A stretch of DNA of 64,000 nucleotides. It comes from Rhodothermales bacterium. GTDB taxonomy: Bacteria > Bacteroidota > Rhodothermia > Rhodothermales > VXPQ01. The stretch lies in contig OX638293.1 in the NCBI GenBank assembly GCA_951812335.1, positions 948,501 through 1,012,500 of the forward strand, in the 5' to 3' direction. Shown one piece after another: positions 1 through 64,000 of this stretch. A program made the position numbers and the translations under genes. The notes below the pieces were generated by a model. That model was not told where the DNA came from, did not search any database, and worked only from the letters and a program-made list of their open reading frames with translations. Within the stretch, counting starts at the first letter, position 1. Each line of letters begins with the position of its first letter.

Positions 1-2862
1 GAACGTGCTTCGACCCGTGGTATCGAAAATCTGGGTGCGGCACGATATACCGGCGGCGGCGATCAGTGTATCCTCCGGCGTTTTCCGGACAGCCGGCGCA
101 AGGCGCCGCTCGGCCATGGCGATGGACAGATCGTAGTGCTCTGCTTCGTAGCCGAATGCGCCGGCCATGCCGCAGCACCCTGAATCGACCGTGCGGACTG
201 TATAGTTCGGCGGTAGCCCAAGGCATGCCGTGGTTGCGGTCGTTCCCGCAAGAGCTTTCTGGTGACAATGCTCATGCAGGAGTACTTCGCGGGCTTCGTC
301 GGTCCATGTCGCCTCTTCGGCAAAAGAATCCGCCTTCCCGATCACGAATTCCTCGAAGGTAAACACCTGTCTGGCGAGCATGTCTACGCGAGCATCTCCG
401 GGCAAGAGCACCCGGGCTTCGTCGCGAAACGTAAGAATGCAACTCGGTTCGAGCCCGATCACGGGGATGCCCTGTTTAGCCCATGGATACAGGGCGTCCA
501 CGGCTTGCCGGACCTGTTTGCGCGCTTCTTCCAGAAATCCTTTGGTGAACATGGGGCGTCCGCAGCAGAGCGCTTCCGATGCGACGCGTACGGCGAAGCC
601 GGTGCGGCGTAAGAATTCCGCTGCCGCTTGCGCCGTCTCGGGATGATGCCAGTTATTGAACGTATCGACGAAAAGAAGCACGAGCGGGCCGTCCGCAGGA
701 GCATTTTTCGTCCCTTGTTTCGCAAACCGTTTCGTAAAAGGCTCGGGAGCGAAGGAGGGCAGCGCGCGATGCGGGGATAGCCCCATGGTGCGTTCGAGGA
801 GTCGCCGGATGCTCCGCTGCCTGTTCAACCCGTTGACGATACGCGCTGTCCTTCCGTTCATGCGCCGTGCAAGAAGGGGCATGTGCGCAAAAAGCCGCGT
901 ACGCAGCGACGGAGCATGCTTTTGCCAGTACATACCGAGCCATTCGGACTTGATCCGGGCCATATCTACGTTCGAGGGACATTCCGTTTTGCATCCCTTG
1001 CACTGAATGCATAAGTCCATCACCTCGTACATTCGTTTTCCGGTCAGCGCTTCTAGGGGAAGCCTGCCCGACAATGCCTCGCGCAATGCATTGGCCCGTC
1101 CCCGCGTGTTGTCCTGCTCGTTTCGCGTGATCATGAACGGGGGGCACATGACGCCGGTATCGAGTTTGCGGCATGCTCCGTTGCCGTTGCACAACTCGAT
1201 GGATCGGGCAAACCCGCCCTGGTCGGAAAAATCCAGCTGTTCCACTACCGGAAGCGTTTCGTATTCTGGCCCCATTCGCAGGTTTTCGGTCATGGGAGGC
1301 GACCCGACGATCTTGCCTGGATTGAGCAGGCCGCGCGGGTCGAAAAGGTTTTTCGTTTCCTGGTAGACCCGGTACAGTTTCGGTCCGAGGAGCGGTTCGA
1401 GAAACTCGCTGCGGGCCAGTCCGTCGCCGTGCTCGGACGAGACCGTTCCGCCGAACCGCCGCACGAGCTCCATCGATCCCTGCGCAATGTCACGCATCTT
1501 TGCCACGTCTTCCGCGTCCTTCGTATTAATGAACGGGCGGATGTGTAGGGCGCCGGCGGAGGCATGGGCGTACAGGACGGTTCGGGTATCTTTCAGAAGC
1601 GACATGAGTGCTGCCACGTACTCCGCAAGATGCTCGACCGGCACGGATGCGTCCTCGATGAAGGCGATGGGCTTGTGTTCGCCTTCGACGCCCATGATCA
1701 GGCCAAGGCCCTCCTTGCGTACGGCCCACACATTGGCGATTTCTTCCGGCGTGCGGGCAGGCACGACCGCGTAGCCGGCTTTTCTTCGTTCGAGCTTTTG
1801 TTTCAGATCGTTCAGCCGGGCGGTCAGTTGCTGTTCGCTGTCGCCAAAGTATTCCGTGATGAGTACCGCCTCCGGATTATCTTCGATAAACGTGAGACGG
1901 TGTGCAAAGCCCGGTGCGCGCCGGGTTTGTTCGATGGCAATGCCGTCAAACAGTTCGACGGCCGAAGGCCCCGTTTCCAGAATGGTCGTCACAGATTCGA
2001 GCGCTTCCCGTAACGTGGCGAAGTGAACCACGCCAAGCATCGATCTCTTCGGACGCTCGACCGCCTGCAACAGGATTTCTTTCGTGATCGCCAGCGTACC
2101 CTCGCTACCGCACAGGAGGCGCGCCGGATTCCGGCTCGTCTTGTCGAGCAGATGCTCCAGACGGTACCCGCTGTTGCGGCGCCAGTGCCGGGGCGTGTCC
2201 CGGCGGATCGTTTTTGCATCCGCCTGCAAGAGCCGGTCGAGATCCCGGTAAATTGCTCCTTCGCGTCCTTTGGAGCGGGTGTGTTGATTCCACCGTTCGG
2301 CACTGGTTTCTTCAAAGCGGACAGGGGTGCCGTCGTCGAGAAACACATCCAGCGCCTGCACATGATCGACCGTGTTCCCGTACAGAATGGAATGGGCGCC
2401 CGTCGCATTGTTGCCGACCATGCCCCCCAGCGTCGCCCGGTTGCTGCTGGCGGGGTCCGGTCCCACCATCAGCCCGGCGGGCAGCAGGGCCGTATTGAGC
2501 CGGTCCAGCACAAGGCCGGGTTGTACGCTCACCTGACATGCTTCTTCGTCAATCTCGAGAATGCGGTCGAGATGCTTCGTAAAGTCGATGACCAGCGCTT
2601 CCGCCACCGTTTGTCCGGCCAACGACGATCCTCCACCCCGTGGCAGTACCGGAATTTCGAAATGGGCGGCTTCTTCGATCGCTGCCTGGACATCGTCCAT
2701 CGTTTGCGGGACCAGCACGGCATGCGGCTGCATGCGATATATGCTGGCGTCGGTCGCGTACAGTGCGCGCGACATCTCATCGAAAAGCAGATCGCCGGCA
2801 ATACGGGGAGCAAGTACGTGCCGAAAGTCCCGCAAGGTGTCGTTCATGCGTGTCTTCTCCAT
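1..2862 (-). CDS. FAD-linked oxidase / Fe-S oxidoreductase fusion (D-2-hydroxyacid dehydrogenase type), 3' end off the window
   Basis: Read on the complement from ATG 2862 (alternative ATG 2847, in frame) with no stop before base 1, about 954 codons. The N-terminal half is an FAD_binding_4/GlcD-type flavoprotein: PRGGGSSLAGQT near residue 70 is the FAD pyrophosphate loop, followed by GGMVGNNATGAHS and the C-terminal FAD-oxidase domain ending EHGDGLARSEFL. The second half is a GlpC-like ferredoxin/CCG region with CIQCKGCKTECP and later CCG-type motifs (EALCCGRPM, DSGCCGMAGAFG). This order matches large YdiJ-type proteins that oxidise D-2-hydroxyglutarate or related 2-hydroxyacids and pass electrons through Fe-S clusters; the substrate here is inferred. 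It lies 20 bp downstream of the MBL gene, so it is probably the last gene of that operon. Family assignment is firm; substrate and exact start are not. Confidence 0.9.
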   Translation of the reverse strand, partial: MEKTRMNDTLRDFRHVLAPRIAGDLLFDEMSRALYATDASIYRMQPHAVLVPQTMDDVQAAIEEAAHFEIPVLPRGGGSSLAGQTVAEALVIDFTKHLDRILEIDEEACQVSVQPGLVLDRLNTALLPAGLMVGPDPASSNRATLGGMVGNNATGAHSILYGNTVDHVQALDVFLDDGTPVRFEETSAERWNQHTRSKGREGAIYRDLDRLLQADAKTIRRDTPRHWRRNSGYRLEHLLDKTSRNPARLLCGSEGTLAITKEILLQAVERPKRSMLGVVHFATLREALESVTTILETGPSAVELFDGIAIEQTRRAPGFAHRLTFIEDNPEAVLITEYFGDSEQQLTARLNDLKQKLERRKAGYAVVPARTPEEIANVWAVRKEGLGLIMGVEGEHKPIAFIEDASVPVEHLAEYVAALMSLLKDTRTVLYAHASAGALHIRPFINTKDAEDVAKMRDIAQGSMELVRRFGGTVSSEHGDGLARSEFLEPLLGPKLYRVYQETKNLFDPRGLLNPGKIVGSPPMTENLRMGPEYETLPVVEQLDFSDQGGFARSIELCNGNGACRKLDTGVMCPPFMITRNEQDNTRGRANALREALSGRLPLEALTGKRMYEVMDLCIQCKGCKTECPSNVDMARIKSEWLGMYWQKHAPSLRTRLFAHMPLLARRMNGRTARIVNGLNRQRSIRRLLERTMGLSPHRALPSFAPEPFTKRFAKQGTKNAPADGPLVLLFVDTFNNWHHPETAQAAAEFLRRTGFAVRVASEALCCGRPMFTKGFLEEARKQVRQAVDALYPWAKQGIPVIGLEPSCILTFRDEARVLLPGDARVDMLARQVFTFEEFVIGKADSFAEEATWTDEAREVLLHEHCHQKALAGTTATTACLGLPPNYTVRTVDSGCCGMAGAFGYEAEHYDLSIAMAERRLAPAVRKTPEDTLIAAAGISCRTQIFDTTGRSTF

Positions 2863-2882
2863 GCAGTCCTTGCGAACAAATC

Positions 2883-4280
2883 TTACAGTTCGACCGGCGT
2901 GCCCTCTTCGGGGACCACGATGCGTATATCCGGAAAAAAAAACCGGATATTTTCGGCCATCCACGTTCTCGCGTTCGTTTCTCCGTGTACGAGCACGACG
3001 GTTTCCGGCGCCAGTCGTTCGACCAACTTGATAAGATCGCGCCGGTGGCTATGTCCACTGAAGCGGAACCGTCGGACTTCGCAGCGGACGGGTTGCGCCG
3101 GTTTCATCCGGTCGATTTGCACCTCGGCGTCGTCGCCTTGCTCCGCCGCAGCCAGGAGTTGAGCCGCCGGAGAATCTTCCTTGGCGAATCCTACCAGAAA
3201 GATCGCGTTCTTTTCGTCTTCGACCAGTCGCCGCGCAAGGTCATTGGATATGGTGCGTTCGAACATCATGCCACTGGCCGCCACATGAATAGCCGGTCCC
3301 CGCAATGCATTGTTGAGCAAAGCCGGCTTCCGGGGCAGGCGCATCTGCTCTACGTCGAACACCCTGAATTCCTCGTCGAGGCGCGGCGTGTTGAAGCGTG
3401 TGCTGTCATAGATATCCGCAAACGCCCGCATGGAACCGGCCGTATAGACCGGAATATCGAAAGGAATCCGACCCAGTTTCTTGAACCGGTGAATGAGGGC
3501 AAGGATTTCCTGGGCACGTCCGAAAGCGAACGAAGGAATGAGCACCGTGCCGCCACGAGCCAGCACAGTCGCCAACGCATCGGCAAATTTCCTCTCTTCT
3601 GACTTGCGTGTGGTCAACTCGGCGCCGGAATCCGCCCCGAGGGTGGATTCGAGAATCAATATATCTACAGGGGGCTCCGGATAATCTCCTCCCGGGACAA
3701 TGGATTGAGGATGCTGATTGGTGTCGCTCGTGTAAAACGCTCGTCGGATTTGTCCTTCCGACTCCCAGGAAAAAAGGACACCGGCAGCACCCAGCACATG
3801 CCCGGCATGGTAAAAGCGTGCAGTGACTTCGCATTGACCGCGAAGCCCGGTTACGTCGAAATCCGTATTGAGGTTATGGGGCGCATAAAGAAAACGGTGT
3901 TCTTCCAGTTCCTCCTCATTGAACAGGGGAGCATGGATCGAATTGCCTTCCCGGAGTTTGCGCCGCTGCAACCGTGCGGAAGCGGGAAGCACAAAATCCG
4001 TCAGGTCTCGCGTAGCGCGTGTCATATGAACGCGCACATGCGGAAAGTGCCGGACCAGCACCGGTAGAGCACCGATGTGATCATGGTGCGCATGCGTAAC
4101 CAGCACATGATCCACATGCCAGTCGGACTCCTTGTGGATCATGTCGAAGTCCGGCAACGAGGCCGGTCCTTCCTCGTCGGGGTCGGCTCCTGCGTCGATC
4201 AGGATGCCAGTATTCTCGATCAGCGCAAGATGGCAACTGGCGCCGATGGCCTCTGTTTTTCCCAAAGAAACGAATTGCAT
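2883..4280 (-). CDS. MBL-fold metallo-hydrolase with beta-CASP and RMMBL domains (CPSF73/Ysh1-like)
   Basis: The 465-residue protein has the metallo-beta-lactamase zinc motif THAHHDHIG near residue 83, a central beta-CASP insertion, and a C-terminal RNA-specificity region with FSGHSHRRD and the terminal-histidine segment VLVHGETNA. Length and domain order fit bacterial homologues of the mRNA 3' processing nuclease CPSF73, usually annotated as predicted exonucleases or MBL-fold RNA hydrolases. The cellular substrate is unknown. It begins 12 bp after the transaldolase stop and ends 20 bp before the FAD oxidase start, so all three genes are probably co-transcribed from a promoter upstream of 4955. 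No metal-binding residue appears to be lost. Confidence 0.9.
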   Translation of the reverse strand: MQFVSLGKTEAIGASCHLALIENTGILIDAGADPDEEGPASLPDFDMIHKESDWHVDHVLVTHAHHDHIGALPVLVRHFPHVRVHMTRATRDLTDFVLPASARLQRRKLREGNSIHAPLFNEEELEEHRFLYAPHNLNTDFDVTGLRGQCEVTARFYHAGHVLGAAGVLFSWESEGQIRRAFYTSDTNQHPQSIVPGGDYPEPPVDILILESTLGADSGAELTTRKSEERKFADALATVLARGGTVLIPSFAFGRAQEILALIHRFKKLGRIPFDIPVYTAGSMRAFADIYDSTRFNTPRLDEEFRVFDVEQMRLPRKPALLNNALRGPAIHVAASGMMFERTISNDLARRLVEDEKNAIFLVGFAKEDSPAAQLLAAAEQGDDAEVQIDRMKPAQPVRCEVRRFRFSGHSHRRDLIKLVERLAPETVVLVHGETNARTWMAENIRFFFPDIRIVVPEEGTPVEL

Positions 4281-4292
4281 CCGCGCCCGGCG

Positions 4293-4955
4293 TTACGGCG
4301 TTACGGAGGCGGCTTCGTACGCCCGCCAGTCGGCCAGGAACCGCTCCAGACCGATGTCTGTCAGCGGGTGGTGGAGCAGCTTTTCGATTACGCCAAGCGG
4401 CATCGTTGCTACATCCGCACCGATGAGGGCCGCCTCGACCACATGCATCGGGTGCCGAATGGATGCAGCCAGTACCTCTGTGGCGAAGCCGTACTGCCTG
4501 TATATCCGAACGATCTGTTCAATGAGCTCCATTCCATTTGAGGAAATGTCGTCGAGGCGTCCGATGAAAGGGCTGATGTAATTGGCGCCCGCCTTGGCGG
4601 CGATGAGCGCCTGCGTGGACGAGAAGCAAAGCGTACAGTTTGTCCGGATGCCCTCTTCAGAACAGGTTTTCAATGCCTTGACGCCATCGGGAATGAGCGG
4701 CACTTTCACGACTACATTCTTGTGAATTGGCGCCAGTTGCCGCGCTTGCTCCATGATCCCGGCGTAATCGACGGCGGTAACTTCTGCAGAGACATCCCCA
4801 TCCACGAGTTCGCAAATGCGGTAGATGTGCTCGTGAAAATTGACGTTGCCCGCCTTTCTCATGAGCGACGGGTTCGTGGTTACGCCGTCCAGTATACCCA
4901 TGGATTCAGCTTCGCGGATTTCCTCCAGATCCGCGGTGTCTACAAAAAATTTCAT
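4293..4955 (-). CDS. tal: Small transaldolase / fructose-6-phosphate aldolase family protein
   Basis: The 220-residue protein starts [16 protein letters not shown] and has the family signature DGVTTNPSL and the Schiff-base lysine in [12 protein letters not shown] near residue 83. Length matches the short TalC/FSA subfamily (about 215-220 aa) rather than the about 320-aa classical transaldolase. In cells without a long transaldolase this type usually carries out the transaldolase step of the pentose phosphate pathway in the cytoplasm; FSA-type aldolase activity cannot be excluded by eye. It is the first gene of the minus-strand operon with the MBL hydrolase and FAD oxidase, and the interspersed repeat at 5006-5257 lies just upstream of its start. 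Confidence 0.9.
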
Positions 4956-5005
4956 AACAAAGCGACAGATTAAACAGAGAAGATACGGGAAGGAATGTCC
5001 CTACA

Positions 5006-5257
5006 GGATACTCTGATTACATCCGCAAAGTTCAGAGGCTGAGCGGGGTGCGCTGGCGAGGAATGACGAACCAGTGTGGCAGGCTCCGCATAATGAGGAA
5101 TGACGCGGCCAGTGTGCCCCTCTCTGCCTTCCGAAGGGCGCTTCACGCCCACGGCGCCCCGAATCCGAAGCGTTCCGCTAATTTCAACGATGCCATTATG
5201 ATATCCTTGACGCACGAACGTGAAGCGCTGATCGAAGTGGACTTAATCAGAGTATCC
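5006..5257 (+). repeat. Interspersed MITE-like element, copy A (full length)
   Basis: About 252 bp, beginning GGATACTCTGATTACATCC and ending GGACTTAATCAGAGTATCC, so the ends are inverted repeats of each other. Inside is a second inverted pair, GGGGTGCGCTGGC at 5055-5067 against a GCCAGTGTGCCCC stretch near 5128-5140. Between these arms lie two direct copies of GAGGAATGACG or near variants. A short hairpin GGGCG-CTTCA-CGCCC follows. No convincing ORF. It fills the gap between the transaldolase gene and the PP2C gene, both minus strand. Flanks are TACA and TTTA, imperfect versions of the TTAA/TATA flanks of other copies. Confidence 0.85.
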
Positions 5258-5313
5258 TTTAATGATACGCAATGGGGCGCTGAGATTCGCGCCTTTTCGT
5301 GCCTCTTGCGCGA

Positions 5314-7116
5314 TTATGCCGATGGCTCCGGTTCCATGATTCGCTTGGCTACCAGCATGGTGAGATCGTCGGACAATTCCTCGATGTTTCCCGTGAATTC
5401 GGCAATGTCCTTATGGACAAGATCTACAATATCCGCCGCCGATGAGGTGTGCACTCTCTTTAGCATTGCCTCGAGGCGATCTTCATGGTATTCCTCCCCG
5501 GCGACTCCCATTGCCTCCGTCACGCCGTCGGTGAACAGCACGGCGATGTCGCCCGGGTCCAGTTTCACCGTGCCGTGCTCGTAGCCGATCTGATCGATCA
5601 CGCCCAACAGCAGCCCCCCCCTTTCCAGCAGTTCTATGGAGCCGTTTTGTCGTACGACCATGGGCGGATTGTGCCCGGCGTTCACGTACTCCATGTGCCC
5701 GGAATCGAGGTGCAGGATGGCCAGAAAAAACGTAATGAACCGGTCCGTATCGGTATTCTGGCATATGACGCGGTTGATATGCCCCACAGCCTGCTCGATC
5801 GTCATCTCCATGGGCAGCACGACACGCAGACTGGCTTGCAGGTTTGCCATAAGCAGCGCCGCAGGCATGCCTTTTCCCGTCACGTCGGCAATAGCGAGCA
5901 GGAGCCGTTCGTCCTTGACTCGAACGACATCGTAGTAGTCGCCTCCTACAAGACGGCTTGGTCTGGCAAGCGCCGCCACCTCGTAGCATCCTATATCGGG
6001 CGTTTGTTGCGGCAAGAGCCGTTCCTGAATGCGCCGTGCGATGCGCATTTCTTCCTCAAGACGCTTTTTCTCGATCTGCTCTTCGACCAGAAACGAATTT
6101 TGCACCGAAACAAGGGTGAGATTCCCTAAAGCGGACAGGAATTCGATATCTGCAGAGGTATAAGGCTGCCCGCTTCGCTTGGGGCCGAGGCATAATGCGC
6201 CGCAAGGCGCCCCCTGGTGTTTCAGGGGAAGCGCCAGCATCAACCCGAGGTCGCGGAGTTCCTGATGGGTATCGTCGGAAACCGTTTCAGGAAAAGATGA
6301 CAGGCTGCCGGACGGCGCCGGACCGTTATCCGGAAGCACGAGCTGCTCCAGTGTGCAGAGCTGCTCTGCCAGCGCCGGCGCAATCTGCTCCGGCAAGCCC
6401 CCGGAGGCGGTTACGAACATGTCCGTATTGTCTCCGTTCGTCCGGTTCCGGCGCACCAGAAAAAGATGGCGGGATACAAGGAGATGTCCCATCAAGGCAA
6501 AGGATAACAACTTGACGAGACGCTTCCGGTCAATGGTTGCATTGAATTCCTGCGACAGATCGAACAGGGTGTTCAGTTCCTGAATCCTCGCATCGAGGTC
6601 GCGGTTCGCTAATTGCAGTTCTTCCACCATCAGGGAGTTGTGCACTGCCGTGGAGGACATATGGACAAGCGATCGGACAAACTCGAGTTCGAAGGGGGTG
6701 TACGGCTCGCCTGTCGCTTTCCTTCCGGCAGCGAGGATGCCGATTTCCCGGTTTCCGAAACGTATCGCCGCCGCCAGTTCCAGACCGTGTTCCAGTAAAT
6801 TTTCCGGTACGCGGTTCGCCGTCAGCACGGTATCCTCTGGTATTTCGGGTACCTGAAGGATAGTCCCTTGTTCGAGGGTCTTTACGTTTCTTGTTGCGGC
6901 TACGCGGTATCCGTTTTCGACCGGATCGCGCATCAGCACTGCGCTCTGGGTCGTCAGCAGTTTGCTCATGACCGTCAGGAGCAAACTCTTCAGCACGAAC
7001 TGCAGATCGAGGGATGTGCTCAAAAGGCGGCTCGTCTCGTACAGGGCGCGCAGGTCGAACCGTTCGCTTCGCATGGGAGATGTATCCGAATCGGGCATAT
7101 GCGCCGTGCAGAGCAC
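5314..7116 (-). CDS. GAF-domain PP2C-type (SpoIIE/RsbU family) serine phosphatase
   Basis: A 600-residue cytoplasmic signalling protein. Residues about 20-190 and 200-360 resemble two GAF sensory domains, followed by a short coiled linker (EEQIEKKRLEEEMRIARR) and a PP2C_SIG domain with GGDYYDVV, ADVTGKGMPAALLM, YVNAGHNPP and LFTDGVTEAM, which supply the aspartates that bind the metal pair. Such proteins dephosphorylate anti-sigma-factor antagonists in partner-switching pathways; no antagonist or anti-sigma gene is visible nearby, so the partner is unknown. The first codon is GTG at 7116; an in-frame ATG at 7098 is equally plausible. Monocistronic by spacing. Confidence 0.92.
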   Translation of the reverse strand: MLCTAHMPDSDTSPMRSERFDLRALYETSRLLSTSLDLQFVLKSLLLTVMSKLLTTQSAVLMRDPVENGYRVAATRNVKTLEQGTILQVPEIPEDTVLTANRVPENLLEHGLELAAAIRFGNREIGILAAGRKATGEPYTPFELEFVRSLVHMSSTAVHNSLMVEELQLANRDLDARIQELNTLFDLSQEFNATIDRKRLVKLLSFALMGHLLVSRHLFLVRRNRTNGDNTDMFVTASGGLPEQIAPALAEQLCTLEQLVLPDNGPAPSGSLSSFPETVSDDTHQELRDLGLMLALPLKHQGAPCGALCLGPKRSGQPYTSADIEFLSALGNLTLVSVQNSFLVEEQIEKKRLEEEMRIARRIQERLLPQQTPDIGCYEVAALARPSRLVGGDYYDVVRVKDERLLLAIADVTGKGMPAALLMANLQASLRVVLPMEMTIEQAVGHINRVICQNTDTDRFITFFLAILHLDSGHMEYVNAGHNPPMVVRQNGSIELLERGGLLLGVIDQIGYEHGTVKLDPGDIAVLFTDGVTEAMGVAGEEYHEDRLEAMLKRVHTSSAADIVDLVHKDIAEFTGNIEELSDDLTMLVAKRIMEPEPSA

Positions 7117-7232
7117 TTTCTATGAGAGATGGCGGATGTGCATTTTGCAAATTGTCCAACGGAGGCATATCCTGTCCCCGCTTTTTTCTATATGCTCCGT
7201 TTCATAAGAGGCTTATCCGGAGTCGGCGCCTA

Positions 7233-7748
7233 TCAGGATGTATGATCCTGCGGCGGTTTGTCGTCCAGGTGCACGACATCCGCTTTCCGGGCGCGGCCCT
7301 CGGCTATTTCCAGCAACACGCATGTCTTGACCTGGTGCAATCCCTGACGACCGGCCGCCCCGGGGTTAAGGTATAGCATATTCGGGGGATTGCGTACCCG
7401 TTCGATGCGCAGGATGTGGCTGTGTCCACAGATGAAGATATCCGGGGGATCGGCGGCGAGCGCTCCGGCGATCAGGGGGTCCCAGCGCCCCGGGCTTCCC
7501 CCGATATGTGTCATGCAAATGCGTACGCCGTCCACTTCGGTTCGCAACACACCTACAGTGCGGTAACGGATGCCTGGCCCGTCCACATTGCCCCAAACGG
7601 CCTGTACTGGAGCGATCTCTTCGAGTCGATCCAGGATATCCACCGCACCGACATCTCCGGCATGCAGGATGCGGTCCACCCCGTTGAAGTATGTTGCAAT
7701 CGCCGGATGAAAATAGCCGTGCGTGTCCGAGATGATTCCAAGTTTCAC
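7233..7748 (-). CDS. YfcE/MJ0936-family metallophosphoesterase
   Basis: The 171-residue protein contains the complete small calcineurin-like phosphoesterase set: GIISDTHG at the N-terminus, HAGDVG, GNVDG, MTHIGG and CGHSHI, which provide the dinuclear metal site. Length matches stand-alone YfcE-like phosphodiesterases, which cleave phosphodiester model substrates in vitro and whose physiological substrate is generally unknown. It begins 12 bp after the OPT transporter stop on the same strand, so the two form an operon. Confidence 0.93.
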   Translation of the reverse strand: MKLGIISDTHGYFHPAIATYFNGVDRILHAGDVGAVDILDRLEEIAPVQAVWGNVDGPGIRYRTVGVLRTEVDGVRICMTHIGGSPGRWDPLIAGALAADPPDIFICGHSHILRIERVRNPPNMLYLNPGAAGRQGLHQVKTCVLLEIAEGRARKADVVHLDDKPPQDHTS

Positions 7749-7760
7749 AGGCGTGTCCGG

Positions 7761-9842
7761 TTACGATCCGCTAACGGGCTGGCGCCGGGCCACGCGGTAC
7801 AGCCACAGAATGAAGCAGCCGAACGCAACCAGTCCGAGTGCATCGGCCACCGGTTCGAAGCCCTCCGGCGCCAGTTGGAGGACGGCTGTGTTCTGCGCAG
7901 CAGCGAACGGGATGGCCAGCAGGATACCTACCAGGGCCTCGCCCGTGATAAGCCCGGAAGCGAACAACAATCCTCGTCGGCCCGCCCGTTGCACGGCTTC
8001 CTCGTACGCTGCCTCGCCGCCGATCCGATCTTTGCGCCGGCGCAACGAACGTTTGGCGAAAAACGCCACCAGTCCACCGATGAAAATGGGAACGGTCAAT
8101 TCCAGCGGCAAATAAATACCGACGGCGACGGCCAGTACCGGCATGCGGAATTCGGCGCCGCGATGCTCCAGGTACTTGTCCATGGCAATGATGATCGCGG
8201 CAATGAGCGCGCCGGCTATGATCATGTTCCAGGGCAGGTCCTGCCGGAATACGCCGTCGGCGACCGAACTCATGAGCGTAGCTTGCGGAGCCTGAAGCGC
8301 CTGCGACGGATCCATACCCTCTCTCGGGAACACATCGCCGAGCCCATATGCCTGAAATAACAAGTCCAGAACAGGCGCCAGCACCAGGGCGGCGGCCACA
8401 ACCCCCACAACCTGCATGATTTGTTGCTTGAACGGCGTGGCGCCTACGAGGTACCCCGCTTTCAGGTCCTGCATGTTATCTCCGGCGATAGCCGCCGCAC
8501 AGCATACGACCGCACCGACCAGAATAGCGGTGGCTGCCGCCGTGGTGGCTTGCATCGCGTCGACGGCAAAATTTATTTGCGATCCGAGCACCCATAGAAG
8601 CAACAGCGATGTGGTCAGGATTGTAGCGATCGTGACTCCGGAGACAGGGTTATTCGACGATCCCACAAGACCGGCCATATATCCGGCTACGGAAGCAAAA
8701 ACGAATCCGGCCAGGAGGGAGAAAACCAGTCCGAGCGCAAGCGTACCCAAGTACAAACCGGCCGTGATGCCGAGCGCCTCCTGATCCACAATAAACAGGA
8801 AACTGAGAAAAATCGGCACGCACATGGCGAGGGAGCCCCACAGGACGATATGAATCGGCGTATCCCGTTCAGTCCGCACTACTTCCGAGCGGCGCCCCGA
8901 TCGGGCTTGCCGGACGGCGTCCAGCGAAGACAGAATGCCGTCCTTGATAGGCTTGACAAGCGATAGCAGCGCCCAGATGCCTCCGATCGCCATGGCGCCG
9001 ACGCCGAGGTACCGAATGCGTCCGCTCCACACCGCAAGCGCCGCCTCGTATCCCGTGGCTCCCTCCGTAATCGCCGCCAGGTCCTCCGGCGAGGCGACCG
9101 CTGTATAGATGGGAATGCCGAACAGCCAGGAAATCAGGCCGCCCGCAAACACCAGTATAGCGATGTTCAATCCGACGATGTACCCTACTCCGAGCAGAGC
9201 TACACCCAGTTCGGTACCGTATCCGAAGACGGCTCGGCCTGCATGCACAGCCCCCGACGCCGAGTCCGCCACGAGACGAAATCCTGTCTGGAACAGTTTT
9301 AGCGCAGCGCCCGCCGCACCTGCAAGAGCGATATATCGGGCGCCTTCGCCTCCTTCCGCACCTGCCTTGAGCACTTCGCCCGTGGCCACGCCTTCCGGAA
9401 ACTGAAGTTGAGCCTCGATGATTAGCGCTCTCCGCAACGGGATGGTGAACAACACGCCAAGCACACCTCCTGTGAGAGCGATCGACATTGTGGCCAGAAA
9501 GTCGAATCCCTGCCAGTATTGCAGCATCAGCAACGCGGGCAACGTAAAGATCACGCCTGCCGCAAGCGATTCGCCTGCCGACGCCGCCGTTTGCACAATG
9601 TTGTTTTCGAGAATATTCGATGTGCGGAAAAAGCGCAGGATCGCCATGGAAATGACCGCCGCCGGAATGGAGGCGGACACGGTCAGGCCGACCTTGAGGC
9701 CCAGGTAGGCATTCGCTCCGGCCAGCACAGCCGACAGGATAAAGCCGAGGATCACTGCCTTGAGCGTAATCTCGGGCAGGGATTGCGATGCCGGGATGTA
9801 CGGCGTAAAGGCGGGCGATTTCGTTCCGGAAGGGGTATCCAT
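7761..9842 (-). CDS. OPT-family oligopeptide (or metal-chelate) transporter
   Basis: A 693-residue polytopic membrane protein with roughly 14-16 hydrophobic segments. It carries OPT-family landmarks including GANAYLGLKVGLTVSASIPA near the N-terminus, NIVQTAASAGES and GDNMQDLKAGYLVGATP. The bacterial OPT/YSL clade imports small peptides or metal-peptide chelates using the proton gradient; the substrate cannot be read from sequence. It is the first gene of a two-gene operon with the YfcE phosphoesterase and is divergent from gnd, with about 150 bp between them that should hold both promoters. Confidence 0.93.
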   Translation of the reverse strand: MDTPSGTKSPAFTPYIPASQSLPEITLKAVILGFILSAVLAGANAYLGLKVGLTVSASIPAAVISMAILRFFRTSNILENNIVQTAASAGESLAAGVIFTLPALLMLQYWQGFDFLATMSIALTGGVLGVLFTIPLRRALIIEAQLQFPEGVATGEVLKAGAEGGEGARYIALAGAAGAALKLFQTGFRLVADSASGAVHAGRAVFGYGTELGVALLGVGYIVGLNIAILVFAGGLISWLFGIPIYTAVASPEDLAAITEGATGYEAALAVWSGRIRYLGVGAMAIGGIWALLSLVKPIKDGILSSLDAVRQARSGRRSEVVRTERDTPIHIVLWGSLAMCVPIFLSFLFIVDQEALGITAGLYLGTLALGLVFSLLAGFVFASVAGYMAGLVGSSNNPVSGVTIATILTTSLLLLWVLGSQINFAVDAMQATTAAATAILVGAVVCCAAAIAGDNMQDLKAGYLVGATPFKQQIMQVVGVVAAALVLAPVLDLLFQAYGLGDVFPREGMDPSQALQAPQATLMSSVADGVFRQDLPWNMIIAGALIAAIIIAMDKYLEHRGAEFRMPVLAVAVGIYLPLELTVPIFIGGLVAFFAKRSLRRRKDRIGGEAAYEEAVQRAGRRGLLFASGLITGEALVGILLAIPFAAAQNTAVLQLAPEGFEPVADALGLVAFGCFILWLYRVARRQPVSGS

Positions 9843-9994
9843 GCGTATTCTCGAAAGGTATGACCGATGATTAGCCCAAGAGAAGCGATTGTCTGAAAAT
9901 AGCGCAGGAATGCGCGAAGAATCAAACAGGCCATGTCATACTAAAAGACCCTATCTTCCGAAGAGCGCTCTTCATGCAACATATATCCTGTACG

Positions 9995-10906
9995 ATGGAA
10001 CTTGGAATGATCGGTCTGGGAAAGATGGGAGGCGGCATGGTTCTCCGGCTTCTCCGGCATGACCACAGCGTTATTGGATTCGACCTTTCGGCCCAGGTCG
10101 TTTCGCAATACGAGAAATCCGGCATGACAGGCGCCGATTCGCTGGAGGCATTGGCGATGCAGTGCACCTTGCCCCGGTATATCTGGATGATGGTGCCCGC
10201 CGGAGATGCGGTGGACGCCACCATTGCCGCTCTGGCGCCGCTGCTCGAAGAAGGAGATGTTCTGATCGATGGAGGCAACTCCGATTATCGCAACACGATA
10301 CGCCGTGCCCGGGCGCTGAGCGACCACGGGGTCATGCTGGTCGATGCCGGGACCAGCGGCGGCATTTGGGGCCTTGAGGAAGGATATTGTCTGATGGTGG
10401 GAGGGGACAAGCAGGCTGTCGAACGGCTCGCGCCGGTTTTCGATGCGCTGGCGTGCGACGGTAGCGAGGGCTGGGGACATGTCGGACCTGCCGGCGCCGG
10501 CCATTTCGTAAAAATGGTGCATAACGGGATCGAGTACGGCATGATGCAGGCCTATGCCGAGGGATTCGCAATCATGGCGGAAAGCGACCGTTTCGATTTG
10601 GATACCCATGCCGTCTCTCATATCTGGCGGCATGGGAGCGTGGTCCGGTCCTGGCTCCTGGATCTGACGGCGGACGTATTGGAAGAGGACGCAGACCTGC
10701 GCGACATCGCTCCCTTTGTGCCTGATTCCGGCGAGGGCCGCTGGACCGTTCGTGAAGCGATCGATCTCAATATCCCCGCTCCGGCGATTACCGCCTCGCT
10801 GCTCCAGCGTATTCAGTCCCGCGACGATCGGTCTTTTGCTCATCGCCTTCTTTCGGCCATGCGCAACCGATTTGGGGGGCATTCCGTAAAGAGAGGGGGG
10901 GGCTGA
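9995..10906 (+). CDS. gnd: 6-phosphogluconate dehydrogenase, decarboxylating, short form
   Basis: Starting at ATG 9995 the protein begins MELGMIGLGKMGGGM, a Rossmann NAD(P) loop; the ATG at 9974 adds seven residues outside the family pattern. Further motifs are DGGNSDYRNT, DAGTSGGIWGL and the catalytic KMVHNGIEYGMMQ. About 303 residues, matching the short YqeC-type (often NAD-preferring) 6PGDHs rather than the 470-residue classic enzyme. It oxidises and decarboxylates 6-phosphogluconate to ribulose 5-phosphate. Gluconokinase, which makes the substrate, is encoded convergently 37 bp downstream, so both products act in the same route. Confidence 0.93.
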   Translation: MELGMIGLGKMGGGMVLRLLRHDHSVIGFDLSAQVVSQYEKSGMTGADSLEALAMQCTLPRYIWMMVPAGDAVDATIAALAPLLEEGDVLIDGGNSDYRNTIRRARALSDHGVMLVDAGTSGGIWGLEEGYCLMVGGDKQAVERLAPVFDALACDGSEGWGHVGPAGAGHFVKMVHNGIEYGMMQAYAEGFAIMAESDRFDLDTHAVSHIWRHGSVVRSWLLDLTADVLEEDADLRDIAPFVPDSGEGRWTVREAIDLNIPAPAITASLLQRIQSRDDRSFAHRLLSAMRNRFGGHSVKRGGG

Positions 10907-10943
10907 ATCCTTGCAAAACACGGCGGAGGCTTTCCACGCTGTT

Positions 10944-11489
10944 TCAGCGGGCGTTTTGCAGGGCGTTTTCGAGAATAGCTATCGCGGAGGCAGTAACCCG
11001 GTCAAGAGATTCTGCGGCATTGATCGTGAACGCATGCCCCGGTTCTTCGAGCGCCGCATACTGGCTGTCGAGGAGATTTCCCCCAAAATAATGATCGCGT
11101 CGGGCGTCTATTCTTTCCGCAACAAGGTTCCGCTCTGCTCGCAGGTAGACGAAGATCGCCCCGTCATTGCCGCTTCGGAGTGTGTCCCGGTACTTTTTTT
11201 TCAATGCCGAACACGTGACGATCGCCGGGCGCTTCTCGTTCAGGGACCGCCGGATCCGGGTGCGCAACGCTTCGAGCCACTCTGCACGGTCGTCGTCATT
11301 CAGCGCGATTCCCCGACGCATTTTGTCGATATTGGACGGCGAATGAAAATGGTCCCCATCAAACAGGGACCACCCAAAGTGCTCTGCCGCAACTTGCCCG
11401 ACCGTCGTTTTCCCCACACCGGATACACCCATGAAAATCGCGACCAGGCTGCGCCGCGCCGGGGTATCGGGAACTTGCCGGGCAGTCAT
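10944..11489 (-). CDS. gntK: Gluconokinase
   Basis: The 181-residue protein has a P-loop GVSGVGKTTVG near residue 20, the substrate region FDGDHFHSPSNIDKM, and CSALKKKYRDTLR, all characteristic of GntK-family carbohydrate kinases. It phosphorylates gluconate to 6-phosphogluconate in the cytoplasm. The first 13 residues precede the normal family start and may be an over-long N-terminus. It converges on gnd and is divergent from pfkA, with MITE copy B between the two start regions. Confidence 0.93.
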   Translation of the reverse strand: MTARQVPDTPARRSLVAIFMGVSGVGKTTVGQVAAEHFGWSLFDGDHFHSPSNIDKMRRGIALNDDDRAEWLEALRTRIRRSLNEKRPAIVTCSALKKKYRDTLRSGNDGAIFVYLRAERNLVAERIDARRDHYFGGNLLDSQYAALEEPGHAFTINAAESLDRVTASAIAILENALQNAR

Positions 11490-11574
11490 TCTTCAGACGC
11501 GTTTTCGGAAGACGTTTCGCGGTTTGTCCAATGGCATTCGACGGGGCGGAACGTAACGGGACATTTCTTCTATA

Positions 11575-11829
11575 GGATACTCTGCTTAAGTCCGCGAAGT
11601 TCAGAGGCTGAGAAGGGTGCGCCGGCAAGGAATGACGAAGCAGTGTGGCAGCCCCCACATAATGAGGAATGACGCGGCCAGCGTGCCCCTCTCTGTCTCT
11701 CGAAGGGTGCTTCACGCTCGCACTGCCTCGAATCCGAAGCGTTTCTCGCTAATTTCAACGATGGAATTATGATATCCTTATACGCCCGAACGTGAAGCGC
11801 TGATCGAAGTGGACTTAATCAGAGTATCC
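11575..11829 (+). repeat. Interspersed MITE-like element, copy B (full length, TATA flanks on both sides)
   Basis: A 255-bp copy starting GGATACTCTGCTTAAGTCC and ending GGACTTAATCAGAGTATCC. It is directly flanked by TATA at 11571-11574 and TATA at 11830-11833, the best candidate target-site duplication in the family. It occupies most of the divergent gap between gluconokinase and phosphofructokinase, so it may lie in or displace the promoter region of both. The inner arms GGGTGCGCCGGC and GCCAGCGTGCCC are retained. Confidence 0.87.
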
Positions 11830-11889
11830 TATATTATAGCGGGACATCGGGTTCATCGCTATCCTTACCTAAACTATCTCTTTTGCATT

Positions 11890-13017
11890 ATGTCCGGTTC
11901 CATGCGTGTCGGTCTCCTTACCGGCGGGGGCGACTGCCCTGGGCTCAACGCCGTCATCCGGGGCGTCACGAAATGTCTCATCCTCCGGCACCGCGCCGAA
12001 GTGATCGGCATCGAGGATGGTTTTCTCGGGCTGATCGAACGGCGTACCCGCCCCCTGTCCTACCGCGACGCCAGTGGTATTCTCACGCGTGGGGGCACGA
12101 TTCTCGGGACCAGTAACATAGCTAATCCATTCAGTTACTACAAACGGGACGATGCGGATGTCTCGGAAGAGGTTTTCGAATATTGCCGTCTGATCGGGCT
12201 CGATGCGCTGATTGTCATTGGCGGGGATGGTACGATGTCCATTGCGAACGGTCTTGCACAGATGGGCATGAAGATCGTCGGCGTGCCCAAGACGATCGAT
12301 AACGATCTGATGGGTACGGAGCGCACGTTCGGATTCGATACTGCCGTTTCGATCGTCACGGAGGTAATCGACCGTATTCATACTACCGCACAGAGTCATG
12401 ACCGGGTGATGATCATTGAAACGATGGGGCGCTACGCGGGGTGGATTGCCCTCTACGCCGGGGTAGCGGGCGGCGCCGACATCATCCTGATTCCCGAAAT
12501 CGAATACACGGTCGAAGATGTGGCATGGGTATGCCGGCAACGGGAAGCCAAAGGCCAGCACTTTACGATTATCATGATTGCGGAGGGGGCCCGGGCCCAG
12601 GGAGGCGACCTGATCGTTAAACAGATTGTGGAAAACAGTCCGGATCCCGTGCGCCTCGGGGGGGTTGGCAAGGTGCTCGAGCAGGCGTTGAATACGCAGA
12701 TAGACAGCGAGGTGCGCACCACGATTCCGGGGCATATGCAGCGGGGCGGTACGCCGACGGCGTACGATCGCGATCTGGCTACGGTCTTCGGCGTTTATGC
12801 TGCCGCCATGATTGCCGAGGGGCGGTTCGGGCACATGGTTGCGCTGCAGAACAATCGGCTCACGAGTGTTCCCTTCGAGGAGGTCGCCAACAAGACCCGC
12901 ATGATTCCCCTCGACCATCCGATGATTGCTACAGCCCATGCTACCGGGACATCTTTCGGTGCGCGCGACTTCGATTGCCGCATCGAGAGTTTCCATATGC
13001 AGGATGTTGTCACCTGA
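11890..13017 (+). CDS. pfkA: 6-phosphofructokinase
   Basis: From ATG 11890 the protein is MSGSMRVGLLTGGGDCPGLN, the nucleotide-binding start of the PfkA family, about 375 residues. Upstream in-frame sequence reaching 11809 is encoded by the repeat element and is not family sequence. GGDGTMS carries glycine at the position that favours ATP over pyrophosphate, whereas PKTIDND has lysine at the second diagnostic position, the combination known from group III (actinobacterial-type) enzymes. PKTIDNDL, GRYAGW and GGTPTAYDR complete the active site. It phosphorylates fructose 6-phosphate in glycolysis. ATP as donor is the likelier reading but not certain. Confidence 0.93.
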   Translation: MSGSMRVGLLTGGGDCPGLNAVIRGVTKCLILRHRAEVIGIEDGFLGLIERRTRPLSYRDASGILTRGGTILGTSNIANPFSYYKRDDADVSEEVFEYCRLIGLDALIVIGGDGTMSIANGLAQMGMKIVGVPKTIDNDLMGTERTFGFDTAVSIVTEVIDRIHTTAQSHDRVMIIETMGRYAGWIALYAGVAGGADIILIPEIEYTVEDVAWVCRQREAKGQHFTIIMIAEGARAQGGDLIVKQIVENSPDPVRLGGVGKVLEQALNTQIDSEVRTTIPGHMQRGGTPTAYDRDLATVFGVYAAAMIAEGRFGHMVALQNNRLTSVPFEEVANKTRMIPLDHPMIATAHATGTSFGARDFDCRIESFHMQDVVT

Positions 13018-13054
13018 CGCAAGCGGCTTTCATCCGGCTCCGAATTATTCCGCT

Positions 13055-13990
13055 ATGACCGTTTTTCTTACCGGGGGTACTGGTTTCGTGGGAGGCTATA
13101 CCCTCCGTGAACTGCTTCGGCAGGGGCATGCCGTGCGTTGTCTGGTTCGAAGCGAAGTCGCGGCGCTTGATGCTATGCCGGACCGCGTAGAGCAGGTATT
13201 CGGCTCCGTGACCGCCCCGGACACGTTGCACGGAGTAATGGACGGCTGCGATGCGGTGATCCATATGGTGGGTATTATCCAGGAACATCCTGCACACGGC
13301 GTTACCTTCGATGCGATCCACTTTGGAGGTACGAAAGCCGTCGTGGACGAAGCCCGCAAGGCCGGCATTCCCGGATTTATCCACATGAGCGCTAACGGCG
13401 CCCGCCCCGATGGCGTATCCGCCTATCAGACCTCGAAGTGGCATGCGGAAGAATATGTCCGGCGGGCAGGTTTTTCTCACTGGACTATTTTCCGTCCCTC
13501 GCTCATTTTCGGGGATCCCGGACCGGGCGGTTTCGAATTCGCCTCCGAGCTGGCCCGCACACTGGTGCGGCCATTGCCTGTGCTACCTGTTTTCGGCAGC
13601 GGACGCTTTGAGATGCAGCCGGTATCTGTCGAGGAAGTCGCCGCAGCGTTCGTACAGGCGCTCACGCTCGATGCTGCGCACGGCAAGGTCTATTACGCCG
13701 GAGGGCAGGAGCGCATCGCTTTCCTTGAACTGCTTGATCGCATAACGGATGCGATCGGACATGCCCGGAAGCTGAAATTCCCGAACCCTTCCGTTCTTGT
13801 GCGCCCGGTGATCCGTTTTCTGGACGGAACGGGCATCCTGCCTGTTTCCCTGGACCAGTTCGACATGCTCATGGAAGGCAACACCTGCGACAGCACGGCT
13901 TTTTATCAGGATTTCGATCTAGCATTCAAGCCGTTTTCGCCGGAAAACCTGTCATATCTGAACCGGCGCGGAAAACCGGGGGCGGCATGA
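13055..13990 (+). CDS. NAD(P)-binding SDR protein, complex I NDUFA9-subunit family
   Basis: From ATG 13055 the protein begins MTVFLTGGTGFVGGYTLREL, an extended-SDR Rossmann loop (TGGTGFVG), about 311 residues. It continues with HMSANGARPDGVSAYQTSKW and the atypical YxxxK region of NDUFA9-like/NmrA-type proteins, then FRPSLIFGDPGPG. These proteins bind NAD(P)H and are often annotated as complex I NDUFA9 subunit family or nucleoside-diphosphate-sugar epimerases; catalysis is unproven. It follows pfkA by 37 bp and overlaps the next gene by 4 bases (ATGA), suggesting translational coupling. Confidence 0.88.
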   Translation: MTVFLTGGTGFVGGYTLRELLRQGHAVRCLVRSEVAALDAMPDRVEQVFGSVTAPDTLHGVMDGCDAVIHMVGIIQEHPAHGVTFDAIHFGGTKAVVDEARKAGIPGFIHMSANGARPDGVSAYQTSKWHAEEYVRRAGFSHWTIFRPSLIFGDPGPGGFEFASELARTLVRPLPVLPVFGSGRFEMQPVSVEEVAAAFVQALTLDAAHGKVYYAGGQERIAFLELLDRITDAIGHARKLKFPNPSVLVRPVIRFLDGTGILPVSLDQFDMLMEGNTCDSTAFYQDFDLAFKPFSPENLSYLNRRGKPGAA

Positions 13991-15996
13991 CGGCGCACTT
14001 GCGGTGTATCGTTCTGGTCGGGTGCCTGCTATGTACTCCCGTAGCTGCACAAGAGCCCGATACCACGGCGTTGGGTAGTGAGCCGGCATCGGCCGCATTG
14101 GATTCTCTCGTCCGGATGCCGCTTGATCTGATGAGATTCGGCGATACATTGCATGAGGAGGCCGTGGGCCTATGGGCGCTTTCCGATTCGATTCCGGCGC
14201 TCCGGCCCGATGTTCATCTTGCCGAGCTTATTGCTGGTGCGCCCGGCAGCTTTACCTATCTGTTCGACCGTCCGGGCTGGCCCGACGGGTGGAGTCCGTT
14301 CGGGCTTTCTCCCAACACGCGCCCGCTTGCTCTGGATGGCATTCCGTTTACGGATATTTTCACGGGGCGCCCGGCCTGGGATCTGGTTCCGTTGCCTCTT
14401 ATTGCACCTCCCCGCTTTGATCCCGCGGGGGCGGGGGGGCATCCTGCCGGCGTGCACGCGCAATTGCGGCCATACGGGGGATCGGCGCCGCTTACCGAAG
14501 CCACCTACTGGCGCGATGGGGAGGGACTCCATAGTATAGATGTTGCGCACGCCCAGCAAAGGCGGCGATCGCTCAGTGGACAACCCGGATTGCTGCAGGT
14601 GCTCGGGGCCTACGGCGGGCGGGCTACGGATGTACCGTATCCGGGCAGCAATCTGGCGCGTGGACGCCGCACCACGTTGCGCGTGCGGTATGCACAGCGT
14701 ATCTGGTCGGCAGAGGTGCTGTACCTGACCCAGCGCCGCCGTGTCGGCGCTCACGGAGGCGTCCTGATCCGAGCCGGTGATCCAAACGCGATCTACCGGA
14801 GCGATATTGCCGAAGTCGCCATGCCGGAAGCCGAACGACGCATCGTGCGCAACGATGTAGCAGGCGCCGTGCGCGCACGGCTGCTCCCCGCTGGCGTCAC
14901 TTCTTCGATCATGTATCGTTCTACGGAAACATTCCGGTACCACAATGCCCTCGACACGCTCGGTACCCGTTCGATACGTACCGGGGCGCATGTCCGACAG
15001 CCCCTGCTGCACACCGCCGGGAGCCGGCTTGCGATTCGTGTGGAGGGGTGGTCGGAGCACATGGCGCCGCGAGAGGCATTCCGGGAATCCGCAGAGCGCC
15101 GCTTCGCCATGTATGTCGAGGCCGGCGATTCGCTGCGTTTTGGGCAGGTCGGTAAGGATGGGCAGCGAAAAAAATGGATGCTGGAGCCGGCAGCAGGCTG
15201 GTTTTTTCACCGGAACGGCGGTTTTGTCGGCTCTGTCCGGTTGATGCGCCTTGGAACCCGAACCTCCTGGCGCGTGGGCGCCTCGACCGCCAAACCGCGT
15301 ACGGCTCTCGTATACGATACCGGTTTCGGCGCCCTGCGCGGAGAACGCGGTGTGCGGCCAGGGCGAACCTTTGCGATGCATACCGAAGGGTCCGCACAGG
15401 CAGGGCCCTTTTTCATAGCGATCGGGGCGTTCGGGTACCAGGCCCGTGACCCGGTCGATGTGTTTGTCGCAGGCAACGAAATCGTTACGGGAACGGCGCC
15501 GTCGCCGCTCCGGCAGGCGGCCATGTATGCAGATATTGGCTGGCGCCGTCATGCCCAACGCGGGTTCTATGCCATGGCGCGCCCCACTTTTATGCACATC
15601 GTCGAACAGGGCGCCTCGCCTTTGCACAAGCGCCTTGCCGGCACGTTGCCTCGCTGGTTCGGGAGAGCACGCTTTGGTGTGCGGTATACGCTCTTCCAGG
15701 GCGACCTGCGCTTCGATCTCTATGCGGAAGGTGCGGCATGGTCTGTCTTCCACAGCCGGTTGCTGCATGCGCCCACCGGGCTGCTTGCCGTGCCGGAGGC
15801 GTCTTCTCTCCTGCTCGGCGTTTCGAACACAGGCAATATCGTGGCGGAAATACGTGTGCGCACGGCCCGTCTTTTTTTCGTGTACGACCATGCGCCGGCT
15901 GGCGCATCGCTAGTGCCCGGGACCATGCTGGCGCCCGTATATCCGCTTCCTGCCGGTCGTTTTCGTTTCGGCGTACACTGGCCGATATTGGGGTAA
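13987..15996 (+). CDS. Uncharacterised outer-membrane beta-barrel-like protein
   Basis: 669 residues. I do not recognise a named family. The first 22 residues form a signal peptide ending near VAAQEPD. The mature protein begins with a Plug/TonB-receptor-like stretch (FTYLFDRPGWPDG, TRPLALDGIPFTDIFTG), then many alternating hydrophobic/polar strands with Arg/Tyr/Phe-rich turns, ending RFRFGVHWPILG, consistent with an outer-membrane barrel. The start overlaps the SDR gene stop in ATGA. No TonB box or carboxypeptidase-like domain is seen, so it may be a divergent receptor-like barrel or a porin-like protein. Real coding is supported by length, signal peptide and coupling. Confidence 0.8.
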   Translation: MTAHLRCIVLVGCLLCTPVAAQEPDTTALGSEPASAALDSLVRMPLDLMRFGDTLHEEAVGLWALSDSIPALRPDVHLAELIAGAPGSFTYLFDRPGWPDGWSPFGLSPNTRPLALDGIPFTDIFTGRPAWDLVPLPLIAPPRFDPAGAGGHPAGVHAQLRPYGGSAPLTEATYWRDGEGLHSIDVAHAQQRRRSLSGQPGLLQVLGAYGGRATDVPYPGSNLARGRRTTLRVRYAQRIWSAEVLYLTQRRRVGAHGGVLIRAGDPNAIYRSDIAEVAMPEAERRIVRNDVAGAVRARLLPAGVTSSIMYRSTETFRYHNALDTLGTRSIRTGAHVRQPLLHTAGSRLAIRVEGWSEHMAPREAFRESAERRFAMYVEAGDSLRFGQVGKDGQRKKWMLEPAAGWFFHRNGGFVGSVRLMRLGTRTSWRVGASTAKPRTALVYDTGFGALRGERGVRPGRTFAMHTEGSAQAGPFFIAIGAFGYQARDPVDVFVAGNEIVTGTAPSPLRQAAMYADIGWRRHAQRGFYAMARPTFMHIVEQGASPLHKRLAGTLPRWFGRARFGVRYTLFQGDLRFDLYAEGAAWSVFHSRLLHAPTGLLAVPEASSLLLGVSNTGNIVAEIRVRTARLFFVYDHAPAGASLVPGTMLAPVYPLPAGRFRFGVHWPILG

Positions 15997-16015
15997 CAGA
16001 CCGTTTACAACTTAA

Positions 16016-16269
16016 GGATACTCTGATCAAGTCCACTTCGATCAACGCTTCAAGTTCGCGCGTAAAGGATGTCATGATTCCATCGTCGGAATCAGCGGGA
16101 AACACTGCGGATTCGGTTCAGTGCGGGCGTGAAGCGCCCTTCGGGAGGCTGAGAGAAGCACGCTGGCCGCGTCATTCCTCATTATGCGGGGCCTGCCACA
16201 CTGCTTCGTCATTCCTTGCCGGCACACCTCTCTCGGCCTCTGAACTTCGCGGACTTAACCAGAGTATCC
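16016..16269 (-). repeat. Interspersed MITE-like element, copy C (full length, inverted)
   Basis: A 254-bp copy in the opposite orientation to copies A and B. On the plus strand it runs from GGATACTCTGATCAAGTCC to GGACTTAACCAGAGTATCC, with TTAA on the left and TTTT on the right. Its inner stem carries paired changes relative to other copies (an A-T pair replacing a G-C pair in the GAGAGRGG arm). It separates the 13987-15996 gene from clpX, both plus strand. The remaining 170 bp before clpX contains no feature I can defend. Confidence 0.85.
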
Positions 16270-16444
16270 TTTTGTTACAGCATCGCTGCACAGGATATCT
16301 TACCTTATTGACGACTTATGTTTGCACACAGGTTTTGCGCATACTGTCTAATCGAACGGCGGCGCCCGTAGCGGAAGACAAGCAGCGAGAGAAATCAGAC
16401 AACAATCCGGTGCTTCCTCGTACACGCATTCATTCTCTTCCTGT

Positions 16445-17704
16445 ATGAGCACCAGGCATAACATCATCCAGTGTTCTTTCTGTGGGCAATCGGTGGATAG
16501 CGCCGCGTCCATGGTCCAGGCTTGCGACCCCGGCGTATACATATGCGACCGGTGTATCGGCGAAGCGGCGAGCGTTATCGGCAGTATTCCGGAGACGCAG
16601 ACCGCCTCCCGGACATCGCCCGTCAAGTCGCGCCTGCTCGCTCCGCGTGAAATCAAGGCGGCGCTCGACGAATACGTAATCGGGCAGGAGTACGCCAAGA
16701 AAGCATTGGCTGTTGCCGTTTACAATCATTACAAGCGCATAGACGCAGACAGGTATGTTCACGAGTACGACCATGTGGAACTGGAAAAATCCAACGTGCT
16801 GCTGGTTGGCCCCACTGGAGTCGGAAAAACGCTGCTCGCCCGCTCGCTGGCGCGCATTCTGGATGTGCCATTTTCCATTTCGGACGCCACGGCCCTGACG
16901 GAAGCCGGCTATGTCGGCGAGGATGTCGAAAGCATTCTGACTCACCTCTTGCATGCCTCCGATTTCAACGTAGAACGGGCCGAACAGGGTATCATCTACA
17001 TCGACGAAATCGACAAGATTGCGCGGAAAAGCGATAATGCTTCCATTACTCGCGACGTATCCGGGGAAGGCGTGCAACAGGCCTTGCTTAAAATTCTTGA
17101 AGGCACTGTGGCCGGTGTGCCGCCGAAAGGCGGGCGCAAGCATCCGGAACAGAGTTTGATAAACATCGATACCCGGAATATTCTTTTTGTCGTGGGGGGC
17201 GCCTTCGACGGTCTGCAGGAGATCGTGGCTCACAGGATGTCCATCAATACGATCGGATTCATGTCGGAGCGCCGCAAGGTGTTCGATCGCAACGACCCTG
17301 TTATCCTGCAGAGCATCGAGCCGGACGATCTGCTGAAATTCGGGCTCATTCCCGAGCTTGTAGGGCGCGTTCCGGTTATTGCCGCCCTGGACCCGCTTAC
17401 CGACGACGCAATGCGGCAGATTCTTCTGGAACCGAAGAATGCTCTGGTGAAACAATACCAGAAGCTTTTCGCCATGGACGGCGTGCAACTCGCCTTCGAC
17501 GACGATGCGATCGATCTCATCGTGCAGCGAGCGAAAAAACTCGGCACGGGTGCACGTGGATTGCGTTCCGTAATGGAGCAAATCATGCTTGAGATCATGT
17601 ACGATCTCCACACCCATCCGCATGCTGCGAACTGCCGGGTGACGCGGGATACGGTGCTGCACGGCGCCGACCCCGTCTACGAAAAGCGCAAGGCGAGTGC
17701 ATAG
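16445..17704 (+). CDS. clpX: ATP-dependent Clp protease ATP-binding subunit ClpX
   Basis: The 419-residue protein has the N-terminal zinc finger (CSFCGQ ... CDRCIGEA), Walker [16 protein letters not shown], the ClpX motif [13 protein letters not shown], Walker [13 protein letters not shown], the [19 protein letters not shown] segment and a C-terminal sensor-2 region [13 protein letters not shown]. ClpX unfolds tagged substrates and feeds them to ClpP; clpP is not in the window and not adjacent, as it would be in many genomes. An AI-2E-type membrane protein follows 15 bp later and tgt after that, suggesting a multi-gene plus-strand transcript. Confidence 0.97.
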
Positions 17705-17719
17705 AATATAGAAGCCGCA

Positions 17720-18997
17720 TTGGCCCCATTCAGGATGCCCGACGAAACGCCGACCAGGAACGTACCCTTACCGGACGAACGCCTGACTCCATTCCGGACC
17801 GCGCTTCTCACGGGGGGCGTTCTCCTGTTTCTGGTCATGATCTACCAGATGCCCGATGATTTTATCGGCCCCCCGCTTGTCGCCTTTGCCGGGGCTGTCC
17901 TTCTATGGCCCCTGCGAAAAATCCGCGCAGTGCGAGCCTTGTTTGTGGCGGGGGGGCTCATGCTATTCCTGTGGGCGCTTAACGACCTTGCCGTCATTCT
18001 GATTCCCTTCGCGGTCGTCTATCTGTTTGCGTATCTCTTCGATCCGCTGGTCACCGCGTTGCATGACCGTTTCGGCATCCGGCGCGCCATCGCCTCTCTT
18101 GCTGCGACGGCTGTCCTGATCGGCATTTTCGCTTCCTTCATCTTTCTGGTCGTTCCGAATCTGTTAACCCAGTTCGAAGAATTGTTTCTGCGCCTGACGG
18201 ACACCATGGACGATTTTCGCACCTGGCTGCAATCCGCCTCTTTGCTCGACAATCTCGAGGGGGTGGGTGTCGACCGGGATCAAATCGTAGGGGCTCTTAC
18301 CGGTTTTCTGCAGGAACAGGCCACGAATCTGGCGACGAGGATTCCTACCCTTCTGCAATCCGTTCTGACGCAGATCGGCACGGTACTTGGCGCTGTTGCG
18401 CTTGTGGCTGTGCTGCCGGTCGTACACTACTACCTGTTGAAAGATTTTCCTCCCATCAAAAGGAGGATCGTCGAACTGTTTCCAACCCTCGGCGGACGCC
18501 GCGACTATCTACTCCAAACCGGAGAGGTTGTTGGAAACTACCTGCGCGGCCAACTCATCATTTGCGCTATTGCCGGTTTCAATGTGTCGGTAGCTCTTAT
18601 TCTTCTCGACGTTCCATTCGCCCTCGTCATCGGCATTCTGGGCGGTATCCTCAATCTGATCCCGAACATCGGCATCATCGTCACGAATATTATCGGGATA
18701 GGTATCGGGCTGTTTCTCGGGGATCCCTGGTACATCGATGTACTCAAAATTGTAGCTGTTCTGATGGGCCAGTCGATTCTTGAACAGACGGTGCTGGTCC
18801 CGAATATCATGAGCCAGCAGATGGGACTCCACCCTGTTTTGATCATCCTTTCGCTCTTCATTTTCGGGCATTTCATGGGTTGGATTGGACTGGTCATCGC
18901 TGTTCCTGTTACCGCGCTGATCATGGCTGCCTACAAGACCTACCGGGATCATATCCGGTTCGAATTGAAGGACGAAGAGACGGACGCCATGCTCTGA
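17720..18997 (+). CDS. AI-2E family transporter (YdgG/PerM-type permease)
   Basis: About 425 residues with two N-terminal membrane-helix clusters, a long soluble segment (residues about 150-240, including EQATNLATRIPTLLQ), then four further helices containing the conserved GGILNLIPNIGIIVTNI and HPVLIILSLFIFGHFMGW. This is the AI-2E transporter/PerM family; members export autoinducer-2 or act as Na+/H+ antiporters, and the function here is open. The longest frame uses TTG 17720; ATG 17735 (MPDETPTRN) is equally possible. It sits between clpX and tgt with gaps of 15 and 7 bp, so it is probably co-transcribed. Confidence 0.9.
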   Translation: MAPFRMPDETPTRNVPLPDERLTPFRTALLTGGVLLFLVMIYQMPDDFIGPPLVAFAGAVLLWPLRKIRAVRALFVAGGLMLFLWALNDLAVILIPFAVVYLFAYLFDPLVTALHDRFGIRRAIASLAATAVLIGIFASFIFLVVPNLLTQFEELFLRLTDTMDDFRTWLQSASLLDNLEGVGVDRDQIVGALTGFLQEQATNLATRIPTLLQSVLTQIGTVLGAVALVAVLPVVHYYLLKDFPPIKRRIVELFPTLGGRRDYLLQTGEVVGNYLRGQLIICAIAGFNVSVALILLDVPFALVIGILGGILNLIPNIGIIVTNIIGIGIGLFLGDPWYIDVLKIVAVLMGQSILEQTVLVPNIMSQQMGLHPVLIILSLFIFGHFMGWIGLVIAVPVTALIMAAYKTYRDHIRFELKDEETDAML

Positions 18998-19004
18998 TTC
19001 AGCC

Positions 19005-20135
19005 ATGCGATTTTCCGTATCCGGCAGGGATTCCCGTACGGAGGCGCGGGCCGGGCAGATCGAAACCGACCACGGCCCGATCGAAACCCCGGTATTCATG
19101 CCGGTAGGTACGCTCGGAAGCGTCAAGGCGGTCGATCCGCGTACCTTGCTCCAGGACATACGGGCACAGATTGTACTGGGGAACGCTTATCATTTGTATC
19201 TGCGCCCCGGTCCGGCGCTGATCGAACAGGCCGGCGGGCTGCACCGCTTCATGGTGTGGCCCGGGCCGATTCTGACCGATTCCGGGGGGTATCAGGTTTT
19301 TTCGCTGGGCGACCGCCGGACGCTGAGCGAGGAGGGCGTAGCATTTCGCAGTCACCTCGACGGCTCGTCCCATTTCCTTACGCCCGAATCGGCAGTGGAT
19401 ATCCAGCGCAGTATCGGGGCGGATATCATGATGGTCCTCGACGAATGTCCGGCGGCGGACGTGTCGCGGGAATATGCCCGGACCTCGCACGAGATGACCC
19501 TGCGCTGGGCGGCCCGCTGCAAAAAACGCTTCGAAGAAACGGAACCGTTATACGAACACCGCCAGGCGCTCTTTCCTATCGTGCAGGGTACGGTGTTCCC
19601 GGATATCCGGCAGGAGTCCGCGCGGCGACTTGTCGACATGGACTTTCCGGGGTACGCCATCGGCGGTCTCTCGGTCGGCGAACCCGATCATGAGATGTAT
19701 GCAATGGTCGAAGTCGTCAACGAGATACTGCCTGCCGACAGGCCGCGTTACCTTATGGGCGTGGGTACTCCCGAAAATCTGCTGGAAAACATAGCGCGCG
19801 GCGTGGATATGTTCGATTGCGTCATGCCCACGCGCAATGGTCGTAACGGTATGCTGTTCACGACGGAGGGCATCGTCAACATCCGGAACCTGAAGTGGCG
19901 CGACGATTTCTCGTCGCTTGATTCCGGCCTGGACGGCTATGTTTCCCGGACCTTCTCCAAAGCGTATGTGCGCCATCTTTTTATGACGAACGAAATTCTC
20001 GGTCTGCACATTGCATCTGTACAAAACTTGTCTCTGTATACCTGGCTGATGCGCAAGGCGCGTGCAACCATCCTCGACGGTTCCTTTTTTTCCTGGAAGA
20101 AGGAAATAGCCCCCCTCATCAGCCGCAGGCTGTGA
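19005..20135 (+). CDS. tgt: tRNA-guanine transglycosylase (zinc cysteines absent)
   Basis: 376 residues covering the full TIM-barrel Tgt family. The substrate-binding aspartate lies in LTDSGGYQVFSL, the recognition segment is GGLSVGEPDHEM, and the nucleophilic aspartate is in DCVMPTRNGRNG. Tgt exchanges guanine 34 for preQ1 in tRNAs with GUN anticodons. Where the zinc site (CxCxxC...H) normally sits, the sequence reads LDSGLDGYVSRTFSKAYVRH, so the three cysteines are missing while the surrounding fold is conserved. I recall similar cysteine-free Tgts in other Bacteroidota, so this is probably lineage-typical. No other queuosine gene is nearby. Confidence 0.95.
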   Translation: MRFSVSGRDSRTEARAGQIETDHGPIETPVFMPVGTLGSVKAVDPRTLLQDIRAQIVLGNAYHLYLRPGPALIEQAGGLHRFMVWPGPILTDSGGYQVFSLGDRRTLSEEGVAFRSHLDGSSHFLTPESAVDIQRSIGADIMMVLDECPAADVSREYARTSHEMTLRWAARCKKRFEETEPLYEHRQALFPIVQGTVFPDIRQESARRLVDMDFPGYAIGGLSVGEPDHEMYAMVEVVNEILPADRPRYLMGVGTPENLLENIARGVDMFDCVMPTRNGRNGMLFTTEGIVNIRNLKWRDDFSSLDSGLDGYVSRTFSKAYVRHLFMTNEILGLHIASVQNLSLYTWLMRKARATILDGSFFSWKKEIAPLISRRL

Positions 20136-20234
20136 TTAGAAACAACCTGTCAGCCGCAGACTTCGATTATTAAAACGACCCTGTAAGTCGCAGACCCTGA
20201 TCGAACTTGAATCGTTTGCGGGCGTTAGTAATTA

Positions 20235-21521
20235 ATGCCCGGCTCTTTACCGAAGCCTTTACCCAGACCTCGTTGCCCAATGGCGGCCCGCAAGTTCAAC
20301 GTTCCCGGCTTCTACGCGAGTTCGATCGTATCGACCTTGAAAACCGCGCGCAGCGCAGCCGATCCACGCAAAAAGGATCTCACGCCGTCCGTACTGGACT
20401 TTGGCCCGATACGCTTCAAAATCGCACGGCATTTCGGATTTTGCTTCGGTGTCGAGCATGCTATCGACATTGCCTGGCGCGCACTGGAGGAGAATCCCGG
20501 ACAGCGTATTTTCCTGCTCTCGGAGATGATTCATAATCCGCGCGTGAACGGCGATTTGCGGGCAGCCGGCGTACGTTTCTTGCGGACAACCACCGGCAAA
20601 CAATTGATTCCTTTCGAGGAGCTCACACCTGATGACATAGTGATCATTCCGGCTTTCGGCGCCTCGCTCGAAGTCGAGCGCCAGTTGACCGAATACGGCG
20701 TCGATACCATGACCTATGACACGACATGCCCGTTTGTCGAGAAGGTCTGGAACAAGAGTGAGCGAATCGGTCGAGACGGTTATACCGTGATTGTACACGG
20801 CAAACGGTATCACGAGGAAATGCGGGCCACGTTTTCCCGCGCTAGCCAGGATGCTCCTGCCGTAGTCGTGCGCGATATACGCGAAGCGGAAGATATTGCC
20901 CGGATCGTCCGGGGAGAAGCCGGCCCCGATTTCTTTTTCGATCGATTTCGCGACAAATATTCGACTGGTTTCGACCCGCTCCGCGACCTGCAACGTATCG
21001 GTGTGGTAAATCAGACCACCATGCTGGCCATCGAGACAAAAGCCATTGCCCATTTGCTCCGGCAGGCCATTCTTGAGCGGTACGGCGAACAAGAATTGTC
21101 CGATCGTTTTGCCGATACCAGCGATACACTTTGTTATGCCACCAACGAGAACCAGAATGCTACCTTGCACCTGATTGACTCGGGGGGCGATCTGGGCATT
21201 GTCGTGGGCGGCTATAACTCATCCAACACCAGCCATCTTGTCGATCTTTGCGCAGAGAAGATGCCTACGTATTTCGTGCGCGATGCAGAAGAGATCCTAT
21301 CTACCGACACGATCCGGCATTTCGATCCGGGAGCGGGGGATGTAAAGGTTACCACCGGATGGCTTCCTGCCCGGCGCCCGCTGGATATAGTACTCACGGC
21401 AGGCGCTTCCTGCCCCGATGCGTTACTGGATGAGGTTATTCGAAAGATGATTGCATGGACGGAGAACGTTCGCACCCTGGACGAAGCGCTGGCTCCTTTT
21501 TCTTCCGGGAAGGCGGCATAA
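20235..21521 (+). CDS. ispH: 4-hydroxy-3-methylbut-2-enyl diphosphate reductase (long form)
   Basis: The last enzyme of the MEP isoprenoid pathway, reducing HMBPP to IPP and DMAPP with a [4Fe-4S] cluster. The three cluster cysteines are in HFGFCFGVEHA, DTTCPFVEKVW and TAGASCPDALLDE, and the proton-relay sequence TTEN-like segment is represented by TNENQNAT. At about 410-428 residues it is the long form found in cyanobacteria, Deinococcus and many Bacteroidota rather than the about 310-residue E. coli form. Either ATG 20235 or ATG 20280 (MAARKFNV) could start it. The methyltransferase gene follows closely. Confidence 0.95.
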   Translation: MPGSLPKPLPRPRCPMAARKFNVPGFYASSIVSTLKTARSAADPRKKDLTPSVLDFGPIRFKIARHFGFCFGVEHAIDIAWRALEENPGQRIFLLSEMIHNPRVNGDLRAAGVRFLRTTTGKQLIPFEELTPDDIVIIPAFGASLEVERQLTEYGVDTMTYDTTCPFVEKVWNKSERIGRDGYTVIVHGKRYHEEMRATFSRASQDAPAVVVRDIREAEDIARIVRGEAGPDFFFDRFRDKYSTGFDPLRDLQRIGVVNQTTMLAIETKAIAHLLRQAILERYGEQELSDRFADTSDTLCYATNENQNATLHLIDSGGDLGIVVGGYNSSNTSHLVDLCAEKMPTYFVRDAEEILSTDTIRHFDPGAGDVKVTTGWLPARRPLDIVLTAGASCPDALLDEVIRKMIAWTENVRTLDEALAPFSSGKAA

Positions 21522-21535
21522 CCTCGGTCGATTCC

Positions 21536-22279
21536 ATGTGGTACGAGGAATGGTTCGATCACCCCGAGTACGAACTGGTTTACCAGGATCGGGATGAGGA
21601 CGAAGCGGAACGTATGGTGGATTTCCTGGAACGCGTCGTCCGGCCTGTATCCGGTGCTTCCATCCTGGATATGGGGTGTGGCCGCGGGCGGCATGCGCGG
21701 GCCCTTGCCCGGCGGGGGTATCATGTAACCGGCGTGGATCTTTCCGCATACGCCATTGAAGAGGCTGCCCGGCGTGCTGCGAAAGAGGAGCTTACCGTCC
21801 TTTTTCGACGCGGCGACATGCGCAACCCGGTATGCGACTGCTGTTTTGACGGCGTCATCAACGTATTTACGGCATTCGGGTATTTTGCGGACGACGACGA
21901 TCATGTGCGTGCGTTGCGGGCCATGCACCGGTCCCTGTGCTCCGGTGGCTGGTTCATACAGGATTTCTTCAATGTCTCCTATGTGCTCGACCACCTCGTT
22001 CCGGAAGATAGATTCGAGCGGAGCGGGGCGACTATTCACCAGCGACGCTGGGTAGAAAACGGACGAATCAACAAGCGAATTACGATTCGCACCGGCGAAA
22101 ACGAACAGTCTTTCCTCGAATCCGTTCGCCTCTATACGCTGGAGGATTTCCGAACAATGTACGCCTCGGCAGGCTTGCAACTCCGGCATACGTACGGCGA
22201 CTACGAAGGACGTCCTTATTCGAATGCCAGCCCCCGGCTCATTTTGCATGCCGAAAAGCCAGAGACAGACATATGTTGA
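21536..22279 (+). CDS. Class I SAM-dependent methyltransferase
   Basis: From ATG 21536 (MWYEEWFDHPEYELVYQDRD) the protein is about 247 residues. Motif I is ILDMGCGRGRHARALARRG, followed by VTGVDLSAYAIEEAARRA (acidic motif II) and FDGVINVFTAFGYFADDDDH. This is a Methyltransf_25/11-type Rossmann fold; the N-terminal WYxxWF motif is shared by a Bacteroidota group of unknown substrate. Longer frames reaching 21455 overlap the ispH 3' end and are unlikely. The stop at 22279 overlaps the following lipoprotein gene. Confidence 0.88.
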   Translation: MWYEEWFDHPEYELVYQDRDEDEAERMVDFLERVVRPVSGASILDMGCGRGRHARALARRGYHVTGVDLSAYAIEEAARRAAKEELTVLFRRGDMRNPVCDCCFDGVINVFTAFGYFADDDDHVRALRAMHRSLCSGGWFIQDFFNVSYVLDHLVPEDRFERSGATIHQRRWVENGRINKRITIRTGENEQSFLESVRLYTLEDFRTMYASAGLQLRHTYGDYEGRPYSNASPRLILHAEKPETDIC

Positions 22280-22850
22280 TTTCCGTTCGGCCATCCTGAC
22301 GGGCGTGCTGATCATGCTGGCGTTTGCGACAGGCTGCGAGCTGTTCGCGACGCGCACACCGGAACCCCCGGGTACGGAGACCGGCGTCTTTCTCCAGCCG
22401 GATACGCCCGACCAGGTGCTGGAAAACTTGCGCTACGCCATTGCCGAATTGAATGCCCCGAATTACCGGCGTTCATTTTCGGACGATTTCCGCTTTGAAC
22501 CCACCGCCGAAGCAGAGGCGCGAGATCCTTCCATCTGGAACGGATGGGGCGCCCGGGAAGAAGAAAGTTACTTTCGTGCGCTGGTGGAGGCGGCTCGCCT
22601 TACCAGCGGCAACGATTTGCGCTTGACCGACGTAGAGCAAACGGCGGGCCCCGTGCGTTATACGGTGGATGCCTCGTATGTTCTGGTGCTTAACCACCGA
22701 AGCACCACATTAGCGAACACGCTGCAAGGTCGTGTCGCCTGGTCGATCGAAAAAGGGCAGGACGGTCTCTGGTATATTGTAACCTGGACGGATAACTCGA
22801 TCGCCGCCGCCGCTTCCTGGAGCGATCTGAAGGCGGCCTTTATCAAATAA
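22248..22850 (+). CDS. Predicted small lipoprotein, unknown function (pair member 1)
   Basis: About 200 residues from ATG 22248 (MPKSQRQTYV), overlapping the methyltransferase end by 32 bp; ATG 22314, just before the hydrophobic segment, is another possible start. LIMLAFATGCELF resembles a lipobox, placing the protein in the envelope. The rest has no named domain but resembles NTF2/SnoaL-like alpha+beta proteins (a DQVLENLRYAIAELN helix, a YRRSFSDDFRF segment, then beta strands ending in GLWYIVTWTD). The next gene encodes a similar lipoprotein with the same helix and FNNFR-like region, so the two look like paralogues from an old duplication. Confidence 0.75.
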   Translation: MPKSQRQTYVDFRSAILTGVLIMLAFATGCELFATRTPEPPGTETGVFLQPDTPDQVLENLRYAIAELNAPNYRRSFSDDFRFEPTAEAEARDPSIWNGWGAREEESYFRALVEAARLTSGNDLRLTDVEQTAGPVRYTVDASYVLVLNHRSTTLANTLQGRVAWSIEKGQDGLWYIVTWTDNSIAAAASWSDLKAAFIK

Positions 22851-22862
22851 GCAGCCGATCCG

Positions 22863-23381
22863 ATGGGGACACGCTGGAGCGCCATGCTTGCGATCCTGAC
22901 GCCGGTCGTGATCGTTGCGGCCTGCAATCCCTTTGCTCCTGCGCTCGAAGAAGGCAGCCCGTTTGGCGATCTGCTGGGCGATCCCACCACCATTGACGGC
23001 TTCTTTACCAATTTTCGGAATGCGTACGAGCTCCGGAACTTGTCTCTTTATGAATCGCTGCTGGATTCTTCTTTCATTTTCATCTACTACGACTTCGATG
23101 CCCAGGTCGAACGCGAGTGGGGCTTTGCCCAGGAACTCGAATCCACCCAGCGGCTCTTCGAAAATGCGACGCTCGTGAATCTGCGCTGGAATCAGATACT
23201 TTCTCAAACCCTGTTTGAAGAAGATTTGCGTGCTCGGATAGTGCGTCCCTTCAACCTGACCATTTCGCTCGAAGGCGGCGATGTTTTTCGGGGTGATGGG
23301 AATGTGAATTTTCTTATTATTCGGGAAGATACGTCCGCCGTCTGGAAGCTCCTCCGGTGGCGGGATGAAAGCGAATTATAG
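22863..23381 (+). CDS. Predicted small lipoprotein, unknown function (pair member 2)
   Basis: 172 residues with a lipobox at VIVAACNPFAP and a fold like that of its upstream neighbour: IDGFFTNFRNAYELRN, then LYESLLDSSFIFIYYDF and C-terminal strands ending WKLLRWRDESEL. It is probably a small envelope lipoprotein of the NTF2-like type; I do not recognise a named family. The TAG stop (23379-23381) uses the first G of the 37-bp hairpin element, so the insertion boundary supplies the last base of the stop codon. Confidence 0.75.
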   Translation: MGTRWSAMLAILTPVVIVAACNPFAPALEEGSPFGDLLGDPTTIDGFFTNFRNAYELRNLSLYESLLDSSFIFIYYDFDAQVEREWGFAQELESTQRLFENATLVNLRWNQILSQTLFEEDLRARIVRPFNLTISLEGGDVFRGDGNVNFLIIREDTSAVWKLLRWRDESEL

Positions 23382-23417
23382 GATACTCTGAGCTTTGCGG
23401 ACTTAATCAGCGTACCC
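23381..23417. repeat. 37-bp hairpin-only form of the interspersed element
   Basis: A 37-bp remnant with only the two ends of the family: GGATACTCTGA joined to GCTTTGCGGACTTAATCAG and then CGTACCC. TATA lies immediately on both sides (23377-23380 and 23418-23421), as for copy B. It starts inside the stop codon of the lipoprotein gene. A second hairpin-only form at 26218-26254 is the same length although its internal junction differs. Confidence 0.75.
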
Positions 23418-23474
23418 TATACGTGGCCCGTCGGCCTGTATAGTTGCGTATACCCGATCTTTTCGCGATTGCCT

Positions 23475-24851
23475 ATGTCTGTTTCCTGCGCGCTTGCCTA
23501 CGCTGCGCAGCACGAACCCCGGTTCGTTGAGGAACTGAAGAGCCTGCTGCGTATTCCGTCTGTCAGCACCGACCCGGCCTATGCGGGAGAGGTGCGCCGC
23601 GCTGCCGTATGGATTGCCGACCATCTGCACGAAATAGGCATCGGCGAGGTGCAGATCCATGCAACGGAAGAGCACCCCATTGTCACCGCTGCACATATAC
23701 ACGATGCACAGCGCCCGACCGTGCTGGTGTACGGCCACTACGATGTGCAGCCGCCGGATCCGCTCGACTTGTGGGAGACGCCTCCCTTTGAGCCCACGGA
23801 ACGCGGGGGCCAGTTGTTCGCCCGGGGGGCCTGCGACGACAAGGGACAACTCTTTATTCACGCCAAGGCTTCGGAATCATGGTTACGCACCGCCGGCGAA
23901 CTGCCCGTCAACCTGAAATTTCTGATCGAGGGCGAAGAGGAATGCGGCTCAGTGCACTTGCGTCCTTTTCTCGAAACGCATCGGCAGCATCTCGCAGCCG
24001 ACGTGGCGTTGATCTCCGACACGGCACTGTTTGCAGAGGGACTTCCTTCTATCGGATATGGATTGCGCGGTATGGCCTACGTAGAGGTGATCCTGGATGG
24101 GCCAAACAGGGATCTGCATTCGGGGGTGTACGGGGGCGCCGTCGAAAACCCGATTCATGTGCTGACCCGCCTGATTGCCGGGTTACGCGACGAACAAGGC
24201 CGGGTTACGCTTCCGGGATTCTACGACGCGGTCCGAGGTCTCGACGACGAGGAACGTGAAGCGTTTCGCAGCCTGCCCTTCGATGAAGCGGCATGGAAAC
24301 AGGATATAGGGATATCCGAAGCGCGTACCGAAGAAGGGTATTCGGTGCTGGAAGCCACGCGCGGGCGCCCGGCGCTGGATGTAAACGGTATAGGAGGGGG
24401 GTACCAGGGGGAGGGCGCCAAAACGGTACTGCCGTCCCGGGCCGGCGCAAAAATTTCGGTGCGACTTGTTCCGGACCAGCGCCCGGACGAGGTGGTAGCC
24501 ATGCTCCGGCGCTATTTCTCAACGGAAACGCCGCCCACCATGAAGATGACCTTCCGTAATCTGCACGGAGGTATGCCGTTTATCGTAGATCGATCTCTAC
24601 CAGCCATGCAGGCCGCCTTCCGGGCGCTGCGTGATGAGTTCGGACGTCCGCCGGTCTTTATTCGCGAGGGAGGCTCTATTCCGGTCGTGGCGGATTTCCG
24701 GGAGGCGCTGGGGCTCGACACCGTGTTGATGGGGTTCGGACTCGATTCGGACGCCATTCATTCGCCCAACGAGCATTTCGGACTCGACCGTTTCCGTCAG
24801 GGCATTGCCTCTTCCATCCGCTTTATGAAGGAATTGGCCGTCACGGGATAG
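23475..24851 (+). CDS. M20-family metallopeptidase (dipeptidase)
   Basis: From ATG 23475 the protein is about 458 residues. It carries the M20 metal motifs VYGHYDVQP, GACDDKGQLF and the Glu pair in IEGEEECGSVHL, then a dimerisation/lid region. The family includes PepV-like dipeptidases, carnosinases and acetylornithine deacetylases; the length and GGGYQGEGAKTVLP segment fit the general dipeptidase group that hydrolyses short peptides in the cytoplasm. A TTG at 23469 adds two residues but is not needed. It is convergent with dgoD. Confidence 0.92.
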   Translation: MSVSCALAYAAQHEPRFVEELKSLLRIPSVSTDPAYAGEVRRAAVWIADHLHEIGIGEVQIHATEEHPIVTAAHIHDAQRPTVLVYGHYDVQPPDPLDLWETPPFEPTERGGQLFARGACDDKGQLFIHAKASESWLRTAGELPVNLKFLIEGEEECGSVHLRPFLETHRQHLAADVALISDTALFAEGLPSIGYGLRGMAYVEVILDGPNRDLHSGVYGGAVENPIHVLTRLIAGLRDEQGRVTLPGFYDAVRGLDDEEREAFRSLPFDEAAWKQDIGISEARTEEGYSVLEATRGRPALDVNGIGGGYQGEGAKTVLPSRAGAKISVRLVPDQRPDEVVAMLRRYFSTETPPTMKMTFRNLHGGMPFIVDRSLPAMQAAFRALRDEFGRPPVFIREGGSIPVVADFREALGLDTVLMGFGLDSDAIHSPNEHFGLDRFRQGIASSIRFMKELAVTG

Positions 24852-24896
24852 CCTTCATACGCAACCTAACGGTCTACCATTGCGCAACCGAACGGT

Positions 24897-26096
24897 CTAC
24901 CATTCTGCAACCGAGCCGTCGCCCAGCCGCCACACGGGATTTCTCCAGCCCTTTTTTCCGTCCGTACGGCCTGCTTCCTCGCGCACGATATCCTCATCGA
25001 TGTCGATGCCCAGTCCCGGTTTCTCAGGCAGCGAAATTTTTCCTTCCCGCACCGCGAACGCCTCCGGGTTGGCCACGTAATCCAGCAATTCCACGCCATG
25101 CCCGTCGTGATAATGCATGCCGAGGCTGGTTTCCTGAATGAAGGCGTTGATCGACACAAAATCCACGTGCAGCGAAGCCGCCAGCGCAAGGGGGCCCAAC
25201 GGGCAATGCGGCGCCAGCGCCACATCGTATGCCTCGGCCATCGACGCAATCCGCCGGGTTTCGGAGATGCCCCCGGCATGGCTGACGTCAGGCTGCGCCA
25301 CGTCGATATGCGGTAGCACATGCTTGAAATCCCATCGGGAATAGAGCCGCTCGCCCGTGGCCAACGGGGTGTGCAACCCAGCGGCGAGACCGGCCAGCAG
25401 GTCTTCATGCCCCGGCGCGACCGGTTCCTCCACGAACATCGGCGCATACGGCTCCAGGGCTTCAATGGCCCGCCGGGCCAGCCCGCGATGGATACGTCCA
25501 TGGAAATCCACGCCGATGCCGATATCCGGTCCCACCGCTTCGCGCACCGACCGCATCCGTTCCGCAATCTCTTCGATGCGTTGCGGGTTGTCGATCCACG
25601 CCATCCGACCCGATGCATTCATCTTGACCGCTCCGAATCCTTGCTTCACCCGGTGCTGTGCGGCTTCCGCCACCCCGTCCGGGCTGTCGCCCCCTATCCA
25701 GCCGTATACCGCGATGCTGCCCCGCACCGCTCCGCCAAGCAGTTCATAGACAGGGGCGTCCAGCGCCTTGCCCTTGATGTCCCACAATGCCTGATCGATG
25801 CCTGCTATGGCGCTCATAAGGACTGGCCCGCCTCGATAGAATCCGCCCCGGTAGAGAACTTGCCAGATGTCCTCGATGCGGTTCGCGGGCCGCCCGATCA
25901 CATATTCGCCCAGTTCCTCGACCGCAGCTCGTACGGCGCCGCTGCGCCCCTCGACGACCGGTTCGCCCCAGCCGACAAGCCCTCCCTTTGTGGCGACTTT
26001 CAGAAAAAGCCAGCGGGGGGGTACGTCGAATAACTCGAAGGATTCAACAACGATATCTTTCTCGAAAGACCTGAGAGGGGCCGGTTCAGCGGGCAT
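24897..26096 (-). CDS. dgoD: D-galactonate dehydratase
   Basis: 399 residues, enolase-superfamily MR/MLE fold with close match to the DgoD pattern as remembered: VPPRWLFLKVATKGGLVGWG, YRGGFYRGGPVLMSAIAGID, VDFHGRIH, FVEEPV, APHCPLGPLALAA and the C-terminal NPVWRLGDGSVAEW. Metal ligands (D/E/E) and the two catalytic histidines are present. It dehydrates D-galactonate to 2-keto-3-deoxygalactonate, the second step of the De Ley-Doudoroff pathway; dgoK and dgoA are not in the window. The C-terminal coding tail is partly repeated just beyond the stop (24861-24903). Confidence 0.93.
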   Translation of the reverse strand: MPAEPAPLRSFEKDIVVESFELFDVPPRWLFLKVATKGGLVGWGEPVVEGRSGAVRAAVEELGEYVIGRPANRIEDIWQVLYRGGFYRGGPVLMSAIAGIDQALWDIKGKALDAPVYELLGGAVRGSIAVYGWIGGDSPDGVAEAAQHRVKQGFGAVKMNASGRMAWIDNPQRIEEIAERMRSVREAVGPDIGIGVDFHGRIHRGLARRAIEALEPYAPMFVEEPVAPGHEDLLAGLAAGLHTPLATGERLYSRWDFKHVLPHIDVAQPDVSHAGGISETRRIASMAEAYDVALAPHCPLGPLALAASLHVDFVSINAFIQETSLGMHYHDGHGVELLDYVANPEAFAVREGKISLPEKPGLGIDIDEDIVREEAGRTDGKKGWRNPVWRLGDGSVAEW

Positions 26097-26217
26097 GGGA
26101 TGTGTGGAATGAATGCCTTACGGAGCATGGGGGGAGCGCAGCACCCCTGAAATTGAGCAATACGGCGCCGAACTGCAAGCGAGCAAGGCGAAGCCGGGCG
26201 GAATGGAATCAAGTTAA

Positions 26218-26254
26218 GGATACTCTGATTAAATCCACTTTGATCAGAGTATCC
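26218..26254. repeat. 37-bp hairpin-only form of the interspersed element
   Basis: Exactly 37 bp: GGATACTCTGATTAAATCC joined directly to ACTTTGATCAGAGTATCC, an almost perfect hairpin of both ends with the whole 215-bp interior missing. Left flank TTAA, right flank TTAC. It sits between dgoD and the tRNA-Leu gene with no other feature. Length is identical to that of the 23381-23417 copy although the junction is different. Confidence 0.8.
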
Positions 26255-26364
26255 TTACGGCGCTGCGGATCCCGCGCATCCGATGGTCGTAGTACGGAAG
26301 GGCTTGCGGAAACGCTCTGGAGGTACGTAAAAACTCCGGCGAAAACGCCGCACGTCCACGCCCT

Positions 26365-26448
26365 GCCCGGGTGGCGGAATTGGTAGACGCGTCGGACTCA
26401 AAATCCGATGGCCTTCGGGTCTTGTGGGTTCGAGTCCCACCCCGGGTA
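26365..26448 (+). tRNA. tRNA-Leu (CAA)
   Basis: 84 bases: acceptor 5' arm GCCCGGG and 3' arm CCCGGGT with discriminator A and the G1-U72 wobble usual for bacterial tRNA-Leu. The anticodon stem TCGGA/TCCGA encloses the loop CTCAAAA, giving anticodon CAA, which reads UUG leucine codons. A long variable arm (TGGCCTTCGGGTCTTGT region) and T-loop GGTTCGAGTCC complete it. CCA is not encoded. Confidence 0.95.
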
Positions 26449-26469
26449 CGGAACAATTCTTTCGAGGTA

Positions 26470-26499
26470 CTAATCCACAATGGATTAGCGTTTTGTTTC
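26470..26499 (+). terminator. Rho-independent terminator of tRNA-Leu
   Basis: A perfect 8-bp stem CTAATCCA / TGGATTAG with a CAA loop, followed by a T-rich run (CGTTTTGTTTCTT). It lies 22 bp after the tRNA 3' end, as expected for the termination of a monocistronic tRNA transcript. Confidence 0.8.
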
Positions 26500-26590
26500 T
26501 TGATCTTTTCGGTCTTCCCCGGTCCTGCGTTCGGTGCGGAAGCGAGCACCAGGGGCGATGGCGCGTGTGCGCCGCAGTGTGCTGGGGTCG

Positions 26591-26758
26591 ATGAACGACA
26601 TTGCCTGGCAGATTCGTGTCCGTGTCGAGATGAACGAAACGTATCGGGCCTTTAGCCTGGAGGCGATGGAGATGGAGTTGAGTACGCTGCTGCACAGCCC
26701 GCTGAAGTACCGCCGCCCCATTGACATCGCCAGGGAATTATGCCGGGGAGCACGCTAA
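26591..26758 (+). CDS. Possible 55-aa hypothetical protein
   Basis: A short frame from ATG 26591 (MNDIAWQIRVRVEMNE) to TAA. Composition is balanced and helix-compatible (two amphipathic segments, then RRPIDIARELC), and third positions look coding-like. It is not a family I can name. The opposite strand is also open here, so it may be chance or the end of a degraded gene. It is the first sequence in the approximately 870-bp stretch after tRNA-Leu that otherwise contains only debris. Confidence 0.3.
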   Translation: MNDIAWQIRVRVEMNETYRAFSLEAMEMELSTLLHSPLKYRRPIDIARELCRGAR

Positions 26759-26959
26759 GAACGTGCCTTTACGTTCTACCGGGAACGTTGAGAAACGGGC
26801 AATATATACTCATTAAAATAAACATAAAAGATGTTTTGAGCATATATATTTCAAAAAAGATACCCTCCCGGGCAGAATATTAAACCATGATCCCAGACTT
26901 TGATCGGCGCGGGCTATTGCCACCGACCGATAACAAACCAACCCTGCGGGAAAACCGAC

Positions 26960-27155
26960 ATGATCCGCAAAGATGCCGAATACAAGCGAGCGCTTGGGAA
27001 GTTGAAGCAGGATGCTCGTTACGTTGAACAGCAGCAATCCCGTCTCCGGAAGATGGATCTAAGTACGGATTCTGGAAGCCCTTGGTGTCCGGTTTCGTGC
27101 CGAAGCAGCCAATCCTGTCTTTACTGACCGGGATTTTGATCTTGAGTATGCCTGA
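26960..27155 (+). pseudogene. Remnant of an antitoxin-like (HigA-type) gene
   Basis: ATG 26960 begins MIRKDAEYKRALGKLKQDAR, resembling the N-terminus of HigA-like antitoxin proteins (MIxNDxEYxxAL). Soon after DLS the frame becomes cysteine-rich and non-protein-like and stops at 27127. A second frame (RILEALGVRF ... DRDFDLEYA, about 27066-27155) looks coding-like but is not in phase, so this is a frameshifted or fused remnant rather than an intact gene. No toxin gene is adjacent. Origin assignment is tentative. Confidence 0.35.
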
Positions 27156-27212
27156 CATCATGGAACTGCTCCCAAAACAGATTGGCACTGAAAACGTGTT
27201 GGCTGTCGGCAT

Positions 27213-27302
27213 GGGAGCCTCTTCGACGGTAACGGCATGGCTGTAGCCGACTACGACTGCGATGGCGCCCTTAATTCGTATTTTGCCCTCCCGCTCACCT
27301 GA
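27213..27302 (+). pseudogene. Fragment of an FG-GAP/VCBS-type repeat protein
   Basis: Thirty codons read GSLFDGNGMAVADYDCDGAL then NSYFALPLT and a stop. DGNGMAVADYDCDGAL matches the calcium-binding DYDxDGxLD signature of FG-GAP/CRTAC-type secreted proteins with one aspartate replaced by cysteine. The upstream frame breaks around 27210. It is a stump of a much larger secreted protein gene, lying in the debris after tRNA-Leu. Confidence 0.4.
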
Positions 27303-27323
27303 AAACCTGAACCTGCCTCCGCT

Positions 27324-27797
27324 ATGAAAACTCCACGCCCGCATCTCCTGTCTATGCTACTCGGTTTGACCCTGGCTTTTATGGTGGGCGCCATGTTCGC
27401 CGGTCAACCGGCCGATCCTATTCCTTCCAGTATTATGTCCGAGGAAAAGGCCCTGAAAGAAGAGTTCGAATGGGGCACGTTCTATACCTATCATCAGGGC
27501 GAGACCTACGGTACGCACGATGTCCTCACCGGCGTAGCCGTCATCAAGCCGGGCTGGGAGATTCACCCGCCGCATCAGCATGCCGAAGAAGAATACATGA
27601 TCGTCACAGAGGGGCAGGGCGTCTGGCACCTCAATGGCGAGGATTTCGAAGCCGGGAAAGGAGATATGCTGTATGCTGCTCCGTGGGATATACACGGGAT
27701 CAAGAACACGGGCGATGGGCCACTGGCTTTTTGGGTGTGGAAGTGGAACAACAAGGGCGTTGCCCTGCCGGAGACGGTGTCGGACGAGGAGGACTGA
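27324..27797 (+). CDS. Secreted cupin-domain protein
   Basis: 157 residues with an N-terminal signal sequence (SMLLGLTLAFMVGAMFAGQ), then a single cupin_2 barrel. Metal ligands are in HPPHQHAEEEYMIVTEGQG (HxH and E) with the second motif MLYAAPWDIHGIKNTG. Cupins of this type bind a divalent metal and may act as isomerases, dioxygenases or sensors of small sugars/acids; the role here is unknown. It is monocistronic, with debris upstream and MITE copy E downstream. Confidence 0.85.
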   Translation: MKTPRPHLLSMLLGLTLAFMVGAMFAGQPADPIPSSIMSEEKALKEEFEWGTFYTYHQGETYGTHDVLTGVAVIKPGWEIHPPHQHAEEEYMIVTEGQGVWHLNGEDFEAGKGDMLYAAPWDIHGIKNTGDGPLAFWVWKWNNKGVALPETVSDEED

Positions 27798-27841
27798 GGC
27801 TTGCCTCAAGGCATGCTTTTGTAATGTCTGCCGATCAAACA

Positions 27842-28094
27842 GAATACTCTGATTACGTCCGCGAAGCTCAGGGGCTGAGAGGGGTGCGCTGGCAAGGAAT
27901 GACGAAGCAATGCGGCAGGCCCCACATAATGAGGAATGACGCGGCCAGCGTGTCCCTCTCAACTTCCCGAAGGGCGCGTCACATCCGCGATGCCCCGAAT
28001 CCGCAGTGTTTTCCGCTGATTTCAAGGATGGGATCATGATGTCCTTTACGCGCGAAAGTAAAGTGCCGGGCGCAGTGGTCTTGATCAGAGTTCC
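27842..28094 (+). repeat. Interspersed MITE-like element, copy E (full length, degenerate ends)
   Basis: About 253 bp from GAATACTCTGATTACGTCC to GGTCTTGATCAGAGTTCC. Both ends have point changes (GAATACTC and GAGTTCC) and the flanks no longer match each other, so this looks like an old copy. The inner arms GAGAGGGGTGCGCTGGC and GCCAGCGTGTCCCTCTC are well kept with G.T pairs. It lies after the cupin gene and before the 57-bp tandem repeat. Confidence 0.8.
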
Positions 28095-28162
28095 ATGTAT
28101 ATAGCGTGCATCGGATATCTCCTTATTGGATTGGTTCGTCGGAAAATCCAATCTACGGGAGA

Positions 28163-28333
28163 CCCCGATATCCGTCCTCGCTTTGGGCGATACTGTCGGA
28201 TAATTCCTAAACCACTTCACCCCGATGTCCGTCCTCGTTTTAGGCGATACTGTCGGATAATTCCTAAACTACTTCACCCCGATGTCCGTCCTCGTTTTAG
28301 GCGATACTGTCGGATAATTCCTAAACTACTTCA
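28163..28333 (+). repeat. 57-bp tandem repeat, three units
   Basis: Three head-to-tail units at 28163-28219, 28220-28276 and 28277-28333. Units 2 and 3 are identical and unit 1 differs at about four positions. Each unit contains the inverted pair GTTTTAGG ... CCTAAAC separated by 18 bp, so each could form a hairpin. 57 is a multiple of three and one frame gives a 19-residue repeat (HPDVRPRFRRYCRIIPKLL), but there is no convincing start or gene context. There are no variable spacers, so it is not CRISPR. Unit 3 abuts the sulfatase remnant. Confidence 0.85.
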
Positions 28334-28509
28334 CGTGGAAGCTTCTCCGGAACAGTCCTTTTGCCCCTCTCGAGCTCTACAATCTTGAAGAAGACCCCCT
28401 CGAAACAACCGATCTCGCCGCAGAGGAACCGGATGTCTTCCGTCGGCTTGCCGCGGCGCTGCGGGGATATATCCAGGAAGCGGGCAAGGCGCCCTGGCAG
28501 CGCAGGTAA
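28318..28509 (+). pseudogene. C-terminal stump of a sulfatase (arylsulfatase family)
   Basis: An open frame with no start codon, beginning inside the third tandem repeat unit and reading WKLLRNSPFAPLELYNLEED then PLETTDLAAEEPDVFRRL and ending QRR-stop at 28509. ELYNLEEDPLETTDLA is the conserved C-terminal signature of the alkaline-phosphatase-like sulfatases used for sulfated polysaccharides. About 90 percent of the gene, including the catalytic Cys/Ser motif, is missing. It was evidently truncated at the tandem repeat boundary. Confidence 0.7.
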
Positions 28510-28565
28510 CAGCCCTTGCAGATACATTCTTCGTTTGCCCTGATTCAATCACACCACATACTATC

Positions 28566-30023
28566 ATGATTTTCCGCCCCCAAAAAAGCCTCTACTTTAT
28601 GCGAACCCTGTTCCTGGCCTGCATAGTCGCCGTGAGCGGTATTGCCTATGGACAATCCGGTCCGGACGATTCGTTCACCGTGTCCCGCCTTTTCTCGGAT
28701 GGCGCGGTCCTGCAACGAAACGTTGCGGTGCCCGTGTGGGGAACGGCGCCCTCCGGAACGTCCGTTACCATTACGTTCGATGGCATGCTTCAGGAAGCAG
28801 AGGCAGGGCCGGACGGAACCTGGCGGGTCGCTTTGGAGCCCCGGGACGCCGGCGGTCCTCACACGCTGACGATATCCGCCGGAGACCGGATCCTGGATAT
28901 ACAGGATGTCTGGTTCGGCGATGTGTGGATTGCTTCAGGGCAGTCCAACATGGAATGGGTGGTCGCCAATTCCGCAGATGCAGCGCGCGAGATACGCTCC
29001 GCCCATGACCCGCACATTCGGCATTTCAAGGTGCCTCGTACGTGGGCCTACGATCCGGAGTCGACGCTGGCAGGCGGAGAATGGCGCCCGACCGATTCAA
29101 GCCATGTGGGGCAATTCAGCGCCGTGGGCTACTACTTCGCGCGTGCGCTGCGCACTTCGGTAGATATTCCTGTAGGCATTCTCAATACCTCCTGGGGAGG
29201 CAGTCGCATTGAGGCATGGATGGATCCGGACGCCCTGATGATGGACCCCGAAGAAATCGCTCGGCAGCTCAACGAGTATAAAGAGAGCGGCGAGGAAAGG
29301 ACCAATCACCAGCCCACGTTGCTGTACAACAAAATGATTCACCCGCTGCTGTCCTTCCCGATTACGGGATTCCTTTGGTATCAGGGCGAATCCAACGCGG
29401 GCAACGCGGAGGACGCCGGACGGTACGCCATGCAGTTCCAGTCCCTTATATCCAGTTGGCGCAGCGCCTGGGGCAACGATACGGCGCCCTTCCTGTTCGT
29501 TTCTCTTGCCGGTTTCCGTGCCGCTCCCCTGGAGCCGGGAAATAGTAACTGGGCCCTTCTGCGCGAGTCGCAGTCGGCTGCCCTGACACTGCCCAATGTC
29601 GGCCAAGTCATAACGATCGACATCGGGGAGGCTGACGACATCCACCCACGCAACAAACAGGATGTTGGTCTTCGTCTTGCCCTGACCGCCCGGCATCTTG
29701 CGTACGGAGAGGACCTGGTATATTCCGGGCCGCTCTATCGCGATCATGTCGTAGAAGGCGACCGCATGATCCTGTTCTTCGATCACACGGGGTCGGGTCT
29801 TGTCGCTCGCGGATCGTCGCAACCCGGGGGCTTCGCCATAGCGGGGGCTGACGGACGATTCGTATGGGCCGATGCCCGTATCGACGGAAACACCGTGGTT
29901 GTGTCGAGTGACTCGGTCACGAAACCCGTGGCCGTGCGGTATGCCTGGGCCGACAATCCCGATCGCGCCAATCTCTATAACAAGGAAGGGCTGCCTGCAG
30001 CGCCTTTTCGCACGGTCCCTTAA
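28566..30023 (+). CDS. Sialate O-acetylesterase-like SGNH esterase, secreted
   Basis: 485 residues with a signal peptide (LFLACIVAVSGIAYGQ; ATG 28599 is an alternative start). The SASA domain follows: the catalytic serine in IASGQSNMEW, LNTSWGGSRIEAW and GFLWYQGESNA as oxyanion-hole elements, and Asp/His in DIHPRNKQDVG. Family members remove O-acetyl groups from sialic acids, but in polysaccharide-degrading Bacteroidota close relatives act as acetyl-xylan or pectin esterases, so the substrate is open. It lies next to the sulfatase stump and upstream of the TonB receptor locus. Confidence 0.88.
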   Translation: MIFRPQKSLYFMRTLFLACIVAVSGIAYGQSGPDDSFTVSRLFSDGAVLQRNVAVPVWGTAPSGTSVTITFDGMLQEAEAGPDGTWRVALEPRDAGGPHTLTISAGDRILDIQDVWFGDVWIASGQSNMEWVVANSADAAREIRSAHDPHIRHFKVPRTWAYDPESTLAGGEWRPTDSSHVGQFSAVGYYFARALRTSVDIPVGILNTSWGGSRIEAWMDPDALMMDPEEIARQLNEYKESGEERTNHQPTLLYNKMIHPLLSFPITGFLWYQGESNAGNAEDAGRYAMQFQSLISSWRSAWGNDTAPFLFVSLAGFRAAPLEPGNSNWALLRESQSAALTLPNVGQVITIDIGEADDIHPRNKQDVGLRLALTARHLAYGEDLVYSGPLYRDHVVEGDRMILFFDHTGSGLVARGSSQPGGFAIAGADGRFVWADARIDGNTVVVSSDSVTKPVAVRYAWADNPDRANLYNKEGLPAAPFRTVP

Positions 30024-30300
30024 TGAGTCTCAACCCCGGCTATCCAGGAATATCGCTACGATGATGTATGCTTAACGATAGCCCACGTGCGCCTGTCCCG
30101 GCGGCGCAACAAAGAAATACCCTGACAACCCGTTGAAGATCTTTCATCGACGACATTTTCATTGATTTTGCACATTAGACCACTTTGCCTTATTGTTCTT
30201 AAGGATACTCTGATTAAGTCGAAAAGGGAGTACAGGTCAATGTTCTGAAATCGGAAGCGGGCAACGCGTTCGCACAGACGAAACAAGCGATGCTGATCAA
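30024..30300. other. Intergenic region before the TonB receptor gene
   Basis: 277 bp with no gene. The only recognisable element is a single-end fragment of the interspersed family at 30203-30220 (GGATACTCTGATTAAGTC preceded by TTAA). AT-richer sequence around 30150-30200 probably holds the promoter of the following gene, but no defensible promoter pair was found. Confidence 0.6.
30203..30220 (+). repeat. Single-end fragment of the interspersed element
   Basis: 18 bp matching the left terminal repeat with the TTAA flank on its left and no right end nearby. A decayed insertion in the leader region of the TonB receptor gene. Confidence 0.6.
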
Positions 30301-33198
30301 ATGATTGTTAACCGGTGGCCGTGCTTCGAAATGCGCCTGGCGTCTGTCGGTATCCTCCTTGCCGCCATGACCCATTGCTTGCGATATTTGCACCGTCGCC
30401 TGTGCATGGTAACCCCGCTCCTGGTTACCTGCATGATCGCCCTGCAACCCGCCGTGGCGTCTACGGACCCGGCGGGCAGTGATGCGGCGAACAGGTCTTT
30501 TTACCTGCCGCTTGCGACGGCTCCTTCGCCGGGACCAACCGGGAAGATTGCCGGTCGCGTCACGGACGCCGACACGGGCGAACCCCTCCCCGGGGTCAAT
30601 GTAGTCATCTCCGGAACGATCCAGGGCACGAGTAGCGACGTGGAGGGATACTACTTTATTCTCAACGTGGCGCCCGGTACGTATGCCGTGCAGGCCTCTT
30701 TCATCGGCTTTGCGACGGTGACGGTGGAGAACGTGAAGGTCGTTCAGGACAATACGACCACCGTTGACTTTACGCTACGCGAGGAAGTCATTCAGGGCGA
30801 AGAGGTGATCGTGGTTGCGGAGCGCCCCATCGTCGAGATGGATCGCACGACCACCACCGCCGTCGTCGACGGCGAGCAGCTCGCGGCATTGCCAATCACC
30901 AACATCGGCGACGCCATCAACCTGCAAGCCGGGGTGGTGGATGGCCATTTTCGGGGAGGGCGGATCGGCGAAGTGGCTTATCTCGTCAACGGGGTGCCCA
31001 TCAACAACGCATTCAGCCAGACGGCCTCCTTCGATGTAGAACAAAACATGGTGTCGAGTCTCGAGGTCATCAGCGGCGTATTCAACGCCGAGTACGGCCA
31101 GGCTCTGTCGGGGGTAGTCAACATTGTTACGAAAGACCTGCCCGACCGCTGGGCCGGCTCCTTCCTGAGCTATACCGGCGCCATCGTCAGCAACCGCAAG
31201 ATCGAGTTCCTTCACCGTACGACCGAACCCGGCTTTTTTCTCGCCCCCTCCGATTTTGTGTCGGAGCGCTATAGCTACACCGAGGCTGCCGCATTTCCCA
31301 ACATCTTCGATGCCCAGGCATCGCTTGGCGGACCCATACTCAGGAACAGGCTCGGCCTGCAAGCATCTGTGCGTTACCTGCAGGACCATTCCCATTTCAT
31401 CGGTCGCGATCTGTTTTCGCCATCCGACTCGTCGTCGAACCTGAACACCGGACTTCCACCCGGAACCTGGCTCGTCGAATCGACAGGGGACGGTAACTTT
31501 ACCCCGCGCAACAATACCGAACGCCTGTCCGTCAACGGTACCTTCGGCTTCCAGGTCACGCCGAAATTCAAGATAGATTACAACTTCTTTTTCCAGGGCG
31601 GCACATTCAATCCGTTCAGTCACTTCCGCAAGTACGTCCCTGACGGAATCAACCGGGTCGAGTTTCTGAATCAGACGCACATCGCGGGATTGCGCTGGAC
31701 GGTCGATAACCGGTCGTTTGCAAGCCTGTCGTACAGCTATCTGCATGACAAAACCGATGTGCGCCTGTATGAAGACCCGACCGATCTCCGCTACCAGTCT
31801 AGTCAACTGAGTTCCCTGCAAGGCCAGTTTGCCTTTGCGGTTGGCGGCAACGATCTGAACACGAGCGATCAACTCACGGCTACCCATAGTATTGTCGGCG
31901 ACTATACCCGGCAGGTGGACCGGGTACACCTGGTGAAGACGGGTTTCCTTCTCCGGCTACACACCCTGGACAATCGCGATTTCGGTATTGAGAAGTCGTT
32001 CCGGACAGGTAATCTGCCCCAGCCGTCGCCCGATATGTGGAGCGACAACAGCCTGAAGACTTCACCCAGGGAATTCTCGGCGTATATCCAGGATAAGATG
32101 GAATTCACGGGCCTGATCGCGAATGTGGGGCTCCGCTTCGATTATTTTGACCCGGACTATTTGATCCCCATGGATTGGCAGCAGGCGAATCTGACGGAAA
32201 TCCCCGATCCCGCCGATCCGTCCACGTCGATTTCGAACCGGCAAGAGACCCCTTCCGAATACCAGTTCAGCCCGCGCCTGGGCATCGCATTTCCTATCTC
32301 ATCGACGGGTGTGATGCGATTTTCGGCGGGGCTGTTCTTCCAGGTGCCGGCGTTCAGTATCCTGTATTCCAATCCCGAGTACGAGATCAACCCGATCTCA
32401 AGCTCGAACAGTTTCGGTAACCCGAACCTCAAACCCGAGCGCACACTCTCTTTCGAAGTGGGACTCCAGCAGGGGTTGACGGACGACATCGGTCTGGAAC
32501 TGACGATCTTCTCGAAGGACGTACGCAACCTGACCGGACAGGATATCCTGCGCAATCCCAACGGCGATTTCGCTATTCGCTGGATCAACCGCGACTTTGG
32601 TACGATTCGCGGCATGACCTTCTCGCTTTTCCAGCGTCCCGGTGGGCGGCTGAACTGGACGCTGGACTATACGTTGCAATTCGCCGAGGGAACATCGTCG
32701 AGTCCCGGAGAGGCGTTCGGACGCCAGCAATCGGGCCTGGAAGCCATCCTTTCACTGGTTCGTCTCGACTGGGATCGCCGCCATGTACTCAACAACACGA
32801 TCACGGTCAACCCGGTCAAGGGTCTGAACCTGACGTTCATCAACCGCCTGCAGAGCGGCACCCCGTACACCACGATCCGTGATCTGATCGTGTCGAACCT
32901 GAAAAACAACGCGGCGCGGCCCCTTACCTACGGCACGGATGTACGAGCATACTATAAGCCGCCTTTTCTACGTCCGAATATCCAGCTCTTTTTACAAATA
33001 CAGAATTTGTTCGACGTGGAGCAGGAAGTCAACGTGTATTCCGACACGGGCCGTGCCGACGAGTCGGTGGAACTGGAGCGGCTCCGGCGTACGGGCGGCG
33101 AAGTGGGCGGCTTGAACACCATCGACGAGTGGTTCTACCGGCAGGAATTCTTCGGCGCGCCGCGCAGGATCAGCCTTGGACTCAACTATCGATTTTAA
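30301..33198 (+). CDS. TonB-dependent receptor with carboxypeptidase-like regulatory domain
   Basis: Up to 965 residues. After an N-terminal signal/anchor region (MVTPLLVTCMIALQPAVAS), residues about 80-165 form a CarboxypepD_reg-like domain (GRVTDADTGEPLPGVNVVIS, FIGFATVTVENV). A plug domain follows (QLAALPITNIGDAINLQAGV, LSGVVNIVTKDLP), then a beta-barrel ending QEFFGAPRRISLGLNYRF. It would import a large substrate across the outer membrane in a TonB/ExbBD-dependent way. The ATG at 30301 may be too early; 30367 or 30406 precede the signal peptide. The stop TAA (33196-33198) is part of the TTAA flank of copy F. It heads the locus with the giant secreted protein, PorV-like barrel and PPIase. 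Confidence 0.93.
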   Translation: MIVNRWPCFEMRLASVGILLAAMTHCLRYLHRRLCMVTPLLVTCMIALQPAVASTDPAGSDAANRSFYLPLATAPSPGPTGKIAGRVTDADTGEPLPGVNVVISGTIQGTSSDVEGYYFILNVAPGTYAVQASFIGFATVTVENVKVVQDNTTTVDFTLREEVIQGEEVIVVAERPIVEMDRTTTTAVVDGEQLAALPITNIGDAINLQAGVVDGHFRGGRIGEVAYLVNGVPINNAFSQTASFDVEQNMVSSLEVISGVFNAEYGQALSGVVNIVTKDLPDRWAGSFLSYTGAIVSNRKIEFLHRTTEPGFFLAPSDFVSERYSYTEAAAFPNIFDAQASLGGPILRNRLGLQASVRYLQDHSHFIGRDLFSPSDSSSNLNTGLPPGTWLVESTGDGNFTPRNNTERLSVNGTFGFQVTPKFKIDYNFFFQGGTFNPFSHFRKYVPDGINRVEFLNQTHIAGLRWTVDNRSFASLSYSYLHDKTDVRLYEDPTDLRYQSSQLSSLQGQFAFAVGGNDLNTSDQLTATHSIVGDYTRQVDRVHLVKTGFLLRLHTLDNRDFGIEKSFRTGNLPQPSPDMWSDNSLKTSPREFSAYIQDKMEFTGLIANVGLRFDYFDPDYLIPMDWQQANLTEIPDPADPSTSISNRQETPSEYQFSPRLGIAFPISSTGVMRFSAGLFFQVPAFSILYSNPEYEINPISSSNSFGNPNLKPERTLSFEVGLQQGLTDDIGLELTIFSKDVRNLTGQDILRNPNGDFAIRWINRDFGTIRGMTFSLFQRPGGRLNWTLDYTLQFAEGTSSSPGEAFGRQQSGLEAILSLVRLDWDRRHVLNNTITVNPVKGLNLTFINRLQSGTPYTTIRDLIVSNLKNNAARPLTYGTDVRAYYKPPFLRPNIQLFLQIQNLFDVEQEVNVYSDTGRADESVELERLRRTGGEVGGLNTIDEWFYRQEFFGAPRRISLGLNYRF

Positions 33199-33453
33199 GG
33201 ATGCTCCGATCAAGTCCGCTGCGATCAGCACTTCACTTTCACGCGTACAGAACGACATGATTACATCGTTGAAACCAGCGAAAAACACGGCGGCTTCGGG
33301 ACATCGCGGTCGTGAAGCGCCCTTCGGGAGGCCGACAGACGCACGGTGGCTGTGTCATTCCTCATTACGTGGGGCCTACCACGTTGCTTCGTCATTCCTT
33401 GCCAGCGCGCCCCTGTCAGCCTCTGAATCTTTGCGGACTTAATCAGAGCATCC
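33199..33453 (-). repeat. Interspersed MITE-like element, copy F (full length, inverted, compensatory ends)
   Basis: 255 bp, plus-strand ends GGATGCTCCGATCAAGTCC and GGACTTAATCAGAGCATCC. Both ends carry the same paired change relative to the family (GATAC to GATGC on the left, GTATC to GCATC on the right), so pairing is kept. The inner stem also shows a matched change (GAGAG to GACAG on both arms). Left flank TTAA is shared with the stop codon of the TonB receptor; right flank is TTTA. It separates two plus-strand genes of the same locus. Confidence 0.85.
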
Positions 33454-33494
33454 TTTAACGACGGGCCCGGCCCCCATTGCAGCCATACGCCATC

Positions 33495-36400
33495 ATGTTT
33501 GCTACCCGTTTCTTTTCGCCGACGAGCCTGTTGCGGCTTCTTGCCGTCGCCATCGCGGTCTTTGGTTTCACCAGCGGGGTAGCAACGGCACAGAACGCCG
33601 AGGCTATCCCCGACGACCTGCGCGGCTCTGAAACATTCATCGCCCGCGGAATCCTGGACGGGAATCTGATCGAAACCAACTTTCGCAACCACGGCGAGTT
33701 TTCCAGGTGGGACGACCTGCCGTGGGGTGTCTGGCCAAGGGGAATCGGCGGCCGGCACATAGACGGCATCGGCACTATCGTAACCGGGCAGGTGCCCGGT
33801 GAGCGACTCAAGTGGCAAAGCCGCGGGTTCTACCCGGACGCGCAGAGCGATACCACCCTCAATCCGGTGATTCTCACCTATCGCGACTTTGGGAAGCGAA
33901 CCGGACCATCGGGCGAACTCTGGGGCTGGCTGCCCCTGCCGGGATTCAACAATCCCAATCGTCTCGACCCCATCACGTCGACCCGGACCCCGACGCCTGC
34001 ACTCAGCTCCGACCCCACCTCGTGGCCCGCATTCTGGCCCGACCGTCTCGACAACCCCGACGATCCCGGCTGGCGCAACGACGAGATCGATGGCGATCCC
34101 GGGTTGGCGGCGTGGAACGGCTTTTTCGGCAAAGGGGTGTTCAACGCAGACCAGGAGAGCTATTACGTGATGGACGATCACTCCGATATGGAGTATGCCG
34201 TCGATCCCATCACGAATAACCCCAACAGCGAGTTCGGCGTGTATTACCCGAGCCCGTCCGACTCTACGATGGGTGGCCTCGGTATGCTCAACCAGGTGCG
34301 CATTTTCCAGTGGGCGAACGTGCTGGCGGAAGACATCATGTTCATCCTGTACCGCTTCTTCAACCGGGGCGAGACGAACCACGATCGACTTTACTTCACG
34401 CAGATCATGGACTATGGCCTCGGCAACGAGGAAGGGGATGAAGTCGGCGCGTACGATCCGGTTCAGGACGTCGCGTACGGATGGGACCAGGACGGCATCG
34501 GGACGCGTGCTTCGGGTGGAACGTACGATTTGGGCTATACGGGGTTTGCTTTTCTGGAAAGCCCGGCACGAGCCTTCGACGGTCTGGACAATGACGAAGA
34601 CGGCATGACCGACGAATCGCGCTTCAGTGGCCCCGGTACGCTTATCGAAGAATCGTCGCAGATATTTGCAGCGGCAATGGGTGCGCTCAATCTGGCCGAT
34701 TTCGTCCGGAGCAACGGCCCCATCGAAATGCGCCCGGCTTACGAGGCGGGCCGCTGGTGGACGGGAGACGAGAACATGGACTGGGTCGGCTACGAAGATA
34801 CCGACGGCAACGGCCAATGGGATCCGGGCGAGCGGATAAACAACGATGTCGGCCGCGACGGTCTCGGACCTTTCGACCTCGGATACCCTGGTCCCGACGA
34901 CGGAGAAGCGGACGCCATCCCGACCCTCGGGGAACCCAACTTCGACGAACTCGACGTGGACGAATCCGACCAGGTGGGCCTGACCGGCTTCGATCTCAAC
35001 ACGCGACCCTTTTACGAATCCGGTGACAACCTCCGCGATGACGAATGGATGTGGAATCGGATATTCAACGTGGCGCAGTTCCCCCTCGGGACCGAGCCGG
35101 AAGCCATTGAAGCGGATATCGAGCCGTTTCTGCTATTTTCCTCCGGCCCTGTCAACCTTCCGAACCAAAGGACCGATTTTTTCTCGACGGCGTGGATATT
35201 CGGTTCCGACGAACGCGATTTCTTTAAGAACCGCCGTACGGTGCAGAGCATTTTCAACGCCGACTACACGTTCGCGCAGCCCCCGTTTACCCCGACCCTC
35301 ACCGCGATTCCGGGAGATGGCCGCGTCGTCCTGAGTTGGGACACGCTTGCCATAGCCAGTTTCGACCGGTTCTCCCAGGAGTTCGATTTCGAGGGCTTCA
35401 AGCTCTACAAGGGAACGGACATCCTGCTGAGCGACGTCAGGAACATCACCGATATCAGCGGCGAGGGCACCTTCTTCGAACCCATCGCCCAGTTCGATCT
35501 CAAGAACGGCATTTACGGTCCAAGAACCGTGCTTGAAGGTACTGCGGTGTACTACATGGGCGACGACACCGGCCTGCAATTCTTCTATGTGGATGAAAAC
35601 GTGACCAACGGACTCACGTACTACTATGCGCTGGTGGCATACGATCGGGGGGTAGGAACTATCGATCCCCAGGAAAACACCTTCCGGATCAGCGCCACTC
35701 AAGCCGGGAACATCACGGGGTTCACGAAGAACGCCGCCGTGGTGACGCCGCGTAGTCAGCCAGGGGGCTATGTCGAAGGCGGGGCGAACGAAAGCCTGGA
35801 GAAGGTAAACGGCGGCATTGGCACGGGCTCCATGTCGGTAAGCCTTTTCCAGGAGGAACTCGTCGATTTCGACACGTTCTACCGCGTCGAACTCTTCGAT
35901 ACCCCCGATTCGATCAACGCGGATCTGTACACCACGAGCAGATACCAGGTGATGCGTCTCTCGGACGGTGAGATCGTTTTCGGCCCCGCCCAATTTGTCG
36001 ATATCACACCGCCCATTGAGGGGTTCACGATTTCGTTCGCCAACGACACGCTCGTTGTCCTGGACGAAGATCGCACGGGCTACGTTTCGAATGCAGGAAC
36101 CGCGAACGAACTGTTCAGCCCGGACCCCACGACACTGGACGGCTTCTCGACCGACTGGGTGGCAAACATCCGCAAAGATTCGACGGCCTCCTATGCACCC
36201 GCGGCATGGGACTACGAACTGCGATGGGTAGATCCGGCGGATTCGCTTTACCTTCCTCCGCCGCGGGTTTTCGGCTACCTGCGCGAGGAGATCCCGATCT
36301 TTGCCGTCAATGCAACCAGGCGGACTCCTGCGGACATGCTGATCGACGATCGCAACGCAAGCGGCGTCTTCGACTTCGGGGACGATCTCATCATCTTTGA

Positions 36401-36899
36401 ACGCTACGACAGCAGGAGTCCGCGGCTTTTCCGCTACCGGGTCAGCTTCTCCGGCGGGGGTAACTCCACGGCGCCAAGCCCCGGCGACGTGTTGCGCATC
36501 TCCGTCAGTCGCCCGTTCGCCACCGGCGACTTTTTCCAGTTCTCGCTCAAGCCGTCCTTCATAGATGCAGATGCAGCGCAGAGCTTGCTGGACCGGATCG
36601 CTGTCGTGCCGAATCCGTACGTGGGCGCATCGTCCTACGAGCCACGCTCCCAGATCGAAGGCCGCGGCGAACGCCGGGTGCAGTTCATCAACCTGCCTCG
36701 GAAGTGCACCATCAAGATATTCAACATCCGGGGTGAACTGATCAAAACACTGGAACACGACGGATTTATCACAGACGGGGCAGAGTTCTGGGATCTCCGC
36801 ACGGAGGACCAGCAGGACGTAGCCTTCGGCGTATACATATTCCACGTGGACGCTCCCGATATAGGAGAGTATATCGGCAAGTTTGCGCTGATTAAATAG
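33495..36899 (+). CDS. Large secreted protein with type IX-style C-terminal domain
   Basis: About 1134 residues from ATG 33495 with a signal peptide (LLAVAIAVFGFTSGVATAQ). The body has Asp-rich calcium-type segments (FDGLDNDEDGMTDESR, EDTDGNGQWDPGERI), a fibronectin III-like stretch near residue 610 (LTAIPGDGRVVLSWDT, FEGFKLYKGTDI), and ends with a PorSS-type domain (IFNIRGELIKTLEHDG, GVYIFHVDAPDIGEYIGKFA). This C-terminal region sends proteins through the type IX secretion system. I do not recognise a catalytic domain. It follows the TonB receptor and precedes a PorV/PorQ-family barrel by 21 bp, the usual arrangement of paired surface proteins in this lineage. Confidence 0.88.
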   Translation: MFATRFFSPTSLLRLLAVAIAVFGFTSGVATAQNAEAIPDDLRGSETFIARGILDGNLIETNFRNHGEFSRWDDLPWGVWPRGIGGRHIDGIGTIVTGQVPGERLKWQSRGFYPDAQSDTTLNPVILTYRDFGKRTGPSGELWGWLPLPGFNNPNRLDPITSTRTPTPALSSDPTSWPAFWPDRLDNPDDPGWRNDEIDGDPGLAAWNGFFGKGVFNADQESYYVMDDHSDMEYAVDPITNNPNSEFGVYYPSPSDSTMGGLGMLNQVRIFQWANVLAEDIMFILYRFFNRGETNHDRLYFTQIMDYGLGNEEGDEVGAYDPVQDVAYGWDQDGIGTRASGGTYDLGYTGFAFLESPARAFDGLDNDEDGMTDESRFSGPGTLIEESSQIFAAAMGALNLADFVRSNGPIEMRPAYEAGRWWTGDENMDWVGYEDTDGNGQWDPGERINNDVGRDGLGPFDLGYPGPDDGEADAIPTLGEPNFDELDVDESDQVGLTGFDLNTRPFYESGDNLRDDEWMWNRIFNVAQFPLGTEPEAIEADIEPFLLFSSGPVNLPNQRTDFFSTAWIFGSDERDFFKNRRTVQSIFNADYTFAQPPFTPTLTAIPGDGRVVLSWDTLAIASFDRFSQEFDFEGFKLYKGTDILLSDVRNITDISGEGTFFEPIAQFDLKNGIYGPRTVLEGTAVYYMGDDTGLQFFYVDENVTNGLTYYYALVAYDRGVGTIDPQENTFRISATQAGNITGFTKNAAVVTPRSQPGGYVEGGANESLEKVNGGIGTGSMSVSLFQEELVDFDTFYRVELFDTPDSINADLYTTSRYQVMRLSDGEIVFGPAQFVDITPPIEGFTISFANDTLVVLDEDRTGYVSNAGTANELFSPDPTTLDGFSTDWVANIRKDSTASYAPAAWDYELRWVDPADSLYLPPPRVFGYLREEIPIFAVNATRRTPADMLIDDRNASGVFDFGDDLIIFERYDSRSPRLFRYRVSFSGGGNSTAPSPGDVLRISVSRPFATGDFFQFSLKPSFIDADAAQSLLDRIAVVPNPYVGASSYEPRSQIEGRGERRVQFINLPRKCTIKIFNIRGELIKTLEHDGFITDGAEFWDLRTEDQQDVAFGVYIFHVDAPDIGEYIGKFALIK

Positions 36900-36920
36900 G
36901 GAATTCCATCGGCCCGCACC

Positions 36921-37958
36921 ATGCTTATGCGACGAATCTTGCCCTTCTTTTTGGTGCTGTTGCTGAACGTGCCGAACGTTTCTGCGCAAAGCCGATCCGG
37001 AACTACGGCCGTGCCCTTTCTGACACTCGGCACGGGCGCGCGGGGACAGGCGCTGGGCCACGCCTACACCACGCTCGCCACAGGCGGCGATGCATTGTTC
37101 TGGAATCCGGCGGGCGCCGCACGCCCGTATGCGGACATGCACCGTGGCAACGTTTTTCTGACGCATTACGAATGGCTTGCCGATATCAGGTACAACGCGG
37201 CGGGCATCGTGGTGCCTGTGATGAGCAGCGGCGCTGTCGGTTTCAGTATCGCTACCGTCAACTACGGCGACATGAAGGTGCGTACCGTGACCTTTCCGGA
37301 GGGTACCGGGGAAACATTTTCGTCGAACGATATGAGCCTGGGTCTGACATATGCGCAGCCGCTCACGCAAGCGTTCTATTTCGGCGGAACGGTCAAGTAC
37401 GTCCGTCAGCAGATACGCGACATGAACGCCTCCGCCATTGCATTCGACTTCGGCTTCATCCTGGAAACACGTTACCTGAACGGGATGAATATCGCCGCAT
37501 CCATTCGGAATTTCGGTAATAAAATGCAGATGCAGGGGATTAACGGACAAGTGTTCGTGGATATCGACCCCACTACAGAGGGAAACAATCCCAACATCCC
37601 GGCGCGTGTCGATATGGATCGATGGGACTTGCCGCTGGCGTTCAAGTTCGGCGTCATGGTTCCCATCCCGCTGGCGTTCAATACGGAACTCCAGTTGCTG
37701 GCCGACGCCAACCAGGGCAACGACAACAACCTCAACGGCGATCTGGGCGCACAGCTCCACTACGGCTCCCGCACATTCAATCTCGACCTGCGCGCAGGCT
37801 ACAAGGATGCGTTCATCGACAATGTGGACAGCCATTTGACCTTCGGCGTGGGACTCGACGTGCGTGTGAGCGCTGTTCGCTTCGGTTTCGACTTCGCCTA
37901 TATCCCGTTCGATCTGCTCGGCGGGACCCAGATGATCGACCTGCGGATATATTATTAA
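36921..37958 (+). CDS. PorV/PorQ-family outer-membrane barrel
   Basis: 345 residues with a signal peptide (LPFFLVLLLNVPNVSAQ). The family signature is FLTLGTGARGQALGHAYTTL and DALFWNPAGAA, followed by about fourteen beta strands ending MIDLRIYY. PorV is the shuttle that carries T9SS substrates from the translocon to the surface attachment complex; PorQ-like relatives have similar barrels. Its position directly downstream of a T9SS-type secreted protein supports a dedicated partner role. It is followed 34 bp later by a PPIase lipoprotein. Confidence 0.9.
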   Translation: MLMRRILPFFLVLLLNVPNVSAQSRSGTTAVPFLTLGTGARGQALGHAYTTLATGGDALFWNPAGAARPYADMHRGNVFLTHYEWLADIRYNAAGIVVPVMSSGAVGFSIATVNYGDMKVRTVTFPEGTGETFSSNDMSLGLTYAQPLTQAFYFGGTVKYVRQQIRDMNASAIAFDFGFILETRYLNGMNIAASIRNFGNKMQMQGINGQVFVDIDPTTEGNNPNIPARVDMDRWDLPLAFKFGVMVPIPLAFNTELQLLADANQGNDNNLNGDLGAQLHYGSRTFNLDLRAGYKDAFIDNVDSHLTFGVGLDVRVSAVRFGFDFAYIPFDLLGGTQMIDLRIYY

Positions 37959-37966
37959 TCTATTAA

Positions 37967-37980
37967 GGACACTCTGATCC
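37967..37980 (+). repeat. Single-end fragment of the interspersed element
   Basis: GGACACTCTGATCC, a diverged copy of the left terminal repeat, with TTAA on its left. It lies in the 34-bp gap between the PorV-like and PPIase genes. No right end is visible. Confidence 0.55.
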
Positions 37981-37992
37981 AAGGCATCTCGT

Positions 37993-39741
37993 GTGAAGAC
38001 CATCGCAATACGCTTGAGGGGGCCGGGCTCGAAGGCGGAGAGATTGGCTATATCGTGGCACCTGTGGGGATGGGGTCTTCTTCTGGCGTTGAGTATGGCG
38101 GCCTGTATGCGCGAAGCGCCGCCGGACGAACATGACCGCATTTTGACGACCGCGGACGGCGTGTCGATCACCGTGGGCGATTTCGAGACGTCCTACGTGG
38201 CTTTCCTCATCTCCACAGGGCAAAACGATACACCCGCTAACCGCTACCTGCATCTTGCCGCGCTGACAGACGCATCCCTGCTGGCCGACGAAGCGGCGCG
38301 GCGCGACTATGGGGCGGATAGCGCGTTCCGATCCATCGTCGAGCGCGCGCGGCGGCAGGCTGTCGGCGGGCGCTTCTTCGAAACGGCGTTCCTGGAAACC
38401 CTGCCGCCCATCGACGACGCCGAAGTGCGCCGGGCATTTGTCCGGTCGAAACAGCAGGTCGTCGCGCGGCATCTCTTTTACCGCGACCCCGCCGAAGCGG
38501 AAGCTGCCCATGCGCGGCTGCTGGCAGGCCGCGATTTTCTGGAAGAAGCGGCCGTCTGTTATAACCTTTCTACCGTCGATTCGTCGGCGGGCATGCTGGG
38601 TCCCATCCGTTACTTTCAGGTGGACGACGCCTTTGCCGAAGCGGCGTTCGCACTTGATGTCGGGGAGATATCGGAACCGGTTCGTTCGCGCTACGGCTAC
38701 CACATCATCCGGGCGGAAGAAAAATTGGGCACGCCCATCGTCATGGAATCCGAATACCTTAATCGCAAGAAAGGGATAACGACCCAGGTGGCCCTTCGTA
38801 CGCGGCGGCTCGAAGGCGATCGCTTCGTCCGTACGTTCATGGAAGGGCTGCACGTACAGGTCGACGCGCCTGCTGTTCAAAGTCTTGCGCAGGCGATCCG
38901 GCGCCTCGAAAACCGTGTGGCGCCGGGACCCGTGGAGTTGAACATGGCCCCGGAAACGGTGCAGCCCGACCTGCGCGCACTGCACGAGGAACTCACGCCG
39001 GACACCCCGCTGGCCACCTACACATTCGAGGGCGAGACTATTGTCTTTACGGCGGGCGACTACTACTTCTGGCTGTCCGAACTGCCGTTTTCCGAAGCGC
39101 GTACCCGTACTTCAGCCTCCGTGGGTCGTGCTTTACGCAATGACGCGCTCTTCCGCGCCGGCCTGCGTAATGGCCTGGATAACGATCCGCGGGTGGCGGC
39201 CGAGGTGGAGCGCAAAGGCCGCCGTGAACTTACCCGACGTATCCGGGACACGCTGCGCACGAACCTTCCTGCCGCGATTTCCGAAACGGATCTTCGCGCC
39301 GCGTTCGATCGCAGTCCCGCGGCCCGGCAGCATCGCTGGATTGCCGACTTCTGGACCATCTCCTTCGCCGCGCAGTCGGAAGCGGAAGCGGCGCAGGCTC
39401 TGTTGACGTCCGACCCGTCGCGGGCGCCGGACTACGATCGTTATGCCGAGTATACGGAAGCGAGCCTGGATACCCTGCCTCGATGGGCTGTGGCGGTTCG
39501 GCAGGCCCCCATTCGGCAGGCGATGCTTGCCCGCCAGGCTTCCGGCGCCTGGGCTCTGGTCCGCGTGGAGAAACGCCGCAAGGAACCCGCAACTACATAT
39601 GCGACAGTTAGGGATTCGCTCCAGCGTGCCGTGGCGCCGCGCTACAACGAGTACCGTCTCCTCCAACGACTTTACGATCGGGCAACCGTGACAACGGACA
39701 CCCTGTTGTTTGAGCGGATCATGAAGCTCGACGGGGAATGA
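37993..39741 (+). CDS. Parvulin-type peptidylprolyl isomerase lipoprotein
   Basis: About 582 residues. A signal anchor with a lipobox (LLLALSMAACMREAPPDE) is followed by a SurA-N-like region, a PpiC domain (VVARHLFYRDPAEAEAAHAR, YRFGYHII-like segment at SRYGYHIIRAEEK) and a long C-terminal helical part. It would act as a periplasmic or outer-membrane-leaflet chaperone for barrels. Start options are GTG 37993 or an internal TTG near 38046 preceded by GGAG, which gives a shorter signal peptide. As last gene of the TonB/secreted/PorV locus it may assist folding of those products. Confidence 0.85.
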   Translation: MKTIAIRLRGPGSKAERLAISWHLWGWGLLLALSMAACMREAPPDEHDRILTTADGVSITVGDFETSYVAFLISTGQNDTPANRYLHLAALTDASLLADEAARRDYGADSAFRSIVERARRQAVGGRFFETAFLETLPPIDDAEVRRAFVRSKQQVVARHLFYRDPAEAEAAHARLLAGRDFLEEAAVCYNLSTVDSSAGMLGPIRYFQVDDAFAEAAFALDVGEISEPVRSRYGYHIIRAEEKLGTPIVMESEYLNRKKGITTQVALRTRRLEGDRFVRTFMEGLHVQVDAPAVQSLAQAIRRLENRVAPGPVELNMAPETVQPDLRALHEELTPDTPLATYTFEGETIVFTAGDYYFWLSELPFSEARTRTSASVGRALRNDALFRAGLRNGLDNDPRVAAEVERKGRRELTRRIRDTLRTNLPAAISETDLRAAFDRSPAARQHRWIADFWTISFAAQSEAEAAQALLTSDPSRAPDYDRYAEYTEASLDTLPRWAVAVRQAPIRQAMLARQASGAWALVRVEKRRKEPATTYATVRDSLQRAVAPRYNEYRLLQRLYDRATVTTDTLLFERIMKLDGE

Positions 39742-39802
39742 TAGGGGTCGACGCCGTCCACCCGGGGATGACGCCCGACGGAGCGTGCCCCCCGGAAAAG
39801 AT

Positions 39803-41059
39803 TCACCGGCGCTGGCCAAGCCGCTCCCGAACCGCCTCTACCGCAGGGTTGCCCTCGCCGTAGCGGAATGCGCGACGCAGCGCGGTATCCGCCTTGACGA
39901 GCTGCCCCGTACTCAGGTGCAGCAAACCCAGATTAGCCCATGCCTCGGCATGCGTCGAGTCGATGCGCAACACCTTGTTGAACAACGTTTCGGCTTCGGC
40001 ATGCCGCCCCGTTTGCGCATACAGCGTGGCGATGTTGGCTTGCAGCGCCAGATTTTGCGGGCGCAGGCTGAGTGCGACATGATAGACCTTGAGCGCTTCC
40101 GCCAGCCGGCCCGAGCGGCGCAAAGCATCGGCATAGATCAATTGCGTCTGGAAACTTTCCGGCGTGGTTCGCGCTTCCCGCCCGTAGCGTGCGATGTCCT
40201 GCTGCTCCGCACGCAACCGGTCGGCTCGGGCAAGCATCGTGGCGGCCTCATCCAACCTGTCCAGATCCCGTAAGGATTGGCCCAGCGAGAAGGCGGCCCG
40301 ATAGTTCCATGGTTGTGCATCCAGCACGGCGCGCAAGTGCGGAATCGCCGTAGCCGGTTCACCCACCCGGCGGAGCAGGGCGCCCACCTTGTAACGATAT
40401 GCGAGGTTGGCGGTGTCGAGGGCAAAAGCCTTTTCGGCATTCGCCAGCGCCGCGCTGAAGTCGCCTTCGCGTTCATACCAGTCGGTAAGCGCCGCATACG
40501 CAGGAATGTAGTCCGGATCGACGGCAACGGCCTGCAGGTAGGCTTCCCGCGCCTCCGCTGCGTTGCCCAGTACCTCGTGGGTGCCGCCGAGCCCGTGCCA
40601 CGGATTGGGATCGTTGCTGCGTTCGGTCTCACGCGTGTAGAAGGCCAGCGCCTCACGGTAGCGACGGCTTTGGAACGCTACATTCCCGAGATTGTGGGCA
40701 AGTCCGGGGTAATCGGACTGCATTCGTTCCACTTCGCGCCACGACGCCCCCGCTTCGTCAATGCGTCCCAATTCGAAATAAATCAGCCCCTGCACGAAGT
40801 AACCGTCGGGGGAGAAAGGCGCGTGCGTTATCGCGCTGTCGGCGAAGGCGAGTCCCTGCACGTAGTTCTGACGGGCCAGCGCCTGCCGCGCTAATTGCAC
40901 GAAGCGTGCGGCTGAGGGGGATACAGGGATTGTATTTTGAAGCGATTCCGGGGGATCGGAATCTTTGTTGTTACCGTCCGTACCGGAACCGCATCCTCCC
41001 ACGATGACGAGCAAGAGGATAAGGAAAGAGATGCGACGGATGGAGCTGACCGGGCACAT
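39803..41059 (-). CDS. TPR-repeat lipoprotein
   Basis: 418 residues with a lipobox at LVIVGGCGSG. The mature part is a solenoid of about nine TPR motifs (for example GYFVQGLIYFELGRIDEAGA, HGLGGTHEVLGNAAEAREAY, ANLGLLHLSTGQLVKADTAL). TPR lipoproteins usually act as scaffolds for envelope complexes; the partners are unknown. It converges on the PPIase gene across 61 bp with no clear terminator. Confidence 0.88.
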   Translation of the reverse strand: MCPVSSIRRISFLILLLVIVGGCGSGTDGNNKDSDPPESLQNTIPVSPSAARFVQLARQALARQNYVQGLAFADSAITHAPFSPDGYFVQGLIYFELGRIDEAGASWREVERMQSDYPGLAHNLGNVAFQSRRYREALAFYTRETERSNDPNPWHGLGGTHEVLGNAAEAREAYLQAVAVDPDYIPAYAALTDWYEREGDFSAALANAEKAFALDTANLAYRYKVGALLRRVGEPATAIPHLRAVLDAQPWNYRAAFSLGQSLRDLDRLDEAATMLARADRLRAEQQDIARYGREARTTPESFQTQLIYADALRRSGRLAEALKVYHVALSLRPQNLALQANIATLYAQTGRHAEAETLFNKVLRIDSTHAEAWANLGLLHLSTGQLVKADTALRRAFRYGEGNPAVEAVRERLGQRR

Positions 41060-41161
41060 GTCGAATTTCCCAGAGAGAATAATCCCTTCTATGCATTTTT
41101 CGAATAAAAGTACTCCTGTCTATGCAATAAATGCATAATTCGTTTCTTCCGGCTCGAACCC

Positions 41162-43864
41162 TTACGAGCTGAACCACCAGTTCATTTTCAGCACAAACAC
41201 ATTTTCCATGGGCGCTGTCGCCAACTGGTCGAGCGATGGCCCGAATTCGAGGTAGGGATCGTCCGTGAAGTCGGATCGCTGCTGCGTCCAGACCAGATAC
41301 AGTGTAGAACCCGGTCGGTATTCCCAGCGCACCAGGGCGGTCCCTCGCAGCGAAGCCAGGTTGAAGTCGCGGTTGGGAAGTTCAATGGCTTCGGCAGGTC
41401 CAGCGGCTCCGTCCGGGTCCGCCACCAGCGTTTCCGCATCGAACGTCGAGCCTTCTTCCCCGTAGCGTACGAAGTCGTAGGACCGAGAGCGGGCCAGTTC
41501 CTTGTACTCCGAATAATCGCCTACGGAAATAAGTGGCTGCGCATACAGCTGGAAACTCAGTTTCGGGGTAAATGTCCAGTTGAGCCGCACGGTGGAGGAC
41601 AATGCCACCTGATCGAGTTTGGCGAATACGTACCGCCTTCCGAACGTTCGGGTGGCCAGCGGATCTTCGAATGCGTCCACCCATTGGGCCTTTTCCGTTC
41701 CCCATGAAACGGAAGGGTTGACGGTAAGGGCTACGTTGGGCGCCGCTTTCCACTCGATATCCATCTCCAGTTCGGTTTCGTTTTCCGATTCTCCACGTTC
41801 GATATCCAGCCCCAGCCCGACCACAAACAGCTTGCGCCGGTCGGAATACACGGACAAGCCCAGCCCCATACCCGGCGGATCCAGCATCAGTGGGCCGCCG
41901 CGCGTGCGCCGCGTGTTCACTGTCTCCGGACCGACGAAAAAGCGGACAAACGCCCTGTAGTAGTTTGGAAATTCAACGCGGGAGAAAGCGAAGGCGCCCG
42001 CCGAGGACACGTTTCCGGAATAGTCGATACTTCGGAAGAGGGCGGCCATTGCAAACGCCTCCCTCGTAAAGCGAGCGGGATCGGGCCAACTGTAGCCCAG
42101 TGCGACATGCCCATTAATCACGTCCGATCCGTATTGGAAGCCAGTATCGTTCACATCGAAGGAAGGAGACACCGTCCCTATCGCCGTATTGAAGGTAATG
42201 CGTCCGCGCTCCCTGCTCAGGTTCAGGCGCCCACCCCAGCCGCTCAGTGACGTCGCGCTGCTGTCGATAGCAACATGATCGATATCCGGACGCTGGAAAT
42301 AATGCAGCGAACTGCGCTGGATGTCGAGCAACCGCTGTCTGGTTCCCTCCAGGCGGGACGAACCGGCCCAGCCATACAACACCCATGTATGTTCCGCATC
42401 GAGGAATGTCCATCCGTCCACGCCCAAACTCAACGACCGCTTGTTCATCTGGTCCATGAGGCGCTTGTCCGAGAAAAACCGCTGGTTGAGCGTGGACAGA
42501 AAGCCCAGCCCGTGGCGCCCGCCCGTGAATTCTTTCTGGGCGCGGTAGACGCCGTGGTAGGCCGTTGGCTCTACTTCCGCCCTGGATCGCACGCCGACTT
42601 CACTCTGCAGACGAGCATGCTCCCGGGCTGTGAGCGCCTGCATGGTTCCCACGTTCCAGCTGCCGTTCAACTTTCCAATCACCTTGGCGGCGCCGAGAAT
42701 GCGCGTGCCGTCCGGCATGTCCGAAAATGCATGGTCGGGTAAACCGCCCGCCGGCGAACGCCCGATGCGACGGCTGTAGAAGAACGACGGACTGCTCCAG
42801 TTAAATCCGAAAGTATTGCTGCCGCCACCCTCCCCGAAATTGCCGAACACCGAAGATCCTTCGATGAAGAACGGGCGTTTTTCCGGGAAATACGTTTCGT
42901 AATCACTCAGGTTGATGACGGCAGGGTCCACTTCCACCTGTCCGAAATCCGGATTCAAGGTGGCGTTCAGCGTCAGATTGGACGTAAGGCCGTACCGTAC
43001 GTCCACGCCGCCGTCTATGCCATACGCGGAGCCGTCGTTGAACGGGTTGCCGTCGCTGACCGTTTGATCGTAGGAGGCGCGCGACGTGATATAGGGAATC
43101 GCTTCCAGTTGGCGGCTCGGACGCACATCCCGGATGCCTACGAGTTCCGGGAAGCGGCTCACGAAGCCGCTTTCGTTCCTGGGCGTGTAGACGAGATAGG
43201 CGTGTTCCTGCTTGCGCGAGATGCCGCGCACGAAATTGACGCCCCACACATACCTATCCTGCTGGTAGAACCGCAGTTGCGAATACGGGATGCGCATCTC
43301 GGCAGTCCAGCCTTCCGGCGTCCGCTGGACACGCCCTTGCCACACGCCATCCCAGTCGGAATCGTCGTTGTTGTCGTTCAGGAGCACCCCGTCATGGAGT
43401 GTGCCGGCGGCGGTCAGTCCAAAATAGTATCCGCTCCGGCGGTCCAGATAAGGATCGAGGAAGATCGCGAAGAAATCGGATTCCTGCTGCGCATCGCGGC
43501 GCCCGAGCCGGGCAACGATCGAGTCCGGCGCGCTATCGAACAAACGAGCTCCTACATAGATCGCCTCGCTGTCGTACAGGACGATGGCCTCGGTGCGCTC
43601 GGTCGCCGGCATTCCCTGGTCGGGATCCCGCTGGATAAATCGGGTGGTGACGACGCCCCGCTCCCATGCCGGTTCTTCCAGCAGGCCGTCTACCTGTATA
43701 GGCTCGAGCGTCGCTGTTGCGGTAACCGCCCGTATCCCGACCGAGTCTTTCGTGGAGGCATCCTGCGCACGGGTATGCGTCTGACTCCAGCCTGCGGGCG
43801 CCAGGCGCGTTATCGCTGCAAAGATCAGCATGAAAAAACACAGAATACGCGCCGTCGCAAGCAT
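41162..43864 (-). CDS. Secreted CBM9-like plus DUF5916 outer-membrane protein
   Basis: 900 residues with an N-terminal signal peptide (FFMLIFAAITRLAPAGWSQ). Residues about 50-250 match the CBM9-like sugar-binding domain of the DUF5916 family (DGLLEEPAWERGVVTTRFIQ, IYVGARLFDSAPDSIVARLG, IPYSQLRFYQQD). The remainder is a large DUF5916 barrel (LNPDFGQVEVDPAVINLSDY, FPEKRPFFIEGSSVF) ending NVFVLKMNWWFSS with a terminal aromatic-Ser pattern. The family's substrate is unknown; it is widespread in polysaccharide-degrading Bacteroidota. It lies downstream of GH5 on the same strand, with repeat copy G between them. Confidence 0.9.
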   Translation of the reverse strand: MLATARILCFFMLIFAAITRLAPAGWSQTHTRAQDASTKDSVGIRAVTATATLEPIQVDGLLEEPAWERGVVTTRFIQRDPDQGMPATERTEAIVLYDSEAIYVGARLFDSAPDSIVARLGRRDAQQESDFFAIFLDPYLDRRSGYYFGLTAAGTLHDGVLLNDNNDDSDWDGVWQGRVQRTPEGWTAEMRIPYSQLRFYQQDRYVWGVNFVRGISRKQEHAYLVYTPRNESGFVSRFPELVGIRDVRPSRQLEAIPYITSRASYDQTVSDGNPFNDGSAYGIDGGVDVRYGLTSNLTLNATLNPDFGQVEVDPAVINLSDYETYFPEKRPFFIEGSSVFGNFGEGGGSNTFGFNWSSPSFFYSRRIGRSPAGGLPDHAFSDMPDGTRILGAAKVIGKLNGSWNVGTMQALTAREHARLQSEVGVRSRAEVEPTAYHGVYRAQKEFTGGRHGLGFLSTLNQRFFSDKRLMDQMNKRSLSLGVDGWTFLDAEHTWVLYGWAGSSRLEGTRQRLLDIQRSSLHYFQRPDIDHVAIDSSATSLSGWGGRLNLSRERGRITFNTAIGTVSPSFDVNDTGFQYGSDVINGHVALGYSWPDPARFTREAFAMAALFRSIDYSGNVSSAGAFAFSRVEFPNYYRAFVRFFVGPETVNTRRTRGGPLMLDPPGMGLGLSVYSDRRKLFVVGLGLDIERGESENETELEMDIEWKAAPNVALTVNPSVSWGTEKAQWVDAFEDPLATRTFGRRYVFAKLDQVALSSTVRLNWTFTPKLSFQLYAQPLISVGDYSEYKELARSRSYDFVRYGEEGSTFDAETLVADPDGAAGPAEAIELPNRDFNLASLRGTALVRWEYRPGSTLYLVWTQQRSDFTDDPYLEFGPSLDQLATAPMENVFVLKMNWWFSS

Positions 43865-44023
43865 AAGAGTCTGAAAATGGGTTGTTCGAAACCTTTTTGA
43901 CGGGCCAAATGGCGAGATATGACGCCCGCTCCTCGACTACAGGACCATTTGAACCACTATCCTTTTTGCGCGATACGTAAACGGAAGGAGATGGTTGCAC
44001 GGTGCGCAGATCCGGCCGTGCGC

Positions 44024-44203
44024 CGGGCTCCACACAATGAGGAATGACGCGGCCAGCGCGCTTCTCGCAGCCTCCCGAAGGGCGCTTCACGCCCGCACTG
44101 TCCCGAATCCGCAGCGTTTCCCGCTAATTCCGACGATGCAATTATGATATTTTTTACGCACGAACGTGAAGCGCTGAGCGAAGTGGACTTGATCAGAGTA
44201 TCC
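44024..44203 (+). repeat. Interspersed MITE-like element, copy G (left end missing)
   Basis: About 180 bp matching the right three-quarters of the family (CCACACAATGAGGAATGACG onward, through the GGGCG-CTTCA-CGCCC hairpin) and ending GGACTTGATCAGAGTATCC with TTAA on the right. Sequence left of about 44024 is only weakly similar. It occupies the 375-bp gap between GH5 and the DUF5916 gene, otherwise featureless. Confidence 0.75.
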
Positions 44204-44239
44204 TTAAATCATTGGCCGCAGGATGCGAGCAAGTCCTGC

Positions 44240-46342
44240 TTACGGGATGGCCGTTACGGGCGCTGTCAGGAGGTGCGTGCGTTTTCCGTCTTCCAGAAAC
44301 AGGCGTGAGAAATACATACCCGGAGGCAGGTCGGCGCGCACGGACAACGTGTGCTCTCCCGTCCCGAACGTTTCCGGAGAATGCACATATACGGTGCGTC
44401 CCAGCATGTCCACCATCTCAAGGCGGGCCCGTACGGGTCGGTCGGTCCGGAACGCCAGCTGGACTTCTCCGGAAAACGGATTGGGCCAGGCGCCTTCCAG
44501 CCGCATCCCCTGCGGGAGTTCATCCGCCTGTTCGGCGGAGGTGGACTCCTTCAGCGCAAAGCGCATCCGGTTCAGGTTGAATCCCCCATTGCGCACCGCC
44601 ATTCTCAGAATATGCTCGCCGGCGGCCAACTTCGCGTCCCGCAGCCACAACGAATCCCACGCTTGCCATCCGCCTGTGACAGGCACAATTATATTGCCGC
44701 CAAGCCGTTCGTTGTTCAGCCACAGGCTGAAGGTTCCGCCATTATCGGCTGCATCGGCGGCGACGCGAATCTCGACGTCATAGATTCCCGTCTTCTCGAT
44801 CTGCACGGTCCACGTCAGCCATTCGCCCGTTTCGATCCATCCCACATTATATTCGAAGCCTTCCGGATCCATTGATTTCTCGATGTCCACCCCGTCATTG
44901 CGGTATTCGTACCCCTGGTTGCCGACCCCGTCTCGTCCATCGACCCGCATGAGATCGCTGTCGTGGTAGGTGGTGCCGGCATGTCCGATATCGTAATCCG
45001 CGGCGTTGACGATGCCGGGGATGGGATGTTCTTTGAAGGGTTTGCGCAGCGTGGCGTACTCCGGATCCAAAAGCGCCGCAAGGACGCCGGGCCGCGTGAT
45101 GCAGGAATCGAGGTCCAATCCCTCGGCCATGGAGAAGAGTCCCTCGCTGGCTGCCCGCGGGGCAGGACGGGGACCGTTGCCGTTCCAGTAGTCGAGTACA
45201 TTCTTGTAGCCCGGCGTAAACGGCGCGGAAAGCGGGCTGGTGATCGTCGCTATTTTCTTGTGCGTCCACCAGTTCCAACCGATTCCGTGCGCCTCCGCGA
45301 GCCGGGTTACCGCAAAAAACCACGGGTTCGAGTTTTCCCCCGATTCGCCCAGCCAGAGCGGCACGTTGGTTTTTCTACTAAAATCCAGAAGATAATTGAT
45401 GGTGCCGACGTCCGTGGCGTTCCAGTACTTGTGGAAGGCGTAGACGATATTGTCGTCGGGGAGGTTTTCCAGTTCTGGAGGGAATGTGGTGGCGTAGTAA
45501 TTCCCCTCTATAAAAATGATATGGTTCGTATCGATCTGGCGGACGGCTTCGATGAGCCGCACGTACAGCGCGCGCAGGGCTTCCGATTGCTCCTCTCCAG
45601 TCCACTCGTTGGGGCTGCCCGGGGCACAAGAGGCTGCACCGTCGCGGCAGCCGGGCGTGACGGGTTCGTTGATCAGGTCATATCCGATGATGTATGGCTC
45701 GTTTACGTAGCGTCGGGCAATCTCGGTCCATACGGTCACCAGTTGGTCCTGATACGGGTCGGGCTCCGTCCAGAGACGGGCCACGCCGTCGCTGTCGCTG
45801 ATCTCGCCATGGTTCTGGCCGCCGGGCGCGGCGTGCATGTCCAGAATGAGATCGATATCGTACTTGCGGCACCAGTCGAGAAGGTCGTCGATCGTTTTAA
45901 ACCCGCTCTCGATGAACGTTTCGGTATCCGGGTCGAAGAGCAGGTTGTAATGCATGGGCAGGCGAATATGATCGAATCCCCATTCGGCGATAGCCGCAAT
46001 ATCTTTTTCTGCGACGTATTTGGCCCGGTATATCTCGAAAAAACGATCCGCTCCGCTCTCGCCGATCAGGCTCGCTATCTGTGCCCGGATGGAACGCGGA
46101 GAGCCGCCATCGGGGGGGAAAATGTGGAGCATATATCCCTCAGGTACGAGCCAGCCGCCCAGCCCGAGTCCGCGTATGACGACGGGATCGCCGTCCCGAT
46201 TGAGGATCTGCCTACCCTCGGTTCGAAAAAAGCCTTGCCCCTGTGCCGGAAGAATCAGGAGAAAAGCGGCAACAGCTCCTGCGACGCACCGGGCGCCTGA
46301 TCGCAGTATCGCACGCAATCCGTTGTCATGACAATTTTTCAT
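44240..46342 (-). CDS. Glycoside hydrolase family 5 enzyme with CBM6-like and T9SS C-terminal domains
   Basis: 700 residues with a signal peptide (VAAFLLILPAQGQG). The GH5 catalytic domain spans about residues 40-400: GWLVPEGYM, FDHIRLPMHYNLL, DMHAAPGGQN, the acid/base glutamate in GYDLINEPVTPG and the nucleophile in LWLGESGENS. A CBM6-like beta-sandwich follows (GWIETGEWLTWTVQIEKTGI), then a sorting domain (GAWPNPFSGEVQLAF, GMYFSRLFLEDGK). It is a surface or secreted endo-glycanase (cellulase, mannanase or glucanase type; specificity not readable). The xylanase and CBM9-like protein nearby support plant or algal hemicellulose degradation. AAAGAGA upstream may be its ribosome-binding site. 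Confidence 0.9.
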   Translation of the reverse strand: MKNCHDNGLRAILRSGARCVAGAVAAFLLILPAQGQGFFRTEGRQILNRDGDPVVIRGLGLGGWLVPEGYMLHIFPPDGGSPRSIRAQIASLIGESGADRFFEIYRAKYVAEKDIAAIAEWGFDHIRLPMHYNLLFDPDTETFIESGFKTIDDLLDWCRKYDIDLILDMHAAPGGQNHGEISDSDGVARLWTEPDPYQDQLVTVWTEIARRYVNEPYIIGYDLINEPVTPGCRDGAASCAPGSPNEWTGEEQSEALRALYVRLIEAVRQIDTNHIIFIEGNYYATTFPPELENLPDDNIVYAFHKYWNATDVGTINYLLDFSRKTNVPLWLGESGENSNPWFFAVTRLAEAHGIGWNWWTHKKIATITSPLSAPFTPGYKNVLDYWNGNGPRPAPRAASEGLFSMAEGLDLDSCITRPGVLAALLDPEYATLRKPFKEHPIPGIVNAADYDIGHAGTTYHDSDLMRVDGRDGVGNQGYEYRNDGVDIEKSMDPEGFEYNVGWIETGEWLTWTVQIEKTGIYDVEIRVAADAADNGGTFSLWLNNERLGGNIIVPVTGGWQAWDSLWLRDAKLAAGEHILRMAVRNGGFNLNRMRFALKESTSAEQADELPQGMRLEGAWPNPFSGEVQLAFRTDRPVRARLEMVDMLGRTVYVHSPETFGTGEHTLSVRADLPPGMYFSRLFLEDGKRTHLLTAPVTAIP

Positions 46343-46512
46343 CGTAGTCTCTTTCGTTGCGATACGGGACCGTTATGCACATGCCACAGATGCCACAGCA
46401 TGAGGGATAGCCATATATTATGAAAAACTCTTGCACTATGTGAAATTTTAATGTAAATAGTAAGGCTGTCTCATAAACATCTTCCCCTTCCTTATCCCGA
46501 GCGAGCTCCTTA

Positions 46513-48801
46513 ATGAATATCCCGAAGAGTTACCAGACAAGCTGTTTCATCCATTCTATCCATCGAGTTGCTCACCGTTTCATGGCCCGATTTGCAGGGG
46601 GAGTTGTCACGCTCCTGCTTTTCGCGGGAATCGTTGCGCATAATGCCCATGGGCAGGCTCCGGCGCTTGGCGACCACTTCATCTTTTTCGTGGATGGGGT
46701 GAATCTCGATATTCCACGGGTCGACGGCGGCGAGGTAGCCGACGATCCGGATGGCAGCGACAACAAGGTGTTGAAACTCGACAACGGACAGTACGCATAT
46801 CACGGGTTTCGTTTTGGCGCCACTGACCTTCCTGATGGCATGCCTCGCGATATGACGGCCAATCGGGACTCCGGGAACGTCCTCCATTTTCGCATAATGG
46901 TGGATCCGGCCAACGCTTCGTCCGGCGGAAATGAGCATGCCCTCGGGATTCAGCTCGAGGATTTTGCAGAGAGTATCGGAGAAACCGGAAATAACCCCTT
47001 CCGCTTGCGCTGGATCATACCGCCCGACATGCGCAACGGGGAATGGCACGAGGTGTCGGTGGTGCTCCCGCCTCCGACCTACGCGGAACTCGAAGCAGGC
47101 AAGACAGACGGCACCATCTCGGGACACGAAGCGCAGTGGATATACGCCGGTTCCTGGGCAGGATTCGCAATCGGGCTCGATCTGCTGGGGCCGGATACCG
47201 CGGAGCGGCCCGATCTGTGGAGAGAATTCGAATGGAATAATGTCTGGTCTCTGGGCGTTCACTGGGACTGGGACACGTTCGCTGGAGATCCCGGCGGCCC
47301 CATCTATCTGGACGACGTGTTTATCGGCCCGGCCGATCTGGATCTGGGGGATGCTGCGGGGCAGCCTGCGGCCATGTCCGGCGTGGAGGTGCGCACCGAC
47401 GGTTCCGCCAATGTGATTTCCTGGACCCACAATCCCGATTTCGGGGGATACAATGTGTATTTCAGCGGAGATCCGATCACGGATGTGAGCGCCGGGAACG
47501 TATCGTTTCTGCAGAAGGTGTCTGCGGCTCCTTACGAGGTGCGGCATGACGTCGAGGTGCCTTATGCGTTTTCGTCTGCCGGTTCGGTGCTTTACTATGC
47601 GGTCACCAGCCTGAGCGCATCCGGAGTGGAGAACCCGGACGTATCGAACAGCGCGGTGGAAATAGACAACCCGGACCTTGTCGTTTCGCCGCCGATCCTG
47701 TCGTTGACGGATGCGCAGGCCGAGGCATTGTTTAACACGATCAATGACAGTGAGAGCATGTTATCGAACGAGAATTTCCCTGAAGGGTCCATGCCGTTCG
47801 TCGTCGACGATACGCATTCGCAGCTCTCCGAGCTCGGTGTCACATTGCCCGATAACAACGACGATCTCTCCGCATCCGTCTGGGTGGCGTATTACGAGGG
47901 GAACGATACCATGAATCTGTTTCCGGAGGTATGGATCTATGCCGAAGTCACCGACGACATCCTGGATTTCTCCCCGGCCGCCGATGGGCCGGAAGGCGCT
48001 TGGCGGTACGATTCCATTGAACTCGGATGGGGGAACTACGACGTACGCGATGCCGGGGGCTCGGTGCTGGGCGGCTCTCCGCACAGCGATATGATGCGTG
48101 GAGCATATCCTGATTACCAGTTCCGCCTGTCTGCGCACGGGAGCGCGGCCAGTGCGACGGCCAAAACGAACGTGGCTGCCGAGGGTAGTAGCGGCGACAA
48201 GCCGAATCTCGGCGGCGCCGCGTACGAGTCCACTGCGAATGGCTACAAAATGCTGGCGTATTTTCCTACCCGAGAGATTAAGTACCCCGGCGACGCCGAC
48301 GCTGCTTTTCCCGGGGAGGGCGACGCCCCCCGCTTCATGCCTTTTACGATTACGCTGAACGACGCCGACGGGGAAGGAGCCGATCCGCCGCGCGTGCACC
48401 AGGTTACCTGGAGCCTCAACCCCACGGTAGACAACACCTGGTGGAATACGCCGAGCCAGTGGCAAACCGTGACGATGATTCACAGTAGCCAGTACGTTCC
48501 CGTATCCAGCGAAGACGAACCGGAACTGCCGGAAGCGTATGCTCTGGCGCAGAACTACCCGAATCCGTTCAATCCGGCTACCACCATTCGTTTCCAGCTG
48601 CCGAAGGCGGAACAGGTGACGCTGCGCGTATTCGATGTATTGGGCCGAGAGGTGGCTGCGCTGCTCGACAATACGTCGTTGGCCGGCGGCGAACACACGG
48701 TGCGGTTCGATGCCTCCGCGCTTACGTCGGGGGTGTATCTGTACCGCCTCCAAGCGGGCGCTTCCTTTGTACAGACCAAACGAATGATGCTGGTGAAGTA
48801 G
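46513..48801 (+). CDS. Secreted CBM9-like protein with type IX sorting signal
   Basis: 762 residues. After a signal-like N-terminus (GVVTLLLFAGIVAHNAHGQA) it has a beta-sandwich/FnIII region and a CBM9/DOMON-like domain (VWVAYYEGNDTMNLFPEVWI, YDSIELGWGNYDV, YPDYQFRLSAHG). The C-terminus is a classic sorting domain (LAQNYPNPFNPATTIRFQ, GVYLYRLQAGASFVQTKRM). No catalytic residues stand out, so it is probably a carbohydrate-binding surface protein. It is divergent from GH5 across 170 bp and converges on the GH10 xylanase. Confidence 0.88.
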   Translation: MNIPKSYQTSCFIHSIHRVAHRFMARFAGGVVTLLLFAGIVAHNAHGQAPALGDHFIFFVDGVNLDIPRVDGGEVADDPDGSDNKVLKLDNGQYAYHGFRFGATDLPDGMPRDMTANRDSGNVLHFRIMVDPANASSGGNEHALGIQLEDFAESIGETGNNPFRLRWIIPPDMRNGEWHEVSVVLPPPTYAELEAGKTDGTISGHEAQWIYAGSWAGFAIGLDLLGPDTAERPDLWREFEWNNVWSLGVHWDWDTFAGDPGGPIYLDDVFIGPADLDLGDAAGQPAAMSGVEVRTDGSANVISWTHNPDFGGYNVYFSGDPITDVSAGNVSFLQKVSAAPYEVRHDVEVPYAFSSAGSVLYYAVTSLSASGVENPDVSNSAVEIDNPDLVVSPPILSLTDAQAEALFNTINDSESMLSNENFPEGSMPFVVDDTHSQLSELGVTLPDNNDDLSASVWVAYYEGNDTMNLFPEVWIYAEVTDDILDFSPAADGPEGAWRYDSIELGWGNYDVRDAGGSVLGGSPHSDMMRGAYPDYQFRLSAHGSAASATAKTNVAAEGSSGDKPNLGGAAYESTANGYKMLAYFPTREIKYPGDADAAFPGEGDAPRFMPFTITLNDADGEGADPPRVHQVTWSLNPTVDNTWWNTPSQWQTVTMIHSSQYVPVSSEDEPELPEAYALAQNYPNPFNPATTIRFQLPKAEQVTLRVFDVLGREVAALLDNTSLAGGEHTVRFDASALTSGVYLYRLQAGASFVQTKRMMLVK

Positions 48802-48830
48802 GAAACGGGCGCCGGAAGGCAGGAGGCGCT

Positions 48831-49916
48831 TTACTGCGCCTCCTGCAGCGCCTCGACAAATCCGTAATAGGCGGGCTTGGGGAGCAGTCTCGCATCGAAC
48901 AGGAGCGGCCACTCCGGTCGATCGTAAAAATCTATGAGCCAGGTGTCCGGGTCGCGCAGTCCCCATAGGGTAATGGCGAAGCGCTGCTCCTCGGGAATCC
49001 GGTTGAAGGCGGCTACGACCTCCTTGACGCGCTCTTTCTGAATATTTCCCCGCTCCTCATTCCAGGATTGCAGGCTACTGTCCGTGTTGATGCGCACATC
49101 CAGTTCAGAAAGGTGCAGCTTCAGGCCGCGCTTCACCACCTCGTCCATGGTCTCGGTGATTACTTCGAGGGACGGGCCGTCCCAGGCCATGTGCATTTGC
49201 AATCCCACGCCGTCTATGGGGATGCCCCGCTCCTGAAAATCGTCGAGCATCCTCATCACGGCGCGGCGCTTGGGCAGGCTCCAGGTGAGCCCGTAATCGT
49301 TGTAGAAAAGAAGCAGGTCCGGATCGGCTTCCCGGGCATATTGAAACAGCCGGGCAATGTAATCGTCGCCCATTCGCCGCTGGAACACACTATTGCGTAA
49401 TGCTCCCCGTTCGTCGTCGAACGCTTCGTTGATCACGTCCCAGCTTACGACGCGTCCCTTGTAGCGCTCTATAACGGTCGTCATATATTCTTTTACAGCA
49501 TCCTCGAACGCCTCGTCGTCCCCTCCGAAGTTTTCCATCCAGGATGGCGCCGTCTGGTGCCACACGAGCGTATGCCCGTGGACCTGCATGCCGTTTTCCT
49601 CCGCGAAATCCACCAGCGCATCGGCGCCGGTCCAGTTGTACGATCCCGGACCGGTGGATATCGGGTTCATCTTCATTTCCCACTCTGCCGTGATACTGTT
49701 GAACACCTTTTCGATCACGGTGGTGCGCTCCGTGCTGGACAAGTGCACCGCCTGGATAGCCACGCCGACAGGGTGTACGGCGAGGGTTTTGAGCGCTGGG
49801 TAGTCGCCACTTGGTTCCGGCGTGACCTCGTCCATCCCTGAATCGGCGCTGCATCCGGCCGCCGAGAGAGCAAGCAGACACAGGAGCATGCCGGAGAGGG
49901 AGAGCGAGGTACGCAT
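48831..49916 (-). CDS. Endo-1,4-beta-xylanase, GH10 family, lipoprotein
   Basis: 361 residues with a lipobox (LLALSAAGCSADSG), placing the enzyme on the membrane. The GH10 barrel has the acid/base glutamate in SWDVINEAFDDE and the nucleophile in LHLSELDVRINT, plus GHTLVWHQTAPSWM and LWGLRDPDTW. It cleaves the beta-1,4-xylan backbone. It lacks a T9SS domain, unlike the secreted GH5 and CBM9-like neighbours, so xylan products may be processed at or inside the outer membrane. It begins upstream in the 326-bp divergent gap that contains repeat copy H. Confidence 0.95.
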   Translation of the reverse strand: MRTSLSLSGMLLCLLALSAAGCSADSGMDEVTPEPSGDYPALKTLAVHPVGVAIQAVHLSSTERTTVIEKVFNSITAEWEMKMNPISTGPGSYNWTGADALVDFAEENGMQVHGHTLVWHQTAPSWMENFGGDDEAFEDAVKEYMTTVIERYKGRVVSWDVINEAFDDERGALRNSVFQRRMGDDYIARLFQYAREADPDLLLFYNDYGLTWSLPKRRAVMRMLDDFQERGIPIDGVGLQMHMAWDGPSLEVITETMDEVVKRGLKLHLSELDVRINTDSSLQSWNEERGNIQKERVKEVVAAFNRIPEEQRFAITLWGLRDPDTWLIDFYDRPEWPLLFDARLLPKPAYYGFVEALQEAQ

Positions 49917-50050
49917 ACCGCAGAGGGGCGATGTGAACGGACATGAGCAGGCGTTTCTTCATATCGTTTGGTGGTTGTTTCCGTTCCGGCGGTCGGGGGA
50001 GGGGCCATCCCGGTCCGGCACGACAAATTATTCCGTTCCAGCGGGCAGGT

Positions 50051-50203
50051 GGCCAGCGTGCCCCTCTCAGCCTTCCGAAGGGCGCTTCACGCCCGCGATG
50101 CCCCGAATCCGCAGTGTTTTCTGCTGATTTCGACGATGGAATCATGACGTCCTATCCGCGCGAACGTGAAGTGCTGAGCGAAGAGGTTTTGATCAGAGTA
50201 TCC
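50051..50203 (+). repeat. Interspersed MITE-like element, copy H (left end missing)
   Basis: 153 bp matching the right part of the family from GGCCAGCGTGCCCCTCTC to TTTTGATCAGAGTATCC, with TATA on its right. The left 100 bp are gone. It fills part of the divergent gap between the xylanase and VOC genes; no other feature is seen there. Confidence 0.75.
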
Positions 50204-50242
50204 TATATTCTCAAGGGATAGCAGTCATAATAGCCGTGATCC

Positions 50243-50671
50243 ATGAAGCAGGAAACACTCCGATCCACCGTTATTCCCGGCCTGCGCTACCGAGATGCGC
50301 ACGCCGCCATCGAGTGGCTGTGCAGCGTGCTTGGTTTTGAACGACGCCTTGTGGTGCCACATGGCGAGGACGAAGTCGCTCATGCCCAGCTCACGCTCGG
50401 CGGTGGCATGGTCATGCTCGGCTCTATGCGGGACGACGAGCACGGGCATCATGTGGTCGCCTCCGAACCCGGCGGGAAGCTCACGCAGGCGGCCTACGTT
50501 GTGGTCAGCGAAAGCGACATCAAGGCGCTCTACGACCATGTGAAAGTAAAGGGGGCGAACATCGTCATGGAACTGGAGGAGCAACCCTATGGCGGGAGCC
50601 TTTTCGCCGTTCGCGATCCGGAAGGGCAACTCTGGAGCATCGGGTCGTACGATCCGTGGGTGGAGGAGTAG
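50243..50671 (+). CDS. VOC-family protein (glyoxalase/bleomycin-resistance fold)
   Basis: 142 residues with the paired beta-alpha-beta-beta-beta modules of the VOC superfamily: PGLRYRDAHAAIEWLCSVLG, AQLTLGGGMVMLGS and the C-terminal FAVRDPEGQLWSIGSYDPWV. Members are metal-dependent lyases, dioxygenases or binding proteins; this one resembles the PhnB/YcbI-like group of unknown role. The last 48 bp of coding sequence recur at 51389-51436. Confidence 0.85.
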   Translation: MKQETLRSTVIPGLRYRDAHAAIEWLCSVLGFERRLVVPHGEDEVAHAQLTLGGGMVMLGSMRDDEHGHHVVASEPGGKLTQAAYVVVSESDIKALYDHVKVKGANIVMELEEQPYGGSLFAVRDPEGQLWSIGSYDPWVEE

Positions 50672-50718
50672 AGAGGCTGCTTCACCTTTTTGTATATCTC
50701 CCTGTACGGAGGCGATAC

Positions 50719-51369
50719 ATGTTTATCACGAGGTTTTTCAAAACGAGGTTTATCAAGAATAAGAACCTGGGCTGGTTCGCCATGGAGTTGGTGATCGTTT
50801 TCCTGGGCGTCTACCTCGCTTTCCTGTTTAACGGCTACCAGGAAAGGCAGCATGAGCGGTCCATGCAACTCCAGTACTACGACAGCCTGATTCTTGAATT
50901 TCAGGTGCTTTACGCCCATCTCGACCAGGAAAACGGGAAGCTCCAGAAGCACCTCGCAGTAGTGGCCGAGATTGAGGAAGGTGGACAACCGGATTTGCTG
51001 CCGAGCGATTTGTATTACCTGTACCGGGGTAGCGTATTGGAGGCCGCCTTCGATGGCACGAATTTCGCATCGCTGAGTAAATATATCATCAGTAATATCA
51101 TCGGGGGTACACCGTTGCTGGAAACCCTTGAAGAGACCGTCACCCAACTGAACCAGTTCACGGTGACAGTGTTGGTACCGGCGCAGATAACCGCCACCGA
51201 CTTCTACGATGAGCAGGGATTGAAGGCGGCTTTTTCCTGGTATCCGCGTCTGATTGGCGAGATTCATACCACCAACCGCAATCTTTCCCGGGCGGTGGGG
51301 GAGCGGGCTATCCCTACTCTGGAAGAGGACAGGGACAAATTGGCCGCGCAGTTTCGTTGGCCGTTTTGA
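50719..51369 (+). CDS. Small single-pass membrane protein, DUF6090-like
   Basis: From ATG 50719 the protein is about 216 residues with one membrane segment (FAMELVIVFLGVYLAFLFN) followed by a long soluble helical domain beginning GYQERQHERSMQLQYYDSLI and an acidic C-terminus. The pattern of a short N-terminal helix pair then QERxHER resembles DUF6090-type proteins. No function can be named. It lies between the VOC gene and PPK2 and is followed by the VOC-tail duplication. Confidence 0.65.
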   Translation: MFITRFFKTRFIKNKNLGWFAMELVIVFLGVYLAFLFNGYQERQHERSMQLQYYDSLILEFQVLYAHLDQENGKLQKHLAVVAEIEEGGQPDLLPSDLYYLYRGSVLEAAFDGTNFASLSKYIISNIIGGTPLLETLEETVTQLNQFTVTVLVPAQITATDFYDEQGLKAAFSWYPRLIGEIHTTNRNLSRAVGERAIPTLEEDRDKLAAQFRWPF

Positions 51370-51388
51370 GGGTTTAGAGTACTCCGTG

Positions 51389-51436
51389 CGCGATCCGGAA
51401 GGGGAAACTCTGGAGCATCGGGTCGTACGATCCGTG
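51389..51436 (+). repeat. Partial duplicate of the VOC gene 3' end
   Basis: 48 bp almost identical to the VOC coding tail at 50612-50658, with one substitution and one inserted base. It is out of frame with any gene and lies between the membrane-protein stop and PPK2. A remnant of a second VOC copy or of a recombination event around the membrane-protein gene. Confidence 0.75.
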
Positions 51437-51483
51437 TTATCCTGGGGGCATAGCAACCATTCTGAGAGAAGCAGGGTTTTTCC

Positions 51484-52377
51484 ATGACCGTCTCCACACC
51501 GGAACGCAATGAGCTGAAGGTTCTGCTGCCGATCGCCAATATCCCTGTCGAGATTCGTAATAAGGTAGAAGAGGCTGACAGGCGGGAGATCATTAGCGCG
51601 TCTTACCCGTACAGGATCAAGCTCGGCCGCGCCGAGTACGAGCGCCGGAAGGCGGAACTGCAGGTCGAGTTGCTGAAGATGCAGCGGTGGGTTAAGGAGA
51701 CGGGTCAGCGGGTCGTGCTGCTTTTCGAGGGGCGCGATGCGGCCGGCAAAGGCGGGACGATCAAGCGATTCATGGAGCACCTTAATCCGCGGAGCGCCCT
51801 GGTGGTGGCGCTGCCGGTTCCTTCCGAAAGGGAGCGCGGGCAGTGGTACTTCCAGCGCTATGTGGAGTGTCTGCCGACCAGCGGGGAGATCGTTTTCTTT
51901 GACCGCTCCTGGTACAACCGGGCAGTGGTCGAGCCGGTAATGGGTTTTTGCACGCCGGCCGAGCACCTCCGTTTCCTGAGAGATGTCGCGACGTTTGAAG
52001 AACTGCTGGTCAATGACGGATTCCACTTGTTCAAGTTCTGGTTCTCGGTAAGCCGAGAGGAGCAGCTTAGGCGGTTCGTGTCGCGCGCCCGGAACCCGCT
52101 CAAACAGTGGAAAATCAGCGACGTGGACCTCCGGTCGCTCTCGTTGTGGGACGAGTACACGGAGGCGAAGAAAACGATGTTCGCGGCCACCGACACGAAA
52201 ACGTCGCCCTGGGTGGTGATCAAGTCGGACGACAAAAAGCGGGCGCGCCTTAACTGTATGCGCTACGTGCTGGAGCATCTTCCCTACCAGGAAGATGCCC
52301 GGCGGCGTGTGACGAAGCCCGACAAGAAGCTGATCGGACCGGCGAAGAAGCTGTACGCACCGGGCGAGGTGTGGTAG
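51484..52377 (+). CDS. ppk2: Polyphosphate kinase 2 family protein
   Basis: 297 residues. Walker A is LLFEGRDAAGKGGTIKRF, Walker B is EIVFFDRSWYNRAVVEPVMG, and the lid contains FVSRARNPLKQWKISDVDL. This matches PPK2 class I, which phosphorylates ADP/GDP with polyphosphate in the cytoplasm. The ATG at 51484 is the natural start (MTVSTPERNELKVLL). The following M20 gene starts only about 80 bp later. Confidence 0.93.
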   Translation: MTVSTPERNELKVLLPIANIPVEIRNKVEEADRREIISASYPYRIKLGRAEYERRKAELQVELLKMQRWVKETGQRVVLLFEGRDAAGKGGTIKRFMEHLNPRSALVVALPVPSERERGQWYFQRYVECLPTSGEIVFFDRSWYNRAVVEPVMGFCTPAEHLRFLRDVATFEELLVNDGFHLFKFWFSVSREEQLRRFVSRARNPLKQWKISDVDLRSLSLWDEYTEAKKTMFAATDTKTSPWVVIKSDDKKRARLNCMRYVLEHLPYQEDARRRVTKPDKKLIGPAKKLYAPGEVW

Positions 52378-52457
52378 GAAGGGGGGACCGGGGGGGCTCA
52401 CGCACGCTCTCCTCGCCCAGGTCCGGAACCGCTATCCTGTACGTTTTCCTGAAAGAC

Positions 52458-53657
52458 ATGGCGAAAACCGGACACATGTCCCACCCGACTGGACACAACC
52501 CCGGCCTGACACGCGCCGATCCGGTCGCAATGACGCAGCACCTGGTCCGCACCCCCTCTGTGAACCCGCTGCTGGAAGATGGCGGCGATGGCGAGGGTGC
52601 CGTTGCGGCACTGGTGGCGGAGTGGCTCGGCGACTGGGGTTACCGGCCAACCGTCGTCGAAGTTGCCCCCGGCCGCCACAACGTGGTGGCGCGGCGGGGC
52701 GCAGGTGCGGGGCCGTCACTCCTTCTCAACGGTCACATGGACACCGTAGGCGTGGCGGGAATGGCCGAACCCTTTTCAGGCGCGATCCGGGAAGGCCGAA
52801 TGTACGGACGCGGCTCGGCCGACATGAAGTCGGGTGTGGCGTGTGCGCTCGCGGTCGCCGCAGAGCTTGCAGAAGCGGATATCCCGGGCGAATTGATCAT
52901 CGCGCTGACGGCCGACGAGGAGCACGCCTCGATAGGAATGGCGGCGCTCGTCGCAGACGGCGTGGGGGCCGATGCAGCGGTAGTCTGCGAACCCACCAGC
53001 CTGACGGTCATGCCGGCCCACAAGGGGTTTCTCTGGATCGACGCGTACGTGAAAGGCCGTGCGGCCCACGGTTCCAGACCCGAGATTGGCGTCGACGCCA
53101 TCGCGCACATGGGCCACCTCCTGATTGCCTTCGAGGAGGAAGCACACCGGCTTGCCCGCGAGACGGACCACGCGCTGCTGGGCGCCGCATCTCTGCACGC
53201 GGGCACGATCAAGGGTGGGAGCGCACCGTCGGTCTACCCGGATCGCTGCCACTTGGTCGTCGAGCGCCGCACACTGCCGGGGGAAACCGCCGACTCCGTC
53301 ATGGCCGAGGTGGAGGAGGTGCTGGCGAGAGCGGGTGAGCGCTGTCCCGGGCTGGAGGGCCGGGTCGACCGGGGGCTTTTCCGCGCCGCGACCGAGGTGC
53401 CGGCCTCGTCGCCACTGGTGGCCGGTCTCAGGGAGGCGTGCATGCGATCCGGTCTGCCCGGCGCCCTGAAGGGGATGTCGGCCTGGGTAGACGCCTGCTT
53501 CCTGAACGAGCACGGAACCCCGGCTGTGTGCTTCGGCCCCGGCTCAATTGCGCAGGCCCACGCCGCGGTGGAATGGGTCAGCGTGACCGAGATTGAGACA
53601 TGCGCACGGGTCCTGACCGACTTTGCACGGCGGTTCCTGAGGCTCGGCGAGTCGTGA
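52458..53657 (+). CDS. M20-family peptidase (ArgE/DapE/ACY1-like)
   Basis: About 399 residues from ATG 52458 (or 52476). Motifs NGHMDTVGVA, GRGSADMKSG and ALTADEEHAS give the M20 metal ligands; LHAGTIKGGSAPSVYPDRC is the dimerisation/lid region. These enzymes deacylate amino acids or cleave dipeptides; the substrate is unknown. It is visibly more GC-rich at third positions than its neighbours and differs from the other M20 enzyme at 23475-24851, so it may have been acquired separately. Confidence 0.88.
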   Translation: MAKTGHMSHPTGHNPGLTRADPVAMTQHLVRTPSVNPLLEDGGDGEGAVAALVAEWLGDWGYRPTVVEVAPGRHNVVARRGAGAGPSLLLNGHMDTVGVAGMAEPFSGAIREGRMYGRGSADMKSGVACALAVAAELAEADIPGELIIALTADEEHASIGMAALVADGVGADAAVVCEPTSLTVMPAHKGFLWIDAYVKGRAAHGSRPEIGVDAIAHMGHLLIAFEEEAHRLARETDHALLGAASLHAGTIKGGSAPSVYPDRCHLVVERRTLPGETADSVMAEVEEVLARAGERCPGLEGRVDRGLFRAATEVPASSPLVAGLREACMRSGLPGALKGMSAWVDACFLNEHGTPAVCFGPGSIAQAHAAVEWVSVTEIETCARVLTDFARRFLRLGES

Positions 53658-53770
53658 AGCGTTGAACTATTTGGACCGGCTTGTAACGAATTGCGTGATA
53701 TTGTTCACATCACCGTGATTGGTTTTTCACGACGGCCGGAGGCACTACCAGGCATACAAAAGCAGATCGA

Positions 53771-54298
53771 ATGGCTTTGAACCTCATGGAACGCAGACCC
53801 CACAGCGACGAGTACGCCGATTTTTACCGGCCGTACATAGCGGAAGCCCCGGACGGTCCGATCGTGGCTACGCTCGATGCACAGCGGAATGATCTTGCCC
53901 GTGTGACGGCGGACGCATCTCCCGACCGCGAGCGGTATCGCTATGCGCCGGGCAAGTGGTCGGTGCGCGAGATGGTGGGGCATCTGATCGACAGCGAGCG
54001 GATGTTCGCGATGCGGGCTCTTGCCTTTGCCCGGGGCGACAGGGCGCACTATCCGGGATTCGACGAGAACGAATACGTTGCTGCGTCGGACGCGGACGAG
54101 AGATACTTGGCGGAACTGGTCGAGGAGTGGGATGCGACGCGGCATGCCACCGTGTTACTGTTCAAGGGGCTGCCGGATGTCGCATGGGATCGCCGCGGGC
54201 ACGCCAGCGGTTGTGAGTTCTCCGTTCGGAGCATGGCCTGGATCACCGCAGGGCATACGCAGCATCACCTTGGGGTGCTGCGGGAGCGGTATCTTTGA
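53771..54298 (+). CDS. DinB-superfamily protein
   Basis: 175 residues, a four-helix DinB bundle. Metal-site histidines are in REMVGHLIDSERMF and the C-terminal ITAGHTQHHLGVLRERYL. DinB-like proteins act as metal-dependent hydrolases or thiol transferases and are often stress-induced; the role here is unknown. Its last 126 bp are repeated almost exactly at 55548-55673, flanking the rhuM gene. Confidence 0.88.
   Translation: MALNLMERRPHSDEYADFYRPYIAEAPDGPIVATLDAQRNDLARVTADASPDRERYRYAPGKWSVREMVGHLIDSERMFAMRALAFARGDRAHYPGFDENEYVAASDADERYLAELVEEWDATRHATVLLFKGLPDVAWDRRGHASGCEFSVRSMAWITAGHTQHHLGVLRERYL
54173..54298 (+). repeat. 126-bp direct repeat, left copy (3' end of the intact dinB gene)
   Basis: 126 bp shared with 55548-55673 with about three mismatches. 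The repeats flank a 1.25-kb segment containing rhuM, as expected if the region arose by duplication of the dinB 3' part together with capture of rhuM. Confidence 0.85.
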
Positions 54299-54435
54299 GG
54301 CGGGCGGTGACAGATGGCAGAGCCTGATTGTGAAATTGCGATGAATCGTCAATCTTATCGTTACGAACCGTCGCAGTGGGCGTAATTCAGGCAGCCGGAG
54401 AGTGAAATCATCGTCATGTTGAAGAGGGTGCCAGA

Positions 54436-55470
54436 ATGAGCGATTTGCCAGAGGCCAGCGTTCCACCCCAAGGGCAATTCCTTGTCTACGCTGCCGAGGA
54501 TGGTCGAGTAAAAATTGATGTGCGGCTGGAGGACGAAACTGTCTGGCTTACGCAGCGGCATATGGCCGATCTGTTTCAGACCTCCCCGCAGAACATTGGC
54601 CAGCATTTAAAGAACATCTTCGCAGAAGGCGAGCTACTCCAAAATTCAGTTGTAAAGAAATTCTTTATAACTGCCGCTGACGGTAAGCATTACCATACGA
54701 ACTTTTACAGTCTTGACGCCATCATCTCCGTTGGCTATCGCGTCAAGAGCGCTGTGGCTACGCGCTTTCGTATATGGGCCACACAGCAACTGCGCGATCT
54801 CGTCGTCAAGGGCTTCGTACTCGACGATGAGCGCCTGAAGAATCCGGATCAGCCGTTTGACTACTTCGAGGAACTTCTCCGGCGGATACAGGACATCCGC
54901 ACTTCGGAGCGGCGGTTCTACCAGAAGATCACGGACATTTACGCCACCAGCATAGACTACGACCCTACCCGGCCGGAAAGCATTGCCTTTTTTCAAACCG
55001 TGCAAAATAAACTGCATTGGGCCATCACTGGTCAAACTGCTGCCGAAATCGTCCACCGTCGCGCTAATGCCGACAAACCGAACATGGGCTTGACCAGTTG
55101 GCGTGGTCAGAAGGTGCGCAAAGGCGATGTGGCGATCGCCAAGAACTATCTCGCGGAGGACGAACTACGCGCCCTGAACAACCTCGTCGAGCAATATCTC
55201 CTTTTTGCCGAAGGTCAAGCGATGCGCCGTATTACCATGCACATGGCTGATTGGATCGCGAAACTCAACGACTTTCTCACGTTGAACGACCGTGCAATTC
55301 TCGACCACGCTGGGCGTATCTCGCACAAAATGGCCAAGGAACTGGCCGAGGGTGAATACGATGCTTTCAACCGTCAGCGCATTGAGGAGTCCGACCGTCG
55401 CGATAGCGATTTCGACGCTATGGTCAAACAGTTGCCGCAAACCGTAAAAAGGAGAAGAGAAGGGGAATAA
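54436..55470 (+). CDS. rhuM: RhuM-family protein
   Basis: 344 residues. The N-terminal RhuM domain reads VWLTQRHMADLFQTSPQNIG and HLKNIFAEGELLQNSVVKKF, the helix-turn-helix-like region of the family, and the C-terminal part reads WIAKLNDFLTLNDRAILDHA. RhuM proteins are frequent cargo of mobile and pathogenicity islands and sometimes belong to toxin/Fic-related modules; their biochemical role is unproven. It is bounded by the 126-bp direct repeats and is the first gene of the accessory region. Its stop overlaps the ATG of the truncated dinB copy (TAATG). Confidence 0.9.
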   Translation: MSDLPEASVPPQGQFLVYAAEDGRVKIDVRLEDETVWLTQRHMADLFQTSPQNIGQHLKNIFAEGELLQNSVVKKFFITAADGKHYHTNFYSLDAIISVGYRVKSAVATRFRIWATQQLRDLVVKGFVLDDERLKNPDQPFDYFEELLRRIQDIRTSERRFYQKITDIYATSIDYDPTRPESIAFFQTVQNKLHWAITGQTAAEIVHRRANADKPNMGLTSWRGQKVRKGDVAIAKNYLAEDELRALNNLVEQYLLFAEGQAMRRITMHMADWIAKLNDFLTLNDRAILDHAGRISHKMAKELAEGEYDAFNRQRIEESDRRDSDFDAMVKQLPQTVKRRREGE

Positions 55471-55673
55471 TGGCGATGAACCCCATGGAAGCCATGCTGA
55501 AGGCCGACGAGTGTGCTGGTTTCTATCGGTCCTGCATAGCCGCGGTCCCGGATGCCGCATGGGATCGTCGCGGGCACGCCAGCGGTTGCGAGTTCTCCGT
55601 TCGGAGCATGGCCTGGATCACCGCAGGGCATACGCAGCATCACCTTGGGGTGCTGCGGGAGCGGTATCTTTGA
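55470..55673 (+). pseudogene. Internally deleted dinB copy
   Basis: A 67-codon frame: about 27 residues resembling a diverged DinB N-terminus (MAMNPMEAMLKADECAGFYR) joined to the last 40 residues of the DinB protein at 53771-54298 (AWDRRGHASGCEFSVRSMAW onward). The middle of the domain, with the first metal ligand, is missing, so it cannot fold as DinB. Its start overlaps the rhuM stop. Expression as a small peptide cannot be excluded. Confidence 0.75.
55548..55673 (+). repeat. 126-bp direct repeat, right copy
   Basis: The right partner of 54173-54298, ending at the same TTTGA stop context. Sequences before and after the two copies are unrelated. Confidence 0.85.
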
Positions 55674-55742
55674 ACACAGTCTGTGCTCAAGAGATATACG
55701 ATATAGGCTGTTGAAAATGCAGGGGAGTACAAGCATCAAGGA

Positions 55743-56615
55743 TTATAAATTCTTCTCGGCCTCGACTAGAAAGACGATAGCTGAGGCAGTCATGTGTAGC
55801 ATATACGCGACAAGGTAATCAGGCACAATTTCTATATTTGAACCTTGACCGTGTCCGCTTTCTTTATTTCGCCCAGTGGGTATACTGTTTTCCAATAGAG
55901 ACCTCAAGGAAGAATAGTGTGATTGCCAATATGACGGAATCAGACCGTTTTCAAGACATACATTGATTAATTGTTTTGAAGTTGCATTTTTTTCATAAGC
56001 CCAATTTTTCCTGTCGCAAATAATCTTCATTACACTTTCAAATGATTTCAGGCATTCGTTAAGTGCTTCTTTCGCATTTCCCTTTCGATAATGTTCGTGC
56101 GCTTTCAGAAATTCTTGCTCGGCCCCAGCATAGAGTTTATCACTGAGCAACTGGAGAGCAGGTTGTACAACTTCGGCATGAATGAGTTGTGAATCTATGC
56201 GAATAATTTGTCCATTTTCATATTGATAACCTACGCCATGTTCTTTAAATCTGTAATTTAATTCTTCAACTGCATTATCGAACATTCTTACAAAGCTTGT
56301 TAATCTAAAAAACAACTCCACTACATCAAGAGATTTTTTTATTTCTGTTTCTGTCAAAAAGAAACTTTTAAGTTCTACAAAATAGTTTCTATTTTCTCCG
56401 GATAAGAAAAACACACCATATTCACGACGTAAAAGATCAACCGTTTTTTTATATATCGAACCTTGGTATTCCCCGTAAACACCACCGCAAATATCTTGCC
56501 ATATCTGAACAATTTGTACTTTAAGAGAGTTGGGTAATTCATCATAAACATAGACATCAGGTATTTCTCCTTGGAGTCTTTTTTGACGTTTCGAGAATAT
56601 ATCTGTTATTGCCAT
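55743..56615 (-). CDS. AbiJ/STM4504-type defence-associated protein
   Basis: 290 residues, AT-rich relative to the rest of the window. The N-terminus (MAITDIFSKRQKRLQGEIPD, VYVYDELPNSLKVQIVQIWQ) matches the AbiJ-NTD4/STM4504-CBY_0614 family as I remember it, and the C-terminus (AKEALNECLKSFESVMKIIC) resembles the HEPN-like abortive-infection C domain. Such genes sit in defence islands and are thought to arrest infected cells. It is the distal end of the minus-strand island and probably co-transcribed with the genes at 56682-62221. Confidence 0.7.
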   Translation of the reverse strand: MAITDIFSKRQKRLQGEIPDVYVYDELPNSLKVQIVQIWQDICGGVYGEYQGSIYKKTVDLLRREYGVFFLSGENRNYFVELKSFFLTETEIKKSLDVVELFFRLTSFVRMFDNAVEELNYRFKEHGVGYQYENGQIIRIDSQLIHAEVVQPALQLLSDKLYAGAEQEFLKAHEHYRKGNAKEALNECLKSFESVMKIICDRKNWAYEKNATSKQLINVCLENGLIPSYWQSHYSSLRSLLENSIPTGRNKESGHGQGSNIEIVPDYLVAYMLHMTASAIVFLVEAEKNL

Positions 56616-56681
56616 GATTGTTTTTTCCAGTGCTGTGTGTTGTAAAAAGCGACGCTTTCCCTGTCGGCGCTACGTACGTTT

Positions 56682-57308
56682 TCAGTTCAATAAGGTTCTG
56701 AGATTTCGGGCTTGGATCGGTGCAATCCCAGTTTCCACCAAGTGTGCATTATCGGGAGAATCTATGGCGAACACAGGCTTTCCCTCAGCGATGGCATTCT
56801 TGCCTAATTGCTCGGTCTTACTTCCTTTCCCGGCGTGAGCAATGAGCAAACGGTCGGCAAAGGCGGCGACGTGAGCATTGCGTTTGGTTGCGATAGCTGC
56901 TGTGGGGCGACGAATGCTGTCGTCGAAAAAGGACAAAATCAGCAAACGCCCTTCGGCCAGAGGCTGCTTCCAGGTTTTCGGGATACGCATTCGGCCAACT
57001 CCCCTCGCCGGACAAACCACGACGGATGCCGAACCGCGCAGCAGCAGGTCGAGGCACTCCTTTTCCATGGGTGACTGGAATCCACTGACAATCGTCATGT
57101 CGGTTTCACGCAACGCCCGTGCGAGGTCGTAGGTCTTGAGGATTACGTCCCCTGGGCAGCGGACTGAACAGAAGAAGCCAACGAGAGGCTTGTCGAGTAC
57201 TTCAAGGTTACCTTTAGCAGTGACCGGGAGAAGGATCCCTTTGTCGGAACAACGCCGTAACGGCGCCGGGGCATCCGATACCCCCAGCTTGTAGCGTCTG
57301 GTTTCCAA
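56682..57308 (-). CDS. DprA-like Rossmann protein of the short defence-associated type
   Basis: About 208 residues from a TTG at 57308; the frame is open further upstream across the DUF2283 end, so the start is uncertain. It has a LOG/DprA-like pattern (MTIVSGFQSPMEKECLDLLL, SASVVVCPARGVGRM, FADRLLIAHAGKGSKTEQLG) but lacks the canonical GSR motif. Short proteins of this kind are found near restriction and abortive-infection genes rather than in competence loci; a role in sensing nucleic acid or nucleotide is inferred, not shown. Confidence 0.7.
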   Translation of the reverse strand: METRRYKLGVSDAPAPLRRCSDKGILLPVTAKGNLEVLDKPLVGFFCSVRCPGDVILKTYDLARALRETDMTIVSGFQSPMEKECLDLLLRGSASVVVCPARGVGRMRIPKTWKQPLAEGRLLILSFFDDSIRRPTAAIATKRNAHVAAFADRLLIAHAGKGSKTEQLGKNAIAEGKPVFAIDSPDNAHLVETGIAPIQARNLRTLLN

Positions 57309-57340
57309 TCGTTCACGTTCCGGCCTTTTGGGCTCCCTGA

Positions 57341-57541
57341 CTAAACCGTCTCGAACTCGAGGGACGAAAGATTGAGTTCGTTGGAACGTTGCGAGAGATG
57401 AAGTATTTCCACACCCACCACTTCGTTCGATTCATTGTAATCAAGCACCACGCCCGGCGAAATTTCCTCGGACTCGGTGATTACCGAGGCGTCAAGGCGC
57501 AGATAGAGTGCGTCAGCCTCTTTATCGACATGCAGTTTCAT
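57341..57541 (-). CDS. DUF2283 family protein
   Basis: 66 residues (MKLHVDKEADALYLRLDASV, VVLDYNESNEVVGVEILHLS), a full DUF2283 domain. These proteins are typically encoded directly downstream of a DUF4258 gene, a pairing that looks like a toxin-antitoxin arrangement. Here its ATG overlaps (ATGA) the stop of a DUF4258-like remnant at 57538, so the pair is broken. Confidence 0.88.
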   Translation of the reverse strand: MKLHVDKEADALYLRLDASVITESEEISPGVVLDYNESNEVVGVEILHLSQRSNELNLSSLEFETV

Positions 57542-57741
57542 AGCTTTCCCCTCATGCTTCGGTCAAAGAATACGCTCACCACTCGCCAAGGCGCGACATG
57601 GGTGTTCACGGCTACACGCAGAACACGGTTATCCTGTTCCGGGATGCGACGAAAAAAGCGCTTTACTTGGGGGTCATGCGGATCGGAAATGCGCAGGGCT
57701 GGTTCGGCTATTGCCTGGGCGGGGCGCTTGCACGAACCTTT
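57538..57741 (-). pseudogene. 5'-truncated DUF4258-like gene fragment
   Basis: A 67-codon open frame on the complement with no ATG, GTG or TTG in frame, reading RFFRRIPEQDNRVLRVAVNT and then VSVFFDRSMRGKL before TGA. The end resembles DUF4258 proteins. It is in the same frame as, and immediately follows, the HNH gene stop codon (57742-57744). It ends in ATGA with DUF2283, the normal coupling of the intact pair. Confidence 0.55.
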
Positions 57742-58752
57742 TCATCCTTCTAAAAAAACTCCTCGGGCAGTATTTCCGAGAGTGAGATTATCTGGTGCAG
57801 GAAACAAATCGTAATTATCAGGCAGAAAGAGTTTACTCCTAAGCTGCTTTTCGTACGACTGCAGTCCATCAGCTCTGCCCATTTTCTGCAAATGTAGGAC
57901 TCTGGCAGGATTCATATGGATTAAGTAGTCACCTTGGTTCTTGACATACTGGACATAAAGTAGTCCTGTGTCAAATGAACGATGATGTAGAACACAAAGA
58001 GCCAAACCATTTCCGATAGTATCAGATCCTTTTGGGTGGGCATGCGGCACAATGTGGGCGGCATCTACAAGGTCTAATTGAATTTCACACATAGCACATT
58101 TGTGACCGTAGGCTCTCAATACATCTTGCCTAAACTTTGGGCTCCGAGAATACTGAGTGCGAGTTAGACGAATTTTCCGTCGGTTAATCTTAATTGATGG
58201 TACAGGGGTCTGCTGTCCCGATTGGATGTCACCATAGAATTCGGCTATCCTTCGCAATGTCCGATCTCTAGCTTGGTGGAGTGCTGTCGAATTCTCCACA
58301 TACAAACCGAGAAGATCGGGACGAAACATGATTACATTTTGTCCATTGGTGTCAGTATAAGTTGATAATCCTCTTGAAATAGATTCTTTCATGCCCGATA
58401 ATCGGGTATAGACAGAAAATCGTCGAACTCCCGGATTTCGAACTAGGAATTTATCGGGATCCCATACGCTGAAAGCATGCACGTCTTCGGAAAACCCTAA
58501 GACAAACACCGTATCTCCACTCATCTTTTTGTTGTGTAACGTCTTCGGCAAATTGCCCGGGCATTGGATTCTGTATTCATCAACATCCCTGCGTCTGGCA
58601 GGGTGAATATTGCCAATGAATACAGTAACAAATTTGTCTTCGAGACAAAAACGGTACGGGTTGTCTCCGCCTTCAAAATAGACGGAGTTTGTGTGCTGGC
58701 GAAAAGCATCAAACAGCACATGGAATAAGTCTGTTTTTTTCAGGATAGGCAT
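57742..58752 (-). CDS. HNH restriction-type endonuclease
   Basis: 336 residues. The C-terminal HNH domain shows KCAMCEIQLDLVDAAHIVPH and NGLALCVLHHRSFDTG, giving the metal and catalytic histidines and the two CxxC-type positions. The N-terminal 150 residues (LFHVLFDAFRQHTNSVYFEG, VFIGNIHPARR) have no motif I recognise and may be a DNA-recognition or modification-sensing domain. It sits 19 bp downstream of the methylase and is the likely restriction partner. Confidence 0.85.
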   Translation of the reverse strand: MPILKKTDLFHVLFDAFRQHTNSVYFEGGDNPYRFCLEDKFVTVFIGNIHPARRRDVDEYRIQCPGNLPKTLHNKKMSGDTVFVLGFSEDVHAFSVWDPDKFLVRNPGVRRFSVYTRLSGMKESISRGLSTYTDTNGQNVIMFRPDLLGLYVENSTALHQARDRTLRRIAEFYGDIQSGQQTPVPSIKINRRKIRLTRTQYSRSPKFRQDVLRAYGHKCAMCEIQLDLVDAAHIVPHAHPKGSDTIGNGLALCVLHHRSFDTGLLYVQYVKNQGDYLIHMNPARVLHLQKMGRADGLQSYEKQLRSKLFLPDNYDLFPAPDNLTLGNTARGVFLEG

Positions 58753-58771
58753 ATTAAATTATCCTCCATTG

Positions 58772-61700
58772 TCATGCCAATGAGACTCTATCAACCAGTC
58801 CAGGTTCAATAGAGTATGTCATTGATATCCATTCGTCAATCTCGTGCAGACGTTGATCGGTGTAGGAATCAATGCGATTCGGTGGTGCGAAAAGTTCTTT
58901 TAAAAACGTCGGTATATTTTTTTCACCTGCGCCCTTATTGATACCACGCACCATGGAAATGAAGGAGAATAATTCTCTCAATTCAATCCAGGAGGCACCC
59001 AATCCCGATAGAAAAACACAATCGGCTCTTCTCGTTAGCGAAAGCAGCTTATGATAGTTGAAATTTCCAACATATTTGCCCGCGTTTTTCTTAAAAACAA
59101 GCACAGAATATCTATGCCGATGCAATAGTTCTCCGATGGTGGCCAGCATGTGTAAATGATCCGCTGGAAAGGAAGCAATGGGAGCAAGGAGGTCAGTGAG
59201 CAACCAGTTTGTAACGTGAAATCCGTCTCCTCGTGTTAACCAATACCAAAAACATGTGTCTCCTGCTGTGATTGCGAGAGACGCAAATGCTTCTTCACGA
59301 GAAGGAAGGGTCACCCAGCCGCATGTCGAGGGAGCAAGGATATTTCTATTATCGGCATGTAATACTGGCGGGGGCTCTATATATGTGGAGATAAAATTTC
59401 GCGCTGTTGTTGAAAATCCCAATTTGACTGAATCACTACTCCTGTCATGAGACGAAATTAACTTGGAAGAAGATGATTCCATGTGCATTGATAACAATTT
59501 TGCACCGGAACGATTCGATAGACGGGGGATGCCGAAAGTTTTGATGGGCATATCGCTATTTGTTTTGTTGTAGGTTATATTGTCCAACAGAAAAGATCGA
59601 TAAGCAGAGCGCCACCTAAAAAGACAAGTAGAAAATGAAAAATTATCAGTTGAAGAACTGAGCCAGATTGTGCATCTCTGGCTCACTCCCGAAAAAAGTG
59701 CTGCGGGAATATTATCGAAAGAAGAAAACCAATGAGTTCCGCCGTTGGCTAGCTGTTTCCGTAGATCAGAGAATTCGAAGCTAAAAGTCAATGAAAGAGG
59801 GACAATGAATCCACATCGTCCACTTTGATTTGCAATGTGATATGATCGTACGACCACGTAACCATAGATATCCGGAAATTTCAGAGACTTAAAAGATTGT
59901 ACAGTATATCCAATCTTTTTACGATTGACATACGGTGGATTGCCAATGATTACATCAAATCCACCATCGGTCATAATTTCATAAAATTCAACAAACCAAT
60001 GAAAGGGCTGATGGCTTTCACACCATTCTTCGTATGCTTTTTTGTCGTTAATTTTGATACCGTATTCACTCGCCAAGTAGCGATCCAGTTCTGCTCGAAG
60101 ATCATTGAGACGTTTTCGTAAGTCGGTCTTGGATACGACGAATTCAGTCGCATCCATATCGTGTTCGGTTTGCATTTCGCGAAACTTGCGAAATGCATGA
60201 GCAGCTATATAGGCGCGTTCCTCAATGTCGGGTAGGGACAATTGCTTAATGAAGTCGCCTTGCACAGCCCGTTTTACTTCATCCATTGAAGCAAAGCCAA
60301 CGAGCGTGTTGCCAGCGCGGACATTGAAGTCTATGTCCGGTAGTGGTTCGATCTGGTCGTAACTATCCAACTGGGCAACAAGCTTCAAGAACAGCCGCAG
60401 CTTGCAAATTTCTACGGCCTCTTCCATAATGTCCACGCCATAGAGGTTGCCGACAATAATGGACTTGAGAATAAAGTAGCGTTCGCTGGCGTGGTTGGCG
60501 ACATCGTTTAGCACCTTGCGAAAATCCTTCATTTTCTTCGGGCTGTACTTGCGTTCGGAGCGATCCAGATCATGAAGGAAGCCTTGCATCGCTTGAAGGC
60601 AAGTGGTGTATATCGGTTCCAGAATATTGAGCGCCGCGAACAGAAAGGCGCCGGAGCCGCACGTTGGATCAAGAATAGAAACCTCGGTAGCTGCTTTCCA
60701 GAAGGCGCGAACGAGTTCAGGTCCCTCACTGTTCTTGATTACGTCCAGGGCAAATTTTTCGATATCCAGGTTGTACGTGATGAGGCCATTGATTGACGTA
60801 ACTTCGCCGTTAGCGAGTCTGGTGCGGACTTCTTCGTAGTGATTACGCCGGGCGACATGCTCACGCCAGGTTTCCGTCGGCAGGGCATAGTTTTCAGGAG
60901 CGGGTTTATTCCAATCGCCGCGTTTGGATACGTCGTTCAGACCTGCGGCTATCTCATTCGGTAGATCGCGCCTTTGCTCCTTCAGGTCTTCTCTTTTGTG
61001 AATATCATAGGTGATTCCGTGACGAACCGCTTCGTAGAAATACCTGTCCGGGTCATCCGACAACAGTCGCCATACCCCGCCGTTGGGCTTGAAGGCAATG
61101 GCGCATTCTTTTTTTGCCCGGTCGAACAGAAAAGGAAGGACGGTGTTGCGGCTGATGTAGCCGGTGATATCCTCCTTGGTGTAATAGGCCCCCATCTGTT
61201 TCTGGTTGACATACTTCTCGAAGATATAACCGAGCACATCGGGGTTGATCTCGTTGTCTTTGCGAAGCGGGCGGTGGTCGAGGTGCCATTGATAGGCGTC
61301 GAAGAAGTCAAAGATTTCCTCGAATGCTTCGTCGGGGATGTGTATCTCTGTGTTATCACGCTCCAGATCATGCACGTCGAACAAGCCGCCGTTGAGATAT
61401 GGAATTTGGCCGAGTAGTGCTTCCAAATCAGGGGTTCGATTAGCCTCGGGCTGGCCCAGCCCCTCGTGAAACAGCCGCAACAGGAACAGTCGGTAAAATG
61501 TTTGAAAGCGGTCTTGCCCGTACATGCTCTGCATGCGTTGCAGGCGGTTGCGCAAATAATTTGGGTCGCAGTCGAGGAAGCCTCGTTTCTGGATGAAGTA
61601 AATGAACATCATCCGGTTGAGCATTAGCGAGGCGTACCATTCGCGGTGGGCCACGTTTTCGATTCCTTCGATGAATCGAAGAAAGGCGCCATGCTTTTCT

Positions 61701-62221
61701 TTGAAATGGTCGTAGAATTTTCTGGTGACCTTTTCGACATCAAAAGCTGCGCGTACCCGTTCCGTGGCATCGACAATGGTCAGATCGTCTTCTTCCTCCA
61801 GCGTGAAAACAAACTGTTCCAATTTTTGAATGAGCGCCTCGCCTGGCTGGTCTTGGTAATAAATATGCTGGCGAGTCCGGTCCGATTGCCCCGGTTTGCG
61901 TTTTACCCATTGCCAGTACAATACATTATCACTGGGCGAGACATACACGATGAGATGCTCGCGGACGGTTTTAGTAATCCTCCGCTCGATTTTCTGGCGG
62001 GTGGGGTAATCAGGGAACGAATCGTCTGAGCCCGCTATGTATTGATAGGCAACCACGCCCTTTTTTTGGGCAATGGCTTCGAGAGCATATACATTGTCCG
62101 CAACCCTTATTTCAGTGTTTTCTCCACCGTGATCCCAGCCAAGTTCTTCAATGAAAAGCGTCTGGAGGTCGCAATTCTGAAGAAGGGTTTTGACCTTGGT
62201 TCTGTCGAGACGGTGCGGCAT
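58772..62221 (-). CDS. Large Eco57I/PglX-like adenine-specific DNA methyltransferase
   Basis: 1149 residues. SAM motif I is in SILDPTCGSGAFLFAALNIL and the adenine motif IV is DVIIGNPPYVNRKKIGY, the NPPY signature of N6-adenine MTases. MGAYYTKEDITGYISRNTVL is the conserved entry to the domain in PglX/DrmMI-type enzymes. The long N- and C-terminal regions would supply target recognition. It starts 2 bp after the helicase stop, so translation is coupled. The architecture fits type IIG/BREX/DISARM-type methylases; which system cannot be settled without the genes to the right. Confidence 0.88.
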   Translation of the reverse strand: MPHRLDRTKVKTLLQNCDLQTLFIEELGWDHGGENTEIRVADNVYALEAIAQKKGVVAYQYIAGSDDSFPDYPTRQKIERRITKTVREHLIVYVSPSDNVLYWQWVKRKPGQSDRTRQHIYYQDQPGEALIQKLEQFVFTLEEEDDLTIVDATERVRAAFDVEKVTRKFYDHFKEKHGAFLRFIEGIENVAHREWYASLMLNRMMFIYFIQKRGFLDCDPNYLRNRLQRMQSMYGQDRFQTFYRLFLLRLFHEGLGQPEANRTPDLEALLGQIPYLNGGLFDVHDLERDNTEIHIPDEAFEEIFDFFDAYQWHLDHRPLRKDNEINPDVLGYIFEKYVNQKQMGAYYTKEDITGYISRNTVLPFLFDRAKKECAIAFKPNGGVWRLLSDDPDRYFYEAVRHGITYDIHKREDLKEQRRDLPNEIAAGLNDVSKRGDWNKPAPENYALPTETWREHVARRNHYEEVRTRLANGEVTSINGLITYNLDIEKFALDVIKNSEGPELVRAFWKAATEVSILDPTCGSGAFLFAALNILEPIYTTCLQAMQGFLHDLDRSERKYSPKKMKDFRKVLNDVANHASERYFILKSIIVGNLYGVDIMEEAVEICKLRLFLKLVAQLDSYDQIEPLPDIDFNVRAGNTLVGFASMDEVKRAVQGDFIKQLSLPDIEERAYIAAHAFRKFREMQTEHDMDATEFVVSKTDLRKRLNDLRAELDRYLASEYGIKINDKKAYEEWCESHQPFHWFVEFYEIMTDGGFDVIIGNPPYVNRKKIGYTVQSFKSLKFPDIYGYVVVRSYHIANQSGRCGFIVPLSLTFSFEFSDLRKQLANGGTHWFSSFDNIPAALFSGVSQRCTIWLSSSTDNFSFSTCLFRWRSAYRSFLLDNITYNKTNSDMPIKTFGIPRLSNRSGAKLLSMHMESSSSKLISSHDRSSDSVKLGFSTTARNFISTYIEPPPVLHADNRNILAPSTCGWVTLPSREEAFASLAITAGDTCFWYWLTRGDGFHVTNWLLTDLLAPIASFPADHLHMLATIGELLHRHRYSVLVFKKNAGKYVGNFNYHKLLSLTRRADCVFLSGLGASWIELRELFSFISMVRGINKGAGEKNIPTFLKELFAPPNRIDSYTDQRLHEIDEWISMTYSIEPGLVDRVSLA

Positions 62222-62223
62222 TT

Positions 62224-64000
62224 TCAGCTATCTCCTTGGTCAATGAGCCCCAATGAACAAATGATGAGCGGTTCTTGATGTTCGTCTTCCTGGTGAATAA
62301 TGCAAAGCCGATCTTCACCCCACAGGGCGACAACCAATTCGGCCAGAATTTCATCGGATGCCCCGCTGCGCAACTGTCGGTTCAGCGCGTCTACTGCTGT
62401 CTGGCGTAGCGGGTGGCGATAGATATCCTGAATAGCCCTGCGCAAGGGATGTGTGTCGAATAGTGTGCTTTTGTTCGTTTCAATGTAGTTCTTGAGTCGC
62501 TCGTAGGTGCGGAAACGCGCGCCCGAAGGACGACCGAGTTGCCCACCGACAGATCTTTCCTCGTGGGCGATATGTTTCGCAGCCTTACGCACCAGAGCAT
62601 GGTGCGTATCATGACGCGGGAGAGCGGATGTGTCCGGGGGGCATTCCGTGGCTCGGAGAATTTCAAACTGACTTTCCGTTACACTGGCGCCATTACGGTT
62701 GATCCAGGCCAAGGCGTCGTTCCCCTGTGTCGTGCGCATATAGACCAGCGCCCCATCCGGGCGTTCGGGCTTCTGTTTGTAAGCTTTCGAAGAATAGACA
62801 ACGGATGGCATGTTCTCGATTTTCTTTTTTAACGTTGGATCTGCCGTTATCGCATTTTTCCATATCTGATAGGCATAGGAGGAGAGATCAACCTCTGCAT
62901 CGTCGTCGCCATCGAGAATCCCGGCTCGTTCGTTATACAGGTCAAAGATCATGCGCTCGTCTTCGTCCTCGAAAAAGGCTTCGTCGGTGCCTACAACCTC
63001 GGCATTCTGGTTAAGGCGCGTTCGGACGCGGGCGCGAAGCCGGATCAGACGCTCAATGCCTTCGGCAGGTAAGAAGGAATAGCAAAGGATATTTTCTGCC
63101 TGCTGCCCAATGCGGTCCACGCGACCGGCTCTCTGTATCAAGCGAATAATAGCCCAGGGCAAATCGTAATTCACGACAATGCCACAGTCCTGCAAATTCT
63201 GTCCTTCGCTCAGCACATCGGTAGCGACCAGTACGCGCAGTTCTTTCTCTACCGGGAGATTCGCTTTTTCATTGCTTTTCGGGCTGAAGCGCCATGCCAG
63301 TGCTGTCGGGTCGGGTGTGTCTCCCGTCACCGCAGCCATGTTAGACATGCCACGTTCTGAAAGCTGGTTTTCCAGGTAGCGTACGGTGTCGGCGAACTGG
63401 GTAAAGACCAGAACTTTGCGATCTGCGTGTTCTCCTTTCAGTAATTCTTCCAGTGCGTTCAATTTGGCGTCCTTGGCCGCTTGCCATTCGCCGAACTGAA
63501 CCAGCAGACCAAGAAGCGTCAAGGCATCGGCCCTGAGAGCCTTGCCAAGATCTGCCACGAAATGCCGTGGCGGTAGCCAACGAAACCGTTTTACGTATCG
63601 ACTGGAATAGCGCTCATAGATTTCCGCGGCACAATCGAGAAAATCGGCTTCGCTTCTCAGCGAGGTTGGTTTTTCGGATTCTTCATATTCGTCTTCATTT
63701 GCGTCATCGAAAAAGTCTCCGATGCTCTCATCGGCGTCTTTGTCGAAGGATTGCGTATCCAGAAGACCCGCGTCTGTTGTTCCGATGGGGAGAGGCAGGT
63801 CATTCTCAATGGCGTGGATAAAAATGAAATTCCTCAAGGCATGCCGTTCGACCGACAGCAGGAAAGCATGGCCGCTGCTTTCAAGCCGCTTGAACAGATT
63901 GGTTCGGCAAAATCCCATGAGTCGTTTGCCAGCGCGCGACAAGTCGTCAAGGATTTTTTGCTCGGCGGTACTTGGAGAGATGTCCGGGGATGCCGTAATG
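62224..64000 (-). CDS. SNF2/RapA-like helicase, C-terminal part (5' end off the window)
   Basis: About 592 codons remain, open to the right edge; a TTG at 63942 is not the true start because the frame continues. The helicase C-terminal motifs are visible: KVLVFTQFADTVRYLENQL, LVATDVLSEGQNLQDCGIVV, NYDLPWAIIRLIQRAGRVDR and IGQQ. Family resemblance is to helicase-related proteins paired with Eco57I-type methylases (as in DrmD of class 1 DISARM). It ends 2 bp before the methylase ATG, so the two are co-transcribed. Confidence 0.85.
   Translation of the reverse strand, partial: ITASPDISPSTAEQKILDDLSRAGKRLMGFCRTNLFKRLESSGHAFLLSVERHALRNFIFIHAIENDLPLPIGTTDAGLLDTQSFDKDADESIGDFFDDANEDEYEESEKPTSLRSEADFLDCAAEIYERYSSRYVKRFRWLPPRHFVADLGKALRADALTLLGLLVQFGEWQAAKDAKLNALEELLKGEHADRKVLVFTQFADTVRYLENQLSERGMSNMAAVTGDTPDPTALAWRFSPKSNEKANLPVEKELRVLVATDVLSEGQNLQDCGIVVNYDLPWAIIRLIQRAGRVDRIGQQAENILCYSFLPAEGIERLIRLRARVRTRLNQNAEVVGTDEAFFEDEDERMIFDLYNERAGILDGDDDAEVDLSSYAYQIWKNAITADPTLKKKIENMPSVVYSSKAYKQKPERPDGALVYMRTTQGNDALAWINRNGASVTESQFEILRATECPPDTSALPRHDTHHALVRKAAKHIAHEERSVGGQLGRPSGARFRTYERLKNYIETNKSTLFDTHPLRRAIQDIYRHPLRQTAVDALNRQLRSGASDEILAELVVALWGEDRLCIIHQEDEHQEPLIICSLGLIDQGDS

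Follow-up and report, generated by a model that had tools for sequence, protein, structure and literature searches.

A dispersed, gene-less IS5-type element of an uncultured Rhodothermales genus and the covariation of its paired stems

Bacterial MITEs such as RUP of pneumococcus, Correia/NEMIS and Nezha are short, non-coding, intergenic repeats present in many copies, bounded by TIRs that are shared with an IS (PMC10969869, PMC3049150). They duplicate their target and have a strong predicted fold in which the TIRs pair. REPINs, which depend on RAYT transposases, are also mobile, non-autonomous hairpins, and the compensatory changes reported to be common in them provide an existing precedent for such changes in mobile hairpins (PMC3116915). 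Homogenisation of arms together with inversion of the spacer between them is a described signature of template switching (PMC8604942), a process that, according to one proposal, both generates RNA hairpins and maintains them by keeping their stems paired (PMC8794818). The cases described in those two studies are in yeast coding genes and in RNA genes.

The repeat family studied here, one copy of which (copy F) lies near the middle of the 64,000 nt of DNA analysed (the window), is a non-autonomous IS5-type transposon (MITE), short and gene-less. It has all of the properties listed above for RUP, Correia/NEMIS and Nezha, but differs from them in its two-armed interior, in an arm-inverted subfamily and in derivatives that are 37-bp palindromes. 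The unit is ~254 bp (modal length 253-256 bp), includes no transposase gene and falls within the MITE size range of 50-500 bp. Both ends carry 19-bp TIRs (GGATACTCTGATYAAGTCC), and full copies open with GGATAC or GGATGC and close with the reverse complement. The element fits the IS5 family (NCBIfam NF033581 transpos_IS5_4) by its TIR sequence and type and by a short, 4-bp target duplication; unlike the insertion sequences of that family it is without a transposase, and only its ends are common with the IS relic described below. In IS5-type TIRs and 4-bp duplication it also differs from REPINs, and the length of its TIRs, together with the target duplication, suggests a DDE transposase and not a RAYT.

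The genome that holds the window (G000, from an uncultured member of the Rhodothermales) is a single contig of 2,686,407 bp, in which the end motif GGATACTCTGATCAAGTCC (19 bp, at most 3 mismatches) was found at 191 forward and 200 reverse sites; the reversed control gave 0 and 0. The analysis covered stretches picked around copies, ~0.9 Mb of G000 and 0.79 Mb from the genome of a sister species (G004), and a profile search of the G000 portion yielded 165 matches, 82 of them near full length. Each of the five congeneric genomes examined besides G000 has the family, the 34 genomes searched in the remainder of the order all lack it, and the named records bearing the end motif are uncultured Rhodothermales MAGs. 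It is a separate MITE family of a known kind, so far found in one uncultured Rhodothermales genus only. Plasmid and phage collections searched with the element gave no match, and no Rfam family matched over it (best sub-threshold match, E 0.61). The TIR pattern also had matches in a few unrelated phyla (L190, L208, L226, L228, L240); these were dismissed since there were no convincing paired TIRs or transposases among the matches listed and since ~4 chance matches are expected from the pattern length.

Copies, remnants and parts of copy F in the 64-kb window (positions are those of the window)
Feature	Position	Strand	Remarks
Full-length copy	5006..5257	-	Empty site in G004
Full-length copy	11575..11829	-	
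Full-length copy (copy C)	16016..16269	+	Empty site in G004
37-bp remnant, left TIR joined to right end	23381..23417	+	Junction read from sequence
37-bp palindromic remnant GGATACTCTGATTAAATCCACTTTGATCAGAGTATCC	26218..26254	.	
Near-full-length copy	27843..28091	-	Outermost bases decayed
Copy F, full-length element (255 bp)	33199..33453	+	Target TTTA(A) duplicated on both sides; empty orthologous site CGATTTTAGCGACGG in G004
Copy F, left TIR GGATGCTCCGATCAAGTCC	33199..33217	+	
Copy F, arm 1, approximate (model columns 30-122)	33228..33320	+	Consensus fold; basal stem mismatched in copy F
Copy F, arm 2, approximate (model columns 130-225)	33329..33424	+	Basal stem GACAG/CTGTC; conserved unpaired TTGCTTCGTCATTCCTT
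Copy F, right TIR, minus strand reads GGATGCTCTGATTAAGTCCGC	33433..33453	-	
Truncated copy (model 1-184)	44020..44203	-	
Truncated copy (model 1-153)	50051..50203	-	

Copy F adjoins, directly 3', the stop codon of a TonB-receptor-like ORF (30301-33198); the insertion landed at this stop codon, and a stop is still in place there. Two other repeats were seen in the window, namely three tandem units with a 57-bp period (ACCCCGATGTCCGTCCTCGTTTTAGGCGATACTGTCGG...; at least 93% alike) at 28162-28334, and a 126-bp direct repeat at 54173-54298 and 55548-55673 (98% identical, 1375 bp apart).

Exact 4-bp matches between the two flanks were found for 18 of 70 full copies, compared with a mean of 5.2 and a maximum of 12 in 2000 shuffles, and the targets most often duplicated are TTAA, TAAA and CATG. 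Many orthologous sites in congeners are empty and hold a single copy of the target. At the copy F locus, G000 has CGATTTTAA-element-TTTAACGACGGG and G004 has CGATTTTAGCGACGGG, an empty site. One and the same composite, a copy inserted within another at column 53, is seen at G000 563530-564045, 565438-565952 and 1303986-1304501; two of these three nested composites are ~1.4 kb apart and in opposite orientation. Derivatives range from 37 bp upwards, and many sites hold forms without one or both arms. Some of the 37-bp forms have a junction that matches deletion between CTCTGA at columns 7-12 and CTCTGA near column 224, and the sequence of the remnant at 23381-23417 is as expected if it had formed from a full copy by such a deletion, with two CTCTGA direct repeats as end points. 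The short palindromic derivatives would probably arise by slippage across the folded element. At orthologous site 2324250 a 252-bp element in G000 corresponds to a 37-bp form in G004. A tRNA is predicted at 26365-26448, ~110 bp downstream of the palindromic remnant at 26218-26254.

A DDE_Tnp_1 search of the genus recovered three decayed transposase genes in G004, and the relic proteins match the IS5-family models NF033581, PF01609 and PF05598. All three genes have CGGATTGATCAGAGTATCC downstream, and one of them (L248), which is a 666-bp broken IS with the same TIR on both sides, also has GGATACTCTGATTTAATCC upstream. The MITE and the IS relic are alike in their ends only, with matches of TIR length. 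G000 also has a transposase relic (fragment) at 2685034, with a decayed TIR after it. In another genus (G029), a transposase that is 72% identical and whose frame is intact has the similar end GGAATGTCTGATCAATG. On the basis of these sequences, the IS5-family transposase of the relics is the probable mobiliser. This enzyme, now decayed or lost, would have acted on the element in trans, recognising its TIRs and carrying it to intergenic sites. No intact transposase with the element's TIRs was found in the six genomes of the genus, which counts against this reading. The DDE_Tnp_1 gene at G000 636280 was ruled out as mobiliser, its TIRs being GGGCGTGTTAACACTA, and its own insertion into a copy of the repeat is a further ground against that role. 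That gene (L111, 636280-636654) is the only passing DDE_Tnp_1 match in the genome, is flanked by the GGGCGTGTTAACACTA repeats and lies within the right end of the repeat copy.

In the consensus fold, an outer stem made up of the TIRs and adjoining bases encloses two arms. The basal pairs join columns 30-45 with 107-122 in arm 1, and columns 130-152 with 203-225 in arm 2. Taken as DNA, copy F has a better fold than 199 of its 200 shuffles (z = -2.75), and its mismatched arm 1 is missing from its predicted minimum-energy structure. The arm 1 stem has 9.8 changes per column compared with about 10 in the arm 1 loops, and the arm 2 stem has 6.3. Unpaired arm-2 columns 186-202 (TTGCTTCGTCATTCCTT; approximately 33385-33401 of the window) are among the slowest, with 3.0 changes per column. 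GTCATTCCT is present twice in arm 2. In the inverted subfamily (G000 53657, 230772, 404821 and 646345), columns 29-122 are flipped in place exactly between the arm-1 arms, and this may have been a single event.

Across the family, pairing is restored more often than expected by chance in the outer stem, the arm 1 base and the arm 2 base. In an independent count that agrees with the tree-based one below, on 59 pairs in 54-55 distinct copies from G000, 61 cells were changed on both sides, compared with 23 in shuffles (0 of 500 reached 61) and with 10-42 when the partners were slid. A FastTree tree was built from 142 distinct full-length copies, and a double change was scored for each branch on which both bases of one standard pair are replaced by those of another. 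The whole structure has 41 such branches, against a mean of 11.2 and a maximum of 20 in 200 simulations that preserved tree, branch and substitution type; the copy tree is an imperfect model here, as copies recombine. Double changes numbered 12 in the outer stem, 7 in the arm 1 base and 15 in the arm 2 base, whereas sliding the partners by 1-6 columns left 0-1, 0-3 and 0-3, respectively. A strict R-scape-like all-pairs test, which is without power, found no pair below E = 1 (best E about 5). The original prediction had proposed a statistical test of covariation; the all-pairs version singled out no pair, whereas the branch-wise version places all three stems above phylogenetic expectation, as had been anticipated.

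The prediction itself was built on three matched changes in copies of the window, taken to be independent. Copy F does have GATGC and GCATC at its ends (GGATGC...GCATCC) in place of GATAC/GTATC, but this is not peculiar to it; the same ends occur in 14 of the 142 aligned full-length copies, and a single clade of about 10 copies accounts for most of these. At the pair formed by columns 5 and 250, the tree shows several double changes from A-T to G-C and a single one in the reverse direction, and one double change founds the copy F clade. G000:1075593 and 2436464 have outer shells like that of copy F on other interiors and look like mosaics, for which exchange of interiors can explain both ends at once, while G001_L137_9536 and G005_L170_8800 have different shells and their 5-250 changes look independent. 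Unmatched 5-250 intermediates persist in 646345 and, in both species, in 2140767. The GACAG reported for the inner arms of copy F is present together with CTGTC, but is matched in only one copy besides F: at column pair 138-217, 2 copies have C-G, and in 8 further copies a C stands opposite T, as a mismatch. Copy C, taken from the order of the copies (third by position) as that at 16016-16269, has two adjacent G to A changes in its left inner arm (GAGAAG). One partner is now T and the other still C, so that the reported G-C to A-T replacement in arm 2 restores one pair while the adjacent second pair is broken (A-C). The three cited changes do not represent three independent events.

That the fold itself is maintained, the conclusion first drawn, does not follow from family-wide covariation of the stems, given that selection on the TIRs and template switching can act on them. 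The movement and copying of the element explain the covariation better than cellular upkeep of an RNA shape would, and host function is not needed to explain the element. Matching of the outer stem is expected because this stem is the TIR pair, and both ends must suit the transposase. The need for recognition of both TIRs would keep it matched, as would the swapping of the two ends together between copies. Inner arms would be re-matched mainly via template switching at replication forks, with one arm copied from the other, and the same process would have produced the in-place inversion between the arm-1 arms. Template switching is a mutational process and yields matched changes without selection. 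Homogenisation by this route is the favoured reading for the arms because the arm-1 inversion is exact and because unmatched changes vastly outnumber matched ones, with several hundred single-sided changes away from Watson-Crick pairing in the arms and about 30 matched double changes on the tree. The similar rates of change in the stem columns and loops of arm 1 were also counted in its favour. Counted against it were the slower change of the arm 2 stem relative to arm 1, as selection on arm 2 predicts; the conserved unpaired columns 186-202, which template switching leaves unexplained; a slight minus-strand G-U lean among single changes; and the low divergence of intact copies shared with G004 (below), explicable by constraint. 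The matched arm changes and exact spacer inversion resemble those of the described template-switch cases (PMC8604942, PMC8794818), although here the process is placed in a dispersed repeat of a bacterium, and the spacer is far longer. As a whole, an IS5-type MITE with a TIR-matched outer stem and with arms re-matched mainly by template switching is the best explanation and probably the correct one.

Selection could instead act on an RNA fold, if the element is co-transcribed with the genes next to it and a function in, for instance, RNA stability, processing or regulation preserves its stems. All three stems covary, the predicted fold is strong (z = -2.75 for copy F as DNA), the arm-2 loop is conserved, minus-strand G-U changes are in slight excess, and RNA roles have been reported for Correia, ERIC and BOX repeats. 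However, the majority of stem substitutions break pairs, the plus strand shows no G-U preference, no Rfam family was matched, and many copies have empty sites in the sister species. The genomic setting also argues against this reading, which we consider rather unlikely. Orientation relative to tandem neighbour genes is unbiased (16 same, 12 opposite), there is no bias toward convergent genes, and the gene-pair configurations around copies resemble the genomic background, which leaves a terminator or 3'-UTR role unsupported. These comparisons rest on a simple home-made gene call, by which none of 38 copies lay inside a gene.

Selection might also bear on a DNA hairpin or cruciform used in transposition, such that well-folding copies move better and active lineages keep their stems. 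Covariation does arise between copies, no matched pair is seen among the differences of those orthologous shared copies that were examined (few data), and compensatory changes are reported in REPINs, another mobile hairpin (PMC3116915). Against this, the IS relic has the TIRs without the arms, and derivatives with one arm or none occur at many sites, though these may have been longer when they inserted, as at 2324250. In IS elements, moreover, DDE transposases act on duplex TIRs, and such a role for the hairpin is considered unlikely. An artefact of shared ancestry and mosaicism, in which recombination moves linked changes and one exchange is counted as several matched ones, fits the clade-wide outer change of copy F and the copy at G000:1075593, whose interior is 3 changes from 90984 and whose outer shell is like that of the copy F clade. 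Mosaic tracts would raise the slid-partner counts too, whereas far fewer double changes were found with slid partners; this control largely refutes the artefact, which is the least probable of the alternatives.

G000 and G004 have six intact copies in common at the same sites (404821, 742490, 762673, 1075593, 2140767 and 2422898 in G000 are listed with G004 orthologues). These have 10 differences in 1520 bp (0.66%), whereas their 200-bp flanks have 181 differences in about 2380 bp (7.6%), a comparison that excludes 2 shared copies in a nearly identical block. The intact copies are therefore ~10-11-fold less diverged than the adjoining DNA, and divergence resumes 2-60 bp beyond their ends. Old fragments common to the two genomes diverge like flanks. 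Copy F, which is absent from G004, differs by ~9% from its closest relative anywhere in the genome. At site 742490, G003 is empty, and G004 has a 98% paralogue at another position. Young insertions may have crossed between lineages, their flanks later being overwritten through recombination with element-free alleles, or intact copies may be under constraint. The former fits better, because several of the shared-copy subfamilies are young. A 7-kb block (G000 2399119-2406014, G004 1093044-1099965) is 98.8% identical, compared with about 90% in other blocks compared, and this identity suggests a recent exchange between the two species. A broader proposition, in which stems of a MITE paired by mutation and not by selection pass covariation tests without a functional fold, and in which shared intact copies are ~10 times less diverged than adjoining DNA either because the insertions are spared the recombination that overwrites their flanks or because intact copies have gained a function, is held only tentatively and is on balance doubtful.

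Covariation is widely taken as evidence of a functional RNA fold. This family combines more than 100 alignable copies and an arm-inverted subfamily with empty sites at orthologous positions and a sister genome that is complete; it is a test bed for the amount of matched change that arises without structural selection, and its copies are markers for recombination between uncultured sister species.
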